From assembly GCA_947503885.1 (NCBI GenBank), contig CANNFD010000001.1, forward strand, positions 1 through 64,000: DNA of 64,000 nt. Reading direction: 5' to 3'. The notes below the pieces were generated by a model, which worked only from the letters and a program-made list of their open reading frames with translations, ran no database searches and had not been told where the DNA came from. Source of the stretch: an uncultured Olleya sp. (GTDB taxonomy: Bacteria; Bacteroidota; Bacteroidia; Flavobacteriales; Flavobacteriaceae). A program made the translations under genes and the position numbers. This document shows positions 1-64,000 of this stretch, one piece after another; within the stretch, counting starts at the first letter, position 1, and each line of letters starts with the position of its first letter.

Positions 1-77
1 CTTCGTCGTTAGTTAATACATTACCATTTACTGCTTGATTAACAAAGGTGTTGTTGATGTCAGCAATAGCGTCTGTA
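1..77. repeat. Direct repeat copy A within adhesin gene
   Basis: These 77 bases are identical to 874-950. The copy begins at the window edge, so the true repeat may be longer. The offset of 873 bases equals 291 codons, so it preserves frame and marks a tandem block of three cadherin-like units of about 97 residues each. Confidence 0.95.
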
Positions 78-3000
78 GTATTAGCAATCCCACCAACCGT
101 AATATACACAGTTGCAGTATCACAAGCTTGATTAGTATTATCGTCACAGATAGTGTATTCAAAAGAATCAGCACCAGAGAACCCAGGGTTTGGAGTGTAG
201 GTAAAGTCACCATTAGCATTAATAGTTACTGTACCATTAGTTGGGTTAGTGTTAGCGGTTACTGTTTGATTATCACCTTCAATATCATTATCGTTATCTA
301 ATACATTACCAGTTAAGTCCGTAGTTGGAGTTGTCGTATACGCATCGTCATTCGCGTTAGTTGTATTAGGTGTTCCGTTAGGTTGTACTGTTACAGTTAC
401 TGTTGCAGTATCACAAAGAGAAGGGTTACCGTTGTCACATATTGTGTATTCAAAAGTATCTTCTCCAATAAAACCAGCATCAGGCGTATAAGTAATTGTT
501 CCGTTAGTATTAACTGTTACCGAACCATTAGCAGGGTCCGTACTACTAGTAATAGTGATAGTGTCAGCATCAGGATCAAAGTCATTAGCTAATACTACGA
601 CATCGATAGGTGTACCTTCAGGTGTAGTCGCAGTATCCGCATTAGCGATTGGTGCTTCATTTTCAGGACCGCTTTCAGGTAATACTTCAATATAAACTGT
701 TGCAGTATCACAAGCTTGTGGATTACCATCGTCACAAATAGTATAAGTAAAAGTATCTTCACCAATATAATCAGTGTTAGGAGTGTAGGTATAGTTACCA
801 GCTGCATCAATTGTTACTGTTCCATTAGTTGGATTAGTATTAGCAGTTACAGTTTGGTTATCACCTTCAAAGTCTTCGTCGTTAGTTAATACATTACCAT
901 TTACTGCTTGATTAACAAAGGTGTTGTTGATGTCAGCAATAGCGTCTGTACAATTTGAAAGAATTTCAGCAGAAATTGTTGTTGTACAAGCATTAGCGTC
1001 AAGTATAGTAATTATATAAGTTCCTTGCTCTAAATTAGAGAAAGTACCACTTGTTTGGTAGTTTGAACCACCATCAATTGAATAAGAGTATGGACCGATA
1101 CCTCCAACACCTTCTACTGATATTAATCCAAGACCTCCACAAACAATATCTTTTTGTGTTACTAAATTAGAGGTTAGATTAGAATCAGGCTCAATAATAG
1201 TTGCAGAATTGGTTGTTGAACATCCGTTAGCATCTGTAATTGTAACAGTATAAGTTCCGGCAACAACATTTATTAAGTCTTCTGTAGTAGAATTATTTGC
1301 ATCATCCCATGCAAATGTATAATCACCTGTACCACCATTAACAGTTAAGTCTAATGAACCAGTATTATCTCCACGACATAAAATATTAGTAACTGCAATT
1401 CCAGAGCTTAATACATTAGGTTCGTTAATTGTGATTGTTGTACTTGTAGTACATTGTGTTATTGTATCTGTTACAGTAATTGTATAATCACCAGCTGGTA
1501 GGTTACTAACAGAAGTTGTTGTATCAGGAATAGAATCCCAAGCATAGGTATAAAAACCAGAACCACCGGTAACAGTAGCGTTTACACTACCATTACTTTC
1601 TCCATAACAAACAGTAGGGATAGATGTACCAGTAACTGATAAATTTAAGCATGTCCCTGGGTTTACTGTTACAGTAGTAGAGTCTGTACATCCATTTATA
1701 TCAGTTACAGTTACTGTGTAAGAACCTGCACTTAGACCAGTAATAGTTTCAGTTGTTTCACCTCCAGGTGACCAATAATATGTGTAAGGCTCTACACCAC
1801 CAGTTACTACAGCTGTTGCTGTACCATCACCAGTTGATGGACCTAATTCATCAGTAGTTGTTGCAGTAACATCTATAGCGTTACTAGGTTCTGTAATTGC
1901 AATAGTGTCTTCAACAGCTTGACATACTGTACCATCAATTGTTACGCTTACAGTATATACACCAGCAGTAATATTAGACAAAGTACTTGATGTAACACCA
2001 GATTGAGTATAGCCTGTTGACCATGTAAATGTAAAAGTTGCTCCTGGATTAGCATCAGAATTAGCTGTTACAGTCCCAGAACCCGTATTGTCCCCAGTAC
2101 ATAGTACATCTGTTATATTGGTGATAGTTAATTCTGCATCACAAGTATTTACACATTGTATTACTACACTTTGTGTTAATTTACATCCATTTGCATCCGT
2201 AATAGTTACACTATGTGTACCATCTGCTAAAGCTGTTGCTGTTGCAGTTGTTTGACTTGCTGCTGAAGCACTCCAAAGATAAGTATAACCTGCTGTCCCT
2301 CCAGATACAATAGCAGTTGCTTGACCATCAGCACATCCTTGGGCTGTAGTTGCATCCACTTTAGTAATATTTAAACTAAGTGGGCTTGATGGTTCTGAAA
2401 TTGTTCCGCTTATTGAAGCAGTACAGTCATTAGCATCAGTTATTGTTACATTATAAGCTCCTGCTATAACATTTGATAAATCTTCGGTTGTAGAATTATC
2501 TGCATCATTCCAAATAAACTCATAAGGACCTGTACCACCAGTAACAGTAATATCAATTCCTCCAGTAGCTTCGCTGTTACATAATACATTAGTAATTGTA
2601 TTAATTGAAACTTCTAGAACAGGTTGAGTTACAGTTAATACTTGTGTGTAATCCGTAGTTAATCCACAGGCATCAGTTGCAGTCCAAGTTCTAGTTATTT
2701 CATAACTTCCTGTACAAATATCTCCATTAGAAACTTCATTAAAAACTACTGAAGCTGTTCCGCAATTGTCTGTAGCAGATAATGTGTCTGCAGGAGGAAT
2801 AGCGTCAAAATCAACCGTGTCATCTGCAGGTAAAGTTCCTACAAAAGTTGGAGGAGTTGTATCCTGAACAGTTATAGTCTGTACGTGTGTAGTTGTATTA
2901 CTACAATCGTCAGTAAGTGACCAAGTCCTAGTTATAATAGATTCGTTAACACATGTTCCTTGAGCAGTTGTGTCTGTATAAGTAGCATCTAAAGTCGTAT

Positions 3001-6000
3001 CGCAGTTGTCTGAAAATGTTACAACATCTCCTGTAATTGTTAGGTCATCAGGATCTTGCTCGCAATTAATAGTTATATCTGCTGGAACTGTAAAAGTAGG
3101 CGCAGTATTATCAGAAACCGTTATAATTTGTGTTTGTGGTTGTGCAGAATTACCGCAGTCATCTGTTAATGACCAGGTACGTGTAATTGTTAATTCTCCT
3201 TCACAGTCTCCAGCAACAATGGTATCGGTATAGGTTGCTTGTACTGTTGTATCACAGTTGTCAACTTCGTTTATTACATCACCAGTAACTCCTGGAGAAG
3301 CATCGTAGTTACATGAAGCGTCTGAGTATATTATAGTATCAACTGGTGCTGTAAAAGTAGGTGGAGTAGTGTCTATAACATTTATTGTAAGATTTCTAGT
3401 GGTAGTGTTTCCACAATCATCTGTTGCAATCCATTGTCTTAATAAAGTGTAATTACTAAAACAATCTCCATTTGTTCTAGTTTCATTAAATGTTACTACA
3501 GCATTACCACAACTATCAGTAGCTGTTAAGGTTTCTGGCGGTAATAAATCAGAACATTCAACTGTTATTTCTTCTTCAATAATCGCAGAATTTGTATAAC
3601 TACCTATACAAGCAAACTCAATATTATGTTGTCTTCCACTTGCTGATACATTATTTTTTCTAGCAACAGCTCCAACTCTAAAACTAAAAGTAGATGCATT
3701 AGTATTTTGAGTTGTAATGTTAACTTGTGGATAGGAGTTAGTAACCCCTGGGTATTCTGTTGTACCTGCTGTAGCGACTAACCATGGAGATTCTGAGGTG
3801 ATTGTTAATTCTGTTGGGTCATTAACGGTGTATGTCGTATTAATACTTGTCCAATTTTGTTCTCCAAAACTAGTGTTCCCATCAATATCATTAAAATTGG
3901 TATAGAATTCTGGTAATGGAGAAGGTGTGTTTGTTCCTGAAGACACAAAATCCATTTTAAATTCTGTATATGCTCTATCTCCAATATTAGTTAAAGAAAA
4001 TGCAGTTCTTGGTCTAAATGAATTTACTCCAATTGCATTATCGTCTAGTACAGGGACTGTAGTGTTTACAGTAGCTACAATTGTAACAAGTGCATCAATA
4101 CCAGGAGCTATATTTGAAAAACGGAAAACTTCACCTTGTAAAAAGGTATTGTTATTTCCATCTCCAGACTCTTCAGTATAATTTGAAAAAGCTAATTCCG
4201 GTACATTTACACAACTTGCTTGATTGTTTGATATACCTGTTGGGTATCCATCTAATGTAGGAGGGATATTATCAACTATTACAAATGAAGCAGTTGTAGA
4301 ACTTGAGTTTCCAGATTGGTCTGTTGCAGTAAATGTAACTGTAGCAATTCCTGTATTTCCGCAACCATCTGAAAAACTAGTGTAATTATTTGACCATGTA
4401 ATTGTACCTCCAGAATTATCAACCGCTACTGCATTACCATTATTTGCTAACCAATCGTTAAATTGAGTTGTATTATTCGGGCCACATTGTACTTCAAAGT
4501 TTACTGCTTCAGTATCCATAGTTGGTCCTTGGGTATCTTGTACAGTTATAGTTTGAGTAAAGTTTTGTATAGTGTTACCACAAGCATCAGTAAAAGTCCA
4601 AGTATTAGTATAGGTCCCGTCTGTAGGATCAGATCCACTTTGTACAAATGGACCAGCTGTTTTAATAGGGGTTAATCCAGAACAAGAGGCTACAGGTGCT
4701 TGAGATTGAGCTGTATTTAATGCTGCACTATCACCGTATTGAACAGTTGTGTCTAATGCACCAACATTAGTAACCCAATTTGAGGGGTTAGGAGCATTTA
4801 AATTAACAATTGTTGGTAACTCATTACCAATACCACAGGCATCTTCATTATTTGAACTAAGACTATCAAAATCTTTTAGATTTTTTTCTCCTGTGTAATT
4901 AGCAACTAATTGAGACTCTAAACTAGTAAGACAACCGTTTTCTAAAAAATAACAAACATCATTTACAGTAGTGTTGTAAGTTAAGTTTAAGATGTCTCCA
5001 GCTTCTATCATCCAAGTAGAATTAACATCTGCTAAAAAAGTTAATGTATTGTTATTATATGTATAAGTAACCCCAGCTGGTAATCCTGTGATTGGTTCTA
5101 CTAATTCAGATCCTGCAGGAATTATAGAGGTTAATACTATATTGTCCGCATCATCATTACCAATATTAGTAATGGTTGCGTTGTAAGTTATATTTTGAGG
5201 TGCACTATTAGGGGTAACACTAGTAGGGGAAGCACTAAATAAAATTTCTAAATTTGGTTTATAGACTTCAACCGAGAAACCTAAAACATATAACCCATAT
5301 GTTTCTTGATTGGAGGTCAACCTAAGTGTTGCAGAAGTTTGGTTGTTGCTTAATAGCGAGTTTCCTTGGTTTTTTAAAGGAAAAACCGCAGCATCAAATC
5401 CAAGTGTATTAGTACTAGCAGGGTTTCGATTTATAAAATCACTAGGTCCTACAGTAATTCTACTATTAAAAAAATTATCTGCACTTCTTAATGGGGCGTC
5501 AATATCAACAAAGACATTTGATGTATTACGTATTTGTAAACGGTCTCCCGCTAAACCTCTATCGCCTTCTAAAGCACCAATAACAATATCAGATCTAACA
5601 TTACCATTAGGTACAGTTTGAAAACCTGATATATTTATGTCGTAATTATTATCTACACTAGTTACATTAGCATAACCATCAAATAATGTAATATTTTTAA
5701 ATTTTAAACTTTCACTTTTATAGACTAATATAACTTGCCATCCACCAGAAGTTCCAGTATTATTACCATTGTGTGATACTAAATATCCTGTTTTTGCTTC
5801 AATATTAGCGACTTGGTATTTTCCAAATGGATTAGCTAAGTTTTTAACAGCATTTGTAATGTCTTTTACACAAACATATGGATCGTTATTAACATGTGGA
5901 TTTGCATCACGACCTCTATAAATTACTTCGTCTGCGGTTATTGTTGTATAAGTTGTTTGTCCAGGAAGCATTAACTTAACATTGTTAAAATTCCAATTAG

Positions 6001-6391
6001 GTTCATTTTCTGCCTCAACAGCATTATTACCATTACCAACCAGACCTTTGTCTGCTGCTGCCCAATACAATAATACTTTATCAATTTCTAAACAAGAATC
6101 ATCAGGTCTTGGATTTACTAGATTAGCGCTACTAGAATTAAAAGTTGAGTTATCATTATCAATATCGACATACACATTATTAGTAAAATCATGATTATCT
6201 TTTTCTTCATCATAATTACCCGTCGCGGTTCTAGACAAAACATTGTTAGCTACCATTGTTACCTCTCCGGGTATGGTAGCATTATATCTTGCTTCAAACG
6301 ATTTTTTTAATTGGGCTTGAGCGCTAAAACCAATTAAAAGGAATACTAAAATTAGTAACCTAGATAATGTATTTGTTTTTAATATTTTCAA
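1..6391 (-). CDS. Giant secreted adhesin-like protein with SprB and cadherin-like repeats (3' end outside window)
   Basis: The frame is open from a TTG at 6389-6391 to the window edge, giving at least 2130 residues. An in-frame TAA lies five codons upstream (plus 6404-6406) and no ATG precedes the signal peptide, so TTG is the likely start (MKILKTNTLSRLL, hydrophobic core, cleavage after AQA near residue 26). Domains seen in order: an N-terminal head without a name (about 27-380); a DUF11-like domain (about 380-490); several HYR/Ig-like units with repeated TWSLTDDCGN and DTTPPTF motifs (about 530-1250); SprB-type repeats with GGTGPYxFxW and AGxYxVTITDANGC motifs (about 1250-1810); and cadherin/Big_9-like units with NVLTNDxD, NGTVTI and TYTPN motifs (1812 onward). 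Proteins of this design in Bacteroidota are type IX-secreted surface adhesins, some used in gliding; the C-terminal sorting domain would lie outside the window. The exact role cannot be told from here. Confidence 0.9.
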   Translation of the reverse strand, partial: MKILKTNTLSRLLILVFLLIGFSAQAQLKKSFEARYNATIPGEVTMVANNVLSRTATGNYDEEKDNHDFTNNVYVDIDNDNSTFNSSSANLVNPRPDDSCLEIDKVLLYWAAADKGLVGNGNNAVEAENEPNWNFNNVKLMLPGQTTYTTITADEVIYRGRDANPHVNNDPYVCVKDITNAVKNLANPFGKYQVANIEAKTGYLVSHNGNNTGTSGGWQVILVYKSESLKFKNITLFDGYANVTSVDNNYDINISGFQTVPNGNVRSDIVIGALEGDRGLAGDRLQIRNTSNVFVDIDAPLRSADNFFNSRITVGPSDFINRNPASTNTLGFDAAVFPLKNQGNSLLSNNQTSATLRLTSNQETYGLYVLGFSVEVYKPNLEILFSASPTSVTPNSAPQNITYNATITNIGNDDADNIVLTSIIPAGSELVEPITGLPAGVTYTYNNNTLTFLADVNSTWMIEAGDILNLTYNTTVNDVCYFLENGCLTSLESQLVANYTGEKNLKDFDSLSSNNEDACGIGNELPTIVNLNAPNPSNWVTNVGALDTTVQYGDSAALNTAQSQAPVASCSGLTPIKTAGPFVQSGSDPTDGTYTNTWTFTDACGNTIQNFTQTITVQDTQGPTMDTEAVNFEVQCGPNNTTQFNDWLANNGNAVAVDNSGGTITWSNNYTSFSDGCGNTGIATVTFTATDQSGNSSSTTASFVIVDNIPPTLDGYPTGISNNQASCVNVPELAFSNYTEESGDGNNNTFLQGEVFRFSNIAPGIDALVTIVATVNTTVPVLDDNAIGVNSFRPRTAFSLTNIGDRAYTEFKMDFVSSGTNTPSPLPEFYTNFNDIDGNTSFGEQNWTSINTTYTVNDPTELTITSESPWLVATAGTTEYPGVTNSYPQVNITTQNTNASTFSFRVGAVARKNNVSASGRQHNIEFACIGSYTNSAIIEEEITVECSDLLPPETLTATDSCGNAVVTFNETRTNGDCFSNYTLLRQWIATDDCGNTTTRNLTINVIDTTPPTFTAPVDTIIYSDASCNYDASPGVTGDVINEVDNCDTTVQATYTDTIVAGDCEGELTITRTWSLTDDCGNSAQPQTQIITVSDNTAPTFTVPADITINCEQDPDDLTITGDVVTFSDNCDTTLDATYTDTTAQGTCVNESIITRTWSLTDDCSNTTTHVQTITVQDTTPPTFVGTLPADDTVDFDAIPPADTLSATDNCGTASVVFNEVSNGDICTGSYEITRTWTATDACGLTTDYTQVLTVTQPVLEVSINTITNVLCNSEATGGIDITVTGGTGPYEFIWNDADNSTTEDLSNVIAGAYNVTITDANDCTASISGTISEPSSPLSLNITKVDATTAQGCADGQATAIVSGGTAGYTYLWSASAASQTTATATALADGTHSVTITDANGCKLTQSVVIQCVNTCDAELTITNITDVLCTGDNTGSGTVTANSDANPGATFTFTWSTGYTQSGVTSSTLSNITAGVYTVSVTIDGTVCQAVEDTIAITEPSNAIDVTATTTDELGPSTGDGTATAVVTGGVEPYTYYWSPGGETTETITGLSAGSYTVTVTDINGCTDSTTVTVNPGTCLNLSVTGTSIPTVCYGESNGSVNATVTGGSGFYTYAWDSIPDTTTSVSNLPAGDYTITVTDTITQCTTSTTITINEPNVLSSGIAVTNILCRGDNTGSLDLTVNGGTGDYTFAWDDANNSTTEDLINVVAGTYTVTITDANGCSTTNSATIIEPDSNLTSNLVTQKDIVCGGLGLISVEGVGGIGPYSYSIDGGSNYQTSGTFSNLEQGTYIITILDANACTTTISAEILSNCTDAIADINNTFVNQAVNGNVLTNDEDFEGDNQTVTANTNPTNGTVTIDAAGNYTYTPNTDYIGEDTFTYTICDDGNPQACDTATVYIEVLPESGPENEAPIANADTATTPEGTPIDVVVLANDFDPDADTITITSSTDPANGSVTVNTNGTITYTPDAGFIGEDTFEYTICDNGNPSLCDTATVTVTVQPNGTPNTTNANDDAYTTTPTTDLTGNVLDNDNDIEGDNQTVTANTNPTNGTVTINANGDFTYTPNPGFSGADSFEYTICDDNTNQACDTATVYITVGGIANTTDAIADINNTFVNQAVNGNVLTNDE
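874..950. repeat. Direct repeat copy B within adhesin gene
   Basis: Exact 77-base match to 1-77, ending where the cadherin-like block meets the last SprB-type repeat (identity stops at 950/951). A diverged relation also holds between about 196-290 and 780-870, as expected from an older duplication followed by a recent conversion or expansion. Confidence 0.95.
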
Positions 6392-6778
6392 AACTTGTAT
6401 AGTTTAATTTTTTTACTTTTACTAATCAATAACTTAAACACAAAAATCCCATGCACCTTAAAAGGTGAGGAATAATAATTAAATAATGAAGGAGAATTAA
6501 ATATTCTCATAACATATATTCTTTACTGCGTTAATAAATATATTTTCAACTAATTATCTTAGTTAAAATATGCTACAGTTTAAGGGAATTTATCACATTG
6601 TGACAACAGTAGGTGTTTTATAATTTTATTAGATTGTAGGGATTAATATAATTAATAGCATAACAAAAGAAACTTGATTTAAGTTTTAAATCAAATATTT
6701 ATGTTATAGCACATATAAAATCGATAAGTGGTAATTTACTTATTAAAAAACGTTAAAAAATGTATTTAATCGAGGCTT
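6392..6778. other. Divergent intergenic region between adhesin and sixA-like gene
   Basis: 387 bases, very AT-rich, with no gene that I can support. It holds three inverted repeats: CACCTT-AA-AAGGTG at 6454-6467; TCACA-T-TGTGA at 6593-6603; and TTGATTT with AAATCAA around 6674-6694, flanked by imperfect outer arms (tagcataaca and tgttatagca). The plus-strand octamer CAAAAATC at 6441-6448 reads GATTTTTG on the minus strand, one base from the TAnnTTTG -7 consensus, and could drive the adhesin gene. No match to a known riboswitch was recognised. Confidence 0.5.
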
Positions 6779-7267
6779 ATGAATAAAATAATACAATTTG
6801 TTAGACATGCTAAATCTTCTTGGAAATTTGATGTTAAAGATCACGATAGGCCATTAAAAAAAAGAGGTTTAAAAGATGTAGATTTAGTAGCTAATCATTT
6901 AAAAACTAATTTTTTAAAACCAGATATTATTATGTGTAGCACTTCAAACAGAACAAAAACAACAGCTATGCAATTCGTCGATATTTTAGATTTAAAACAC
7001 ATTGATTTTCAGTTAAAAAAGAAGCTTTATGATTTCTCCGGAAGTACGGTTTTAGACACAATTAAAAACTGTGACGATTCTGTTGATGTTTTAATGATTT
7101 TTGGTCATAATTATGCACTGACTAATTTATGTAATTCTTTAGGAAACATAGCTATTGACAATGTTACAACCTCCGGTTTTGTACAGATAGAATTTGAACA
7201 AAATTCTTGGAGAACTATTAAAAACGGTAAAACAACAAAAATTGTCTTTCCAAAACATTTAAAATAG
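6779..7267 (+). CDS. SixA-like histidine phosphatase family protein
   Basis: 162 residues, a single histidine-phosphatase domain. The RHAKSSW motif (Arg9, catalytic His10), Arg58 in SNRTKTTA and the second catalytic His110 in FGHN are all present, as in the short SixA branch of the family, which removes phosphate from phosphohistidine. The substrate is unknown here. It lies 40 bases before ppk1, whose enzyme works through a phosphohistidine intermediate; a functional link to PPK is only an inference from position. No signal peptide, so cytoplasmic. ATG at 6779 directly precedes the conserved first strand, so the start is secure. Confidence 0.88.
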   Translation: MNKIIQFVRHAKSSWKFDVKDHDRPLKKRGLKDVDLVANHLKTNFLKPDIIMCSTSNRTKTTAMQFVDILDLKHIDFQLKKKLYDFSGSTVLDTIKNCDDSVDVLMIFGHNYALTNLCNSLGNIAIDNVTTSGFVQIEFEQNSWRTIKNGKTTKIVFPKHLK

Positions 7268-7281
7268 ACAATCTAATTAGA

Positions 7282-7289
7282 TATATTTG
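7282..7289 (+). promoter_or_regulatory. -7 promoter element for ppk1
   Basis: TATATTTG, an exact match to the Bacteroidota -7 consensus TAnnTTTG, 18 bases before the ppk1 ATG. It predicts a transcript start near 7296 and a leader of about 12 bases. No good -33 TTG is visible, so read-through from the upstream gene may also contribute. Confidence 0.5.
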
Positions 7290-7307
7290 TAATTAAATCT
7301 CGAAATA

Positions 7308-9368
7308 ATGACTAACCATATTATTGATAATAAATATATAAATAGAGAGTTAAGTTGGCTACAATTTAACCATCGTGTATTGCAAGAAGCTGCAGACGAG
7401 ACCGTTCCGCTTATTGAAAGATTACGTTTTTTGGGAATATTTTCTAATAATTTAGACGAATTTTTTAAGGTACGATATGCTACAGTTAAGCGTATTGATT
7501 ATGCAGGAAAAGCTGGTAAAAGTCAATTAGGAGGTATTAAAGCTTCGGATTTACTTGAAATTATTACTGGGATAGTTATTAAACATCAAACCGAAAGTTT
7601 AAAGATTTTAAGTGATATTCAAAAAAAGTTAGAAGCAGAAAATATTTTTATTTTAAGAGAGTCAAAAATCAAAAAATCTCAAAAACAATATCTCAAAAAA
7701 TATTTTATTGAAAAGGTAAGTCCAGCGCTTGTAACTATAGTTTTAAACGCCGACATCAAACTACCAAACCTTAAGGATAGTGCAGCGTATTTAGCAGTTA
7801 ATATGCATATGGAAGACGGTACAAACCAATATGCATTAATTGAAATATCAAAAAGCATGGACCGTTTTGTAGTGTTGCCTAAAGTGGGCGATACAGACAA
7901 TATTATTATGTTAGATGATTTACTCCGGTTATTTTTAGATGATATTTTTAACATATTTGATTACAAAAAAATAACTGCCCATATGATTAAAATCACTAGA
8001 GATGCAGAACTAGATCTAGATAGTGATTTGACTAAAAGTTTTATGGAAAAAATCAGTGATAGTGTTAAAGAAAGACAAGAGGGAGAACCTGTTAGGTTTG
8101 TTTACGATAAGACTATTGATAAAAGCACCCTTGAGTTTTTAATGGACAAAATGGGAATTGATAATACGGATAGTATTATACCCGGAGGACGCTACCATAA
8201 CCGTAGGGATTATATGGCTTTTCCTAGTTTAGGACGTACCAATTTGCTATACGATAAAATAGTACCATTAGAAATTAAAGGACTTAGTTTGCAAGGTAGT
8301 ATTTTTGAAACTATTGCAAAAAAAGACTACTTACAATATGCACCATACCACACGTTTTCTTACGTTGTTAAGTTTTTAAGAGAAGCAGCTTTAGACCCAA
8401 AAGTAAAAACAATAAAAATTACTATTTACAGACTAGCTCAGATATCGCATGTGGCAAGCTCACTAATTAATGCAGCTAAAAACGGTAAAAAAGTAACAGT
8501 TTCTATGGAGATTCAAGCGCGTTTTGATGAAGAAGCTAATATCGCTTACGCGGAACAAATGCAGCGTGAAGGTGTACATCTTATTTTTGGTGTGCAAGGA
8601 CTTAAAGTTCATAGTAAAATGTGCGTAATTGAGAGAGAAGAAGGTAAAAAAATGAAACGATACGGTTTTATTAGTACCGGAAACTTTAACGAGTCTACTG
8701 CAAAAATATATACCGATTATACTTTGTTTACAGCTAATCAGAAGATTTTAAAAGATGTAAATAAGGTGTTTAACTTTTTTGAAGTTAATTATAAAATATA
8801 CAGGTTTAAACATATAATAACTTCTCCTCATTATACTAAAAACAAGTTTTTTAATCTAATTGATCAAGAAATTAAAAATAAAAAAGAAGGAAAGCCAGCT
8901 TACATAAAACTTAAAATGAATAGTATATCAAATTATCAAATGATTGATAAATTGTATGAAGCTAGTCAAGCAGGAGTTAAAATTGATATGATTGTTAGAG
9001 GGATTTGTTGTTTGCTTCCCGGAGTAAAAGGTATTAGCGAAAATATTGAAGTAATTAGTATAGTCGATAAGTTTTTAGAGCATCCTAGATTGTATATCTT
9101 TTGTAACGATAATAACCCTAAAGTATATATTTCTTCAGCAGATTTTATGACTAGAAACATAGAAAATAGAGTAGAGGTAAGTTGTCCAATTTACGATAAG
9201 GATATAAAAGAAGAATTAATAGATACGTTTCATATTTGCTGGAACGATAATGTAAAAGCTAGGATATTAAATAAAGCACAAAACAATACCTATAAAAGAA
9301 ATGATAAGCCTAAATGCAGATCACAATTTGAAGCTTATGATTATTTAAAAAACAAATTAGATGCTTAA
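7308..9368 (+). CDS. ppk1: Polyphosphate kinase 1
   Basis: 686 residues, the normal length for PPK1, which reversibly makes inorganic polyphosphate from ATP. The N-terminal domain begins NRELSWLQFNHRVLQEA, a family signature. The autophosphorylated histidine of the first PLD-like domain is His435 in LKVHSKM, and the second essential histidine is His592 in FLEHPRLYIF; by chance these carry the same numbers as in E. coli PPK. STGNFNE and SADFMTRNIENRVEV are further conserved PLD-type motifs. The gene overlaps ppx by 8 bases (9361-9368), so synthesis and breakdown enzymes are translationally coupled. Confidence 0.97.
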   Translation: MTNHIIDNKYINRELSWLQFNHRVLQEAADETVPLIERLRFLGIFSNNLDEFFKVRYATVKRIDYAGKAGKSQLGGIKASDLLEIITGIVIKHQTESLKILSDIQKKLEAENIFILRESKIKKSQKQYLKKYFIEKVSPALVTIVLNADIKLPNLKDSAAYLAVNMHMEDGTNQYALIEISKSMDRFVVLPKVGDTDNIIMLDDLLRLFLDDIFNIFDYKKITAHMIKITRDAELDLDSDLTKSFMEKISDSVKERQEGEPVRFVYDKTIDKSTLEFLMDKMGIDNTDSIIPGGRYHNRRDYMAFPSLGRTNLLYDKIVPLEIKGLSLQGSIFETIAKKDYLQYAPYHTFSYVVKFLREAALDPKVKTIKITIYRLAQISHVASSLINAAKNGKKVTVSMEIQARFDEEANIAYAEQMQREGVHLIFGVQGLKVHSKMCVIEREEGKKMKRYGFISTGNFNESTAKIYTDYTLFTANQKILKDVNKVFNFFEVNYKIYRFKHIITSPHYTKNKFFNLIDQEIKNKKEGKPAYIKLKMNSISNYQMIDKLYEASQAGVKIDMIVRGICCLLPGVKGISENIEVISIVDKFLEHPRLYIFCNDNNPKVYISSADFMTRNIENRVEVSCPIYDKDIKEELIDTFHICWNDNVKARILNKAQNNTYKRNDKPKCRSQFEAYDYLKNKLDA

Positions 9369-10272
9369 AATTCAAAAGTACGCAGCTATAGATATAGGGT
9401 CCAATGCTATTAGGTTACTAATTTCTAATATAGTTGAAGAAAAAAACCAACCTACACGATTTAAAAAAAGCTCGTTAGTAAGGGTACCAGTACGTTTAGG
9501 AGCAGATGTTTTTATAAAGGAAGAAATATCTGAAACCAATGTAGAGCGTATGCTAAAAACCATGCAAGCTTTTAAGTTATTAATGGAGACTCATGGTGTA
9601 GTAAAATATAAAGCATGTGCAACCTCCGCAATGCGTGAAGCCAATAATGGAAAAGAAGTAGCAAAATTAATCAAGAAAAAAACAGGTATTAAAATTGATA
9701 TTATTGAAGGTGAAGAAGAAGCAGCTATTATTGCAGCTACAGATTTACAATCTTATATAGATAATAATAAAAACTATTTATACGTAGATGTTGGAGGTGG
9801 TAGTACAGAGTTTTCAGTGATTGTTAAAGGAGAGAAAATAGCTTCAAGATCGTTTAAAATAGGTACAGTTAGGCTTTTAAATGACATGGTTAAAAAAGAA
9901 GCTTGGCAAGAACTAGAACAGTGGATTAAAACACAAACTTCTGAATATAATAAGATAGAAGTAATTGGGTCAGGAGGTAACATTAATAAAATATTTAAAA
10001 TTTCTGGTAAAGCAATTGGTAAACCGTTATCTTACTTTTATCTTACGTCATATTACAACATGTTACAAACTTATTCTTATGAAGAACGTATATCAATATT
10101 AGATTTAAACCAAGATAGAGCCGATGTAATTATACCTGCATCACGCATATATTTATCAGCAATGAAGTGGAGTGGCGCTAAAGATATTTATGTACCAAAA
10201 ATTGGATTGTCAGATGGTATTATAAAAAGCATGTATAACGATACTGTCTCTAGCCATACAAAGTTAAAATGA
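9361..10272 (+). CDS. ppx: Exopolyphosphatase, Ppx/GppA family (short form)
   Basis: 303 residues: only the ASKHA-fold ATPase-like domains are present, without the C-terminal HD-type extension of the roughly 510-residue E. coli Ppx. The phosphate-1 loop AAIDIGSNAIRLL (residues 7-19), ATSAMREANN and the phosphate-2 loop DVGGGSTEFSV are intact. It hydrolyses polyphosphate from the chain end, or pppGpp in GppA-like members; sequence alone does not separate the two, but the 8-base overlap with ppk1 favours polyphosphate. The start ATG sits inside the last codons of ppk1. Confidence 0.93.
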   Translation: MLKIQKYAAIDIGSNAIRLLISNIVEEKNQPTRFKKSSLVRVPVRLGADVFIKEEISETNVERMLKTMQAFKLLMETHGVVKYKACATSAMREANNGKEVAKLIKKKTGIKIDIIEGEEEAAIIAATDLQSYIDNNKNYLYVDVGGGSTEFSVIVKGEKIASRSFKIGTVRLLNDMVKKEAWQELEQWIKTQTSEYNKIEVIGSGGNINKIFKISGKAIGKPLSYFYLTSYYNMLQTYSYEERISILDLNQDRADVIIPASRIYLSAMKWSGAKDIYVPKIGLSDGIIKSMYNDTVSSHTKLK

Positions 10273-10369
10273 TACACTTAATCTATTTATTGCTTTCTAT
10301 TACTTAAAAAAAAATTATATTTACTATTAATAAATTAACTCAAAAAGAACCAACTAAATTTTTCAAAAT

Positions 10370-10906
10370 ATGAAAAAAACTATTTTACTTTTAACGTTTG
10401 TATTAGCTTCATTTTATGGATTTTCTCAAGACGCATTATATGGTGTTAGAGCTGGATACAATATTTCTAATTTAGATTTTGACCCAGAAGTACCAGCAGG
10501 AGTTGAAAACGCCCATAGAAATGGATTTTTTATCGGGTTTTTTGGAGAATACAGTTTATCTAAATCATTCTCATTTGCACCAGAAATGCAGTTTTCTGCT
10601 GAAGGAGCAAAGGATCAAGAGTTACGTATTAATTACATTCAAGTACCTTTATTTTTTAAATATAAAATAGGAGAATCTTTATCTATAGGAGTAGGACCTC
10701 AAGCTAGTTTAAAAGGTCACTCTTACGAAGATGGATTACAAAATTTAGGCTTCTCTGCTTTAGGTGGTCTAGAATATATGATTTCTGACGAGTTTTTTAT
10801 CGACTTTAGATACTCTTACGGATTAACTAATGTTATTGACGATAATCCAATGGGGTTAGAAGCTAAAAACACTAATATGCAAATAGGTTTAGGAGTTAAA
10901 TTTTAA
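10370..10906 (+). CDS. Small outer-membrane beta-barrel protein (PF13568-like)
   Basis: 178 residues. A clear signal peptide (MKKTILLLTFVLASFYGFSQ, cleavage before Asp21) is followed by alternating strands typical of an eight-stranded porin-like barrel, beginning YGVRAGYNISNL and ending in the Phe-terminated strand MQIGLGVKF recognised by the Bam machinery. No ligand is predictable. It is 97 bases after ppx and ends at a strong terminator, so it may be its own unit. Confidence 0.85.
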   Translation: MKKTILLLTFVLASFYGFSQDALYGVRAGYNISNLDFDPEVPAGVENAHRNGFFIGFFGEYSLSKSFSFAPEMQFSAEGAKDQELRINYIQVPLFFKYKIGESLSIGVGPQASLKGHSYEDGLQNLGFSALGGLEYMISDEFFIDFRYSYGLTNVIDDNPMGLEAKNTNMQIGLGVKF

Positions 10907-10924
10907 CACCTAATACAACTATAA

Positions 10925-10962
10925 TAAAAAAAGCCAATTCTAATAGAATTGGCTTTTTTTAT
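10925..10962. terminator. Bidirectional terminator
   Basis: A-tract, GCCAATTCTA / TAGAATTGGC stem with a minimal loop, then T-tract. It lies between the convergent barrel gene and the miaE-like gene and can serve both. Confidence 0.9.
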
Positions 10963-10976
10963 TCATAATTATTTGA

Positions 10977-11558
10977 TTAACCGTGTATGGTTTGTTTATT
11001 ACTTAAATCTTTCATGATTTGGGCTTCAAACTCTAACAAGTCATTCCATTTTTTATCAACTTCAGTTCTGTCGCCATATTGTCTTGCAAAGCCTAAAAAC
11101 ATAGTGTAATGGTTGGCTTCGCTAACCATAAGTTTACGGTAAAACTCCGCTAAAGTTTTATCTTCTAATTCTTCAGATAATAATCTAAAGCGCTCACAGC
11201 TTCTAGCTTCAATTAAAGCAGCGTATAACAACCTATGTACTAATTGCGTCGTTCGGCTTCCTCCTTTAGGAAAAAAAGTTAGCAACTGTATCACATAATC
11301 ATCTTTACGGTCACGTCCTAAAACCCAACCATTTTTCAAAATTAAATCGTGTACCATTTTAAAATGGCTAATTTCTTCTTTAACCAAAGCAACCATTTCT
11401 TGTACTAAGTCAGTATATTCTGGGAAACTAACAATTAAAGAGATTGCTGTGCTTGTTGCTTTTTGCTCACAATACGCATGATCTGTTAAGATGTCTTCAA
11501 TATTTTTTTCTACGATGTTTACCCAACGTGGATCTGTTGGTAGTTTTAGTCCTAGCAT
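10977..11558 (-). CDS. miaE: tRNA-(ms2io6A)-hydroxylase, MiaE-like
   Basis: 193 residues, a four-helix di-iron ferritin-like protein. Putative iron ligands appear in the helices as EISHF, EARSCERF and EANHY, the E...ExxH pattern of the MiaE family. The enzyme hydroxylates the isopentenyl group of ms2i6A37 in tRNAs, using oxygen, so it implies aerobic growth. It is transcribed alone; the next gene on this strand (dnaX) lies 177 bases upstream. Confidence in the family is high; activity is inferred. Confidence 0.9.
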   Translation of the reverse strand: MLGLKLPTDPRWVNIVEKNIEDILTDHAYCEQKATSTAISLIVSFPEYTDLVQEMVALVKEEISHFKMVHDLILKNGWVLGRDRKDDYVIQLLTFFPKGGSRTTQLVHRLLYAALIEARSCERFRLLSEELEDKTLAEFYRKLMVSEANHYTMFLGFARQYGDRTEVDKKWNDLLEFEAQIMKDLSNKQTIHG

Positions 11559-11735
11559 TGTTTAGGTTTAAATGTTAACTATGTTTTTTTAGATTTATAT
11601 CTTCAATCGGTCAAATTGCTGCTTTATAATACTAAATATTATTTTGATGCCTTCTTCTAAAACTTTTAAACCTAATGTTCAAAATTAGATTAGTTTTAAT
11701 ATCACCAAATAATAAAAGGCTCTGATTGTTTTTAA

Positions 11736-13466
11736 TTAGACGTCTAAATCAAAAATCTTACGCAGCAACTCTAAATTAGGGTTTTTTTCTTTTAATTTCT
11801 CGTACTTTTCAATAGGTGTATAAGCGTACTTAGTTTCTAATTCTTCATTAACAGTGATATCTAATGCTATGTCGTAGTTATTTAAGTTTTTACGTAAGTA
11901 AGACATTAAGTCAAATGACTGACGCTCTACTTCAACTTTATTAGTTGCGTTAGGAAATGTTAATTGTATCGAAAACCCATCTGGAGCCAATGTTGGTTTG
12001 TCAATAGATAGGATAGAAGCTAAATTAAATTTACCTTCTTTTTCAATTTTGTCTACAAATGCATTCCAAACTTCTGTTAATTCATCTTGATTAAATGGTT
12101 CTTTAGGTAAGTTTTCTTCATCAACAACAACGTCTAATTGCCTTATTTGATGTTCTTTTTTAGCACGAATACTTTTTAAGGAAAGTCCAGAAGTTCTTTT
12201 TTTCTCAGTAGCTATTCCTTTGTCTAAAACAATTTTTGGTTTTGCTGGTGAAGACGGTTTTTGTAATTCAGGGTTAACCTTTGTGTCTTTTTGTTGTGAT
12301 ACAACTGTATCTGCTACTTGTACAGGTTTGACAACCTTAATAGGTTTTATTCCAATTTTTTTAAAGTATGAAGGTGGTATTATGAACCGACTGCTATTTT
12401 TTTTTTCTCCATCAAAAGTGATAGAGGCAAGTTGCATAAGAGTTAATTCTACTAGGAGTCGTTGGTTTTTACTGCTTTTGTATTTTAAGTCACAGTCGTT
12501 AGCTAAATTAATACCTTTAATTAAAAAGTCTTGATCTACTTTTTTAGATTGTTCTAAATATTTATTTTTTGTGTCTTCACCAACTTCTAACAACTCTATA
12601 GTTGCAGGGTTTTTACAAACTAATAAATCCCTGAAGTGAGATGCTAATCCTGCGATGTAATGATGACCATCAAAACCTTTTGCTAAAGTTGTATTAAACT
12701 GAATCAATAATTCTGGTATCTTATTTTCTAAAATTAAGTCAGTGCTATCAAAATAAGTTTCGTAATCTAAGACGTTTAAGTTTTCTGTAACAGATTGTCT
12801 TGTTAAATCTTTTCCAGAAAAACTAACAACTCTATCAAATATAGATAAAGCGTCACGCATAGCACCATCTGCTTTTTGGGCAATGATATGTAAAGCGTCG
12901 TCTTCTGCATTTATACCTTGCTCTTTAGCAATATATTTTAAATAGTTTTTAGCATCTTTAACAGTTATACGTTTAAAGTCAAAAATCTGACAACGTGATA
13001 AAATGGTTGGTATAATTTTATGCTTTTCTGTAGTTGCTAAAATAAAAATACAATGTTTTGGTGGTTCTTCTAATGTTTTTAAGAAGGCATTAAAAGCTGC
13101 CTGAGATAACATGTGTACCTCGTCAATAATATAAACTTTATATTTTCCTACTTGTGGCGGGATACGGACTTGGTCTGTTAGGTTTCTAATATCATCAACT
13201 GAGTTGTTTGAGGCTGCATCTAACTCAAAAATATTAAATGCGTAGTCTTCGTCTCCAGTTTCGTTTCCGTCACTATTTATCATTTTAGCCAATATGCGTG
13301 CACAACTGGTTTTACCAACTCCACGTGGGCCTGTAAATAATAATGCTTGGGCTAAATGATTGTTTTCAATAGCATTCAATAAAGTATTAGTAATAGCAGA
13401 CTGTCCCACAACATCTTTAAATGTTTGTGGTCTGTATTTTCTTGCCGATACTACAAAGTGTTCCAT
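11736..13466 (-). CDS. dnaX: DNA polymerase III clamp-loader subunit gamma/tau
   Basis: 576 residues. AAA+ domain with Walker A GPRGVGKTS (46-54), Walker B/DExH box IIDEVHMLS, sensor 1 ATTEKHKI and the SRC arginine-finger motif in LSRCQIFDFKR; clamp-loader domain III ends with RLLVELTLMQLASI near residue 350. The tau-specific part follows a linker rich in Lys, Pro and Val. Two features stand out. The four zinc-ligand cysteines normally found after the Walker A helix are absent (residues 61-80 contain none). An A10 run covers codons 354-357 directly after domain III; a -1 shift there meets TAG at once and would give a 357-residue gamma-like form. A second A7 run lies at codons 422-424. Confidence 0.97.
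   Translation of the reverse strand: MEHFVVSARKYRPQTFKDVVGQSAITNTLLNAIENNHLAQALLFTGPRGVGKTSCARILAKMINSDGNETGDEDYAFNIFELDAASNNSVDDIRNLTDQVRIPPQVGKYKVYIIDEVHMLSQAAFNAFLKTLEEPPKHCIFILATTEKHKIIPTILSRCQIFDFKRITVKDAKNYLKYIAKEQGINAEDDALHIIAQKADGAMRDALSIFDRVVSFSGKDLTRQSVTENLNVLDYETYFDSTDLILENKIPELLIQFNTTLAKGFDGHHYIAGLASHFRDLLVCKNPATIELLEVGEDTKNKYLEQSKKVDQDFLIKGINLANDCDLKYKSSKNQRLLVELTLMQLASITFDGEKKNSSRFIIPPSYFKKIGIKPIKVVKPVQVADTVVSQQKDTKVNPELQKPSSPAKPKIVLDKGIATEKKRTSGLSLKSIRAKKEHQIRQLDVVVDEENLPKEPFNQDELTEVWNAFVDKIEKEGKFNLASILSIDKPTLAPDGFSIQLTFPNATNKVEVERQSFDLMSYLRKNLNNYDIALDITVNEELETKYAYTPIEKYEKLKEKNPNLELLRKIFDLDV
12397..12406 (-). promoter_or_regulatory. Candidate slippage/frameshift site in dnaX (A10)
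   Basis: On the coding (minus) strand the codons read GAA AAA AAA AAT, giving ten consecutive A and a zero-frame A_AAA_AAA slippery heptamer. A ribosomal -1 shift or insertion of one A by RNA polymerase gives GAA AAA AAA AAA TAG, an immediate stop. Loss of one A gives five further codons and then TAA. The site lies at residues 354-357, just past clamp-loader domain III. Thermus dnaX uses an A9 run and E. coli dnaX an A6G heptamer for the same purpose; use here is inference. Confidence 0.5.
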
Positions 13467-13615
13467 GAATAATTATTGAATAACAAATTTAGAAAATAGC
13501 AGGCAAATTATGAAGTCTTACAGCTGATTTTATTTATAGTTATCAACAAAATAATAAAAACACTTTTAGACTAAACTATTTAAAATTTCTAGCTTTAAAA
13601 ATGTTTAGTTTATTG

Positions 13616-13623
13616 TAATTTTG
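13616..13623 (+). promoter_or_regulatory. -7 promoter element for RNase P RNA
   Basis: TAATTTTG matches TAnnTTTG and ends six bases before the first base that can pair in the P1 helix of the RNase P RNA (13629), so promoter and mature 5' end agree. Confidence 0.6.
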
Positions 13624-13628
13624 CAAAT

Positions 13629-13930
13629 AGTAAATCGCCTTATCGCTTTAAATTTATTTTAAAGAGGAAAGTCCGGACACCATAGTGTAATCATAGTGGT
13701 TAACAGCCATCCACCGAGAGGTGAGGAAAAGTGCAACAGAAAGTATGTACAGGTCATGCTGTAGTGAAACCAGGTAAACTCTATGAGGTGCAATACCATG
13801 TATACTAACGTTTGAGCGTGCACGCGCGATTGTTAGAGGGTAGGTAGCTAAAGCGTGTTGGTAACAGCAAGCTCAGATAAATGATAAGGGCTCTTTAGGG
13901 AGTACAGAATCCGGCTTATAGATTTGCTTA
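13629..13930 (+). ncRNA. rnpB: RNase P RNA (bacterial type A)
   Basis: About 300 bases. The universally conserved 5' element GAGGAAAGTCCGGACACC (P4 strand and J-regions), the ACAGAAA and GGTAA-type core segments and the 3' element ACAGAATCCGGCTTATAG are present in the right order. AGTAAATC at 13629-13636 pairs with GATTTGCT at 13921-13928 (one G-U pair) to close helix P1, which fixes the ends. It is the catalytic RNA that matures tRNA 5' ends. Ends are accurate to a few bases. Confidence 0.96.
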
Positions 13931-13937
13931 ACTATAA

Positions 13938-13968
13938 AAAAAACCATCTAGAAATAGATGGTTTTTTA
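13938..13968. terminator. Bidirectional terminator between rnpB and rsmD
   Basis: AAACCATCTA-GAAA-TAGATGGTTT hairpin with A- and T-tracts on either side, ending four bases before the rsmD stop codon. Confidence 0.88.
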
Positions 13969-13971
13969 TTA

Positions 13972-14529
13972 TTACTCTTCTTCGTTAGACGTTTCATGTT
14001 CAAAAAAGCTAAACATATTTCCGCCATAACTTTTGGAATGTGTGTAATTAGCTAAATGCGATAAGTCTGTATGTTTGGAATGTTCTATTATTAATAAGCC
14101 TTCAGTTTCTAATAATTTATTTTCAAATACTAGTTGTGGGATTTTGGAAAACTCCTCTACAGGAAAATCGTATGGGGGATCTGCAAATATAATTGTATGT
14201 TGTTGTTTACTTTTTTCTAAAAACTTAAACACATCACTTTTAATGGTTTGAATATCCATTTCAAAACTTTGTGCTGTTTCATTTATAAATTTTATACAAC
14301 CGTAATCTTGATCTACACATAAAATGTTTTCTGTACCTCTTGAGGCAAATTCATAACTTATATTACCAGTGCCTGCAAACAAATCTAATACAGATATATC
14401 GTCTAAATAAAATCTGTTATTTAAAATGTTAAATAAAGCCTCCTTAGCCATATCTGTTGTAGGTCTTACGGGTAGCTTTTTTGGAGCAGTAATCCTTCTT
14501 CCTTTAAATTGTCCTGATACGATGCGCAT
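13972..14529 (-). CDS. rsmD: 16S rRNA (guanine966-N2)-methyltransferase
   Basis: 185 residues, the usual RsmD length. The start MRIVSGQFKGRRI is diagnostic; the SAM-binding motif I is LDLFAGTGNISYEFASRG and the catalytic motif IV is ADPPYDFP. The enzyme methylates G966 of 16S rRNA during 30S assembly. Its ATG overlaps the stop of the DUF3822 gene by one base, an arrangement seen in many Bacteroidota. Confidence 0.95.
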   Translation of the reverse strand: MRIVSGQFKGRRITAPKKLPVRPTTDMAKEALFNILNNRFYLDDISVLDLFAGTGNISYEFASRGTENILCVDQDYGCIKFINETAQSFEMDIQTIKSDVFKFLEKSKQQHTIIFADPPYDFPVEEFSKIPQLVFENKLLETEGLLIIEHSKHTDLSHLANYTHSKSYGGNMFSFFEHETSNEEE

Positions 14530-15350
14530 TATAAGCTTTTTAGTAAAGTGAAATGTGAATAATTAGTTGTTGGTTTATTTACAAAATTATACGTGTCCAT
14601 ACGGTTACCAAAGGATACGTTTCTAATGTATTTGTAAGCTATTTTATATAATTGGTCTTCTTTGTTAATTGTGCCTAAAAGGGTTAGTTGAATCGTTTCA
14701 GGGTTAAGCTGTAATTGCTCTAAAGTAAATAGTAAGTAATATATAAAATCTTCTTTAGTTTGATGCTCAAAAGTATTATAAAGCAACAATTCTCCTTTAT
14801 TAAAAGCGACTATTTCAAAATTAGTATCTGCTATGTTTACATATACTTTTGGTTGACCTGCATGTTTTTCAATAATTAATAATTGTTCAATTAAAATAGT
14901 AGCGTAATGCTTGTAAGTAAAACTACCAAATTGATCAAATATAAAATTATTGATATTTGTAAAAGGCACATAAACAGTAACACAATCGTTAGTTACAATG
15001 TCATCAAAAGTGATAAAATCTGTTTTTAAAATTTTAGTATTAAATTTTAAATAATCAGCTAAAGCATCTTCCATAAATAAAGCTTTTGGTACAAGTGTAG
15101 CCCAATCGTTTACATGGATTATGTTAATAGCTTTAAAAGATTGTTTTAGTATATCCTCAGTATTAAAAAGATGCTTAACAGCATCTAAAAGCTCGGTTGG
15201 TGTTTTTTTAATATCAAAAACTTTAGATTTTAAATCTAAGATTGTTTTTGTATCAGAGTTTAAAACACAAAAAGAAAGCCCACTCAAACTAATTTGAATG
15301 GACAGTTCTAGGTTGGTTAAAATAGTATGTTCTTTATTCGTTTGAGCCAT
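14529..15350 (-). CDS. DUF3822 family protein
   Basis: 273 residues, soluble, no signal peptide or membrane segment. The sequence and its place directly upstream of rsmD match the DUF3822 family, a Bacteroidota protein with an actin-like (ASKHA-type) appearance (LSGLSFCVLN near the N-terminus, FGSFTYKHYATILIEQLL in the middle) but no established function. It overlaps the upstream membrane-protein gene by 17 bases and touches rsmD, so the three genes form one unit. Confidence 0.85.
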   Translation of the reverse strand: MAQTNKEHTILTNLELSIQISLSGLSFCVLNSDTKTILDLKSKVFDIKKTPTELLDAVKHLFNTEDILKQSFKAINIIHVNDWATLVPKALFMEDALADYLKFNTKILKTDFITFDDIVTNDCVTVYVPFTNINNFIFDQFGSFTYKHYATILIEQLLIIEKHAGQPKVYVNIADTNFEIVAFNKGELLLYNTFEHQTKEDFIYYLLFTLEQLQLNPETIQLTLLGTINKEDQLYKIAYKYIRNVSFGNRMDTYNFVNKPTTNYSHFTLLKSL

Positions 15351-16074
15351 AAGTTTTTGGCCAATTTCCGATTGTTTTAGCAGAGCTCATAGATCCTACA
15401 CGTAATGCATCTCCATTAACACCTTCAACAGATATTACTTGGTTTTCTTTAAGTACTAAGTTTTTATCTTGATCATAAAGGATGTCATTCTTTTTAACAT
15501 ATGCTTCAAAAACAGGAATTTTATTTCCACCTTCATCTTCTATTTCTCCAGCATCCATTTTAAATTTAACGCCTTCTTTTCCAACAGGTACATTCATCAT
15601 AGTTTTATATCTGTCAGAGTTTTTGAATAATTTTTCTTTAACAGATTCAAATCCAATAGTGTCAGTGATAACAATATCTTTATAAGTTGTTACACCACCA
15701 AAAGCTTTTGTTCTTTCAACATCTACAATACTAGAATCTCTTCTTTCAATAATTGTAAATTTAGCAGTTTCAATAAATTTTACTAAAGAGTCGTAGCTTT
15801 TAGTAAACTTACCAGTAACGGTTCTGTGTGCTAATTGAGAATCTCTAATATCAACTAAGCGCTCAATAGCTGCAGCATATCTTTTTTCTTTTAACTGATT
15901 GAATTTGATTTCGCCATAAACAGAGTTAAAAGTCAAATATCCTAAAAAGATAATAAGACCCCAAAGAGCTATCGTAATAAAAGGTTTTGCTTTTGTTGGT
16001 ACAAATTTATCAATAAGCCAAACAATTAAAATGGTTAATAGGATTGCTCCAATTATAATAAGTGCTAATTTCAT
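15334..16074 (-). CDS. Conserved two-TM membrane protein, function unknown
   Basis: 246 residues. Two membrane segments at about 3-21 and 33-50 are followed by a polar region of about 195 residues rich in Lys, Asp and Val that should face one side of the inner membrane. I recognise no named domain; similar proteins occur upstream of DUF3822-rsmD in flavobacteria. A TAGATTTG -7 box on the minus strand (plus 16107-16114) lies 33 bases before the ATG and probably drives the three-gene unit. Confidence 0.75.
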   Translation of the reverse strand: MKLALIIIGAILLTILIVWLIDKFVPTKAKPFITIALWGLIIFLGYLTFNSVYGEIKFNQLKEKRYAAAIERLVDIRDSQLAHRTVTGKFTKSYDSLVKFIETAKFTIIERRDSSIVDVERTKAFGGVTTYKDIVITDTIGFESVKEKLFKNSDRYKTMMNVPVGKEGVKFKMDAGEIEDEGGNKIPVFEAYVKKNDILYDQDKNLVLKENQVISVEGVNGDALRVGSMSSAKTIGNWPKTYGSNE

Positions 16075-16106
16075 AGTGAGTTAATAAATTTAATTAAGGT
16101 CTGTGA

Positions 16107-16114
16107 CAAATCTA
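16107..16114 (-). promoter_or_regulatory. -7 promoter element for the membrane protein-DUF3822-rsmD unit
   Basis: Minus-strand TAGATTTG, an exact TAnnTTTG match; predicted transcript start near 16100, leader of about 26 bases. No clear -33 TTG. Confidence 0.5.
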
Positions 16115-16140
16115 CAATTTTTTTTTATTCGTAAAAACCA

Positions 16141-16168
16141 TTGTTGGTAAAAATGATTTATATATTTG
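16141..16168 (+). promoter_or_regulatory. Promoter of RecD-like helicase gene
   Basis: TTG at 16141-16143, 17-base spacer, TATATTTG at 16161-16168. Both boxes and spacing fit the Bacteroidota sigma-A consensus; predicted start near 16175 and a leader of about 22 bases. Confidence 0.7.
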
Positions 16169-16196
16169 ATAAAAAGTTTTCAATCCCCATACATTA

Positions 16197-17627
16197 ATGA
16201 CTAGTTCTCAATTTTATTCCCTTATAAAACAGCATTTTCCGTTTAAACCGACCCCAAAACAAGATATTTTACTTTTACAACTTTCGGAGTTTATTTTAAA
16301 TGATAAAGAAAACGGTGTGTTTTTGCTTAAAGGGTACGCCGGTACTGGTAAAACCACCATTATTGGTACTATTGTAACTAATTTATGGCAAGCCAAAAAA
16401 AGTGCTGTTTTGATGGCTCCAACGGGTCGAGCTGCTAAAGTTATCTCTAATTATTCTAAAAAAGAAGCGTTTACAATTCATAAAAAAATCTATTTTCCTA
16501 AAAAAGAAAAAGGAGGAGGGGTTAAATTTGTATTACAACCAAATAAACATAAAGACACCATTTTTATTGTAGATGAAGCTTCAATGATACCAGATTCGCC
16601 TAGCGATTCTAAATTATTTGAAAATGGATCACTTCTAGACGATTTAATGCAATATGTATATCAAGGACATAGATGTAAATTATTATTAATTGGTGACACC
16701 GCACAGTTACCTCCAGTAAAATTAGAGTTAAGTCCTGCATTGGATGAAAACACATTAAGTCTAAACTATAACAAGTCAGTAACTAAAATGGAACTAGACG
16801 AAGTAGTTAGGCAAGGAGAAGGGTCTGGAATTTTAGAAAACGCCACTATTTTAAGAGAAACCATTGCAGGAAGCTTTTATGATAGCTTTAAGTTTAATCT
16901 AAAGTCATTTAAAGATATTGTTAGACTAGTTGATGGATATGAAATTATGGACGCTATAAACGACTCCTATAGCGATTTAGGTTATGAAGATACAAGTATT
17001 ATAGTTAGAAGTAATAAACGCGCCAATTTATACAACCAGCAAATACGTAGTCGCATTTTGTTTAGCGAAAACGAGTTAGCTTCTGGTGATTACCTAATGG
17101 TCGTTAAAAACAATTACTTCTGGATTAAACCAACCTCTGAAGCTGGTTTTATTGCTAATGGTGATATTGTAGAAGTCCTAGAAATTTTCAGTATTAAAGA
17201 ATTATATGGATTTAGGTTTGCAGAAGTAAAAGTCAGAATGGTTGATTATCCAAAAATGAAACCTTTTGAAACCGTGTTAATGCTAGATACTATCGAAGCT
17301 GAAACTCCGTCTTTACCTTACGAAGAGTCCAATAGATTATATCAAGAGGTTCAAAAAGATTATGAAGATGAAACTAGTAACTATAAAAAATTCTTAAAAA
17401 TAAAAGGTAATAAATATTTTAATGCGTTGCAGGTTAAGTTTTCTTATGCTATTACTTGCCATAAATCTCAAGGTGGACAATGGAATACAGTATTTGTAGA
17501 ACAGCCATACTTGCCAAACGGAATAGATAAAGATTATTTAAGGTGGTTATATACCGCCATAACCCGAGCTAAAGATAAATTATATTTAATTGGTTTTAAA
17601 GACGATTTTTTTGAAGAAGACCATTAA
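16197..17627 (+). CDS. RecD-like superfamily 1 DNA helicase/ATPase
   Basis: 476 residues. Walker A LKGYAGTGKTTIIG (about 44-57), Walker B FIVDEASM, motif III LIGDTAQLPPV and the UvrD-C-like motifs V/VI AITCHKSQGGQW and YTAITRAKDKLYLIGF give a complete SF1B helicase core of the RecD2/TraA type, without the long N-terminal domain of RecD2. Such stand-alone proteins are common in Bacteroidota and presumably unwind DNA during repair; the exact pathway is not known. It is followed by kdsB after 35 bases. Confidence 0.88.
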   Translation: MTSSQFYSLIKQHFPFKPTPKQDILLLQLSEFILNDKENGVFLLKGYAGTGKTTIIGTIVTNLWQAKKSAVLMAPTGRAAKVISNYSKKEAFTIHKKIYFPKKEKGGGVKFVLQPNKHKDTIFIVDEASMIPDSPSDSKLFENGSLLDDLMQYVYQGHRCKLLLIGDTAQLPPVKLELSPALDENTLSLNYNKSVTKMELDEVVRQGEGSGILENATILRETIAGSFYDSFKFNLKSFKDIVRLVDGYEIMDAINDSYSDLGYEDTSIIVRSNKRANLYNQQIRSRILFSENELASGDYLMVVKNNYFWIKPTSEAGFIANGDIVEVLEIFSIKELYGFRFAEVKVRMVDYPKMKPFETVLMLDTIEAETPSLPYEESNRLYQEVQKDYEDETSNYKKFLKIKGNKYFNALQVKFSYAITCHKSQGGQWNTVFVEQPYLPNGIDKDYLRWLYTAITRAKDKLYLIGFKDDFFEEDH

Positions 17628-17662
17628 ATTATTATATTTTTATACTCCAATTTAATTCTTAG

Positions 17663-18391
17663 ATGAAAATAATAGCAATGATTCCTGCACGATATAGTGC
17701 GTCTCGTTTTCCTGGTAAATTAATGAAAGATTTAAACGGAAAGCCTGTAATTACTCGTACTTACCAAGCTACAGTAAACACCAATTTGTTTGATGACGTT
17801 ATTGTCGTTACAGATAGTGATATCATTTTTGACGAAATCACCAAAATAGGTGGACATGTTATGATGAGTAAAAAAGAGCATGAGTGTGGTAGCGACCGTA
17901 TTGCAGAAGCTGTTGAGGATTTAGATATAGATATAGTTATAAATGTGCAAGGTGACGAGCCTTTTACTGAAGTAGAATCTCTTAAAAAACTAATTCAAGT
18001 TTTTAAAGAAGATAAAGACAAGCAAGTAGACTTAGCGTCTTTAATGGTGCATATTACAGATTGGGAAGAAATTAAAAACCCAAATACAGTTAAGGTTATT
18101 GTAGATCAACAAAACTTTGCTTTGTACTTTTCAAGAAGTCCTATACCTTATCCAAGGGATGAGACTACAACTGTAAAATACTATAAACACAAAGGGGTTT
18201 ATGCTTTTAGAAAACAAGCTATTTTAGATTTTTACAACCTACCAATGTTAACTTTAGAAGCTTCAGAAAAAATAGAATGCATCAGGTATTTAGAATATGG
18301 TAAGCGCATTAAAATGGTAGAAACTAACGTACAAGGAGTTGAAATTGATACTCCAGAAGACTTAGAACGTGCAAAAAAACTATGGAAGTAG
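17663..18391 (+). CDS. kdsB: 3-deoxy-manno-octulosonate cytidylyltransferase
   Basis: 242 residues. The nucleotide-binding start [23 protein letters not shown], the INVQGDEPF motif and the PIPYPRD segment are typical of KdsB, which activates Kdo as CMP-Kdo for lipid A inner-core synthesis. It overlaps the next gene by 10 bases. The downstream KdnB-like dehydrogenase raises the possibility that the substrate is, or includes, 8-amino-Kdo, as for the Shewanella enzyme; nothing in the sequence proves this. Confidence 0.95.
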
Positions 18392-19086
18392 ATTATAGTA
18401 AAATAAAAGTTATTGGCTTTGATGCTGATGATACGCTTTGGGTTAATGAGACCTATTTTAGAGATGCAGAACTAGAGTTTGCAAAATTGTTAGGTCAATT
18501 TGAAACTGCAAACAAAATAGATCAAGAATTATTTAAAATGGAAATGAAAAACCTTCCAGTTTATGGTTATGGCGTTAAGGGGTTTGTGTTGTCAATGGTA
18601 GAGATGGCTTTGGAATTATCCAATAATACAGTTTCAAATCAGACCATTTCTAAAATTTTAGATATTGGTAAAGACATGATTAACCAAGAGGTTGAATTAC
18701 TTGAAGGTGTAGAAGAAGTATTACAACAATTATCTAAAAAATATAAATTAATTGTAGCAACAAAAGGTGACCTGTTAGATCAAGAACGTAAACTTGAAAA
18801 GTCAGGATTGTTGGATTATTTTCATCATATAGAAGTTTTAAGTGATAAAAAAGAGGCTAATTATTCTAAATTATTAAATCATCTAGATATTAAACCCTCA
18901 GAGTTTTTAATGATAGGTAACTCGCTTAAATCAGATATTTTACCTTTAATTAATATAAAAGCAAGTGCTATTCATGTACCATTTCATACCACATGGTTGC
19001 ATGAGCAAGTTACTATAAACACAGAAGTTTCAAAGCAATATAAAACTATAAAAAGCCTTTTAGAATTACCTAAATTAGTGTTATAG
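18382..19086 (+). CDS. HAD family hydrolase
   Basis: 234 residues. Motif I is GFDADDTLW (nucleophile and acid/base Asp), followed by a helical cap, motif II VATKGD, a lysine and motif [12 protein letters not shown]. This is a class I HAD phosphatase of the YjjG/phosphoglycolate-like type. Its start overlaps kdsB by 10 bases, so co-translation is likely. KdsC, the Kdo-8-phosphate phosphatase, is a HAD of a different, capless type of about 170 residues, so this is not KdsC by family; the substrate is unknown. Confidence 0.85.
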
Positions 19087-19114
19087 TATTAGCTATTAGA
19101 TAGCATTATCATTA

Positions 19115-19136
19115 TTTTTAGAAATGTTTCTAAAAA
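19115..19136. repeat. Perfect palindrome before the KdnB-like gene
   Basis: TTTTTAGAAA-TG-TTTCTAAAAA, ten-base arms with a two-base centre, 15 bases before the TAAATTTG promoter box. It could be an operator for the downstream gene or an AT-rich terminator for kdsB-HAD; base content alone fits either. Confidence 0.6.
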
Positions 19137-19150
19137 ACTTAAATAAGTAA

Positions 19151-19158
19151 TAAATTTG
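19151..19158 (+). promoter_or_regulatory. -7 promoter element for the KdnB-like gene
   Basis: TAAATTTG, exact consensus, 20 bases before the ATG at 19179, implying a leader of about 14 bases. Confidence 0.55.
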
Positions 19159-19178
19159 TAAAATAAGACGACAAGTCA

Positions 19179-20261
19179 ATGAGTTATAAAAATTTTCCAA
19201 TGGTGTCCAAAGTTGTTTTTGGACGAGGTAGTTTTAATCAATTAAGCGATATTATAGAGCCTAAAAGATTAAATACTAACGCGCCATTTATCTTTTTTGT
19301 AGATGATGTTTTTAAAGGTAATGCTTGGTTAACCTCAAGAATTCCCCTTTCATATCAGGATAAAGTAATTTATGTTTCTACATTAGAAGAACCTAAAACA
19401 GAGCAAATTGACCAGTTTGTAGAAGATATTATTTTAAATTTTAAAGAGCGACCATCAGGTATCATTGGTATTGGTGGTGGTTGTATTTTGGATGTTGCAA
19501 AAGCAGTTGCAATTATGTTAAACAATAATGGTCAAAGCAAAGATTATCAAGGTTGGGACTTAGTTAAAAACCCAGCTGTTTATCACGTTGGTGTACCAAC
19601 AATTTCTGGTACCGGAGCAGAAGTATCTAGAACCACTATATTAACTGGTCCAGAACGTAAATTAGGAATTAACAGTGATTATACTCCTTTTGACCAGGTG
19701 ATTTTGGACCCTGAGTTGACTAAAGATGTTCCAAAAGACCAATGGTTTTACACAGGAATGGATTGTTACGTGCATTGTATTGAGTCTTTAAATGGTACTT
19801 ATTTAAATGCGTTTAGCCAATCTTATGGCGAAAAGGCTTTAGAGTTATGTAACGAGATATTTTTAAGTGATAATTTAACTACGGAAGAGTCTCAGGATAA
19901 ATTAATGATGGCTAGTTGGCATGGAGGTATGAGTATTGCATATTCTCAAGTCGGGGTTGCGCATGCTATGAGCTATGGATTAGGCTATCTTTTAGGCGTA
20001 AAACATGGTATTGGTAATTGCATTGTTTTTGATCATCTAGAAGACTATTATCCAGAAGGAGTCGCACTATTTAAAAAAATGAAAGCAAAACACAATATTA
20101 CTCTACCACAGGGTATTTGTGCAAATCTATCAGATAAAGATTTTGATATTATGATAAATGTTGCTTTAAGTCTTGAACCGCTTTGGGAAAACGCTATCGG
20201 TAAAAATTGGAAAAAAACAATTACACACGATACGCTTAAAGCATTATACCAAAAAATGTAA
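19179..20261 (+). CDS. Iron-type alcohol dehydrogenase, probable Kdo 8-oxidase (KdnB-like)
   Basis: 360 residues, a group III (iron-containing) alcohol dehydrogenase. The nucleotide-binding GIGGGCILDVAKAVA motif, PTISGTGAE, and metal ligands Asp195 and His199 (GMDCYVHCIE), His262 (VAHAMSYGLG) and His276 (KHGIGNC) are all present. The overall sequence, and its place two genes after kdsB, fit KdnB, which in Shewanella oxidises the C8 hydroxyl of Kdo before transamination by KdnA. No aminotransferase lies in this stretch, so the second step would have to be encoded elsewhere, or the enzyme does something else. It has its own promoter box and ends one base before the acyltransferase ATG. Confidence 0.8.
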   Translation: MSYKNFPMVSKVVFGRGSFNQLSDIIEPKRLNTNAPFIFFVDDVFKGNAWLTSRIPLSYQDKVIYVSTLEEPKTEQIDQFVEDIILNFKERPSGIIGIGGGCILDVAKAVAIMLNNNGQSKDYQGWDLVKNPAVYHVGVPTISGTGAEVSRTTILTGPERKLGINSDYTPFDQVILDPELTKDVPKDQWFYTGMDCYVHCIESLNGTYLNAFSQSYGEKALELCNEIFLSDNLTTEESQDKLMMASWHGGMSIAYSQVGVAHAMSYGLGYLLGVKHGIGNCIVFDHLEDYYPEGVALFKKMKAKHNITLPQGICANLSDKDFDIMINVALSLEPLWENAIGKNWKKTITHDTLKALYQKM

Positions 20262-20262
20262 T

Positions 20263-20811
20263 ATGTATTGGCTAGCTAAATTTATTTACTTTAAAGTCTT
20301 AGGATGGAAAGTAGTGGGAAACACTAACTTCTCAAAAGACACAATAAAAAAAACAGTTATAATATCTGCACCACACACTAGTAATTTTGACTTTATTATA
20401 GGTGTTTTATTACGTAAAGTAGTAAAACTTAAAGCTAATTTTATTGGTAAAAAAGAGCTTTTTGCATGGCCATTTGGCTATTACTTTAGAGCAGTAGGAG
20501 GAGTGCCGGTAGATAGAAAAAACAAAGAAAACAAAGTGCAAACTATTGCCCAGTTTTTTAAAGACAATGACGAGTTTAGATTAACACTTGCACCGGAAGG
20601 GACTAGAAGTAAGGTTGAAGACTGGAGAACAGGATTTTATTACATTGCTAAGGAAGCTAACGTACCAATTATCATGTTTACTTTAGATTATGAAAATAGG
20701 CAAAATACCGTCTCAGAACCTTTTTATCCAACAGACAACATAGAAGAAGATTTTAAGTATATGAAATCTTTTTTTAAAGGTGTAAAAGGAAAAATTGAAA
20801 AAAATGTTTAG
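20263..20811 (+). CDS. PlsC-like 1-acyl-glycerol-3-phosphate acyltransferase family protein
   Basis: 182 residues from the ATG at 20263 (MYWLAKFIYFKVLGW). A longer frame opens at 20173 inside the dehydrogenase gene, but its extra 30 residues are unlike the family. The catalytic HTSNFD (HX4D) motif, GGVPVDR and APEGTRS motifs are present. The family transfers acyl groups to lysophosphatidate or to lipid A-like and ornithine-lipid acceptors; this compact version is common in Bacteroidota and the acceptor is unknown. It follows the KdnB-like gene by one base, so the two are cotranscribed. Confidence 0.85.
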   Translation: MYWLAKFIYFKVLGWKVVGNTNFSKDTIKKTVIISAPHTSNFDFIIGVLLRKVVKLKANFIGKKELFAWPFGYYFRAVGGVPVDRKNKENKVQTIAQFFKDNDEFRLTLAPEGTRSKVEDWRTGFYYIAKEANVPIIMFTLDYENRQNTVSEPFYPTDNIEEDFKYMKSFFKGVKGKIEKNV

Positions 20812-20926
20812 TTTTTAAAAAATTATCTTAAATTGGTACAGGTTTTGATTTATATTTATTGTAGTTATAAATGAAACATAAAGTAAACTTCTAAGTCCCT
20901 AAAAAGAAACATTTACCTACTACTAC

Positions 20927-20966
20927 AAAAAAAGCGCCTTTAATATCTTTATTAAAGGCGCTTTTT
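20927..20966. terminator. Bidirectional terminator
   Basis: AAAGCGCCTTTAATA / TATTAAAGGCGCTTT hairpin with flanking A- and T-tracts, between the convergent acyltransferase and the gene at 20984. Confidence 0.92.
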
Positions 20967-20983
20967 CAATGTTATAAATACAG

Positions 20984-22438
20984 TTAATTCTTATGTTGGA
21001 TCTCTTCAACTTCACAGCCAAATAAGCTTTGTTGCATAATTAGTTTAGAAACTCCTTCTGGAAGCATTGTTTGCCATCCATCTTCACCATCGCAAATCAT
21101 TTTTAAAACAGTTCTAGAAAATACATTTAATGTATTTGGATCAAAATCTGTAATATCTACAACCTTTCCATTGTATTTAAAAAATTTGTATAACTCTTTC
21201 ATTCGTGGGTGTACCTTAAGGTTTTCGCTTGTAGTTAACGAGCCATCTTCTTCCTTCATTGGATAAAGGTAAACACGTAAATCTTTAAAAAACAGCTTAC
21301 CAAAAGCTTCTAATATACCACCACTTAAGTGTCTGTAATATTTCTCGTCAAAAATATCGACCAAATTATTAACACCCATTGCTAATCCCATTCTGTTCTT
21401 AGAATATTGAGAGAAGTATTCTACTAGTTTATAATATTCTTGAAAGTTTGATATTAATACAGTGTGTCCTAAAGAGCATAATAGACGTGCACGGTCCATA
21501 AAATCTTGTTCGTCAATTTCTCCTTCAGCTCTAAGGTTAGAAAGTGTAATCTCAAAAATTACTTGCGTATTGTTTTCATCAACCTTATTTTCTTTAATAA
21601 ACATTTCTAAAGACTTCTCGTACATATCAATGTTTACCCTAGTTACAGGTCTAAAACTTCCACGTAAAGTTAAAATGTTTTTTTTGTATAATACTCTAGC
21701 GGGTAAAACATTGTTTCCGTCAGGAGCAAACATTACTGCATCGGTCATTCCATTTCTTACTAATTGCAGACTCATTAAACGGTTGTCTACATCTTTAAAA
21801 ACAGGACCTGAAAAATTTATAGTATCAATTTCTATTTGGTCTTTATCTAAATGATCGTATAAATAACGTAATAATTTTTTAGGTTCATTATACTTGTAAA
21901 AAGCACCATAAATAAGATTAGTACCTAATATACCTAAAGTTTCTTGTTGTAATCTAGCGTCATTTTCTTTAAAACGTAGATGTAAAATAATCTCGTTATA
22001 TTCTTTTTCAGCTGGATCTATTTGGTATTTAATCCCGACCCATCCATGACCTTTATATTTTTTTGCGAAATCTATTGTAGCAACAGTATTTGCAAAACTA
22101 AAAAACATTTTGTTTGGATTTTTTTTACGGTCAATACGCTCTTCAATAAGTTTTATTTCATGAGACACCATTTTACGTAAACGTGCTTCAGTCACATAGC
22201 GCCTATCATTTTCTATACCGTAAATCGCGTCACTAAAATCTTTGTCGTAAGCAGACATTGCTTTTGCAATGGTACCAGATGCCCCACCAGCTCTAAAAAA
22301 ATGACGTACAGTTTCTTGTCCTGCACCAATTTCAGAAAACGTTCCGTAGATATTTTCGTTTAAATTAATACGAAGTGCTTTGTCTTTTAAAGAGGGGATA
22401 TTTTCAAATTCTCTATCTCCTTTTAACGTAATTTCCAT
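20984..22438 (-). CDS. Conserved Bacteroidota protein, function unknown (484 aa)
   Basis: 484 residues, soluble, no signal peptide or membrane segment. I do not recognise a domain. Visible features are GAGQETVRHFFRAGGASGTIAKAMSAY-type N-terminal motifs (cut here into GAGQETVRHFF and GGASGTIAKAMSAYD), a basic stretch EERIDRKKNP, and a C-terminal half with LRVYLYPM and GKVVDITDFDPN. Similar proteins are found across Bacteroidota, often carrying unreliable names in databases. It has its own two-box promoter and a strong terminator, so it is a monocistronic, well-expressed gene. Confidence 0.8.
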   Translation of the reverse strand: MEITLKGDREFENIPSLKDKALRINLNENIYGTFSEIGAGQETVRHFFRAGGASGTIAKAMSAYDKDFSDAIYGIENDRRYVTEARLRKMVSHEIKLIEERIDRKKNPNKMFFSFANTVATIDFAKKYKGHGWVGIKYQIDPAEKEYNEIILHLRFKENDARLQQETLGILGTNLIYGAFYKYNEPKKLLRYLYDHLDKDQIEIDTINFSGPVFKDVDNRLMSLQLVRNGMTDAVMFAPDGNNVLPARVLYKKNILTLRGSFRPVTRVNIDMYEKSLEMFIKENKVDENNTQVIFEITLSNLRAEGEIDEQDFMDRARLLCSLGHTVLISNFQEYYKLVEYFSQYSKNRMGLAMGVNNLVDIFDEKYYRHLSGGILEAFGKLFFKDLRVYLYPMKEEDGSLTTSENLKVHPRMKELYKFFKYNGKVVDITDFDPNTLNVFSRTVLKMICDGEDGWQTMLPEGVSKLIMQQSLFGCEVEEIQHKN

Positions 22439-22466
22439 ATAAAAACCCCTATAGTGTTAAGTTTTA

Positions 22467-22495
22467 CAAAGGTACCAAATAACTATATCAAACAA
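22467..22495 (-). promoter_or_regulatory. Promoter of the 484-aa conserved gene
   Basis: On the minus strand TTG (plus 22493-22495), 18-base spacer, TACCTTTG (plus 22467-22474). Predicted start near 22460, leader of about 22 bases. It lies back-to-back with the plus-strand box at 22507-22514. Confidence 0.65.
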
Positions 22496-22506
22496 AAAAA
22501 ATAACT

Positions 22507-22514
22507 TATTTTTG
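22507..22514 (+). promoter_or_regulatory. -7 promoter element for the MBL-fold gene
   Basis: TATTTTTG, exact TAnnTTTG match. Its last base is the first base of a GTG codon (22514-22516) in frame with the downstream gene, so transcripts made here would start near 22521 and could not use that GTG. Confidence 0.5.
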
Positions 22515-22531
22515 TGAGAAATCTTCGGCAA

Positions 22532-23293
22532 TTGAAAATTACTTTTTTAGGCACAGGTACTTCGCAAGGTATTCCAGTAATTGGAAGCACACACCCTGTA
22601 TGTTTGAGTTCTAATTTTAAAGATAAACGATTACGTGTTTCTGTAATGGTAGAGTGGGAAGACAGCGTTTTTGTTGTAGATTGTGGCCCCGATTTTAGAC
22701 AGCAAATGTTACGTGCTAATCCTGATAAAATTGACGCGCTTTTATTTACACATGAACATGCAGATCATACTGCGGGATTGGATGATATTAGACCTTTTTG
22801 TTTTAAGCAAGGCGAATTGCCAATTTATGCGCATAAACGTGTTATAGAACAACTTAAAATCAGATTTGATTATGTGTTTACTACAGAAAACAGATACCCT
22901 GGCGCACCAACTGTAGCTGTAAATCTAATTGAAAACAAACCCTTTGCAATTAACAATTTACCAATCATTCCTATTGATGGATTGCACCACAAACTACAAG
23001 TATTTGGGTTTAGGTTTGATAAATTTGCATATCTAACAGACATTAAAACTATTACTAAAGCAGAATTAGACAAGCTTAAAAACTTGGACGTTTTAGTAAT
23101 TAATGCTTTAAGAGAAAAAGAACATATATCACATCTAAATCTAGAGCAAGCTTTAGATCTTATATCAATTATTAAACCTAAACGTGCTTATTTAACGCAT
23201 ATTAGTCATTTATTAGGGTTTCATGATGAAGTAGAACAAAAACTACCAGAAAATGTATTTCTGGCTTATGATCAATTAGAAATTATTATTTAA
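22532..23293 (+). CDS. MBL-fold metallo-hydrolase (PhnP/lipoate-cyclic phosphodiesterase-like)
   Basis: 253 residues from TTG at 22532 (LKITFLGTGTSQGIPVIG, the family's usual first strand); a GTG at 22514 adds six residues but overlaps the -7 box, so TTG is preferred. Metal-binding motif THEHADHTAG, VDCGPDF, GLHH and LTHISH are present. The PVIGSTHPVC segment before a second Cys is typical of the PhnP-like branch, which acts on cyclic phosphodiesters; the real substrate is unknown. It ends 16 bases before the next gene. Confidence 0.85.
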   Translation: MKITFLGTGTSQGIPVIGSTHPVCLSSNFKDKRLRVSVMVEWEDSVFVVDCGPDFRQQMLRANPDKIDALLFTHEHADHTAGLDDIRPFCFKQGELPIYAHKRVIEQLKIRFDYVFTTENRYPGAPTVAVNLIENKPFAINNLPIIPIDGLHHKLQVFGFRFDKFAYLTDIKTITKAELDKLKNLDVLVINALREKEHISHLNLEQALDLISIIKPKRAYLTHISHLLGFHDEVEQKLPENVFLAYDQLEIII

Positions 23294-23309
23294 AAAAGAC
23301 TTATTAAAG

Positions 23310-23807
23310 ATGAAGAATAAAATATTTATGTACCTATTTATTTTTGTATCACTAATTGTAGTGTTTCAATATGTAAATTCAAAAAAAATATTGGAAGATA
23401 GCTCCAAACGCATAGAAGTACTTAGAGAACAAAATTCCGCTTATCAAGACTCGCTTGACTTTCAAAAAGAAGAATTGTCAGATTTATCACTTTTTGATTT
23501 AAGATACAGTCAGGATGCTCAAGATTATTTTTACAATAAAAATTTAGAAAGCGATACATTAATCCCTTTTATTCAAAATGAGTTGTATAAATTAAACGAA
23601 ACTGAGGGCGAACACCCATTAATTCCTTTTGCTGCTTCAGAAGGTAAAAAGATGCAATTTAACACCATTAAAATGCTTAACCATAGATGGATTATAGCAG
23701 ATTTTTCTGATGGTCAATTTTGGGGTGAGTTACTAATTAAGTATTTTGTAACTTCTGATAAACAAGTAGAATTTGAAGTGTTAGATTATTTGTTATATAC
23801 AAAGTAA
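23310..23807 (+). CDS. Membrane-anchored protein, function unknown (165 aa)
   Basis: 165 residues. One N-terminal membrane segment (about 4-22) is followed by a likely short coiled coil (KILEDSSKRIEVLREQ to about residue 57) and a globular part with HRWIIADFSDGQFWGELLIKYF, reminiscent of small immunity-like or hydrolase-associated folds but not identifiable. Conserved in flavobacteria as far as I can judge from style. Located 16 bases after the MBL gene and followed by a terminator, so the two genes form an operon. Confidence 0.7.
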   Translation: MKNKIFMYLFIFVSLIVVFQYVNSKKILEDSSKRIEVLREQNSAYQDSLDFQKEELSDLSLFDLRYSQDAQDYFYNKNLESDTLIPFIQNELYKLNETEGEHPLIPFAASEGKKMQFNTIKMLNHRWIIADFSDGQFWGELLIKYFVTSDKQVEFEVLDYLLYTK

Positions 23808-23827
23808 TCCTATAATCTTAAACTAAT

Positions 23828-23866
23828 AAAAAAGCAGCTATTTTTAATTAAATAGCTGCTTTTTAA
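23828..23866. terminator. Bidirectional terminator
   Basis: AAAGCAGCTATTT / AAATAGCTGCTTT hairpin, loop TTAATT, between convergent genes. Confidence 0.9.
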
Positions 23867-23884
23867 ATAAGTGTTTTATTTATT

Positions 23885-24532
23885 CTAAATCAATTTTACT
23901 AACCAATCCTTAAACTCGTAAAAGTTTTGTGGTGCAACACCATGACCAACAGGAAACTCACTAAATTGATGTTTAATATTTAAGTTTTCTAAAAACTTAG
24001 GCGCTTGTCTAGCCCAATCTACCGGTATTACTTGGTCGACACTACCGTGCGAGCAATAAAAGTTTAAATGTTTGTATGCAGACGGGGCTTTTGTTTCAAA
24101 TAAATCCTCGTTAACATAACCACTTAAAGCGATAATATTGTTTACCTTTTCTGGATAAGTTAATGCTACTGCATAACTTAAAATACAGCCTTGACTAAAC
24201 CCTAACAGTGAAACGCTATCTTTATTTACTGGATAATGTGCAATTGCTTGATCTATAAAAGTTGCAATTAAATCTCTAGATTGTATGGCTTGTTCATTAT
24301 CACTCCATTTACCTTTATCTGCATCAAAATTAATTGCATACCAAGCATTACCGTAGGGTTGCATAGGGTATGGCGCTTTAACAGAAATTATAAAAAGTTC
24401 CTCCGGTAATTCTGAAGCAAAGCTAAATAAGTCATTTTCGTCACTTCCATAACCATGAAAGAGTAGAAGTAGCGGTGCGTTTTCTTTTAACGTTGACGGT
24501 CTAGTAATATGATGTAAGTTGAATTTTTCCAT
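23885..24532 (-). CDS. Alpha/beta hydrolase, phospholipase/carboxylesterase family
   Basis: 215 residues, cytoplasmic. The oxyanion-hole segment LFHGYGSDEND, nucleophile Ser113 in GFSQG, Asp166 in HGSVDQVIP and His197 in PVGHGVAP form a complete triad of the YpfH/carboxylesterase 2 type. Substrate unknown (short esters or lysophospholipids in characterised members). Its ATG overlaps the stop of the preceding gene by one base (TAATG), so it is translated as the last gene of the unit starting at 28044. Confidence 0.9.
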   Translation of the reverse strand: MEKFNLHHITRPSTLKENAPLLLLFHGYGSDENDLFSFASELPEELFIISVKAPYPMQPYGNAWYAINFDADKGKWSDNEQAIQSRDLIATFIDQAIAHYPVNKDSVSLLGFSQGCILSYAVALTYPEKVNNIIALSGYVNEDLFETKAPSAYKHLNFYCSHGSVDQVIPVDWARQAPKFLENLNIKHQFSEFPVGHGVAPQNFYEFKDWLVKLI

Positions 24533-24864
24533 TATTTTACTAGTACTTTAAATAGGTTTTGAAAAATTGGTCCGATAAAAGGAATTGGTTTCATACTACC
24601 ATTTACAGCAGTCATAACTCCTAAAAATAATAATGCACCCATGCTTACCCAAAACGCTAATGAGATTTGCATGCTGTCAAATTGGCTAACAAAATAGCCA
24701 ATAACCATCCAAAGTAGACACAAACCTAATCCTTGTCTGTTATGGAAACTTGTAAATTCGTTTTTGTGTTCATTATTCATAATAATAGCTATCACGCTAC
24801 CAACTATGGTAAGGTAACTAACTACTGCTAGTGTTTTACCTTCTTCTATTGTTTGTTGATTCAT
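24532..24864 (-). CDS. Small membrane protein, Tic20/DUF4870-like
   Basis: 110 residues from ATG at 24864 (MNQQTIEEGKTLAVVSYL). An upstream ATG at 24894 adds ten residues but overlaps the pyrC-like gene and is not family-like. Three or four membrane helices with FHNRQGLGL between the first two, typical of the DUF4870/Tic20-like family. Function in bacteria unknown. It begins four bases after the pyrC-like stop codon, within the same transcription unit. Confidence 0.8.
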   Translation of the reverse strand: MNQQTIEEGKTLAVVSYLTIVGSVIAIIMNNEHKNEFTSFHNRQGLGLCLLWMVIGYFVSQFDSMQISLAFWVSMGALLFLGVMTAVNGSMKPIPFIGPIFQNLFKVLVK

Positions 24865-24868
24865 TGTA

Positions 24869-26119
24869 TTATAATACTGTTTTGTTATTTGCAATTATTC
24901 CGTATACTTTTCCTTTTAACTCTTGTCCTAAAAAAGCACTATTCTTAGACTTTGAAACAATATCAGTTTCCGCGAAAGCGTATTTAATATCTGGGTTAAA
25001 AAGGGTTAAATTAGCTATTTCTCCTTCGTTAACACTTGTGCTAACTTGACCAAATCTAGTTTTTCCTTTAGTTAATAATTGAATTGTTTTTTTAGTTGAA
25101 AACACGGTGTTTAATGCTCCAAAAGCACTTTCTAAACCTATTGTACCAAAGGAAGCGTGTTCAAATTCTACTTTTTTCTCGTCAATAGTTTTTGGATTAT
25201 GGTCACTAGTTACCATATCTATCGTACCGTCTTTTAAACCTTCAATTAAAGCGTCAACATCTTTTTGTACTCTAAGAGGTGGATTGACTTTGTAATGAGT
25301 GTCAAAGTCATTTAAAACATCGTCTGTTAAACATAAATTATGGATTGCCACGCTACAACTAACATCTAGTTTTTTACGTTTAGCTTCTCTAATTAAGTCA
25401 ACACTTTCTGCAGTTGATATTGTAGGTATGTGCAGTTTACCGCCTGTATATTCTAATAAAAACAAATCTCTAGCAACTTGCATAGCTTCGGCTAGGTTAG
25501 GGCTTCCTTTTAAGCCTAAAGAAGTGCTAGTCAATTCTTCGTTAACTATTCCTTTTCCAGAAATTTTAGTTTCTAATGGAAACGAGCAGACTAAACCTTC
25601 AAAATTGCTAGCATATTGTAATGCTATTTTTAGAAGGTTTGGATTGGATACGGGTTTTTTATAATCCGAAAAGGCTACAGCTCCAGCATTTTTCATATCA
25701 AAAAGTTCAGCTAAATCTACACTTTCGCTGTTTTTGGTTAATGCACCAATTGGCAATAGTTTTACTGCATGATTTTGCACTTTAGAGAGTACAAAAGCGA
25801 CGTTAGCATTGGTGTCTATCACGGGGTTAGTGTTGGCTTGCAAAGCGACACTTGTAAAACCTGACTTAGCAGCTGTTTTAAGTCCGTTTTCAATAGTTTC
25901 TCGGTCTTCAAAACCTGGTTCTCCAAAACAAACACTACTATCAAACCAACCTTGCGAAAGATGTAAATTATCTAATGTAATTGTCTTGTAATTATTAGTG
26001 TTTGCAATGTTTTTTGCAATTTTACTAATTTTACCTTTTTCAATCAAAACATCACAAATTTGGTTATGAAACTTGCTTGATGCGTCAATTATTGTTGCTT
26101 TTTTTATTAAGACGTTCAT
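24869..26119 (-). CDS. Dihydroorotase homologue lacking the zinc site (pseudoenzyme candidate)
   Basis: 416 residues, clearly a type I dihydroorotase/amidohydrolase by length and fold (LHLSQGWFDSSVCFGEPG at the usual place of DxHVHxREPG). Aligning by eye, HxH is Ser62-x-Cys64, the substrate arginine is Gly66, the third ligand His is Cys178 (VCSF for VHAED), the fourth is Thr233 (IPTIST for ICHIST); only Asn96 (NTNP) and Asp306 (TSDHNPK) remain. Catalysis by the normal two-zinc mechanism therefore looks impossible. Non-catalytic dihydroorotases elsewhere act as structural partners of aspartate transcarbamoylase. Its ATG overlaps the VWA gene stop by four bases. Confidence 0.85.
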   Translation of the reverse strand: MNVLIKKATIIDASSKFHNQICDVLIEKGKISKIAKNIANTNNYKTITLDNLHLSQGWFDSSVCFGEPGFEDRETIENGLKTAAKSGFTSVALQANTNPVIDTNANVAFVLSKVQNHAVKLLPIGALTKNSESVDLAELFDMKNAGAVAFSDYKKPVSNPNLLKIALQYASNFEGLVCSFPLETKISGKGIVNEELTSTSLGLKGSPNLAEAMQVARDLFLLEYTGGKLHIPTISTAESVDLIREAKRKKLDVSCSVAIHNLCLTDDVLNDFDTHYKVNPPLRVQKDVDALIEGLKDGTIDMVTSDHNPKTIDEKKVEFEHASFGTIGLESAFGALNTVFSTKKTIQLLTKGKTRFGQVSTSVNEGEIANLTLFNPDIKYAFAETDIVSKSKNSAFLGQELKGKVYGIIANNKTVL

Positions 26120-28044
26120 TTAAAATATTTTAAGATGAGCATTTCTAAAATTAATAAAACGAATCCCAAAATTACAAACCATTTCCATAGCTCGTTAACT
26201 TTTGTGTCGTTATTTATAGTGTCAAAAACGCTAGCAATAGAGTTGTTAACGGTTAGGTTTTTTAAATTATCTAAGTTGATATAACTTAAATCACTCTCGG
26301 CTCTGTTATAATTATAACTAACGTTTTGAATGATTTCTGTTTTGTTTTTTAAATCGTAAATCCCAGATTTTTCTGGTAAATCATTGGTTTTAATAACTAC
26401 TTTATTATTAAAATAATTTTGTTCTGGTATTAATTTATCTTCCCCTTTTTCTAAGGTTAATACAGCATCTTGTTGCAAGTTAACTGCTACATCATAACTA
26501 TTGTCTTGACCAATTGTATAATAAAGCGTAGCAGCATTTAAACTCTGTTTTGCAATATTATAAAAGGTTGGAACTATTAAATTTATGTTTTTAAAATTAG
26601 AGTTATCATCGTTTATAGGTGCAGTAAAGACATAGACCGATTTTTTTTGAGATAAAAAGGGTTTAGCATCTTCAAACTGTAATATACTAGAGGTTTGCAC
26701 ATTACTTTGTGGATAATAGCTATTAACTTTTGGGTATTGAAAATTGTCGACTTGTTTTTCAAATACTCCGTTTGCATATAATGGATGTGCGTAATTTATG
26801 GTTGTTATTCGTTTTTCTGTCGTTACAAGTTGGTTAAAAGGTGTAAAGTTAAAACGTTGTAAAAATGTATTATAATCTGTTGTGTTACCTTTTAATGCAG
26901 GAATAAATACAACAGCTCCTCCTTTGTCTGTGAAGGCTTTTAAAGCTGTTGTTAGGCTTGCAGGCAAAGCTTCGATTTCATTAATTACTACTAAATTTTG
27001 TGTATCAAACAAACTGTAGTCTAAAGTGCTTGTCTTTTTTGAAGTAAAATTGAATTCGTCTTCGGTAAAAATTCGACTTAAATAATCAGCATTAGAATTA
27101 CTAATCGCTAAAACATTAATTTTTGAACGAGAATTTATGTTGAAATATAGCGTGTTGTCAAACTGTAATTGTGCATCTTCGATTGTTATTTTTCCTTTTA
27201 TAATTTGATTATTAGGAAGTGTAAAAACTGTTGAAGCTTTACCGCTTAAATCTACTGAGGCTTTGGATAATAATTGATCATTATTGTATAATGATACTGG
27301 AAGGTTGCTTATTTCTGTACCATTATTTTTAAGGATAACAGTAACCTCTAAAGTATTAGCTTCTTGTTTAGAGACATACAAGCTGTCTATTGTTATATTA
27401 CTTTTACTTACAGGTTTTAAGCTAACCAAGCTTAAAGTTATACTTGAATCTTTAGTGTGGTTAAAATCATTTTTGTTTTGCTGAAAATCCGATATAAATA
27501 TTAAATTTTTAATCGAGTTATTATTGTTAGAAAAGGACTTTTTAGCTTTTAATAAAGCAGCGTCATAGGATAGTTGATTTGACGAATAATCTAACTGTAA
27601 TAACTGGTTTTTAATTGCTTTTATAGTCGTGTTTTTATAACTATCTGTGTTAGTAATTAATGATAGTGTTTTGGTTTCTGGAACGGTTTCAATCAAATCT
27701 TGTACAGCACGTTTTAATAATTCGCCTTTTTCTCCTTTGGCTTGCATACTAAAGGAATTATCTAGATAAATAACGGTCTCCTTTTGGGCATTAAACGTAT
27801 TTGTTTTTGACGTAAAAGGCTGTGCAAATGCTATAATAATTGCTGCTAGTAGTAATACTCTTGTAATTAATGTAAGCCACTTTTTAATTACAGCACTTTT
27901 TCGGGTTTGTAATTGGACTTTTTTAAGATAGGCAACATTAGTAAAATATTCTTTTTGAAATTTTCTAAGTTGAAATAAGTGAACAATAATAGGAATTAAC
28001 AGTAAGAAAAGCGCGTAAAGAAGTTCTGGATTTTTAAACTGCAT
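26116..28044 (-). CDS. BatA/VWA-domain membrane protein
   Basis: 642 residues. The N-terminus MQFKNPELLYALFLLLIPIIVHLF and a second helix near 60-77 form the BatA-type membrane anchor (TIGR02226). A von Willebrand A domain follows with the MIDAS motif DNSFSM (about 95-100), then a long extracytoplasmic region with Ig- and glutamine amidotransferase-like segments, and a last membrane helix (about 621-638, FVILGFVLLILEMLIL). Such proteins are near-universal in Bacteroidota; their task is unknown, though Bat proteins are linked to stress tolerance. It heads a tightly packed unit with the pyrC-like, Tic20-like and esterase genes. Confidence 0.87.
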   Translation of the reverse strand: MQFKNPELLYALFLLLIPIIVHLFQLRKFQKEYFTNVAYLKKVQLQTRKSAVIKKWLTLITRVLLLAAIIIAFAQPFTSKTNTFNAQKETVIYLDNSFSMQAKGEKGELLKRAVQDLIETVPETKTLSLITNTDSYKNTTIKAIKNQLLQLDYSSNQLSYDAALLKAKKSFSNNNNSIKNLIFISDFQQNKNDFNHTKDSSITLSLVSLKPVSKSNITIDSLYVSKQEANTLEVTVILKNNGTEISNLPVSLYNNDQLLSKASVDLSGKASTVFTLPNNQIIKGKITIEDAQLQFDNTLYFNINSRSKINVLAISNSNADYLSRIFTEDEFNFTSKKTSTLDYSLFDTQNLVVINEIEALPASLTTALKAFTDKGGAVVFIPALKGNTTDYNTFLQRFNFTPFNQLVTTEKRITTINYAHPLYANGVFEKQVDNFQYPKVNSYYPQSNVQTSSILQFEDAKPFLSQKKSVYVFTAPINDDNSNFKNINLIVPTFYNIAKQSLNAATLYYTIGQDNSYDVAVNLQQDAVLTLEKGEDKLIPEQNYFNNKVVIKTNDLPEKSGIYDLKNKTEIIQNVSYNYNRAESDLSYINLDNLKNLTVNNSIASVFDTINNDTKVNELWKWFVILGFVLLILEMLILKYFK

Positions 28045-28146
28045 TAATTTTAAAGTTTGTCAAAGATAATAATTGCATTTATATAAAGCCTATTACCAAA
28101 TTAACATTTTAACAAAAACTTAGTGTTTAAATTATGTAACAAATTA

Positions 28147-28154
28147 TATTTTTG
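28147..28154 (+). promoter_or_regulatory. -7 promoter element for the M61 peptidase gene
   Basis: TATTTTTG, exact TAnnTTTG match, 42 bases before the ATG; no clear -33 TTG. Confidence 0.5.
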
Positions 28155-28195
28155 AGCGTCTTCTAAAAAAGACTATAAACAAATATACTTACAAA

Positions 28196-30085
28196 ATGAG
28201 AAAACTTTTAGTAACTACTATTGCAACGGGACTTTTATTAGTTGGATGTAACAGTACAAAAACAACAGACAAATTAGCGTCACAAACTCCAATTGCGACA
28301 TCCATTGACTTGACTAAAGTAGTTAATGATAAAGCACCTGTGACAATTAATCCAGGACGATTTACTCAAGAAACGGTAACCTATAGATTACCAAGAGTAG
28401 TACAAGGGACGTATTCTGTTAGTGATTTTGGAAAGTATATTGACGACTTTAAAGCGTTTGATTATAAAGGTAACGAGTTAGCAACTGTTAAAACAGATAC
28501 TAATACTTGGACTATTGCAAACGCTACACAATTAGACTATATTACTTATAATGCTAATGACACCTTTGACCAAGAGGTTACTGGTGGAATAGGAGGTGAA
28601 GCACCATTTTCTCCTGCAGGTACAAATATTGAGCCTACAAACTATGTTTTAAATCTACATGGTTTTATAGGATATTTTGACAGTTTAAAAGATAGTCAAT
28701 ATAGCTTAGACGTTACTGCTCCAGCAGATTTTAAACGTACTTCAGCACTACAAGAAACTGGAAAAAAAGTAAGTAAAGATGGTAAAATAGCAACATCAAG
28801 TTATTTTGCACCACGTTACTTTGATATTACAGACAACCCAATGTTTTATGGGGATTTAGATGTGGAAGAGTTTCAGGTTGGAGATATAAAAATTGTACTT
28901 AGTGTTTATTCTCCAAACAAAGTACATACTGCAGCAGATATTAAAGCTGTTATGGAAAAAATGATGCAAGCTCAAAAAACTTACTTAGGCGATATAGATA
29001 GTACTCCAAGATATGATATCTATTTATATTTATCTGAAGGAAAAGACGACTCGCCTAAAGGATTTGGTGCTTTAGAGCATCATACATCAACAGTTGTAGT
29101 TTTAGGAGAAAGCATGCCTTTTGAAGCTTTAGCTGAAAGTATGATTGATGTAGTATCGCATGAGTTTTTTCATATTGTAACACCATTAAGTGTCCACTCT
29201 GAAGATGTGCATTATTTTGATTACAACCAACCAACTTTTTCTAAACATTTATGGATGTATGAAGGTGTAACAGAATATTTTGCGACATTATTTCAAGTCG
29301 ACCAAGGATTAATTGAAACTGAAGAATTTTACGGAGATATATTAGGGAAAATTCAAACATCAGCAAACCTTAATGACAACATGAGTTTTACTGTAATGAG
29401 TGAAAATGTGTTAGAAGAACCTTATGCATCACAATACTATAATGTGTACATGAAAGGTGCTTTAATAGGGATGTGTATTGATATTATTTTGCGTGAAGAA
29501 AGCAATGGTGACAGAGGGATTTTATCTTTAATGAAAGAGTTGTCAAACAAATATGGTAAAAACAAACCATTTGAAGACGATAAGTTAATTGATGAAATTA
29601 TTGCAATGACTTATCCAAGTGTTGGCGAATTTTTAAACACACATGTAGTTGGTGATACACCAATTGATTATGCTGTTTACTTTAAAAAAGTAGGTTTGAA
29701 TATGGATAGCGGAAAAGTTAAAACTAACTATATCCAAAATGATGGCGCTTTAATATTTGCGCCAGATAGAGCTACAATGACAATTCCTTTTAGCGAAGCA
29801 GTTAAGGATAATAGTTTTTGGAATGATAACGGAGTATTACCTGGTGACGTTATAAAAACGGTTGATGGTAAAGAATTAAATCTTGCTACAGCACAACAAA
29901 TACTAACTAGCATGTACATGTGGCAACCAGGGACAGATATTAATGTAGTTTTAGATAGAGACGGAAAGAAAGTTGTTATAAAAACTAAGTTAACCCAATC
30001 TTATACGACAGGAACTAAATTAGTTGAAGATCCAAACGCAACCGATGCCCAAAAAAGAATAAGACAAGCTTGGCTTAAAGGTTAA
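28196..30085 (+). CDS. M61 family metallopeptidase lipoprotein with PDZ domain
   Basis: 629 residues. A lipoprotein signal ends LLLVGC with Cys18 as the lipidation site. The beta-rich N-terminal domain is followed by the gluzincin motif H322EFFH326 and the third ligand Glu356 in YEGVTEYFA, as in M61 glycyl aminopeptidases. A C-terminal PDZ domain spans about 525-605 (GVLPGDVIKTVDGKELN). It probably trims peptides in the periplasm or at the outer membrane surface. The next gene lies 108 bases downstream. Confidence 0.92.
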   Translation: MRKLLVTTIATGLLLVGCNSTKTTDKLASQTPIATSIDLTKVVNDKAPVTINPGRFTQETVTYRLPRVVQGTYSVSDFGKYIDDFKAFDYKGNELATVKTDTNTWTIANATQLDYITYNANDTFDQEVTGGIGGEAPFSPAGTNIEPTNYVLNLHGFIGYFDSLKDSQYSLDVTAPADFKRTSALQETGKKVSKDGKIATSSYFAPRYFDITDNPMFYGDLDVEEFQVGDIKIVLSVYSPNKVHTAADIKAVMEKMMQAQKTYLGDIDSTPRYDIYLYLSEGKDDSPKGFGALEHHTSTVVVLGESMPFEALAESMIDVVSHEFFHIVTPLSVHSEDVHYFDYNQPTFSKHLWMYEGVTEYFATLFQVDQGLIETEEFYGDILGKIQTSANLNDNMSFTVMSENVLEEPYASQYYNVYMKGALIGMCIDIILREESNGDRGILSLMKELSNKYGKNKPFEDDKLIDEIIAMTYPSVGEFLNTHVVGDTPIDYAVYFKKVGLNMDSGKVKTNYIQNDGALIFAPDRATMTIPFSEAVKDNSFWNDNGVLPGDVIKTVDGKELNLATAQQILTSMYMWQPGTDINVVLDRDGKKVVIKTKLTQSYTTGTKLVEDPNATDAQKRIRQAWLKG

Positions 30086-30193
30086 TTTTAGATTAAAAAA
30101 GTTTGGCATAAAAGTTGAATTGTTTAACTTAGAGAATGATTTACAGTAGTTAACATAAATCATTTGGCTAATAAACTTTAAAACATAAATAAA

Positions 30194-30517
30194 ATGAAAA
30201 AATTAATTCTTATTGTATTTACCCTTTTTTTAGGTGTTAATTCATTAATGGCACAAGACGTCAAACAAATTGAAGATGCTAATTACGTTATACTTTTAGA
30301 CAGTAAAGTTTTTCACTACACTGTTAATGGAGTAGAGCAGTTAAAAGCAGATTTAACACTTAATAACGGTACAGTTGTTAAGACTGATGGGACTTATATC
30401 ACCGATAAAAAAACACTTAAACTAGAAGATGGTCAGTGTTTAGGGATGAGCGGTACACTTTATAAAGACCAGCAAACCTTAACTAAAAAGCTGATTAAAC
30501 ATATGAAGAAGTCTTAA
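30194..30517 (+). CDS. DUF6799-like secreted small protein
   Basis: 107 residues with a signal peptide (MKKLILIVFTLFLGVNSLMAQ) and a mature part of two similar beta-hairpin units (LNNGTVVKTDGTYIT and LEDGQCLGMSGTLYK), matching the DUF6799 pattern common in Bacteroidota. Function unknown; likely periplasmic. It ends just before a strong terminator. Confidence 0.75.
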   Translation: MKKLILIVFTLFLGVNSLMAQDVKQIEDANYVILLDSKVFHYTVNGVEQLKADLTLNNGTVVKTDGTYITDKKTLKLEDGQCLGMSGTLYKDQQTLTKKLIKHMKKS

Positions 30518-30535
30518 TTTTTATATTATATACTA

Positions 30536-30571
30536 ACAAAAAAGCCTAATCAAAGATTAGGCTTTTTTTTA
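30536..30571. terminator. Bidirectional terminator
   Basis: AGCCTAATC-AAA-GATTAGGCT hairpin with flanking A- and T-tracts; its right end overlaps the stop codon of the histidine kinase gene. Confidence 0.9.
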
Positions 30572-31768
30572 TCTTGCAATAGTAAATTTAAAGGTACTAC
30601 CTTTTCCTATTTCAGAATTTAGAACAATATCACCTTTTAGTTTTTGGACTAGATTTTTTACAGTAAATAAACCTATTCCGGTACCTTTATTACCCTTAGC
30701 ATCAATTTGATTATTATTGTTATTAAACAACTTAAACACTTCATCTTGTTGCTCTTGCGCTATACCAATTCCGTTATCAGTAACAGAAAAAATATGATAA
30801 TCTTTATCCTTGGTGTAGGTTAATAATACTTTTGGATTACGCTTTGTATTGTACTTTATAGCGTTATCAACTAGATTAATCAATATTTGGGTGACTGCTG
30901 CTTTATTGATAAATACAAACTCATTATTAGTACTTGTCTTAAAATTATCATCATCCATGGAGTGGATTCTTTTAATTTCGTCAAATAATTTATTTATTGA
31001 AACATTTTCTTTGTCAGCATTTAGTAATTCATCTGCTTTGTAATGCATTAAAATCCCGTCAATATAATTGTTAAGAGACTCTGCTGATTCTTCGATATAA
31101 TTAATATATTCTACAGATTCTTTAGTAAAAACATTACCTTTTTCTTCCTTTAAAAAACTAGTTAAAGAGATAATATTTGCTAATGGAGATTTTAAATCAT
31201 GGGATACATGACTTGCAAACTTACCAAGCTCAGCATTTCTTTTTAAAAGGTCTTGTTTAGATTCGGTTAAAAGCCTATTACTAAGTCTTAAGTCAAATAA
31301 ATTAACAACTTGTTTAGCAATAGTTATTAGTGCATTTTTTTGAAATTCTGATAATTTATTAGGCTCATGACCATAAACACATAATGTACCTAAAGCTAAT
31401 CCTTGTTTGTTGCGTAATGGGACACCAGCATAAAAGATAGCATTATATTCCTCAACCAAAGGATTACCTATAAAACGTTTGTCTTCTCTAGCGTCTTCAA
31501 CCACAAAAATATCCTCGTCATGTAAAATAGCGTGTCCACAAAATGAAATGTCTCTCGGAGACTCTTTTATATCTACACCATGACGTGATTTAAGATAATT
31601 ACGATCTGAATCTAATAATGTAATTAAAGAGATAGGCAAATTGCAAATACTAGCTACTAGGCTAGTTATGTTATCAAAATCACTTTCTGGAAGTGTATCT
31701 AATAAGTTATAAGATTTTAAACAAGAGATTCGTTCTTGTTCATTTTCAGGAAATTCTGGTTTTATCAT
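30569..31768 (-). CDS. Cytoplasmic GAF-domain sensor histidine kinase
   Basis: 399 residues with no membrane segment. A GAF domain covers about 20-165 (FCGHAILHDEDIFVVEDA is the typical segment), then a short helix and the DHp domain with phosphorylated His190 in SHVSHDLKSPL, and an ATPase domain with N-box LVDNAIKYN, G1 DNGIGIA and G2 GTGIGLF. No response regulator gene is adjacent, so it is an orphan kinase. A CAAAATTA box at 31802-31809 reads TAATTTTG on its strand and is a promoter candidate. Confidence 0.9.
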   Translation of the reverse strand: MIKPEFPENEQERISCLKSYNLLDTLPESDFDNITSLVASICNLPISLITLLDSDRNYLKSRHGVDIKESPRDISFCGHAILHDEDIFVVEDAREDKRFIGNPLVEEYNAIFYAGVPLRNKQGLALGTLCVYGHEPNKLSEFQKNALITIAKQVVNLFDLRLSNRLLTESKQDLLKRNAELGKFASHVSHDLKSPLANIISLTSFLKEEKGNVFTKESVEYINYIEESAESLNNYIDGILMHYKADELLNADKENVSINKLFDEIKRIHSMDDDNFKTSTNNEFVFINKAAVTQILINLVDNAIKYNTKRNPKVLLTYTKDKDYHIFSVTDNGIGIAQEQQDEVFKLFNNNNNQIDAKGNKGTGIGLFTVKNLVQKLKGDIVLNSEIGKGSTFKFTIAR

Positions 31769-31801
31769 TTAAGCAGCTAACATTATGTTAAATATTACCG
31801 A

Positions 31802-31809
31802 CAAAATTA
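31802..31809 (-). promoter_or_regulatory. -7 promoter element for the histidine kinase gene
   Basis: Minus-strand TAATTTTG, exact consensus, 34 bases upstream of the ATG and inside the gap after the TIGR02757 gene. Confidence 0.45.
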
Positions 31810-31831
31810 CTGATAATAAAGTTTGAAAATG

Positions 31832-32596
31832 TTAAAATTTTTCAAAAACCCCTAATCCAAATAATGCAAAGTCATATTTTACAGGGTCTTGGCTATCTAA
31901 TTGTCTTAATGCTGCATCTAATTCTGCTACAGCTTTGCCATCATTTTGTTTACGCTGTAACAGTCCAAGTTTTCTTGCTACATTACCAGAATGTACATCT
32001 AAAGGACAAGATAGTTGAGCAGGTGATAGGCTTTTCCAGATGCCTAAATCAACATTTGTATTGTTTGGCCTAACCATCCAACGTAAAAACATGTTAATAC
32101 GCTTTGCAGCACTATTTTTTAGTGGATCACTAATGTGTTTTTGTGTACGCTGTAAATGTTCAATTTCAAAAAAAGCTTGTTTAAAATAGTGGATTGACGT
32201 TTGCAAACTATCTTTTTGGGCGTGTTTAGCAAAGACTGACTCTAGTCCTTTATGTTTTTGATATATATGCTGTAAACCTTTAATAAAGGTTATAAAATCT
32301 ATTCCGTTAAAGGTGCGATGCACAAAAGGTTCTAATTTTTCTAAATCAGATTCTTGATGATTAATTACAAAATCAAAAGGGGATTGATCTAATAATTGCA
32401 TCATTTGATGTGCATTTTTATTAATGCTTTTTCGGTTTCCCCAAGCAATAGTAGCACTTAAAAAGCCAGCGATTTCTATGTCTTCTTTTTTAGTAAACAA
32501 ATGCGGAATCTGTATTGGGTCACTATCTATAAAATCAGGTTTATTATAAAGCTCTACTTTACTATCTAAAAATTCTTTTAGCTCTTTTTTAGTCAT
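31832..32596 (-). CDS. TIGR02757 (DUF2400) family protein
   Basis: 254 residues, soluble. FLSATIAWGNRKSINKNA and the C-terminal LDVHSGNVARKLGLL and FALFGLGVFEKF are typical of the TIGR02757 family, which resembles helix-hairpin-helix DNA glycosylases at its C-terminal end but has no proven activity. It follows the small lipoprotein-like gene by 12 bases. Confidence 0.85.
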   Translation of the reverse strand: MTKKELKEFLDSKVELYNKPDFIDSDPIQIPHLFTKKEDIEIAGFLSATIAWGNRKSINKNAHQMMQLLDQSPFDFVINHQESDLEKLEPFVHRTFNGIDFITFIKGLQHIYQKHKGLESVFAKHAQKDSLQTSIHYFKQAFFEIEHLQRTQKHISDPLKNSAAKRINMFLRWMVRPNNTNVDLGIWKSLSPAQLSCPLDVHSGNVARKLGLLQRKQNDGKAVAELDAALRQLDSQDPVKYDFALFGLGVFEKF

Positions 32597-32608
32597 TAAA
32601 TTATTTGC

Positions 32609-33178
32609 TTATTCTATAACGTAGTTATTAGTTGTGACAGAAAATGTGGCTTCGTTTGAAGTTTCAATTGTTATGTTTAATGCAAATTCTGATCCAGATG
32701 CAATAGTTTCATTAAATACTAATAGTATAGAGTCCGGAGCTTTTGATGTAATATTAGCTTGATAGGTTTCTGGATTATAAAACTGATTGATTTCTAATAA
32801 ATTTTCAAAATCATAAAATGTAAATCTCATTATATCATTTAAACTTTCACCTGCAGCAATACCATTAATAGTTGTATTGGCTGTAATATTTAAATTAGTA
32901 AACTCGGAGCCATACTCGTAATTATTATCTGGACAAGTGGTGGCTAAAGCAGTATTAAAATTTATGTTGCTTTGTGTTGCAGAAGTAATATCTTGATAAT
33001 CATAAATTAAATTTAAGTTTACATAAAAGTCTTCGGAAGTCGTAACCACTATGTCTTCTGCGTTATAAATTTGTAGTGATTGCAAATTGACTAAAAATGT
33101 TTTGGCTTTACAACAAGAAAATAACACTAATTGCAAAACAAGAAAAAATAAAAAGGAATACGTGATTTTTTTAAGCAT
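32609..33178 (-). CDS. Putative lipoprotein, function unknown (189 aa)
   Basis: 189 residues. The N-terminus has a hydrophobic core ending LFSCCK, with Cys22 or Cys23 as possible lipidation site. The mature part is beta-rich, Asn/Thr-rich and acidic, like an Ig-fold surface lipoprotein; nothing more specific is recognised. Lies between a CPBP protease gene (57 bases) and TIGR02757. Confidence 0.65.
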   Translation of the reverse strand: MLKKITYSFLFFLVLQLVLFSCCKAKTFLVNLQSLQIYNAEDIVVTTSEDFYVNLNLIYDYQDITSATQSNINFNTALATTCPDNNYEYGSEFTNLNITANTTINGIAAGESLNDIMRFTFYDFENLLEINQFYNPETYQANITSKAPDSILLVFNETIASGSEFALNITIETSNEATFSVTTNNYVIE

Positions 33179-33235
33179 TGTTTTTTATTTATAGATGCAA
33201 ATTATAGGGTTTGGTTGCGTTAAATTATATTTTTT

Positions 33236-33781
33236 TTAACTCATAAATAATATAGCAGGTATAATTATAACACCATTATACATCGCGTGCAATAGTATAG
33301 AATAAATTAATCCAAAGCGCACACGAATATAGCCAAACACTAAGCCCAATACAATTTGTGGTAATACTAATAATGGTGAAAACAATAGTATTTTGGTAGT
33401 TATTTCAAAATTAAATAAATGTACATACCCAAAAATTAATGCTAAACTATAAAACCCAATTTTAAAATACTTTTTATTAAATAAGGTTAATGGTCCTCTA
33501 AAGATTAACTCTTCAATTACTGGGGCAAGTATCACAGCTGTAAAAATTATATAAAGTGGGTTGCTCTCTTCAAATAACTTTGATATGGCATGTGTATCAG
33601 AATTATAAACTCCTAAAATCTCTAAAAATGAAGTAAAGAAACCTATTCCAATACCAATTGCTAGGCATAATCCAACACTTTGTAATACTACTCCTAATTT
33701 TATTTTTGAAGACGTGTATTTTAATTGTTTAAGACGTGGATGTTTAATGTAATTTAAAACAGAATGAAATAATATGACCAT
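33236..33781 (-). CDS. CPBP family intramembrane glutamic endopeptidase
   Basis: 181 residues, four to five membrane segments. The EELIFRGPL motif (EExxxR) and the later FGYVHL and HAMYNG histidine motifs match the CAAX-protease/Abi family. Roles in this family range from prenyl-protein processing to bacteriocin self-immunity; none can be chosen here. It starts three bases after the LolD-like ATPase gene, so the two are cotranscribed. Confidence 0.88.
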   Translation of the reverse strand: MVILFHSVLNYIKHPRLKQLKYTSSKIKLGVVLQSVGLCLAIGIGIGFFTSFLEILGVYNSDTHAISKLFEESNPLYIIFTAVILAPVIEELIFRGPLTLFNKKYFKIGFYSLALIFGYVHLFNFEITTKILLFSPLLVLPQIVLGLVFGYIRVRFGLIYSILLHAMYNGVIIIPAILFMS

Positions 33782-33784
33782 AAA

Positions 33785-34444
33785 TTATATTATTTTTCCA
33801 TCAACCATGGTAAGTTTTCTATCTGCTAAATTGGCTAAATCTGTATTATGTGTAACAATAACAAAGGTTTGTCCAAATTGATCACGAAGTTTAAAAAATA
33901 AATTATGAAGGTTTTCTGCGCTTTCGCTATCTAGATTACCAGAAGGTTCATCAGCAAATATTAATTCCGGATTATTAACTAAAGCTCTTGCAACTGCAAC
34001 ACGTTGTTGCTCTCCGCCGGACAACTCGCTTGGTTTGTGATTGTATCTGTGCGATAACCCTAGAAAATCTAGCAACTCTTTAGCTCGATTTTCAGCTTCG
34101 GTTTTATTTGTACCTTTAATAAATGCAGGAATACAAACGTTTTCTACAGCTGTAAACTCTGGTAATAATTGATGAAACTGAAAGATAAATCCAATGTGAT
34201 GATTTCTAAATTGTGCTAATTGTTTTTCGGTCAAACCGGTAATTTCTTTATTATTAATTACAAGCTCACTTTCGGTTTTGTTTTCAATAAAATCTAAAGT
34301 ACCTAAAATTTGAAGTAGAGTAGTTTTTCCTGCACCAGAAGCGCCAACAATAGATACAATTTCACCTTTTTTAATATGAACATCTACACCTTTTAAGACA
34401 TGTAAATCATCATAATATTTATGTATATTTTTTGCTTTAATCAT
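33785..34444 (-). CDS. ABC transporter ATP-binding protein, LolD/MacB type
   Basis: 219 residues. Walker [12 protein letters not shown] (about 34-44), Q-loop [16 protein letters not shown], signature [15 protein letters not shown], Walker [13 protein letters not shown] and H-switch VTHN are complete. LolD-like ATPases power lipoprotein release or MacB-type efflux. No LolC/E-type permease is beside it, so the partner must be encoded elsewhere, as is usual for Bacteroidota lolD. Confidence 0.9.
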
Positions 34445-34503
34445 AGTTTAATATAAAGTACGGAAATTACCACTTTATAAATTATTAGACAACAAATAAC
34501 TAT

Positions 34504-36957
34504 TTAGCTTTTCTTTTTAAAAACGTTTTTTAAATCGTTATAATCTATAAAATAAACTAACCTTAAAGAAAAGGTATTACGTTGTTCTTGCTTAAATAAA
34601 GCGTCTGTACTATCAAAAAAGCTAGCTTCAGAGTCGTTTGAGAAATTAAAAATCTGATTCCTGTAAAGGGCAGTTAATTGACTACCAGGTGCAAATTGCC
34701 ATGTGTAACTTAAATCTAAATTCCAGGTATTAAAATTTATGTCTGGGTCAAAATCAGGATTACTACTAATATTGTTTTTATCGTAAATGCTAGACCTATT
34801 TAGACTTCCGTCATTTTGTAGCGTGTACATACTATCGTCATAAGTTACTGTGCTTAAATAGTTTCTAAAACTTAGTGTTAAAGCGTTAAACGAGTTAAAG
34901 TTATAACTACCAGAGATACTTGCAGTGATATCTACACGATCGCGCTGTCCAAATAATATTTGTCCTGCAACTTCTTGACCATTTACATAACCTCTGTCTG
35001 CAGTGTAATTATCATAGTCAAAACCAAGTACCATTAAAAACTTGTCGTTAAATTTAAATCTTGGGTTTAATCCAAACCAGGTATTATTAAAGTTTTTACG
35101 ATTATTATTAAAAAAGCGACCATAGCCTATATTAGCATCAATTGAAAAAAACAAATTATAATTACTAGAAATCCACATATTGGCTTGTGCATAATCTTCT
35201 GTTACAAAATAACTTTCAAAGCCATTTCTAGGCTCAAAATAATCGTATTGTTTGCCAATATTCCAATTAGCATTTATGCCTAAATTATGTAGCGATTTAG
35301 TTTGACCATTAAAATTAAATCCAGTATTAGCACCAGTAAACGTGTTAGGGCTTGCTAATTGATTGTAATTAAACCAAGAGCCAAAATAGGTATTGTTAAA
35401 CGTTTTTGAAGGCTCAAAAGTACGATAACTAATATCTGCACTATAGTTACTATAGTTGTTTCTAAACAAGATTCCTAAATCATTTATATCATAATTCTCA
35501 TCTGCATAACCATAAGTAAAACTATATCTTAAATTACCACTATTTTTACCAACACCTAATTGGGCTGTGTAACCGTTTTCTTTACCTGGTGCGTCATTAA
35601 ATGTGCTCATTTTTACTTCTGCAATAGCACCATAAGTATTTTTTTTGTTTACTAAATCTAATAACAAACCAGTAACATTTGCATCCCTAAAATCACCGTC
35701 TCTAGTTACGTTAGTATTAATTAAAGTAGCAGACGAATTTTTATTAAACTGTTGGTCCAATACCATTATATTATAATTAGCTAAAGGCTCAATTATTTGA
35801 CTGCGTTTAGTACCAGTACTGTTATTTAAAATATCAACTTCCGTCTTTTTGGTAACAGCATTAAAAAAGCCAATACCTAACCCTTTTTTTGTTCGACCAG
35901 ATACTTTTACAGCATTTAGCAATTGTATTTTTTCAGGGTAATCATCAATAGACTCATTACTATCTAGGTTTAATCTTCCAGACGGTCCATCTCCAATACG
36001 TCTTGAATAGAACAAGTTTCCTTTACTAAATAAGTCCACACCTTCAGTAAAAAATTGTCGTTGTTCAGAAAACTGCTGTTCAAAGGGTCCTAAATTTAGC
36101 TGTACATTATCAAAACCTGCTTGACTAAAATCAGGGATTAAAGTAGCATCTAAAGTTAGGTTTTCAGTTAACCCATATTTAATATCTAAACCTGCAGCAA
36201 AATCATTTTCAGTTTCTCCATCATAAGTACTGACCAATCCTGAAGCATAAGGAAAAAAGCTTAATCTTGTAGGAGGTGTAATGTTTTTAATTCCTTTTAA
36301 TTCGGCATTATACAATCCAATACTCCCTTTGGTTACATCAATAGCATTCCAGGTCATTTGTTCTCTAGTTTTTCTGTAATGCCTATGAAACTGAATACCC
36401 CAAGTTGGATCTTCTTGCTGCGTAAAACGTAAAGCTCTATACGGAATTTTAATTTCGACAATCCATCCATCGTCAACTAACTTAACACTACTTTCCCAAA
36501 CAGCATTCCACCCAAAATCTTCACCATAATTTGGACTTTCAACAGCATCTGCCTGTGTACCAGAGCTAAAAACAAAAAACTCGGTATTGTTTTGTGCGTC
36601 ATTATTTGGGTTAAAAATTAAACCAAAAAAGTCAGATTGTCCAAAATTATCACGTTGTGTAAATTGGCGCATAATATCTTCTGGATTATCATAACAATAA
36701 GCTGCAACGTAGATACCAGAATCGTCATAAGTCATTTTTACTTTAGTAGCTTTATTTGCAGGAGCAACATCACCAACATTTGGTCTAAACTCTGTAAAAT
36801 TGGTTGCGACTTGAGCGTCAACCCAAGCTTTATCGTCAAGAACACCATCTATTTTTGGAGGAAAATCAGTACGTTTAATTTGATAAGATTTTTTGTCTTG
36901 AGCTAGAGTTTGAAAACTCACTAGTAAAACTAGGCTAAATAGAATATAAAATTTCAT
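34504..36957 (-). CDS. DUF5916 outer-membrane protein with CBM9-like N-terminal domain
   Basis: 817 residues. Signal peptide (MKFYILFSLVLLVSFQTLAQ), then a carbohydrate-binding family 9-like domain (about 25-215, starting FPPKIDGVLDDKAW) and a long DUF5916 region whose alternating strands and aromatic turns indicate an outer-membrane beta barrel. The ligand is unknown; the family is abundant in flavobacteria. Transcribed alone, with a TAATTTTG box on its strand at plus 37026-37033. Confidence 0.88.
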   Translation of the reverse strand: MKFYILFSLVLLVSFQTLAQDKKSYQIKRTDFPPKIDGVLDDKAWVDAQVATNFTEFRPNVGDVAPANKATKVKMTYDDSGIYVAAYCYDNPEDIMRQFTQRDNFGQSDFFGLIFNPNNDAQNNTEFFVFSSGTQADAVESPNYGEDFGWNAVWESSVKLVDDGWIVEIKIPYRALRFTQQEDPTWGIQFHRHYRKTREQMTWNAIDVTKGSIGLYNAELKGIKNITPPTRLSFFPYASGLVSTYDGETENDFAAGLDIKYGLTENLTLDATLIPDFSQAGFDNVQLNLGPFEQQFSEQRQFFTEGVDLFSKGNLFYSRRIGDGPSGRLNLDSNESIDDYPEKIQLLNAVKVSGRTKKGLGIGFFNAVTKKTEVDILNNSTGTKRSQIIEPLANYNIMVLDQQFNKNSSATLINTNVTRDGDFRDANVTGLLLDLVNKKNTYGAIAEVKMSTFNDAPGKENGYTAQLGVGKNSGNLRYSFTYGYADENYDINDLGILFRNNYSNYSADISYRTFEPSKTFNNTYFGSWFNYNQLASPNTFTGANTGFNFNGQTKSLHNLGINANWNIGKQYDYFEPRNGFESYFVTEDYAQANMWISSNYNLFFSIDANIGYGRFFNNNRKNFNNTWFGLNPRFKFNDKFLMVLGFDYDNYTADRGYVNGQEVAGQILFGQRDRVDITASISGSYNFNSFNALTLSFRNYLSTVTYDDSMYTLQNDGSLNRSSIYDKNNISSNPDFDPDINFNTWNLDLSYTWQFAPGSQLTALYRNQIFNFSNDSEASFFDSTDALFKQEQRNTFSLRLVYFIDYNDLKNVFKKKS

Positions 36958-37025
36958 TTGGTTTTTGATTGATGGTTACTGCACTAAAGACTCAATTAAT
37001 TTTTCTTTGTTACAGTTTTCAATTA

Positions 37026-37033
37026 CAAAATTA
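37026..37033 (-). promoter_or_regulatory. -7 promoter element for the DUF5916 gene
   Basis: Minus-strand TAATTTTG, exact consensus; predicted leader about 60 bases. No -33 box found. Confidence 0.4.
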
Positions 37034-37130
37034 CTTTTGAAGTTAAAAAACACTCATAATTAAACGTTAAATCTGTATTTTGTTTAAAGTTGAATAATAT
37101 TAACTTAAACAGAATTAGTATTTTTATACT

Positions 37131-37697
37131 ATGAAAAATGAAAATTTACAAATAGCCACTTTTGCAGGAGGTTGTTTTTGGTGTACTGAAGCAGTTTTTT
37201 TAAGAATTGAAGGGGTAGAAAAGGTTGTATCTGGTTTTACAGGAGGTACAATAAAAAATCCTGCTTACAGAGAAATAACTACTGGAAGAACCGGTCATGC
37301 TGAAGGTGTGCAAATCTTTTTTGACGATACTAAAGTTAGATTTATTGAATTGTTAGAAATCTTTTTTGCTACACACGATCCAACGACACTTAATAGACAA
37401 GGACATGATATTGGTACACAATACAGATCTGCAATTTTTTATGCTACCGATAAACAAAAAGAAGAAGCTATAGCTTTTATTGACTTTTTAGATAAAGAAA
37501 AGGTGTTTGACAAAAAAATAGTTACAGAGGTTACTGCTTTGGGACCGTTTTATATTGCAGAAGAAGAGCATCAAGATTTTTATGACAACAATAGGGAGTC
37601 CTCATATTGTCAGTTTGTAATTGACCCAAAAATCAGTAAATTGAAAAAATATTATAGCAATAAGTTAAAAGAAAACACACCAAAAGATGCCATATAA
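37131..37697 (+). CDS. msrA: Peptide-methionine (S)-S-oxide reductase
   Basis: 188 residues. The catalytic Cys15 sits in [12 protein letters not shown], and [26 protein letters not shown] carries the substrate-binding residues (quoted here in part: [17 protein letters not shown]). A C-terminal Cys in SSYCQF probably resolves the disulfide. Repairs oxidised methionine. It overlaps folE by 11 bases. Confidence 0.95.
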
Positions 37698-38283
37698 AAA
37701 ATTTGAAGAGTATAACGTCAAAGTTACTGACGATGTAAAAAATAGATACAAAAATATTATTGAAGATCTAGGTGAAGACACTCAACGTGAAGGATTGCTT
37801 AAAACTCCAGAGCGTGCAGCAAAAGCAATGCAGTATTTAACACAAGGTTATAATCAAGATGCTGAAAAAATATTAAAAGGTGCCATGTTTAAGGAAGAAT
37901 ACAATGACATGGTAATTGTTAAGGATATAGAGTTTTATTCGCTTTGCGAACACCATATTTTACCTTTTTTTGGAAAAGCACATATTGCATACATCCCTAA
38001 TGGACACATTGTTGGATTAAGTAAATTACCAAGAATTGTAGATGTGTTTTCTAGACGTTTGCAAGTACAAGAGCGACTAACACATCAAATTTTAGATTGC
38101 ATTAATGACACTTTAAAACCAGAAGGTGTTGCTGTGGTTATAGAAGCAAGTCATATGTGTATGCAAATGCGAGGAGTGCAAAAACAAAATAGTGTAACTA
38201 CAACTTCAGGTTTTAGAGGTGCTTTTGAAAACATTGAAACACGAACTGAGTTTTTAAACTTAATCAGTTCTAAATTAAGTTAA
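37687..38283 (+). CDS. folE: GTP cyclohydrolase I
   Basis: 198 residues. Zinc ligands are in [15 protein letters not shown] and [11 protein letters not shown], and [23 protein letters not shown] (in part: [18 protein letters not shown]) is the family core. Catalyses the first step of tetrahydrofolate (and possibly queuosine or pterin) synthesis. Begins within the last codons of msrA; a small membrane-protein gene follows after 54 bases. Confidence 0.96.
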
Positions 38284-38337
38284 TTTTTTTTGGAATACTA
38301 TTTGCTTTCTAATTAACAGAATTACAAATTATTTTAA

Positions 38338-38640
38338 ATGAATTTAAGCAATACAAACAAATACACTAAACTATTTTTAGGACTAATTTTTGACGCATTT
38401 GGTTACGTCTCTTTTATAATACCTGGTATTGGCGAATTTGCAGATATCGTATGGGCTCCAGCTTCAGCATGGTTAATGACACGCTTATATGAAGGTAGAA
38501 AAGGTAGGATTGCAGCTGTATTTAATTTTATAGAAGAAGCCTTGCCTGGTTTTGATGTCATCCCGTCTTTTACAGTAATGTGGTTTTATACTTATGTATT
38601 AAGTAATAAATCTAAAGATGAAACAATTAAAACTAAATAA
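38338..38640 (+). CDS. Small membrane protein, function unknown (100 aa)
   Basis: 100 residues with two hydrophobic stretches (about 11-30 and 75-91) joined by a loop containing FADIVWAPASAWLMTRLYEG and GFDVIPSFT. The even style and position suggest a conserved flavobacterial protein; no domain is recognised. Probably the last gene of the msrA-folE unit, before a terminator. Confidence 0.7.
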   Translation: MNLSNTNKYTKLFLGLIFDAFGYVSFIIPGIGEFADIVWAPASAWLMTRLYEGRKGRIAAVFNFIEEALPGFDVIPSFTVMWFYTYVLSNKSKDETIKTK

Positions 38641-38646
38641 TAATCT

Positions 38647-38676
38647 AACAGCATCTTTTTAAGGTGCTGTTTTTAT
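38647..38676. terminator. Bidirectional terminator
   Basis: AACAGCATCTT-TTTA-AAGGTGCTGTT stem (one G-U) followed by a T-tract; it overlaps the stop codon of the convergent phosphatidyltransferase gene. Confidence 0.75.
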
Positions 38677-39440
38677 TTATACCATAATTTTCTTATAACT
38701 ATAAACACAAAAATCATAAGAGAATACCCAACAAAAAAAGGGATGATAATCTCTTTTAACCCTGATACTAAAAGCACAGCAATTAGTAATAACTGAAACC
38801 CTAAACCAAACGTAGAAATACTAGTCATTAACCAATTAGGGCATACTTTTTCGTATGCTGCTCTAGGGTCCAAAACGTAAATGATTTTATCAAAACCGCC
38901 ATATAATATCTTATATAATCTAAACAAAATATTGACATGACTTTGTTTTTCGCCCGGTAAAGCAGTAGGTGTTTTGGTTTCAAAAATGCGACTTGTGGTA
39001 TCACCATCAAATTTATTTCTTAAAATCACATAGTAATAATTATATAATGTCCCCTGTAATTGGATACCAAAAAAAGCAACTATAGTTAACCAAATTGTTG
39101 CATCTGTGATATACCAAATAGCTCCAAAAATAATTGCATTAAGCAGGATATCGGCAACCGAGTCTAAAAAACGTCCAGTATATGAAGGAGTTTCTTTAAC
39201 CCTTGCCAACTCACCATCTGCAGCATCAAGTATAGATTTTAAAATTAAAAAAAAAGCTGCAGTCCAATACAATCCAATTATAATGCAAAAAACTGCAATT
39301 AATCCAGATACAATAAAAGCTAAAGTAACATGAACAGGGGTGTAATTAGTACTTTTCAAACGGTTAGCAATACGTCTAGCAATTGGTCTTCCGTAGTCAG
39401 AAAGATCAATAAATTTATGCGCTTGTGGTAATTTTGACAT
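38673..39440 (-). CDS. CDP-alcohol phosphatidyltransferase family protein
   Basis: 255 residues, six predicted membrane segments. The complete active-site motif D72-x2-D75-G-x2-AR-x8-G-x3-D93-x3-D97 is visible in DAADGELAR...GRFLDSVAD. It joins an alcohol to a CDP-diacylglycerol; the alcohol (inositol, glycerol phosphate, serine, or another) cannot be read from the sequence. Transcribed alone; a CAAAGATA box at 39539-39546 reads TATCTTTG on its strand, about 100 bases upstream. Confidence 0.88.
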   Translation of the reverse strand: MSKLPQAHKFIDLSDYGRPIARRIANRLKSTNYTPVHVTLAFIVSGLIAVFCIIIGLYWTAAFFLILKSILDAADGELARVKETPSYTGRFLDSVADILLNAIIFGAIWYITDATIWLTIVAFFGIQLQGTLYNYYYVILRNKFDGDTTSRIFETKTPTALPGEKQSHVNILFRLYKILYGGFDKIIYVLDPRAAYEKVCPNWLMTSISTFGLGFQLLLIAVLLVSGLKEIIIPFFVGYSLMIFVFIVIRKLWYK

Positions 39441-39633
39441 ATAAAGTCATAAGAAAAGGTGTTGTGGAATATACCAAGTTAATATTTAAAATAGGAGTGT
39501 GGCTTGGTGTAAGCAAAGTCTATTTAAGTCATTCATTGCAAAGATACTACAAAATTTACGGTGACTAGTTTTTAAAAATTAAAAGTAATATCGGATTTAT
39601 TAATACTTTAGTTATTCAACTTTTATAATTTAT

Positions 39634-40926
39634 TTAATGTAACAAAAACGATTTTAACTCTTCATAACTACCAATTTTAGTAGCTTCTTTTGTTTTATTC
39701 ATTACTCCTTTAATTTGCTTTGGTAGTGGTTGTTCTATTTTAATAACTTTTTCCACAACATCTAAAAACTTAGTTGGATGTGCTGTTTCTAAAAACACAC
39801 AATGTACGTTTGTATGAGCTTTTAAATAGGCTTTACAACCCAGATATCCAACAGCTCCATGTGGGTCTGCAACATAATTATAAGTATCGTAAATTTCTTT
39901 TAAAGCTATTTTAGTTTCGGTATCTGTAAAACTAAAAGACGATAAATTAGCTTTTAATTTACTAAAGTTGTTTTTATAAATTTCTTGAATTCGTATAAAA
40001 TTACTTGGATTACCAACATCCATTGCATTACTAATCGTTTGTACTGAAGGTTGCGGAGAATATTCTTCTGTTTTTAAATAATTTGTTACTACGTTATTTT
40101 GATTATTCGCAGCAATAAAATGTTTTATGGGCAAACCTAATTGTTGTGCCATCATTCCTGCACAAACGTTTCCAAAGTTACCACTTGGTACAGAAAATAC
40201 AATCTCATTATGTGTTTTGTGTAATTGTTTGTAGGCAAATATAAAGTAGAGTAGTTGCGGTAACCAACGTGCTACATTAATAGAGTTTGCTGACGTTAGT
40301 TGCATTTTACTTGTTAAATCTTGATCTAAAAAAGCACGTTTAACCATGTCTTGACAATCGTCAAAAACCCCATCGACTTCTAAAGCTTTTATGTTTTGGC
40401 CTAAAGTAGTCAGTTGCTTTTCTTGTATATCACTAACTTTTCCGGAAGGGTAAAGGATAACTACATTAACACCTTTTACGCCTAAAAATCCGTTAGCAAC
40501 AGCACCACCTGTGTCTCCAGAAGTCGCAACTAATACTGTAACTTGGTTAGTGTTGTTTTTGTTAAAGTAGCCTAAACAACGTGCCATAAATCGTGCACCA
40601 ACATCTTTAAATGCCATAGTTGGTCCATGAAACAATTCTAAAGTTGAAATAGATTCATTTAATTTTACAATAGGAAAATCAAAAGATAAAGTTTCTTTTA
40701 TAATTGTTTTTAAAACCGCTTCCGGAATATCTGGCGATACAAATTGATGTAATGCTTGAAAAGCTATTTCTGTATCACTTAAATTATCAATATTTTTAAA
40801 AAACGAAGCGGGTAAAGGTGTTATTGTTTCAGGAAAATATAAGCCTTTATCGGGTGCTAACCCTTTAATGACTGCTTCTTTAAAAGTTGTTTTTGGTGCT
40901 TTATGGTTTAGACTGTAATATTTCAT
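39634..40926 (-). CDS. thrC: Threonine synthase
   Basis: 430 residues, the long (class I) threonine synthase. The PLP lysine lies in FHGPTMAFKDVGARF, with the phosphate-binding ATSGDTGGAVA loop after it. It converts homoserine phosphate to threonine. The ATG immediately follows the thrB stop codon with no gap. Last gene of thrABC. Confidence 0.96.
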   Translation of the reverse strand: MKYYSLNHKAPKTTFKEAVIKGLAPDKGLYFPETITPLPASFFKNIDNLSDTEIAFQALHQFVSPDIPEAVLKTIIKETLSFDFPIVKLNESISTLELFHGPTMAFKDVGARFMARCLGYFNKNNTNQVTVLVATSGDTGGAVANGFLGVKGVNVVILYPSGKVSDIQEKQLTTLGQNIKALEVDGVFDDCQDMVKRAFLDQDLTSKMQLTSANSINVARWLPQLLYFIFAYKQLHKTHNEIVFSVPSGNFGNVCAGMMAQQLGLPIKHFIAANNQNNVVTNYLKTEEYSPQPSVQTISNAMDVGNPSNFIRIQEIYKNNFSKLKANLSSFSFTDTETKIALKEIYDTYNYVADPHGAVGYLGCKAYLKAHTNVHCVFLETAHPTKFLDVVEKVIKIEQPLPKQIKGVMNKTKEATKIGSYEELKSFLLH

Positions 40927-41850
40927 TTAGCTTAAAATTTTCATTCCTTGTGTATTAATTTTAGAGACGTATGTGTTAAAACTAATATTGGTTTTAGAAT
41001 ATGTGTTATGCATAGCTATTGCTACAGCTTCGGCATTTTTTTTACTTTGGGACAAGGCAAATATTGATGGTCCAGAACCCGAAATACCTACACCTAAAGC
41101 ACCTGCTTTTATAGCATCAGTTTTTACTTGATTAAAATACGGAATTAACTGACTTCTATGTGGCTCTACAACGACATCTATTAACGCCTGGCTTAATAAT
41201 TTATAGTCATTGGTATGTAAGGCGTGTACTAAACTTCCAACATTAGACCATTGTGTTATGGCATCTTGTAACGGAATATTTTTGGGCAATATAGCTCGTG
41301 CTTCAGAAGTTTTAACTTCTATTTGAGGATGAATAATTGTTGCATATAATTCCTTAGGTGTTGGTAATTGTAACACTTGTAATGGAGCAGTGCTTTTTAC
41401 TAAAGTAAAGCCTCCAAATAGAGCAGGAGCTATGTTGTCTGCATGCTCTGCACCACTTGCAACAGCTTCACCTTTCATAGCAAAACCTGTTAATTGTGTT
41501 GGGCTGTAAGGGTTGCCTAATAGTTGATTAATTGCAAACACACTACCAGCAGCGCTAGCAGAACTGCTTCCTATACCACTTCCAGGTTTAATATTTTTAT
41601 AGATTTCTATCTCAAAACCACAATCTGGATTTGCATGATTATATAAGGCTAAAGCCGATACACTAGCTACATTTTTTTCTGCTTCAAAAGGTAAATCTGC
41701 TCCAACTATTTTAGTGATTTTTATACCTTTAATGGGTGTTTTTCTAATCACCATTTGGTCACCAATGGTATCCAAACAAAAGCCTAAGACATCAAAGCCA
41801 CAGGACACATTGGCTACTGTTGCTGGAGAGAATATTCTGATTTCGTTCAT
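40927..41850 (-). CDS. thrB: Homoserine kinase
   Basis: 307 residues, GHMP kinase. ATP-binding motif PGSGIGSSSASAAG and the C-terminal GVGISGSGPSIFAL are typical of ThrB. Phosphorylates homoserine. It starts 36 bases after thrA and abuts thrC. Confidence 0.96.
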   Translation of the reverse strand: MNEIRIFSPATVANVSCGFDVLGFCLDTIGDQMVIRKTPIKGIKITKIVGADLPFEAEKNVASVSALALYNHANPDCGFEIEIYKNIKPGSGIGSSSASAAGSVFAINQLLGNPYSPTQLTGFAMKGEAVASGAEHADNIAPALFGGFTLVKSTAPLQVLQLPTPKELYATIIHPQIEVKTSEARAILPKNIPLQDAITQWSNVGSLVHALHTNDYKLLSQALIDVVVEPHRSQLIPYFNQVKTDAIKAGALGVGISGSGPSIFALSQSKKNAEAVAIAMHNTYSKTNISFNTYVSKINTQGMKILS

Positions 41851-41886
41851 TCAATAACTTTTTTTATTTCCGCTTTAGTGAAACTG

Positions 41887-44328
41887 TTATTTATTACCAA
41901 TTCTTATAATATCTGCAAATAATCCTGATGCAGTAACATCTGCGCCAGCACCAGCACCTTTAACAATTAAAGGTTGTTCTGGGTAGCGTTGGGTATAAAA
42001 CATGACAATATTGTCTTTACCTTCTAGATTATAAAAAGGATGACCTTCTGGAATTTCTTGTAAACCAACTTTAGCTTTTCCATTTTTAAATTTGGCTACA
42101 TATTTTAATTGACAATTATTAGCTTTAGCAGAAGCATATAGCTTTTGAAAATAAGCTTCGTCTTCAATTAAAGTATCATAAAAATGGTCTACAGTTGTAC
42201 TCTCTAAATTCTTTTTAGTTAAAAACGACTCGTTAATAATGTCTTCAATTTCCATAGTTACTCCGTTTTCACGAGCTAGGATTAATATTTTTCTAGCAAC
42301 ATCAATTCCGCTTAAATCAATTCTAGGGTCAGGCTCTGTATAGCCTTCTAATTGTGCTTGTTTAACCGTGTCATGAAAGTTTGTATTATCGTTAAAATTA
42401 TTAAATACAAAATTTAAACTACCAGATAAAACCGCTTGAATACTAATAACTTTGTCTCCAGATGCAACCAAATTATTAAGCGTGTTAATAATTGGTAATC
42501 CTGCACCTACGTTAGTTTCGTATAAAAATGGAGCATTATATTTAAGGGATAATTCCTGCAAGTTTTTGTAATTAGCAAATTTGTCTGCACATGCTATTTT
42601 ATTACAAGCTACTACTGCAACACTTTGCTTTAAGTAACTGTCGTAAATTGCTGCGACTTCTTTATTTGCTGTAACATCAACAAAGATGCTGTTTCTAAGA
42701 TTTAATGAGGTTGTTTTATTTAAAAACCCTGAAATACTAGCTTTTTCAGCATTTTTAAATGCTGTAGTCCAATTATTTAAATCAATACCTTTTGGATTAA
42801 ATAGCATTTTTTTAGAATTAGATAGTCCAACTATTCTAACATCTAATTTTAGATTTTTCTTTAAAAAATTATGTTGCTGCTGGATTTGCTGGATAAGCTT
42901 TTGACCAACATTACCAATCCCTGTAATAAAGACATTAAGTTGTTTTGTATTAACCTCAAAAAAGCGCTCGTGTAAACTATTTAAGGCTTTTTTTACATCA
43001 CTTTGGTTAATAACCGCAGAGATGTTTTTTTCTGAAGCACCTTGAGCAATAGCTCTAACATTAATATTGTTTTTACCCAAAGTGCTAAATAATTTTCCAC
43101 TAATACCCTGATGGCTTTTCATATTATCACCAATTAAAGCAATAATGGACAAGTCTTTTTCTATAATAATAGGGTTAATTTTGTGTAACGAAATTTCGTT
43201 TTCAAACATAGAATTAATCGCCTGTTCAGCTTGCTCTGCATCTTTGACATCAATTCCAAAACAGATAGAATGCTCTGATGATGCTTGCGTTATAAAAATG
43301 ATGTTTATTTTTTGATTTGCTAAGACTCCAAATAACCGTTTAGAAAATCCCGGAATACCAACCATACCACTTCCTTCAAGTGTTAATAAAGCAACATTGT
43401 CAATATGGCTAATCCCTTTAACTGTAAGGTTTGTGTCTTTTTTTTGATTAGATATAATTGTTCCAGTAGCTTCAGGTTGTAACGTGTTTTTTATATGTAT
43501 TGGAATCCCTAAATTTAATACAGGCTGCACTGTTGGTGGATATAAAACTTTAGCACCAAAATGTGACAACTCCATAGCTTCTTGGTAAGACAAATTGGCA
43601 ATTGGGTAAGCTTGTTTTACTAGTTTTGGATTAGTCGTGTACATGCCACTAACATCTGTCCAAATTTCTAATTGGTTTACTTTTAAAGCTGCTGCTATAA
43701 TAGCAGCTGTAAAATCTGATCCACCACGACCTAAAGTTGTAGTTTCTCCAGATTTAGATTTGGCAACAAAACCAGGTAAAATAGTAATTTGTTGGTTTGC
43801 TTTATTAAAGTAATCTATAGTATTTTTATTGGTAATGTCGTAATTAACTTCGGCTTTTGTAAAATCAGAATTAGTAATTATTAACTCTTGACTATTTTTT
43901 AAAACGGAGTTTATTTTTTTTTCTTCCATAATTTTTGAAATTATAAAAGAAGACAGTAATTCTCCGTGACTAACTAATTTATCTGATGTTTTTGGAGATA
44001 ATTCGTTAATTAAATAGATTCCATTAAGTAACTGTTTTAAGTTATCAAAGGTAGCATCTACTTTAACTATAATCGGTTTAGGGTTTAAAGCTAAATCATT
44101 AATAATTTTATAATGACTAGTTTTAATTTTTTCAAAAACCTTGTTGTAAGTGTTGTCTTTTTGTTTCGCTAATTCTCCAGCTTTTAATAATTTATCTGTT
44201 ATGCCACCAACCGCAGAAACCACACAAATTATTGGACTAGTTAAAGCCTCTTTTTCAAGAACATTTATAACTTTTTCTATATTTTGTGAAGAACCAACAG
44301 AGGTGCCTCCAAATTTTAATACTTTCAT
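41887..44328 (-). CDS. thrA: Bifunctional aspartate kinase / homoserine dehydrogenase
   Basis: 813 residues, the usual ThrA length. Aspartate kinase start KFGGTSVGS; LGRGGSDFTAAIIAAAL; two ACT-like regulatory segments (about 310-460, e.g. ITQASSEHSICFGI), which normally bind threonine; then homoserine dehydrogenase with the nucleotide motif FITGIGNVGQ (about 463) and the DLSGIDVARKILILARE active-site region. It commits aspartate to threonine, methionine and isoleucine. A consensus promoter, a leader-peptide gene and a long 5' leader precede it. Confidence 0.97.
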   Translation of the reverse strand: MKVLKFGGTSVGSSQNIEKVINVLEKEALTSPIICVVSAVGGITDKLLKAGELAKQKDNTYNKVFEKIKTSHYKIINDLALNPKPIIVKVDATFDNLKQLLNGIYLINELSPKTSDKLVSHGELLSSFIISKIMEEKKINSVLKNSQELIITNSDFTKAEVNYDITNKNTIDYFNKANQQITILPGFVAKSKSGETTTLGRGGSDFTAAIIAAALKVNQLEIWTDVSGMYTTNPKLVKQAYPIANLSYQEAMELSHFGAKVLYPPTVQPVLNLGIPIHIKNTLQPEATGTIISNQKKDTNLTVKGISHIDNVALLTLEGSGMVGIPGFSKRLFGVLANQKINIIFITQASSEHSICFGIDVKDAEQAEQAINSMFENEISLHKINPIIIEKDLSIIALIGDNMKSHQGISGKLFSTLGKNNINVRAIAQGASEKNISAVINQSDVKKALNSLHERFFEVNTKQLNVFITGIGNVGQKLIQQIQQQHNFLKKNLKLDVRIVGLSNSKKMLFNPKGIDLNNWTTAFKNAEKASISGFLNKTTSLNLRNSIFVDVTANKEVAAIYDSYLKQSVAVVACNKIACADKFANYKNLQELSLKYNAPFLYETNVGAGLPIINTLNNLVASGDKVISIQAVLSGSLNFVFNNFNDNTNFHDTVKQAQLEGYTEPDPRIDLSGIDVARKILILARENGVTMEIEDIINESFLTKKNLESTTVDHFYDTLIEDEAYFQKLYASAKANNCQLKYVAKFKNGKAKVGLQEIPEGHPFYNLEGKDNIVMFYTQRYPEQPLIVKGAGAGADVTASGLFADIIRIGNK

Positions 44329-44353
44329 TTTAAATAGTTTATTGATTGGATTT

Positions 44354-44370
44354 GTAGTTGTAAAAACTAC
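44354..44370 (-). promoter_or_regulatory. Hairpin in the thrA 5' leader
   Basis: GTAGTT-TTTAC-AACTAC on the thrA strand, between the leader peptide and the thrA start. It may be one arm of an attenuator or a translation-blocking structure; it lacks a following U-run. Confidence 0.4.
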
Positions 44371-44394
44371 TTGTATGGAAGGAGTATATAGCGA

Positions 44395-44451
44395 TTAACC
44401 CAAAAGGGTAAAGGTTATAATTAATGTGAAAATAGTGTGTCTTTTTTTCAT
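44395..44451 (-). CDS. Threonine/isoleucine-rich leader peptide of thrABC
   Basis: An 18-codon frame on the thrA strand, ATG at 44449-44451, TAA at 44395-44397, encoding MKKRHTIFTLIITFTLLG. Four of 18 codons are Thr (6, 9, 13, 15) and three Ile (7, 11, 12), clustered in the second half as in E. coli ThrL. It begins about 13 bases after the predicted transcript start and ends 66 bases before the thrA ATG. This composition and position fit an attenuation leader sensing Thr and Ile. Hairpins UAACC/GGUUA (spanning the leader's end) and GTAGTT/AACTAC (44354-44370) follow, but neither is trailed by a U-tract, so the mode of control is open. Confidence 0.65.
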   Translation of the reverse strand: MKKRHTIFTLIITFTLLG

Positions 44452-44470
44452 TTATTGCATCTATACCTAT

Positions 44471-44497
44471 CAAATGTATTACATTTACTGTTATCAA
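44471..44497 (-). promoter_or_regulatory. Promoter of thr operon
   Basis: On the minus strand TTG (plus 44495-44497), 16-base spacer, TACATTTG (plus 44471-44478). Predicted start near 44464, which leaves a 135-base leader in front of thrA. Confidence 0.65.
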
Positions 44498-44555
44498 AAA
44501 AACCAAACATCAATTTTTATTAGATTGATAATTAATAGACTATATAATATTAAAA

Positions 44556-46112
44556 ATGAAAATATTTTCTAAAGAACAAATTTATGAAGGTGATGCATTA
44601 ACTGCTAAAAAGCACGGGATTTCTTCGACAGATTTGATGGAGCGTGCAGGAACACAAATATTTAATTGGTTACACATGCGTATGCAAGGTGCCCAAGTAC
44701 CTATTCATGTTTTTTGTGGTATTGGTAATAATGGTGGAAACGGAATGGTTGTGGCTAGACACTTAACCACACATGGATATAACGTAAAAACCTATATTGT
44801 TAATTATAGTAAAACACGCTCTAAGAACTTTTTAAATAATTACGAGCGTATAAAAAGTACAACAAAAGATTGGCCTGTTTTATTAAATGACGCTTCAGAG
44901 TTTCCGGCAATAGGTGAAAAGGATATTATTGTAGATGCTATTTTAGGTATTGGTTTAAACCGACCAATTGAAGATTGGGTAAAACAATTATTTAATCATT
45001 TTAGAGCTACAAAAGCTTTTGTATTATCTATTGATATCCCTTCTGGATTAGCTACAGATAGCGCACCAACAGATCCTGAGTGTGTTGTAAATGCAAGTTA
45101 TACTTTAAGTTTTCAAACTCCTAAATTGGTTTTCTTTTTACCAGAAACTGCTAAATACACTGTACAATGGGAAGTATTAGATGTAGGTATCGATCCAGAA
45201 TATTTATATACCACTCAAACCGAAGCGGATTTAATTGGTAAAAATGAAGTGCTTCCAATTTATAAACCAAGAAATAAATTTAGTCATAAAGGAGATTTTG
45301 GACATGCTTTAGTTATTGGTGGTAGTTATGGAAAAATAGGAGCTGTTACATTGGCTAGTCAAGGAGTATTAGCTATTGGAGCAGGAAAAGTAACAGCATA
45401 CACACCAAAATGTGGCTATATACCATTACAAGTTGGTTTTCCAGAAGCAATGGTTATTACAGATACTAATGAAGAAAAAATAACTGCTATTAATTTTGAA
45501 ATAGAACCAACGGTTATTGCATTTGGAGTAGGAGTAGGTACTGATCCAAAAACTAGTACTGCTTTTGAAAACTTTTTAAAAACCAATAAAACACCTTTAG
45601 TTATTGATGCTGATGGGATTAACTTACTATCTAAAAACAAAGCGCTTTTAAAATATTTGCCAGAAAACACAGTACTAACTCCTCATCCAAAAGAACTTGA
45701 AAGACTAATAGGGAAGTGGAAAGATGATTTTGATAAGCTTAAAAAAACAAAAGTTTTTACAAAAAAACATAAATGTATAGTTGTAATTAAAGGTGCTAAT
45801 ACCATAACAGTCTATCAGGATAAATTATATATTAATGCAACAGGAAACCCTGGTTTAGCAACTGCTGGAACAGGTGATGTTTTAACAGGTATTATAACAG
45901 GGTTAATTGCACAAAATTATGATGCATTAGCAGCAACTTTATTTGGAGTCTATTTACATGGTAAATCAGCTGATTTATTAATTGAAGATTTAGGCTATCA
46001 AAGCTTTATTGCAAGTCATGTTATTGAAGGTCTACCGTTGGCCTATTTAGATTTGTTTAAACAACCAGAACAACCTCAGGTTGAAGAGGAAGAAAGTGAA
46101 AAACAAAAATAA
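44556..46112 (+). CDS. nnr: Bifunctional NAD(P)H-hydrate epimerase / ADP-dependent dehydratase
   Basis: 518 residues, two fused domains. The YjeF-N epimerase half (about 1-215) has CGIGNNGGNGMVVARHL and DAILGIGLNRP; the dehydratase half (about 235-500, ribokinase-like) has GDFGHALVIGGSYGKIGA, ADGINLL, LTPHPKE and NPGLATAGTGDVLTG. Together they repair damaged NADHX/NADPHX. A Gln/Glu-rich tail closes the protein before a terminator. Divergent from thrABC. Confidence 0.95.
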   Translation: MKIFSKEQIYEGDALTAKKHGISSTDLMERAGTQIFNWLHMRMQGAQVPIHVFCGIGNNGGNGMVVARHLTTHGYNVKTYIVNYSKTRSKNFLNNYERIKSTTKDWPVLLNDASEFPAIGEKDIIVDAILGIGLNRPIEDWVKQLFNHFRATKAFVLSIDIPSGLATDSAPTDPECVVNASYTLSFQTPKLVFFLPETAKYTVQWEVLDVGIDPEYLYTTQTEADLIGKNEVLPIYKPRNKFSHKGDFGHALVIGGSYGKIGAVTLASQGVLAIGAGKVTAYTPKCGYIPLQVGFPEAMVITDTNEEKITAINFEIEPTVIAFGVGVGTDPKTSTAFENFLKTNKTPLVIDADGINLLSKNKALLKYLPENTVLTPHPKELERLIGKWKDDFDKLKKTKVFTKKHKCIVVIKGANTITVYQDKLYINATGNPGLATAGTGDVLTGIITGLIAQNYDALAATLFGVYLHGKSADLLIEDLGYQSFIASHVIEGLPLAYLDLFKQPEQPQVEEEESEKQK

Positions 46113-46118
46113 GAGCAT

Positions 46119-46151
46119 AAAAAAAGCGAACTGTTTAGTTCGCTTTTTTTA
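46119..46151. terminator. Bidirectional terminator
   Basis: AAAAAGCGAAC / GTTCGCTTTTT hairpin between nnr and the convergent TlpA-family gene. Confidence 0.9.
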
Positions 46152-46172
46152 TGTAATAATTTATAGTTTCTT

Positions 46173-47225
46173 TTAGATTCCAAAAGAATTAAAATACTCT
46201 TTAATTTTTGAGTAAGATGGTCTTGGTGCATCTGCATTAACAATATTTCCATTTGGATCAATTAAAATAAATCTTGGAATAGAGTTGATTTTATATTCTG
46301 TTACGAAGTCAGATTCAAAAGCGTTATCAGCAAATAATTGAATACCACTCATTTCTTTTTCAGCAATCATTTCTTTCCATCCTTCTTTAGAAAGTTGGTA
46401 TGATTCCTCTTTAGATGCAGCTTTATAACCTCTACCATCATCTGTAGATATACTGACAAACTCGATATTTTTGTCTTCAAACTCTTTTTCTAATTCTTTT
46501 AAAGCAGGGATTTCTGCAATACATGGTCCGCACCAAGTAGCCCATACATCTACATAAACATATTTACCTTTTAAGTCAGATAATGATGTTGTACCACCTT
46601 TATAGTTTTCATAGTTTTCAAAAGTAGGAGAAGGCATTCCTGCAGGGAATTCTTCTTTAAGTTTTATACCACTTAAAATATAGCTTTTTAATCCTTTTAA
46701 CATTGGATCTACTTGCTTTCTAGCTTCTGAAATCATTGTAGAATCTATATCAGCATTCTTGTCGTAGTAAGCTAACATTTCTTTTTTGATATTATTTAGC
46801 TCAGTTTCTAAACCATTAACATCAAGATTTTTTAAAACTTCAACATCCACAAGCTCTTCTTCAAAACGCATTCTTTCTGATAAGAAAATAGATTTTTCTG
46901 CTCCATCACCTGAAAACTTAATTGACTCATCAAATTCTTTAGTATCTAAAGTCATTTTTAAATCCATATCATTAGCTAAAAACAACGTTGTTTGCTCTTT
47001 ACCATCATATAATCCAAAAACACCAGTAGTCACTTTTAATGTGTCACTAAAAGTACCATCTTCATTTACTTTTATAGTTTTTTTAAAATCTCTACCTTGG
47101 TATATAAATAAAGAATCACTGTTTTTATTTTCTATTTTACCAGAAAATGTTGCATAATCTTTAGGCGCTTCTTCTTTGCAAGCAACAATTGATAAGGTTG
47201 CTAAACAAACTATTAGTTTTTTCAT
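46173..47225 (-). CDS. TlpA-family thiol-disulfide oxidoreductase lipoprotein
   Basis: 350 residues. Lipobox SIVAC with Cys16. An N-terminal beta domain of the DUF4369 type (about 22-110), a helical linker (about 115-190) and a C-terminal thioredoxin-like domain with active site C232GPC235 (VWATWCGPCIAEIP). A cis-proline is in SIPRFIL. It likely reduces or isomerises disulfides of envelope proteins, a large family in Bacteroidota. A minus-strand TATTTTTG box (plus 47248-47255) lies 23 bases before the start. Confidence 0.9.
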   Translation of the reverse strand: MKKLIVCLATLSIVACKEEAPKDYATFSGKIENKNSDSLFIYQGRDFKKTIKVNEDGTFSDTLKVTTGVFGLYDGKEQTTLFLANDMDLKMTLDTKEFDESIKFSGDGAEKSIFLSERMRFEEELVDVEVLKNLDVNGLETELNNIKKEMLAYYDKNADIDSTMISEARKQVDPMLKGLKSYILSGIKLKEEFPAGMPSPTFENYENYKGGTTSLSDLKGKYVYVDVWATWCGPCIAEIPALKELEKEFEDKNIEFVSISTDDGRGYKAASKEESYQLSKEGWKEMIAEKEMSGIQLFADNAFESDFVTEYKINSIPRFILIDPNGNIVNADAPRPSYSKIKEYFNSFGI

Positions 47226-47276
47226 TAATTTTTAATTTTAGTTTTTTCAAAAATATACAGAATTATACAAGTTTTA

Positions 47277-47306
47277 AAGTATTTGTTTAATTATTAACAA
47301 ATACTT
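47277..47306. repeat. Palindrome upstream of hutH (site 1)
   Basis: AAGTATTTGTT-8 bases-AACAAATACTT, perfect 11-base arms, in the divergent region between the TlpA gene and hutH. It overlaps the TTG at 47305-47307 that can serve as the -33 box of hutH, so it looks like an operator rather than a terminator. Confidence 0.7.
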
Positions 47307-47335
47307 GCATATTGTTTAAGTATTGATGACTTTTG
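47305..47335 (+). promoter_or_regulatory. Candidate hutH promoter
   Basis: TTG at 47305-47307, 20-base spacer, GACTTTTG at 47328-47335, one base from TAnnTTTG. The predicted start, near 47342, leaves a leader of about 13 bases. Confidence 0.45.
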
Positions 47336-47342
47336 AAAAGTC
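47328..47342. repeat. Palindrome upstream of hutH (site 2)
   Basis: GACTTTT-G-AAAAGTC, perfect seven-base arms, overlapping the -7 box and ending 12 bases before the hutH ATG. A bound protein here would block initiation. Confidence 0.65.
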
Positions 47343-47354
47343 AAAAAATATATC

Positions 47355-48863
47355 ATGAATACTACTCACATAATTTCTTCAAAGCCATTAGATTTGGCTA
47401 CGTTACAAACTATAATCTTAGAACAAAAACAGCTTGAATTATCTACTGAATCAGTTGAAAAAATTGAAGAATGTCGTAATTATTTAAATGAAAAATTAAA
47501 ATCAGAAACTAGACCTATTTATGGAATAAATACCGGTTTTGGATCATTATATAACGTTAAAATTAGCAAAGAAAACTTAACTAAACTACAAGAAAACTTA
47601 ATGATGTCTCATGCTTGTGGGACTGGAGATTTAGTGCCAGAATCAATAGTCAAATTAATGCTATTGCTAAAAATACAGTCATTAAGTTATGGGCACTCTG
47701 GTGTGCAATTGCAAACTGTTAAGCGTTTGATTGACTTTTATAATAACGATATTTTACCATTAGTATATACGCAAGGATCCTTAGGTGCATCCGGAGATTT
47801 AGCTCCTTTAGCACATTTGTCTTTACCGTTAATAGGTAAGGGTAAGGTGTTATTTAAAGGAGAGGTTTTAGAGGCCGATCACGTTTTAAAACAATTTAAT
47901 TGGCAACCTATTACTTTATTATCCAAAGAAGGGTTAGCGTTATTAAACGGAACGCAGTTTATGAGTGCTTATGGGATTTCATTATTATTAAAATCTTATA
48001 AATTATCTTATCTAGCAGATTTAATTGGAAGTGTATCTATTGATGCTTTTGATGGAAGAATTGAACCTTTTAATGAATTAATACATTTAGTAAGACCACA
48101 TAATGGTCAGTTAAAAACAGCTAAACGAGTAAGTGAGTTTTTAGAAGGTAGCGCTATTATAACTCAAGAAAAACAACACGTACAAGATCCTTATAGTTTT
48201 AGGTGTATACCACAAGTACATGGTGCAACTAAAGATACTTTAGCTTTTGTTGAAAAAACATTTATTACAGAAATTAACTCGGTAACTGATAATCCAAATA
48301 TTTTTGCAAAAGAAGATGAAATTATTTCTGGAGGGAATTTTCATGGGCAGCCTTTAGCTTTAGCTTTAGATTATTTAAAAATAGCTATGGCGGAACTAGG
48401 AAACATCTCTGAAAGACGTGTGTTTCAATTAGTGTCAGGGCTTAGAGGTTTACCAGCTTTTTTAGTAGATAATCCAGGTTTAAATTCTGGTTTTATGATT
48501 CCGCAATATACTGCAGCTAGTATTGTAAGTGCTAATAAACAATTAGCATCTCCTGCAAGTATAGATAGTATTGTATCTAGTAATGGGCAAGAAGACCATG
48601 TGAGTATGGGGGCTAATGCAGCAACGCAAGCTTATACTTTAATTAATAATGTGGAACGTGTTTTAGCTATCGAATTGTTTAATGCATCTCAAGCTTTAGG
48701 TTTTAGAGCACCTTTAAAATCTAGTGATTTTATAGAGCAGTTTTTGTCAAGTTATAGAGAGGTAGTCCCTTATATAAAAGAAGATGAAATTTTACACGAT
48801 GACATTGAAGCATCAATAGAATTTATTCAAACTATAGGAGTTGATTCTGAAGAGTTATTTTAA
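47355..48863 (+). CDS. hutH: Histidine ammonia-lyase
   Basis: 502 residues. The Ala145-Ser146-Gly147 triad in GSLGASGDLAPLAHL forms the MIO electrophile; NTGFGSLYN and QENLMMSHACG (His86) are typical of histidine rather than tyrosine or phenylalanine lyases. It converts histidine to urocanate. No hutU, hutI or hutG gene is nearby, so the rest of the pathway is elsewhere. Two palindromes in front of the gene suggest local control. Confidence 0.93.
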   Translation: MNTTHIISSKPLDLATLQTIILEQKQLELSTESVEKIEECRNYLNEKLKSETRPIYGINTGFGSLYNVKISKENLTKLQENLMMSHACGTGDLVPESIVKLMLLLKIQSLSYGHSGVQLQTVKRLIDFYNNDILPLVYTQGSLGASGDLAPLAHLSLPLIGKGKVLFKGEVLEADHVLKQFNWQPITLLSKEGLALLNGTQFMSAYGISLLLKSYKLSYLADLIGSVSIDAFDGRIEPFNELIHLVRPHNGQLKTAKRVSEFLEGSAIITQEKQHVQDPYSFRCIPQVHGATKDTLAFVEKTFITEINSVTDNPNIFAKEDEIISGGNFHGQPLALALDYLKIAMAELGNISERRVFQLVSGLRGLPAFLVDNPGLNSGFMIPQYTAASIVSANKQLASPASIDSIVSSNGQEDHVSMGANAATQAYTLINNVERVLAIELFNASQALGFRAPLKSSDFIEQFLSSYREVVPYIKEDEILHDDIEASIEFIQTIGVDSEELF

Positions 48864-48868
48864 TTCAA

Positions 48869-49228
48869 CTATTTATTGAGTATGTTTTTAGACCAAGCTA
48901 AAGCCTCGTCTAAATCTGAAAATACTTCAAAAGGTTTATTTAAAAATAAGCGTTCAATTTCAGTAAATCTAGCAGACAAATTTTTAGTTACTACAGCAAA
49001 TGCTGATAAGTTTAAAAGTTTAGAAGTTTCGTTATAGATTGTAGGGTCAACAGAATAAGAATATTTTCTATTAGAAATGTAAACAAAAGGTTTGTCTTTG
49101 TAAAATTCTAAAATTGCATTTGTTTGTAACGTACTTTCGGTTTTATCAAACACAACTCCTTCTTTAATTGTAGCGATGACACAATTATCTATAAATAGGA
49201 GTGTACAAGATTTTAGTTCCTTTATCAT
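48869..49228 (-). CDS. Small cytoplasmic protein, possible SpoIIAA/STAS-like fold
   Basis: 119 residues, soluble. The pattern of a short strand pair, IKEGVVFDKTESTLQTNAIL, then KPFVYISNRKYSYSVDPTIY and a C-terminal FSDLDEALAWSKNIL resembles SpoIIAA/STAS-like proteins of Bacteroidota. This is a fold guess only; the function is unknown. Convergent with hutH (5 bases apart, no terminator seen). Confidence 0.65.
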   Translation of the reverse strand: MIKELKSCTLLFIDNCVIATIKEGVVFDKTESTLQTNAILEFYKDKPFVYISNRKYSYSVDPTIYNETSKLLNLSAFAVVTKNLSARFTEIERLFLNKPFEVFSDLDEALAWSKNILNK

Positions 49229-49344
49229 TAAATTGTAATTAAATATTAAAGTTAATTTACATGAATTATTAAAGCAAATTATATAGCCAATTTTGATGTA
49301 TTCTCGATAAAATACATATTATTATACGCAAAAGTACTTCAAAA

Positions 49345-49376
49345 AAAAAGCTTCACAATCATGTGAAGCTTTTTCT
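49345..49376. terminator. Terminator of clpC
   Basis: AAAGCTTCAC-AATCAT-GTGAAGCTTT hairpin with T-tracts, 17 bases after the clpC stop codon on the minus strand. Confidence 0.9.
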
Positions 49377-49392
49377 TTTTAAAATTTTTTAT

Positions 49393-51948
49393 TTATGATT
49401 CTGTTGGTTTTTCAGCCTTTTGAATTTCAATAGTAATTTCATCAGTTTTCTTATCTAAATCCATAACTATTTTATCACCTTCTTTTAATTTTGAGGTAAT
49501 AATTTCTTCGGCTAAAGCATCTTCAACGTATTTTTGAATAGCACGTTTTAATGGTCTTGCTCCATATTGTCTATCAAAACCTTTTTCAGCTATATAGTCT
49601 TTTGCAGCTTTAGTTATTTTTAAAGTATAACCTAAACCATCAATACGCTTTAATAGCTTTTCTAATTCGATATCAATAATTTTATTAATGTCTTCTTTTT
49701 CTAAAGCATTAAAAACAATAACATCATCAATTCTATTTAAAAACTCAGGTGCAAATGATTTTTTAAGCGCATTTTCAATAACACTTTTAGCATTGGCATC
49801 CTCTTGAGATTTTTGAGATGCTGTACCAAAACCAATTCCTGTTCCAAAATCTTTTAGTTTACGAGCTCCAATATTTGAAGTCATAATAATTATGGTGTTT
49901 CTAAAATCAATTTTACGTCCTAAACTATCCGTTAAATATCCATCGTCTAGTACTTGTAGTAGCATGTTAAAAACATCTGGATGTGCTTTTTCAATTTCGT
50001 CTAATAGAATAACAGCATAAGGTTTGCGACGTACTTTTTCTGTTAATTGTCCACCTTCTTCATAACCTACGTATCCTGGAGGTGCACCTACTAATCTTGA
50101 AATCGCAAATTTTTCCATGTATTCACTCATGTCAATTCTTATCATTGACTCTTCACTGTCAAACAACTGACTAGATAACACCTTGGCTAACTGTGTTTTA
50201 CCAACCCCAGTTTGCCCTAAAAAGATAAATGACCCAATTGGCTTATTAGGATCTTTAAGTCCAGCACGATTACGCTGTATAGCTTTAACAACTTTAGCAA
50301 CTGCATCATCCTGGCCAATTACTTTACCTTTAATAAGTTCTGGTAATTGTGCTAATTTATTACTTTCAGTTTGTGCAATACGATTAACAGGAACACCAGT
50401 CATCATACTTACTACATCTGCTACATTATCTTCAGTTACAGTTTCTCTATTAAGTTTAGTGTCTTCTTCCCATTTTTCTTGTGCGACAGCTAACTCTTTT
50501 TCTAAGCGTTTTTCATCATCACGTAAACGGGCAGCTTCTTCATATTTTTGCTTTTTAACAACCGTGTTTTTGGTTTCTCTTACGTCTTCTAATTTTTTCT
50601 CTAGTTCTATAATTTGTTTAGGTACATCAATATTTGTTATGTGTACTCTAGAACCAGCTTCGTCTAAAGCATCTATAGCTTTGTCCGGAAGAAAACGCTC
50701 TGTCATGTAACGATTAGTTAACTTAACACAAGCCTCAATAGCGTCGTCTGTATAAGTTACATTGTGATGCTCTTCATACTTGCCTTTAATATTATTAAGG
50801 ATTTCAATAGTTTCCTCAACTGTAGTTGGCTCTACAATTACCTTTTGAAAACGTCTTTCTAAAGCACCATCTTTTTCAATATATTGTCTATATTCATCTA
50901 GAGTAGTTGCACCAATACATTGTATTTCTCCTCTAGCTAATGCAGGCTTAAACATGTTTGAAGCATCTAGGCTTCCTGTTGCACCACCAGCACCAACGAT
51001 TGTATGAATTTCGTCTATAAAAAGAATAACGTCGTCATTTTTTTCAAGTTCGTTCATAACCGCTTTCATACGCTCTTCAAATTGTCCTCTGTATTTTGTA
51101 CCAGCAACTAAACTTGCTAAATCTAAAGTAACCACACGTTTGTTAAATAAAATACGGGATACTTTACGTTTAACAATTCTGTTAGCTAATCCCTCAGCAA
51201 TTGCAGATTTACCAACACCTGGTTCTCCAATTAATAATGGGTTATTTTTTTTACGACGAGATAGTATTTGAGACACACGCTCAATCTCTTTTTCTCGTCC
51301 TACAACTGGGTCTAATTTACCTTCTTCAGCCATAGCTGTCAGGTCACGTCCAAAATTATCTAAAACCGGAGTTTTAGATTTTTTGTTGCCTTTAGCACCA
51401 GGTGAATTAAATATGTCTTTAGAACTAGCGTCTTCTGAAGCAGAGTCGTCCTGAAAAGACTCTGCTTTAGGAGCTCCAGTTATATCTTCGAAGTTATCGT
51501 CATTTGTTATCATAGACTTAAATTGTTCTTTAACATTATCATAATCTACTTTAAGCTTATTTAAAAGCTTGGTAGTAGGGTCGTTTTCGTTTCTTAAAAT
51601 ACACAATAACAAATGTGCAGTATTTATTGATGTACTTTGAAACAGTTTAGCTTCTAAAAAAGTGGTTTTTAACGCACGTTCTGCCTGACGTGTTAAGTGT
51701 AAATTCTTTTTTTCGTTAGAAGTTATTGTGGTATTAGGATTGGCAGGACTTAATATCTCAACCTTACGCCTTAAATGATTTAAATCAATATCTAACGCAT
51801 TTAATATATTAATTGCTTTTCCGTTTCCGTCTCTTAATAAACCAAGCATTAAGTGTTCAGTGCCTATAAAGTCATGTCCTAAGCGCAATGCTTCCTCTTT
51901 GCTATAAGCTATAACATCTTTAACTCTTGGTGAAAAATTATCATCCAT
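49393..51948 (-). CDS. clpC: Clp protease ATP-binding subunit ClpC
   Basis: 851 residues: N-domain of two repeats (1-145), first AAA+ domain (Walker [14 protein letters not shown]), UVR-containing middle domain ([21 protein letters not shown], in part), second AAA+ domain (Walker [13 protein letters not shown]) and a ClpP-binding-type loop. It unfolds proteins for ClpP. The UVR motif and length separate it from ClpA and ClpB. Transcribed alone, divergent from gyrA. Confidence 0.95.
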
Positions 51949-52208
51949 ATATTTATCCTTTCAGCTTTAAAAATAGTAAACATAATTAGTAATGGCAAAA
52001 ACTATACCTTAAATAATATGTTAATTGTTTGAGGTTTGAATGTACTGATTTTTTTAAAATAAAGTGCAATTGAGTTATTAACTAAAAACAAGTTGCTAAT
52101 TGTTAATAAAAAACATCTAAAAAATAGAGTAAAAGGCTTACTATTACTAATGAAAGTTTTATATTAGCGTGTTATTGAAATTAAGAATAAATCTAATTAA
52201 ATTTATAT

Positions 52209-54761
52209 ATGGCAGAAGGAGAAAAAGTCATTCAAATTAACATTGAAGATGAAATGAAATCGGCTTACATTGATTATTCAATGTCAGTCATTGTGTCACG
52301 TGCTTTACCAGATGTAAGAGATGGTTTAAAACCTGTACATAGACGTGTACTTTACGGTATGCATGAACTGGGTGTTAGATCCAGTTCAGCACATAAAAAG
52401 TCCGCAAGAATTGTCGGGGAAGTATTAGGTAAGTATCACCCACACGGTGACACCTCTGTTTATGATGCAATGGTGCGTATGGCTCAAGAGTGGAGTTTAC
52501 GTTACATGTTAGTAGACGGTCAAGGTAACTTTGGGTCCGTAGATGGAGATAGTCCTGCTGCAATGCGTTATACAGAAGCACGTATGCGTAAAATTTCTGA
52601 AGACTTTTTGGCGGATATAGATAAAGAAACTGTTGATCATAAATTAAACTTTGATGATACCTTAGAAGAACCTACGGTTTTACCTACTCGTATTCCAGGG
52701 CTTTTAGTTAATGGAGCTTCAGGTATTGCTGTTGGTATGGCTACTAATATGCCACCACACAACTTAACAGAAGTTGTAGATGGTACAATAGCCTATATTG
52801 AAAATAAAGATATTGAGATTGACGAGTTAATGCAACACATTAAAGCGCCAGATTTTCCAACGGGAGGTACTATATATGGTTATGACGGTGTTAAAGAAGC
52901 TTTTCATACAGGTAGAGGCCGTATCATTATGCGTGGTAATGCCATTATCGAAGAAGTACAAGGTAGAGAATGTGTCGTAGTAACTGAAATTCCGTATCAA
53001 ATTAACAAAGCAGACATGATTAAAAAGACTGCTGACTTAATTAATGAGAAAAAACTTGAAGGAATTACAAGTATTAGAGATGAGTCTGATAGAAATGGTA
53101 TGCGAATCGTTTATGTTTTAAAGCGTGATGCAATTCCAAATATTGTACTTAATAAATTATATAAATACACAGCATTACAATCTTCATTTAGTGTAAATAA
53201 TATTGCATTAGTAAATGGTAAGCCAGAATTATTGAATCTAAAAGAACTGATTCATTATTTTGTTGAACATAGACATGATGTAGTAGTTAGACGTACAACT
53301 TACGAATTACGTAAAGCTGAAGAACGTGCTCATATATTAGAAGGACTAATTATAGCATCTGATAATATTGATGAAGTAATTGCTATTATTCGTGCATCTT
53401 CTAATGCAGATGAAGCAAGAACAAATTTAATTGAACGTTTTAAACTATCTGAAATACAAGCAAAAGCAATTGTAGAAATGCGTCTGCGCCAGTTAACTGG
53501 ATTAGAGCAAGATAAATTGCGTAGTGAGTATGAAGACATCATGAAAACTATTGAAGACTTAAAAGACATTCTTGAGAAAAAAGAGAGAAGAATGGCTATT
53601 ATTAAGGAAGAGCTAGAAGTTATCAGAGATAAATATGGTGATGAGCGTCGTTCTGTTATAGAATATGCTGGAGGAGATTTAAGTATCGAAGATATGATAC
53701 CAGATGCACAAGTAGTTATTACTATTTCTCATGCAGGTTATATTAAGCGTACTTCTTTATCAGAATACAAAACACAAAATAGAGGAGGAGTAGGACAAAA
53801 AGCATCTACTACTAGAAATGAAGATTTCTTAGAGCATTTATTTGTTGGTACAAACCACCAATACATGTTGTTTTTTACACAAAAAGGAAAATGTTTCTGG
53901 ATGCGTGTTTATGAAATCCCTGAAGGATCTAAAACATCTAAAGGTAGAGCAATTCAAAACCTTATAAATATTGAGCAAGATGACAAAGTAATGGCATTTA
54001 TATGTACTCAAGATTTAAAAGATGAAGATTACATTAATAGCCACTATGTGATAATGGCAACTAAAAAAGGGCAAGTTAAAAAGACTGCTTTAGAGCAATA
54101 TTCTCGTCCAAGAACTAATGGTATTAATGCTATTACAATTAAGGAAGATGATGAACTTTTAGAAGCTAAACTAACTACCGGTAATAGTCAAGTAATGTTA
54201 GCACTTAAATCTGGTAAAGCTATTAGATTTGAAGAAGCTAAAACTAGACCAATGGGTAGAAATGCTTCTGGTGTAAGAGGTATTACATTAGCTAATCCAA
54301 AAGACGAAGTAATTGGAATGGTTACTATTGAAAATCCACAAGAAGAAACAGTATTAGTTGTTTCAGAAAATGGATATGGTAAACGTACTTATATTGACGA
54401 TCCAGAAGATGGTGAGGCAGTATATAGAATAACCAATAGAGGTGGTAAAGGTGTTAAAACAATTTCTATTTCAGAAAAAACAGGTGATTTAGTCTCTATT
54501 AAATCTGTAACAGATACGGACGACTTAATGATTATAAATAAATCTGGAATAGCAATACGTTTAGCAGTAGATAATTTACGTACTATGGGTAGAGCTACTC
54601 AAGGGGTTAAATTAATAAACTTAAAAGGCAATGACTCTATTGCAGCAGTAGCCAAAGTAATGAAAGACGACGAGGAAGATATCGATGATACACTTGAAAA
54701 CCCTGAAGCTGCTACAAATAACGAGGCTGGCACAACTATTGATAATACTGAAGAAGAATAA
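52209..54761 (+). CDS. gyrA: DNA gyrase subunit A
   Basis: 850 residues. [18 protein letters not shown] begins the breakage-reunion domain; the catalytic Tyr lies in the AMRYTEARM motif. The quinolone region reads [12 protein letters not shown] with Thr82 and Asp86, the wild-type residues of flavobacteria. A six-bladed C-terminal DNA-wrapping domain follows, including the GyrA-box-like motif in QNRGGVGQ (rather than ParC), and an acidic tail from about residue 820. Introduces negative supercoils with GyrB. A secreted TPR-protein gene starts 23 bases downstream. Confidence 0.97.
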
Positions 54762-54784
54762 CATTAACAATTAAAAAACTAATA

Positions 54785-56020
54785 ATGAAAAAACAATTAA
54801 TACTTGCAACAGCATTACTTGTAACTGCATTTTCTTTTGCACAAAAAAAAGAAATTAAAGCTCTAGAAAAAGCAGTAAAAAACAACAACTATGCTGAAGC
54901 TAAAAATTTAGTTAACCAATTAGAATCTATGGAATCTTCTATGGATGATAAATTGAAAAACAAATATTACTTAGCGTCTGCTAACGCTTATTTTGCAAAC
55001 GGAACCTCTTCTTCAGAAGACGTATTAAAAGCAATTAAAGTTTTAGATAAAGTTTCAGGAAACTCTTCTGATGCTACAAAACTTAAAAGAGATATTGAAA
55101 ACGACTTGTTAAGTAAAGCAAATGGTTATTATACTACTAAAGAGTTTGGAAAAGCAGCTTTAGCTTTTGAAAACTTATATAAAGTAAATTTAAATGACCA
55201 ATCCTATCTTTATTATGCTGCAGTAAGTGCTATTAATGATCAAGACATGGATGCTGCTTTAAAATATTACTTACAACTAAACGAGTTGGGGTATACTGGT
55301 GTAACTACAGAGTATTACGCAACTAATAAAGCTAGTGGACAAGAAGATGTTTTAGAAAAAAATATTAGAGATAACTATATTAAATTAGGTACACATGAAA
55401 ATCCTGGTGAAAGAGTTACAGAATCTAAAGCTAGTGAGATTACAAGAAACATTGCATTAATTTATATTAACAAAGGTGAAAATGAAAAAGCTTTAGCAGC
55501 AATTGCAGAAGCTAAAAAAAATAACCCAGATGATGTTAATTTAATTATTAGTGAAGCTAATATTTATAATAAACTAGGTAACGAAGCTAAGTTTCAAAGT
55601 CTTTTACAAGAAGCTGCTTTAAAAGAGCCAAACAATCCTATTATTCATTATAATATAGGTGTTGTTTATATGAACAACGGAGAAATATTAAAAGCTAGAA
55701 CAGCTTTTGAAAAGGTATTAAAATTAGATCCTAAAAACTCTGATGCTGCATTAAACCTATCTACTTCATACATCGGAGAAGGTAATAGTTTAATTGATCA
55801 AATGAATAACTTAGGTACTAGTAAAGCAGACAACATAAAATATGATCAGTTAAAAACTCAAAAAGCAGATTTATTCAAGCTTGGAGCAAAAACGTTAGTA
55901 GATTATATTAAAAATGATACTAATGCACCTAATACTATATATGAGCAATTAGCAAATATATACAATGCTTTAGGAGAAAGTGAAAAAGCTAAAGAAGCTA
56001 AAGCAATGATGAAACAATAG
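54785..56020 (+). CDS. Secreted tetratricopeptide-repeat protein
   Basis: 411 residues. Signal peptide MKKQLILATALLVTAFSFAQ, then a mostly helical protein with TPR motifs around 125-160, 230-265 and 275-345 (e.g. NPIIHYNIGVVYMNNGE) and a last repeat near 385-410. It probably scaffolds periplasmic or envelope complexes. Cotranscription with gyrA is likely (23-base gap, terminator only after this gene), a linkage seen in other flavobacteria, reason unknown. Confidence 0.88.
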   Translation: MKKQLILATALLVTAFSFAQKKEIKALEKAVKNNNYAEAKNLVNQLESMESSMDDKLKNKYYLASANAYFANGTSSSEDVLKAIKVLDKVSGNSSDATKLKRDIENDLLSKANGYYTTKEFGKAALAFENLYKVNLNDQSYLYYAAVSAINDQDMDAALKYYLQLNELGYTGVTTEYYATNKASGQEDVLEKNIRDNYIKLGTHENPGERVTESKASEITRNIALIYINKGENEKALAAIAEAKKNNPDDVNLIISEANIYNKLGNEAKFQSLLQEAALKEPNNPIIHYNIGVVYMNNGEILKARTAFEKVLKLDPKNSDAALNLSTSYIGEGNSLIDQMNNLGTSKADNIKYDQLKTQKADLFKLGAKTLVDYIKNDTNAPNTIYEQLANIYNALGESEKAKEAKAMMKQ

Positions 56021-56037
56021 TTAATCACAACTATAAA

Positions 56038-56071
56038 TAAAAAAAGCCTTCATAATTGAAGGCTTTTTTTT
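56038..56071. terminator. Bidirectional terminator
   Basis: AAAGCCTTCA-TAAT-TGAAGGCTTT hairpin with A- and T-tracts; its right end overlaps the stop codon of the NlpC/P60 gene. Confidence 0.9.
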
Positions 56072-56819
56072 ATATAATTTTTTTAATAACTCTTAGTTTG
56101 TGAGTATGCATTCTTTTGTCGGAATTATATATACCGCTATGGTCAAGTCTATCAATTCTAACTTTACCATGTGCATGAATAATATAATTATCTTTCATGA
56201 TAATACCAACGTGGGTAATATCACCTTCATTATTATCAAAAAAGGCTAAATCACCAGGTTCACTTTCTTCAATAAAACTAAGGGCTTCTCCTTGATTGGC
56301 TTGCTGTGACGCATCACGTAGCAATTTATACCCATTAAGTTTATAAACCATTTGTGTAAAACCACTACAGTCAATTCCAAATGGCGTTTTTCCACCCCAA
56401 AGATATGGGGTGTTTAGATATTTAAATGCAGTAGAAATTATTTGAGTTTTTGGATTTTGTTTATCAGAATAGATACCATCAAAAGTATGGTTTAATAACT
56501 CTAAACCATTTAATGAAGACCCTAATACAATTGTATTTAAAAGTTGATTTTCATCTTGTACAAATTCTACTAAATCTGACGATAACATTAGCGGTTGTTT
56601 ATTAATTACTTGGTATTGCTCCTCGGTAATTTCAAAATATTGCTTATTATCAATCCAACCTTCGTATTTATCAAAAGCTAATCTAATTTTACTCCATTGC
56701 TTACGTTGCTCTAAAACTTTAAATATATCTCCATAAATTACTTGCGAGACTAACTCGCTTGTATCAGAAGATTCAAGTCTTAAAGGGACAATGCTTAAAT
56801 TACAAATTCCAAACTGCAT
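56070..56819 (-). CDS. NlpC/P60 (C40) peptidase with SH3-like domains
   Basis: 249 residues, no signal peptide. SH3-like domain(s) occupy about 1-115 (MQFGICNLSIVPLRLESSDTSELV in part); the C40 domain has Cys151 in GIDCSGFTQMVYKLNG, a His in DITHVGIIM and a second His in IIHAHGKVRID. This is the Bacteroidota YkfC-like type, which cuts gamma-D-Glu-diamino acid bonds in recycled muropeptides; the lack of an export signal fits a cytoplasmic recycling role. Ten bases after the thiolase gene, so in one operon. Confidence 0.9.
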   Translation of the reverse strand: MQFGICNLSIVPLRLESSDTSELVSQVIYGDIFKVLEQRKQWSKIRLAFDKYEGWIDNKQYFEITEEQYQVINKQPLMLSSDLVEFVQDENQLLNTIVLGSSLNGLELLNHTFDGIYSDKQNPKTQIISTAFKYLNTPYLWGGKTPFGIDCSGFTQMVYKLNGYKLLRDASQQANQGEALSFIEESEPGDLAFFDNNEGDITHVGIIMKDNYIIHAHGKVRIDRLDHSGIYNSDKRMHTHKLRVIKKII

Positions 56820-56828
56820 TCGTTGATT

Positions 56829-58007
56829 TTAGTGACGTTCAATAACAACAGCAGAAGCACCACCACCACCATTACAAATAGCTGCAGCTCCGATTTTAGC
56901 ATTATTTTGTTCTAAAACATTAAGTAATGTAATTAGTATTCTAACACCAGAACATCCTAATGGATGTCCTAATGAAACAGCACCACCATTTACATTTACG
57001 TTAGAATCGTTTAAACCTAATAGTTTCATATTAGCTAAACCAACAACAGCAAAAGCTTCATTAAACTCAAAGAAATCTACATCTTTTATATCTATCCCAG
57101 CTTTATTTAAAGCTTTTGGTAATGCTTTAGAAGGTGCAGTTGTAAACCATTCAGGCTCATGTGCAGCATCTGCATAACCAGTTATTGTTGCAAGTGGTTT
57201 TAATCCTAATTCTTCAGCCTTATCAGCACTCATTAATACCATTGCTCCAGCACCATCATTAATTGTAGATGCATTAGCAGCAGTTACAGTTCCATCCTTA
57301 CTAAAGGCTGGACGTAAGCTAGGTATTTTATCCATTTTAACGTTAGTATATTCTTCATCTTTACTAACTATTACCGGCTCTCCGCGTCTTTGAGGCACTT
57401 CAACAGGCACAACTTCATTATCAAATTTTCCAGCCTCCCAAGCAGCAGCAGACCTATTATAACTTTGCACTGCAAAAGCATCTTGATCTTCTCTTGTAAA
57501 ACTATATTCAGTAGCACAAGCATCTGCACAAACTCCCATTGCATTTTGGTCGTAAGCGTCAACTAATCCATCCTTTTGCAAACCATCAATAAGTGTAGCA
57601 GGTCCAAATTTAGTACCTGTTCTAGCATGAAGATAATGAGGTATCATACTCATGTTTTCCATACCACCAGCAACAACAATATCAGCATCACCTAATGCTA
57701 TACTTTGTGCAGCTTGCATAACCGTTTTCATACCAGATGCACAAACCTTATTTATAGTAGTACATGGGACAGTATTTGGGATACCAGCGTAAATAGCAGC
57801 TTGTCTTGCTGGTGCTTGACCAGTACCTGCTTGTACAACATTACCCATTAATACTTCTTGTACTAATTCTGGTTTTAAATTAATTTTATCTAAAGCTCCT
57901 TTAATAGCTACAGCTCCTAATCTTGGTGCAGGCACTGTACTTAAAGCGCCTAAAAAACTACCTATTGGAGTTCTAGCAGCAGAGACGATAACAACTTTTT
58001 TACTCAT
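56829..58007 (-). CDS. Acetyl-CoA C-acyltransferase (thiolase)
   Basis: 392 residues. Nucleophile Cys89 in [23 protein letters not shown] and the second Cys in CNGGGGAS are complete. Condenses two acetyl-CoA or cleaves 3-ketoacyl-CoA; the lack of a beta-oxidation neighbour favours a biosynthetic or ketogenic thiolase, but this is not certain. Divergent from the PgpH-like gene. Confidence 0.94.
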
Positions 58008-58106
58008 AATTTTAATGTAATTAATTAGAAGTACGAAATTACTAATTTTTTAATAAATTTTAGTCTAATCTTATTATTATAAGTTTATAGTAGGCTTATA
58101 TTTTAT

Positions 58107-58114
58107 TACATTTG
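58107..58114 (+). promoter_or_regulatory. -7 promoter element for the PgpH-like gene
   Basis: TACATTTG, exact consensus, 20 bases before the ATG; leader of about 13 bases. Confidence 0.5.
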
Positions 58115-58133
58115 ATAAACACGAGTTTAAAGC

Positions 58134-60176
58134 ATGAAAGACCATATTAATACCATTTATAAAAACCACTCTCAGTTTTATAAAATATTATTGTTTTTAG
58201 CAACCACCTTTTTAATAGTATTTATTTTTCCTAAAAGTGGACGTTTTAAATATAATTTTGAAAAAGGTAAACCTTGGCAAACAGAAAACTTATACGCTCC
58301 TTTTAATTTTGCAATTCAAAAATCTAAGCTTACACTAAATAAAGAAAAAGACTTAATAAAAGCGCAGTCTAATTATTTTTTTGATAAAGACCCAACAATT
58401 GAAGAAAAGGTGAAAGATGATTTTGAAGTATCGTTTAAAAAAGTATTTACCGACACAATACAAGAATATAATGCTTTAAAATCGAAAGGATTAACGATTT
58501 TAAATGAGTTTTATAAATACGGGATTTTAAATGAAGATTTAAAGTTAGACGAAAAAGATAATGTTGTATTATTAGTTGATAATGTTGAAAAAAAATCGAC
58601 CATATACCTAAACTTACAAAAACAAGGACGTTTAAAAAGTAATATTGAAAAAGAGTTAGTTGGTACAGAACTTGAAAACTATTCAAACAAACTTACAGCA
58701 CTATTTTTTGATATAATTAGATCAAACTTAACATATAATAGGACATTGACTGATAATGTCCTGCAAGAGTCCTTAAATAACATATCTAATAATCGTGGAG
58801 TTATTGATAAAGGCACATTAATAATCTCAAAAGGAGAGGTTGTTAATGAGGATAAGTACCAAATATTAAACTCGCTTTCAAAAGAGTACGAGTCTCAAGT
58901 CTGGAGTAAATCTAGCTATAATTGGATTGTATTTGCTTACGCATTACTAGTCGCACTTGCGTTATTAATGTTATTACTTTTTATTAAAAAATATCGCTTT
59001 GATGTTTATCAAAACAACACTAAAGTTACCTTTATCTTTTTTAATGTTTTTGTTATTGTTTTATTAACAACTTTAGTTATAAACTATAATTCTGAGTATG
59101 TTTATTTAGTACCAATAGCAATACTTCCTTTAGTCTTAAAAGCCTTTTTTGATGCACGATTAGGTTTGTTTACACATGTTATAACTGTATTATTATTAGG
59201 GTCTATTGTACCTAATAGTTATGAGTATATGTTTTTACAAATAATTGCTGGAATTGTTACAATCTTAACCGTTTCCGAGTTATATAAAAGAGCAAACCTT
59301 TTTATTTCCGTAGGGCAAATAACCTTAGTATATATAATTGCCTATTTTGCTTTTTTTGTAATACATGAAGCTAGTATTGATAATTTAGAGTGGCAAACCT
59401 TTGGTTTGTTTGTACTGTGTGGTTTAGCGACCTTATTTGTCCAACCATTAATATATGTCTATGAAAAACTATTTGGTTTAGTGTCTGATGTATCATTATT
59501 AGAGTTATCAGACACCAACTCTAAATTGCTTAAAGAATTATCTAATAAAGCCCCAGGTACATTTCACCATTCGTTAAATGTGGCAAATTTAGCTGAAGCC
59601 TCAGCAAACGAAATTAATGCAAATGCCATGTTGGTAAGGGTAGGAGCTTTGTATCATGATATAGGTAAAATGAAGTCGCCAACGTATTTTACAGAAAACC
59701 AATCTTCAGGAATAAATAGTCATGACGAATTATCTCCAAAAGAAAGTGCTAAAATTATTATAAATCATGTTTTAGACGGAATAGAGATAGCCAAAAAATA
59801 CAATTTGCCTGATCGTGTAATAGATTTTATAAGAACCCACCATGGAACAAGTCAAGTCTATTACTTTTATATGAAAGAAAAAGCTAATAATGACGAGGTA
59901 GATATAAATGATTTTACTTACCCAGGCCCAAAGCCTTTTAGTAAAGAAACAGCAATCTTAATGATGTGCGATAGTGTAGAAGCAGCATCAAAAAGTTTGA
60001 AAGAACCAACATCAAGTAAAATTGATAGTTTTGTCGAAAATATCATAAATAAACAAAAAGATGACGGGCAATTTTTAAATGCTAACATTACTTTTAAAGA
60101 AATTGAATCAATAAAAAAAGTGCTAAAGCGCAAGCTTGCAAATATTTACCATTTAAGAATTGAATATCCTGAATAA
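58134..60176 (+). CDS. PgpH-type 7TM-HD c-di-AMP phosphodiesterase
   Basis: 680 residues. One N-terminal membrane segment (about 17-33), a 7TMR-HDED extracytoplasmic region (about 40-260), seven membrane segments (about 262-440) and a cytoplasmic HD domain with HHSLNVANLAEA, the metal pair H508D509 in YHDIGKMKSP, SHDELSPKESAKII and RTHHGT. PgpH homologues hydrolyse the second messenger c-di-AMP. No diadenylate cyclase gene is in the window. Confidence 0.92.
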   Translation: MKDHINTIYKNHSQFYKILLFLATTFLIVFIFPKSGRFKYNFEKGKPWQTENLYAPFNFAIQKSKLTLNKEKDLIKAQSNYFFDKDPTIEEKVKDDFEVSFKKVFTDTIQEYNALKSKGLTILNEFYKYGILNEDLKLDEKDNVVLLVDNVEKKSTIYLNLQKQGRLKSNIEKELVGTELENYSNKLTALFFDIIRSNLTYNRTLTDNVLQESLNNISNNRGVIDKGTLIISKGEVVNEDKYQILNSLSKEYESQVWSKSSYNWIVFAYALLVALALLMLLLFIKKYRFDVYQNNTKVTFIFFNVFVIVLLTTLVINYNSEYVYLVPIAILPLVLKAFFDARLGLFTHVITVLLLGSIVPNSYEYMFLQIIAGIVTILTVSELYKRANLFISVGQITLVYIIAYFAFFVIHEASIDNLEWQTFGLFVLCGLATLFVQPLIYVYEKLFGLVSDVSLLELSDTNSKLLKELSNKAPGTFHHSLNVANLAEASANEINANAMLVRVGALYHDIGKMKSPTYFTENQSSGINSHDELSPKESAKIIINHVLDGIEIAKKYNLPDRVIDFIRTHHGTSQVYYFYMKEKANNDEVDINDFTYPGPKPFSKETAILMMCDSVEAASKSLKEPTSSKIDSFVENIINKQKDDGQFLNANITFKEIESIKKVLKRKLANIYHLRIEYPE

Positions 60177-60201
60177 ATTTTAAAAAAAAGATGAAAAAAG
60201 G

Positions 60202-60232
60202 TTGTGTTATTTAAGATGATATACTAAATTTG
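60202..60232 (+). promoter_or_regulatory. Promoter of the tRNA operon
   Basis: TTG at 60202-60204, 20-base spacer, TAAATTTG at 60225-60232. Predicted start near 60239, 27 bases before tRNA-Ser. Confidence 0.7.
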
Positions 60233-60265
60233 CATCCGCAATTAATTGCAACGTTCATTATTAAC

Positions 60266-60354
60266 GGAGAGGTGCCTGAGTGGCCGAAAGGAGCGGTTTG
60301 CTAAATCGTCGTAGGTGGAAACACTTACCCAGGGTTCGAATCCCTGTCTCTCCG
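60266..60354 (+). tRNA. tRNA-Ser (GCT)
   Basis: 89 bases with the long variable arm of class II tRNAs. GGAGAGG pairs with TCTCTCC, the T loop is TTCGAAT, the anticodon loop TTTGCTAAA gives GCT. G discriminator as required for serine; CCA not encoded. Confidence 0.96.
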
Positions 60355-60391
60355 CTATTATTTTCTCAAAATTTTTATTTTGATAACCATT

Positions 60392-60466
60392 CGGGGTGTA
60401 GCGTAGCCCGGTTATCGCGCCACGTTTGGGACGTGGAGGCCGCAGGTTCGAATCCTGCCACCCCGA
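60392..60466 (+). tRNA. tRNA-Pro (TGG)
   Basis: 75 bases. Acceptor CGGGGTG pairs with CACCCCG, the first-base C and A discriminator are typical for proline; anticodon stem CCACG/CGTGG frames loop TTTGGGA, anticodon TGG. CCA not encoded. Confidence 0.95.
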
Positions 60467-60483
60467 CATTTTTTTAGAGTTAC

Positions 60484-60557
60484 GGGCTCGTAGCTCAGCT
60501 GGATAGAGCACCTCCCTTCTAAGGAGGCGGTCACAGGTTCGAATCCTGTCGGGCTCA
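60484..60557 (+). tRNA. tRNA-Arg (TCT)
   Basis: 74 bases. Acceptor GGGCTCG pairs with CGGGCTC using two G-U pairs; stem CCTCC/GGAGG frames loop CTTCTAA with anticodon TCT; T loop TTCGAAT. CCA not encoded. Confidence 0.95.
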
Positions 60558-60559
60558 CT

Positions 60560-60597
60560 TAAAGCCACACTTTTATTAGTGTGGCTTTTTTGTTTTA
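60560..60597 (+). terminator. Terminator of the tRNA operon
   Basis: AAGCCACACT / AGTGTGGCTT hairpin followed by TTTTTTGTTTT, directly after tRNA-Arg. Confidence 0.92.
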
Positions 60598-60674
60598 TTT
60601 ATTTTTAAACAAGAAGTATCTTATTGGTTTCAAGCTACTTAAGTTATTATTTAAATTTTATTAAAAAAAATAGT

Positions 60675-60701
60675 TTGTATCAGAAAAAAACACTAGTTTT
60701 G
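60675..60701 (+). promoter_or_regulatory. Promoter of the small lipoprotein gene
   Basis: TTG at 60675-60677, 16-base spacer, TAGTTTTG at 60694-60701. Predicted start near 60707, leader of about 44 bases. Confidence 0.6.
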
Positions 60702-60750
60702 CACCCCCAAATCAATATGTAGGCGAAAGTTTACATTAAAAATTAATATA

Positions 60751-61173
60751 ATGAAATACCTACTTAAATTATCGGCAGTATCTTGCCTAATTTTAATTTT
60801 ATCAAGTTGTAGCACAGAGTCTTTAGATGATACTTATGCTAAAACTTCAAATTCAAATTATGAAACTTCAGCTATCCAATTTTGTAGTGGTCAAAACCCA
60901 CAATCAAAATTGATAAATAATGGAACGATAACTTTTACGTTTAAAATAATAGATTCTAATGATAATACTATGGTAGTGCATAATATTTCTCCAGGAACTT
61001 CATCATCATGGATGAGTTTTACTGAAGGGGAAACTTTATTTAGTATAGATGGAAATACAGCAAATGTTGACGATAGTAAACTGCTTTTAGATATGTCTAA
61101 TTGCTCTGAAGTTGAAATAGTAGTAAACAGTCTAAATGAAGTAAACAATCCTGTTATTTTATCTTTAGATTAA
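60751..61173 (+). CDS. Small lipoprotein, function unknown
   Basis: 140 residues. Lipobox ILSSC with Cys20. The mature part is Thr/Ser/Asn-rich and beta-rich, with two further cysteines (QFCSGQ and MSNCSE) that could form a disulfide. No domain is recognised. Its last four bases overlap the stop of the convergent methyltransferase gene tail-to-tail. Confidence 0.75.
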   Translation: MKYLLKLSAVSCLILILSSCSTESLDDTYAKTSNSNYETSAIQFCSGQNPQSKLINNGTITFTFKIIDSNDNTMVVHNISPGTSSSWMSFTEGETLFSIDGNTANVDDSKLLLDMSNCSEVEIVVNSLNEVNNPVILSLD

Positions 61174-62360
61174 ATTTTATTACAACAAATAATAATTTTT
61201 GAATTTTCTAGGTTGGTGGTGAAAAACAGATAGTTTTTACCACCATCTTTTATTTTAAGCTTACTTCTAATTTGATTAACTGTATCTGGAAAGTTACGGG
61301 TTGTTACATTTGCTTGATCTAAACTAATTTCTTTTTTATATGTTTTTTTATTGTAAGGTATTACTTTCTCAATTTTAAAACTTCTTCCAGGAAAATCAAT
61401 TAAATGATTACTAGTGTATAAATGCGAGTGTTTATGCAATTTAAATATCTTGTGTTGTATTGCTACACTATTGAATGCTCCTGCCTTTAATATAGCAGTA
61501 TTAGGCTCGTATAGGTATGTTAGTGGGTTGCTATAATTAATATTTAGATTAACTTCTTGATTTAAAAGAAAACCGAAGCTTTGTGTTTTTTTATTGGTAA
61601 TGTTAGTTGTTATAATTTCAATCTCACTCTTATAATTTTTTTCTATAACCCATAACAGTTCTTTTACTTCATTATTTATTGCTATACTATGAATTTGTTT
61701 AACATTTTTTAATTCGTTTATTCCAGAACTAATATCTAATATAGGAGATGTTTTTATCATTATATTTTTAGAGTATTCTAAAAGAAACTTTAAATTTTCA
61801 GGAACATTAGGCAAACAATCCTTTAACAGAAATACTTTTCCTTTAACATTATCTCTTCTTGATGGATCTACATATATCCAATCAAAAGTTTTATCCAATT
61901 GTTTTAAAACTTGGATTCCATCTTTAGCGTAACATTTAATATTATTAACATCTAATACGGATGTATTATATTTTACAATGGAGGATAGGTTAGCGTTTAA
62001 ATCACAATGTACTACTGTTTTTATTTTTTTTGAAAAATAAAAACTATCAACACCATAACCACCTGTTAAATCTATTAATGAATTGCCGGAAACTAAATTA
62101 GCTTTGTATTGCGCTGTAGTTTCGGATGATGTTTGCTCAATATTAAGTTTTGAGGGATAATATATTTTATTAGTATTAAACCACGTTGGTAGTTTTTTTA
62201 TACATTTTTGCTTAGCTTCAATTTGTGTAAATATATCTTGATGTAAATTTTTATTAAAAGGGATGCCTTTTAATGCTAAATCAGAGACGTTTAAATTAAT
62301 ATTATCATTTATAAATTTCTGAATATTATTATTTAATATTTCTTTATTAAAATTAGTCAT
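61170..62360 (-). CDS. Class I SAM methyltransferase with THUMP-like C-terminal domain
   Basis: 396 residues. A helical N-terminal region (1-95), SAM-binding motif LIDLTGGYGVDSFYFSK (about 99-115), catalytic-type motif YVDPSRRD and a C-terminal THUMP-like and ferredoxin-like part with PGRSFKIEKVIPY and ANVTTRNFPDTVNQIR. The architecture is that of the PG_1098-type Bacteroidota proteins, presumed nucleic-acid (probably tRNA or rRNA) methyltransferases. Start overlaps the permease stop by 8 bases. Confidence 0.85.
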   Translation of the reverse strand: MTNFNKEILNNNIQKFINDNINLNVSDLALKGIPFNKNLHQDIFTQIEAKQKCIKKLPTWFNTNKIYYPSKLNIEQTSSETTAQYKANLVSGNSLIDLTGGYGVDSFYFSKKIKTVVHCDLNANLSSIVKYNTSVLDVNNIKCYAKDGIQVLKQLDKTFDWIYVDPSRRDNVKGKVFLLKDCLPNVPENLKFLLEYSKNIMIKTSPILDISSGINELKNVKQIHSIAINNEVKELLWVIEKNYKSEIEIITTNITNKKTQSFGFLLNQEVNLNINYSNPLTYLYEPNTAILKAGAFNSVAIQHKIFKLHKHSHLYTSNHLIDFPGRSFKIEKVIPYNKKTYKKEISLDQANVTTRNFPDTVNQIRSKLKIKDGGKNYLFFTTNLENSKIIICCNKI

Positions 62361-63447
62361 TTAGTCCTTTTGTCAATTTACTTACGACTCTATATTCTGA
62401 TAAAAATTCCTTAGAAATAACTTTTAAAGCTGTATAAGTTGGGATTGCTAAAATCATTCCTACAATACCAAATAACAATCCTGCTATAATTATTATTAAA
62501 AATATCTCTAATGGATGTGACTTTACACTCTTAGAAAAAATAAATGGTTGACTGATAAAATTATCTACAAGTTGAGCTATAATAAATCCTAGCATTACAT
62601 ATAAAGTTTTAGGTAATATTACATCACTAAAATTTTGGCCTAGATTACTAGACATGCTTAGAAGAATAAGTAAAAAAGCACTTATTATGGGTCCTACATA
62701 AGGAATAATATTTAAAAGTGCACATAATGTTGCTATAATTACTGCATTTTGGATACCAAAAATTAATAATACAATAGAATAAATAACAAATAAAATTATC
62801 AACTGTAATAATAATCCTCCAAAATATCTGGTTAATAAATCACGAATTGTAACAAATGATTTTCTTAATCTTTTTTCATGTTTTTTTGGTAGGATTGTAA
62901 TGATACCCGTACTCATTAATTTACTGTCTTTTAAGAAGAAAAAAGAAATAAATAATACTGAAAACAAGCCTATACTAAAACTACCAAAACCGGCAATTAC
63001 ATAGTTTAAAAACTCAGGAATTACACCAAAATTAATTTTTGACATAAATTTAGAATCTTTAATAGACTCTTCGACATCAGTAGAATTTAACCCAAAATGA
63101 CTAATGACTTCAGTATATAAGTTTTCAATATTATTTTGAAGCAAATCAATGTCTAACAGTGCTAAATTTTGACCTTGTTCTATAATTAAAGGTATAAATA
63201 AGCTGATAAGACCAAAAATTATTGCTAAAAAAACAATCATAGTAGTTACTACAGCAAAAGTGTCTGTAAACTTTAATTTAGTTTTTAAAAATCTAACTAA
63301 TGGTCGCCCTAATAAGGATACAATACTTGCTAAGACTACATAAATTATAACGGATTGTATTTTATAAATAAACCATAATAAAACAGCAATACCTATAAGA
63401 GTAGCTATTGCTTTTAATATTCCGTTTGCTATAATTTTTGATGTCAT
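62353..63447 (-). CDS. AI-2E family transporter (UPF0118)
   Basis: 364 residues from ATG at 63447 (MTSKIIANGILKAIATL). An ATG at 63513 adds 22 charged residues that overlap the next gene and are unlike the family. About eight membrane segments, with LLNIIPYVGPIISAFLL, PLEIFLIII and GIVGMILAIPTYTALKV, place it in the AI-2E/PerM family. Members export varied small molecules or act as Na+/H+ antiporters; no substrate can be given. Its 3' end overlaps the methyltransferase gene by 8 bases. Confidence 0.85.
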   Translation of the reverse strand: MTSKIIANGILKAIATLIGIAVLLWFIYKIQSVIIYVVLASIVSLLGRPLVRFLKTKLKFTDTFAVVTTMIVFLAIIFGLISLFIPLIIEQGQNLALLDIDLLQNNIENLYTEVISHFGLNSTDVEESIKDSKFMSKINFGVIPEFLNYVIAGFGSFSIGLFSVLFISFFFLKDSKLMSTGIITILPKKHEKRLRKSFVTIRDLLTRYFGGLLLQLIILFVIYSIVLLIFGIQNAVIIATLCALLNIIPYVGPIISAFLLILLSMSSNLGQNFSDVILPKTLYVMLGFIIAQLVDNFISQPFIFSKSVKSHPLEIFLIIIIAGLLFGIVGMILAIPTYTALKVISKEFLSEYRVVSKLTKGLND

Positions 63448-63472
63448 GTTGTAAATATAATTTTTTTGAAAT

Positions 63473-63979
63473 CTATTTTGACAAAATTTGCTTTGTAATT
63501 TCAAAAAGAGCAATACTTGTTGCTTGAACTACATTCATACTACTATTTTGTCCAAACATATCAATATGAACAATTGCATCACATAATTTTAGAATATTTT
63601 CTGAAACGCCGAAGTTTTCATCACCAATTACTAAAGCAATGGGTTTATTAGTATCAAAATTAAATTGATGTAAGGCTTTGCTATTTGTGGTGATTTCTAA
63701 TGCTATTATAGAATATCCGTTTTGTTTAAGGTTAGTGACCACATCTAATGCAGAGTCTTTTACTTCAAAGTTTACAACTTTTTCTGTGGCACGAGACGTT
63801 TTTGTCATTTTACGTCCCAATGGAATATCTGTTCCGCAAAATACTAATTTTTCAACCCCAAAAGCATCACAAGCTCTGAACAAACTACCAATATTTGGTG
63901 CATTTGTAACGTTTTGGCAAATTATAGTTAAAGGGAACTGTTGCTGCTTAAAATTTGTGTTATAATGGGTAAGTTGCAA
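63473..63979 (-). CDS. SpoU/TrmH-type RNA 2'-O-methyltransferase (5' end uncertain)
   Basis: At least 168 residues. SPOUT motifs 1 (NIGSLFRACDAFG), 2 (ALVIGDENFGVS) and 3 (GQNSSMNVVQATSIALFE) are complete, forming the trefoil-knot SAM site. The only start codon inside the window is TTG at 63977-63979 (MQLTHYNTNF by initiator reading); the frame stays open to base 64000 without a stop, so the true start may lie outside. Target (tRNA or rRNA) unknown. 25 bases before the permease start, so cotranscribed with it. Confidence 0.88.
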   Translation of the reverse strand: MQLTHYNTNFKQQQFPLTIICQNVTNAPNIGSLFRACDAFGVEKLVFCGTDIPLGRKMTKTSRATEKVVNFEVKDSALDVVTNLKQNGYSIIALEITTNSKALHQFNFDTNKPIALVIGDENFGVSENILKLCDAIVHIDMFGQNSSMNVVQATSIALFEITKQILSK

Positions 63980-64000
63980 TTGAAAGTTATGTTTAAAAGA

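Follow-up and report, generated by a model that had tools for sequence, protein, structure and literature searches.

A conserved Thr/Ile-rich leader frame upstream of flavobacterial thrABC: a probable attenuator that lacks an intrinsic terminator

The threonine operon of gammaproteobacteria carries the thrL-type attenuator, which is listed in Rfam under the name Thr_leader. In the window, i.e. the entire 64,000-nucleotide stretch of DNA from an uncultured Olleya sp. that was analyzed here, a Thr/Ile-rich leader peptide frame is likewise found directly upstream of a bifunctional thrA followed by thrBC; unlike thrL, however, this element comes without a U-tract terminator, a conserved antiterminator pairing or an Rfam match.

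All features of the locus lie on the reverse strand. The controlled gene, thrA (41887..44328), encodes a bifunctional aspartate kinase/homoserine dehydrogenase I (NCBIfam NF006959, 1034 bits), and is followed by thrB (40927..41850), coding for homoserine kinase (NF002288 and TIGR00191), and thrC (39634..40926), coding for threonine synthase (TIGR00260); these NCBIfam matches bear out the gene identities proposed in a first-pass annotation made from the sequence. The leader frame MKKRHTIFTLIITFTLLG (44395..44451), a proposed Thr/Ile sensor, runs from ATG to TAA over 18 codons, with the Thr codons ACT, ACA, ACC and ACC and the Ile codons ATT, ATT and ATA, and the thrA ATG (44328) is placed 66 nt past its stop codon, just as that annotation had described. 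A promoter predicted by reading the sequence occupies 44471..44497, with TTG at 44497-44495 and, after 16 nt, the box TACATTTG at 44478-44471. The latter agrees with TAnnTTTG, the flavobacterial promoter consensus presented in passages of PMC9723704. The distance from this box to the leader ATG is 19 nt, and not the approximately 13 nt noted earlier. The two modest hairpins seen in the annotation are present, one at the leader end and the other in the spacer: hairpin 1, ACCC-TTTT-GGGT (44409-44398), overlaps the last leader codons, and hairpin 2, GTAGTT-TTTAC-AACTAC (44370-44354), is not followed by a U-tract here and covaries in a related clade. Between them is the box TATATACTCCTTCCA (44376..44390), the local form of the motif TATATATnCYTYCGTY recovered by motif search in the spacers. 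The spacer as a whole (44329..44394) contains 15 C and 3 G in its 66 nt, which makes it a candidate for the place where Rho loads or terminates.

We investigated the conservation of the leader frame using a starting set of 189 thrA upstream regions, comprising the window, 80 loci, a further 29 loci that are part and not all of the thrA matches of their search, and 79 of another 80 regions, with L190 left out because it has no ATG, GTG or TTG start. Removal of 11 duplicates resulted in 178 distinct upstream regions of family-level relatives. Our rule sought an ACCC..GGGT hairpin inside an open frame for which a start and, close by, a stop could be found. An ACCC(C)..(G)GGGT hairpin ending such a frame was found in 138 of the 178 upstream regions as against 11 of 1780 dinucleotide shuffles, and when at least two Thr were additionally sought in the last ten codons the respective counts were 124/178 and 1/1780. 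The 138 are spread over both parts of the collection (65/88 in L009-L099 and 72/89 in L100-L198, plus the window). As the rule itself prescribes both ACCC..GGGT and an open frame, the hairpin and the openness of the frame are fixed by selection in these 138. The composition of the frame is striking: 34% of the last ten codons before the hairpin specify Thr and 20% Ile, with typical leader ends such as ..GTTTIITTLWGC, ..TTITPLG and ..IIITPFGV, and the Thr-richness is confined to this frame, which the rule keeps open, while 33 and 75 stops interrupt the two alternative frames of the same 30 nt. At the level of the genus, seven distinct sequences from 13 loci show no indels in the leader ORF, while the spacer does contain them; the variable sites fall at codon positions 1, 2 and 3 in four, four and seven cases, a weak bias. 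Thus, the expectation that related genomes would carry a Thr/Ile-rich short frame before thrA, and that its substitutions would preserve the frame, is borne out by the comparison, with the ORFs of the genus being free of indels. We conclude that this tiny frame very probably senses threonine supply, and the earlier suggestion of ribosome-mediated attenuation in a flavobacterium finds support in its conservation.

Conservation extends beyond the codons. Counting from the ACC of hairpin 1, the leader stop codon starts after 6 nt in 13 of the 138 elements, after 12 nt in 47, after 15 nt in 66 and after a longer distance in 12, and hairpin 1 is retained across clades even though the reading frame downstream of it varies. 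The retention of the hairpin while the C-terminal frame shifts favors a role for it as RNA. Its arms are nearly invariant, and consequently no covariation was detected for it in the alignment. The box TATATATnCYTYCGTY emerged from 97 non-redundant spacers with a log-likelihood of 310, as against 40-42 for shuffled spacers, and is positioned about 19 nt after the start of hairpin 1. Hairpin 2 differs in sequence between clades and is fixed in position: its center lies 45-55 nt from the start of hairpin 1 in 75% of the elements versus 25% of shuffles (n=130), it beats its own shuffles in 113/130, and the median distance from its end to thrA is 39 nt. Within one related clade of 35 sequences, 6 of its 8 pairs display compensatory changes, amounting to 18 cells versus 3.8 in shuffles. 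A T-run after hairpin 2 occurs in a few relatives, e.g. L158 and L054, and is absent in most. Two alignments were compiled: A1, with 93 of 94 sequences picked from 131 (L193 being dropped as doubtful), and A2, with 35 of 39 picked sequences (L027, L049, L109 and L138 being dropped as out of register or unclear; L027 and L049 carry a hairpin of different sequence). Per-clade consensus folds recover hairpin 1, along with hairpin 2 in the Olleya group, and no alternative structure. With a z of only -1.04, the fold of the full 142-nt leader shows no unusual stability, and the structural claim hence rests on comparison and not on a single fold. Thus, comparison of sequences establishes as the conserved parts of this leader a Thr/Ile-rich frame, hairpin 1, the box and hairpin 2.

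The element, approximately 120 nt in length, appears to be distinct from the families collected in Rfam. A search of release 15 with the window recovered RNase P and three tRNAs elsewhere but no match to the thr element, and the elements of eight relatives yielded no matches at E up to 0.5. One recognizable copy was found per genome tested, the best match of our model R1 being at thrA in 11/11 genomes with no strong second match; since most of the thrA sequences helped to build R1, only this absence of strong second matches is informative. Six of the lesser R1 matches (L246-L251), four of which lie inside or overlap long frames, were considered as additional copies and judged to be due to chance.

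The real oddity of the thr leader is its absent terminator. None was detected in a terminator scan of 44250-44560, and the earlier remark that no U-tract terminator precedes thrA proved right across the family: in a single scan, terminator-like sites were present in just 3 of 138 thr elements, as opposed to 30 of 36 hisG, ilvD and pheA upstream regions drawn from 12 genomes including the window's own, a comparison that counts upstream regions and not proven leaders. Furthermore, two of the three thr sites are hairpin 1 itself ahead of a T-rich stretch. By gene, U-tract terminators were found in 9/12 hisG regions (L204, L206 and L210 being scored as having none despite a visible hairpin with a T-run), 12/12 pheA regions and 9/12 ilvD regions; some of the ilvD terminators may end another transcript, because a leader could be recognized in only 4/12 of these regions, the corresponding counts being 11/12 for hisG and 12/12 for pheA. 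U-tract terminators follow the His leaders, e.g. MNFIQSHHHHFHTCTQAS, and the Phe leaders, e.g. MSKQYFYNGFYFFFFFKRETGLL. Thus, within the same genomes, the thr element and the hisG, pheA and ilvD leaders have in common a short frame, enriched in the amino acid being made, that precedes the biosynthetic gene, but it is the latter that have U-tract terminators and the former that lacks one. The textbook his and phe leaders beside a terminator-less thr leader therefore offer a built-in comparison for how the position of a ribosome might be read out without an intrinsic terminator. The genome of the window itself codes for a His-rich hisG leader, MNFIQSLHHHFHTSTQAS (L209), a Phe/Tyr-rich pheA leader, MSTINTTYYSWYYFFFSKRNETLYM (L228), and an Ile/Val-rich ilvD leader, MSKQVIIIISIISIVIISRSQGML (L216), with terminator-like sites.

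The same distinction is seen in pairing. The his leader pairs with its own terminator arm at z >2 in 7/12 cases, the phe control being weaker (2/12), while antiterminator-type pairing between leader and spacer in the thr elements does not go beyond chance (mean z 0.09, >2 in 9/130). We also considered a long-range pairing between the 5' leader end and the box that was suggested by the fold of the window; across 127 relatives, its mean duplex score is 11.09 versus 10.67 with swapped partners (the highest of 20 swaps reaching 10.99), with z >2 in 12/127. We do not claim this pairing, as a few AT-rich clades are responsible for the slight excess and the statistics ignore kinship. These observations together lead to the conclusion that the thr element is a terminator-less variant of the Thr/Ile leader-peptide attenuators, which probably switches its genes off by a way other than a terminator hairpin.

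A candidate for that other way is offered by the composition of the spacer. Stretches with an excess of C over G are preferred by the termination factor Rho. The mean C-G skew is 0.445 in 130 thr spacers (those of the 138 with a distance of 40-110 nt from the leader stop to thrA) versus 0.013 in the 40 thrA upstream regions without the element; elsewhere, it is 0.039 for 44 genes of the window, and 0.059, -0.115 and -0.202 for the spacers of 11 his, 12 phe and 4 ilv leaders, respectively. Over the last 50 nt before thrA, G drops to 3-6%, as against 12-15% in 276 control genes. The genome also codes for rho (TIGR00767, 648 bits). The rho frame (L270) comprises 569 aa and the family model 415 positions, pointing to a likely extra stretch in this Rho; extended Rho is reported from Bacteroides. 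The spacer may thus be a stretch on which Rho can load, although its composition does not of itself prove loading, and hairpin 2 lies within it. Two considerations weigh against Rho: the fixed box and the covarying hairpin exceed the needs of a loose Rho site, and the C-over-G bias could be selected merely to keep the spacer unfolded. Nevertheless, as a C-over-G spacer and a rho gene are present and folding lends no support to a switch at the start of thrA, Rho-dependent attenuation is favored, and Rho-dependent termination appears to be the likeliest output of the thr leader.

We accordingly propose the following scheme, in which leader translation and stalling would have premature termination as their output and Rho as the agent. 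At the start of the thrABC mRNA, a short leader would be translated, with its Thr (and Ile) codons serving to sense charged tRNA. When threonine is plentiful, the ribosome would pass through hairpin 1, end at the adjoining stop codon and depart. The leader and the spacer with its box and hairpin 2, all C-rich and G-poor, would then be bare, such that Rho could terminate transcription before or early in thrA. When threonine is short, the ribosome would wait on the Thr codons just upstream of hairpin 1, where it would cover RNA needed for Rho loading and keep hairpin 1 folded or shielded next to the box, and RNA polymerase would then proceed into thrABC. The sign of this response assumes that the leader is part of the loading site, because a ribosome stalled upstream would by itself still leave Rho free to load on the spacer. 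A charged-tRNA-sensing Thr/Ile leader coupled to Rho-dependent premature termination is the best overall explanation, to which we would give about an even chance. More tentatively, and at clearly less than even chance, the locus may represent a distinct flavobacterial attenuator of thrABC, in which a Thr/Ile leader ending in a fixed hairpin is followed by a conserved box and a covarying hairpin that together replace the terminator and relay the position of the ribosome either to Rho or to a putative factor binding the box.

Several other explanations have to be weighed against this scheme. The first-pass annotation had allowed for control through Rho or on translation; while the former fits the C-over-G spacer, the latter is not supported by folding. 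Under translational attenuation, the leader ribosome would open or close the thrA start, with Rho polarity being at most a consequence, as at E. coli toiL-topAI. The absence of an intrinsic terminator is in keeping with this, as is a precedent published in PMC12121999, where a uORF regulates the translation of the gene behind it and Rho termination ensues. Nevertheless, the predicted unpaired probability of the thrA start region averages 0.536 when the ribosome occupies the Thr codons and 0.537 when it is at the stop (n=130), differing by >0.15 between the two leader states in just 1/130, although folding of such AU-rich RNA is a weak test. Moreover, leader and spacer show no conserved pairing (the mean z of 0.09 above), and hairpin 2 ends well short of thrA, at the median of 39 nt. 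We therefore regard this explanation as unlikely. mRNA processing or stability, with the AU-rich box between the hairpins as a cleavage or protein-binding site and a stalled ribosome protecting the transcript, would account for the strong fixation of the box, which is predicted to be single-stranded, keeps its distance from hairpin 1 and is surrounded by two conserved hairpins. Taken alone, this explanation leaves the C-over-G bias along the entire spacer unaccounted for, and no nuclease or binding protein was linked to the box in this analysis, making it decidedly unlikely.

Transcription attenuation might also work through pausing of the polymerase or through a dedicated factor for antitermination, whereby hairpin 1 and the box would serve RNA polymerase, together with NusA, NusG or another protein, as a pause or recruitment signal, and downstream termination would be independent of Rho. 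In having a conserved sequence at a constant distance behind it, hairpin 1 is reminiscent of pause hairpins in general; the element is also single-copy and at thrA in all 11 genomes tested. However, this mechanism still requires a terminator, and the box does not match the E. coli pause consensus, though that consensus may not be the one used by this polymerase. We consider it improbable. Finally, short frames are common and the codon-position bias within the genus is weak, such that the leader frame might be thought a chance or non-functional one. Against this, just one of 1780 shuffles, compared to 124 of the 178 real sequences, satisfies the rule once two or more Thr are demanded as well, and it is in the leader frame and not in the two stop-containing frames that the Thr-richness is seen. 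A chance frame is thus very improbable, and the Thr/Ile leader with Rho-dependent termination is retained as the preferred explanation.

The proposed mode of action has a counterpart in E. coli tnaC, a Rho-dependent system cited in PMC1262725 in which the position of the ribosome at the leader decides Rho loading next to the stop codon. As in tnaC, the position of the leader ribosome would, in our proposal, decide whether Rho loads near the stop codon; unlike tnaC, which stalls through its nascent peptide with free Trp, the thr leader presumably has scarce charged tRNA as its signal. Other E. coli uORFs tied to Rho are mdtU, which is linked to Rho termination at mdtJI in passages of PMC7815308, and that of topAI (PMC12121999). 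The conserved Cys leader peptides encoded before cys operons in mycobacteria, where PMC1262725 finds no obvious terminator and proposes Rho, resemble the thr leader in being conserved and terminator-less. However, they concern another amino acid and another phylum, and according to the authors their polyY motifs lack conservation and conserved hairpins are absent, whereas the thr element conserves hairpin 1, the box and hairpin 2. Comparable too are the attenuators of Flavobacterium psychrophilum, a member of the same family: parts of PMC9723704 report strong clues of leader-peptide attenuation before its amino acid biosynthesis operons, with the 5' elements before hisG and pheA being conserved in other genera. 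The name thrA has no occurrences in the main text of PMC9723704; the thr element may be in its supplementary list. Leader peptides in flavobacteria are thus already published, while a thr leader of Bacteroidota, and with it a published description of this element, was not found in the literature searched, which comprised open-licence papers only. As far as that literature shows, the control of amino acid operons and the action of Rho are little studied in Bacteroidota outside Bacteroides.

The phyletic distribution of the element points to both losses and variants. The rule fails in 40 of the 178 thrA upstream regions, including those of close relatives (L013-L017), indicating that leader control is dispensable. 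In the latter, which belong to Lacinutrix, Oceanihabitans and an uncultured relative, the leader is missing and a promoter-like AATACTTTTG is located some tens of nt upstream of thrA, an arrangement suggestive of loss of the leader segment. Among 15 class-level genomes outside the family with a long thrA, inspected by eye, the hairpin-1 type is present in four (L257, L258, L267 and L268), one has a variant (L261), one is doubtful (L266) and seven have none. In the remaining two (L262 and L265), a Thr/Ile leader is followed by a canonical U-tract terminator; thus, designs with and without a terminator both exist at thrA.

Two further features were noticed in these upstream regions. A dyad, AAATGTA-A-TACATTT (44472-44486), overlaps the -7 box of the thrA promoter. 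Among non-redundant thrA promoters, at least 6/7 dyad matches were found in 55/86 of those at loci with the element and in 4/10 of those at loci lacking it, as against none of 43 control promoters, and the exact pattern matched the thrA promoter in 7 of 8 genomes. It also precedes unrelated genes, which by eye include one that is trigger-factor-like and one tRNA; the candidate threonine-regulon operator was rejected, and no regulon is claimed, for this reason. The dyad may be either an operator or a strong-promoter feature. In two Mariniflexile loci (L025 and L030), an insert of about 90 nt, similar in both and made up of inverted halves, lies between hairpin 2 and thrA, about 85 nt before the latter; it may be a small mobile repeat.
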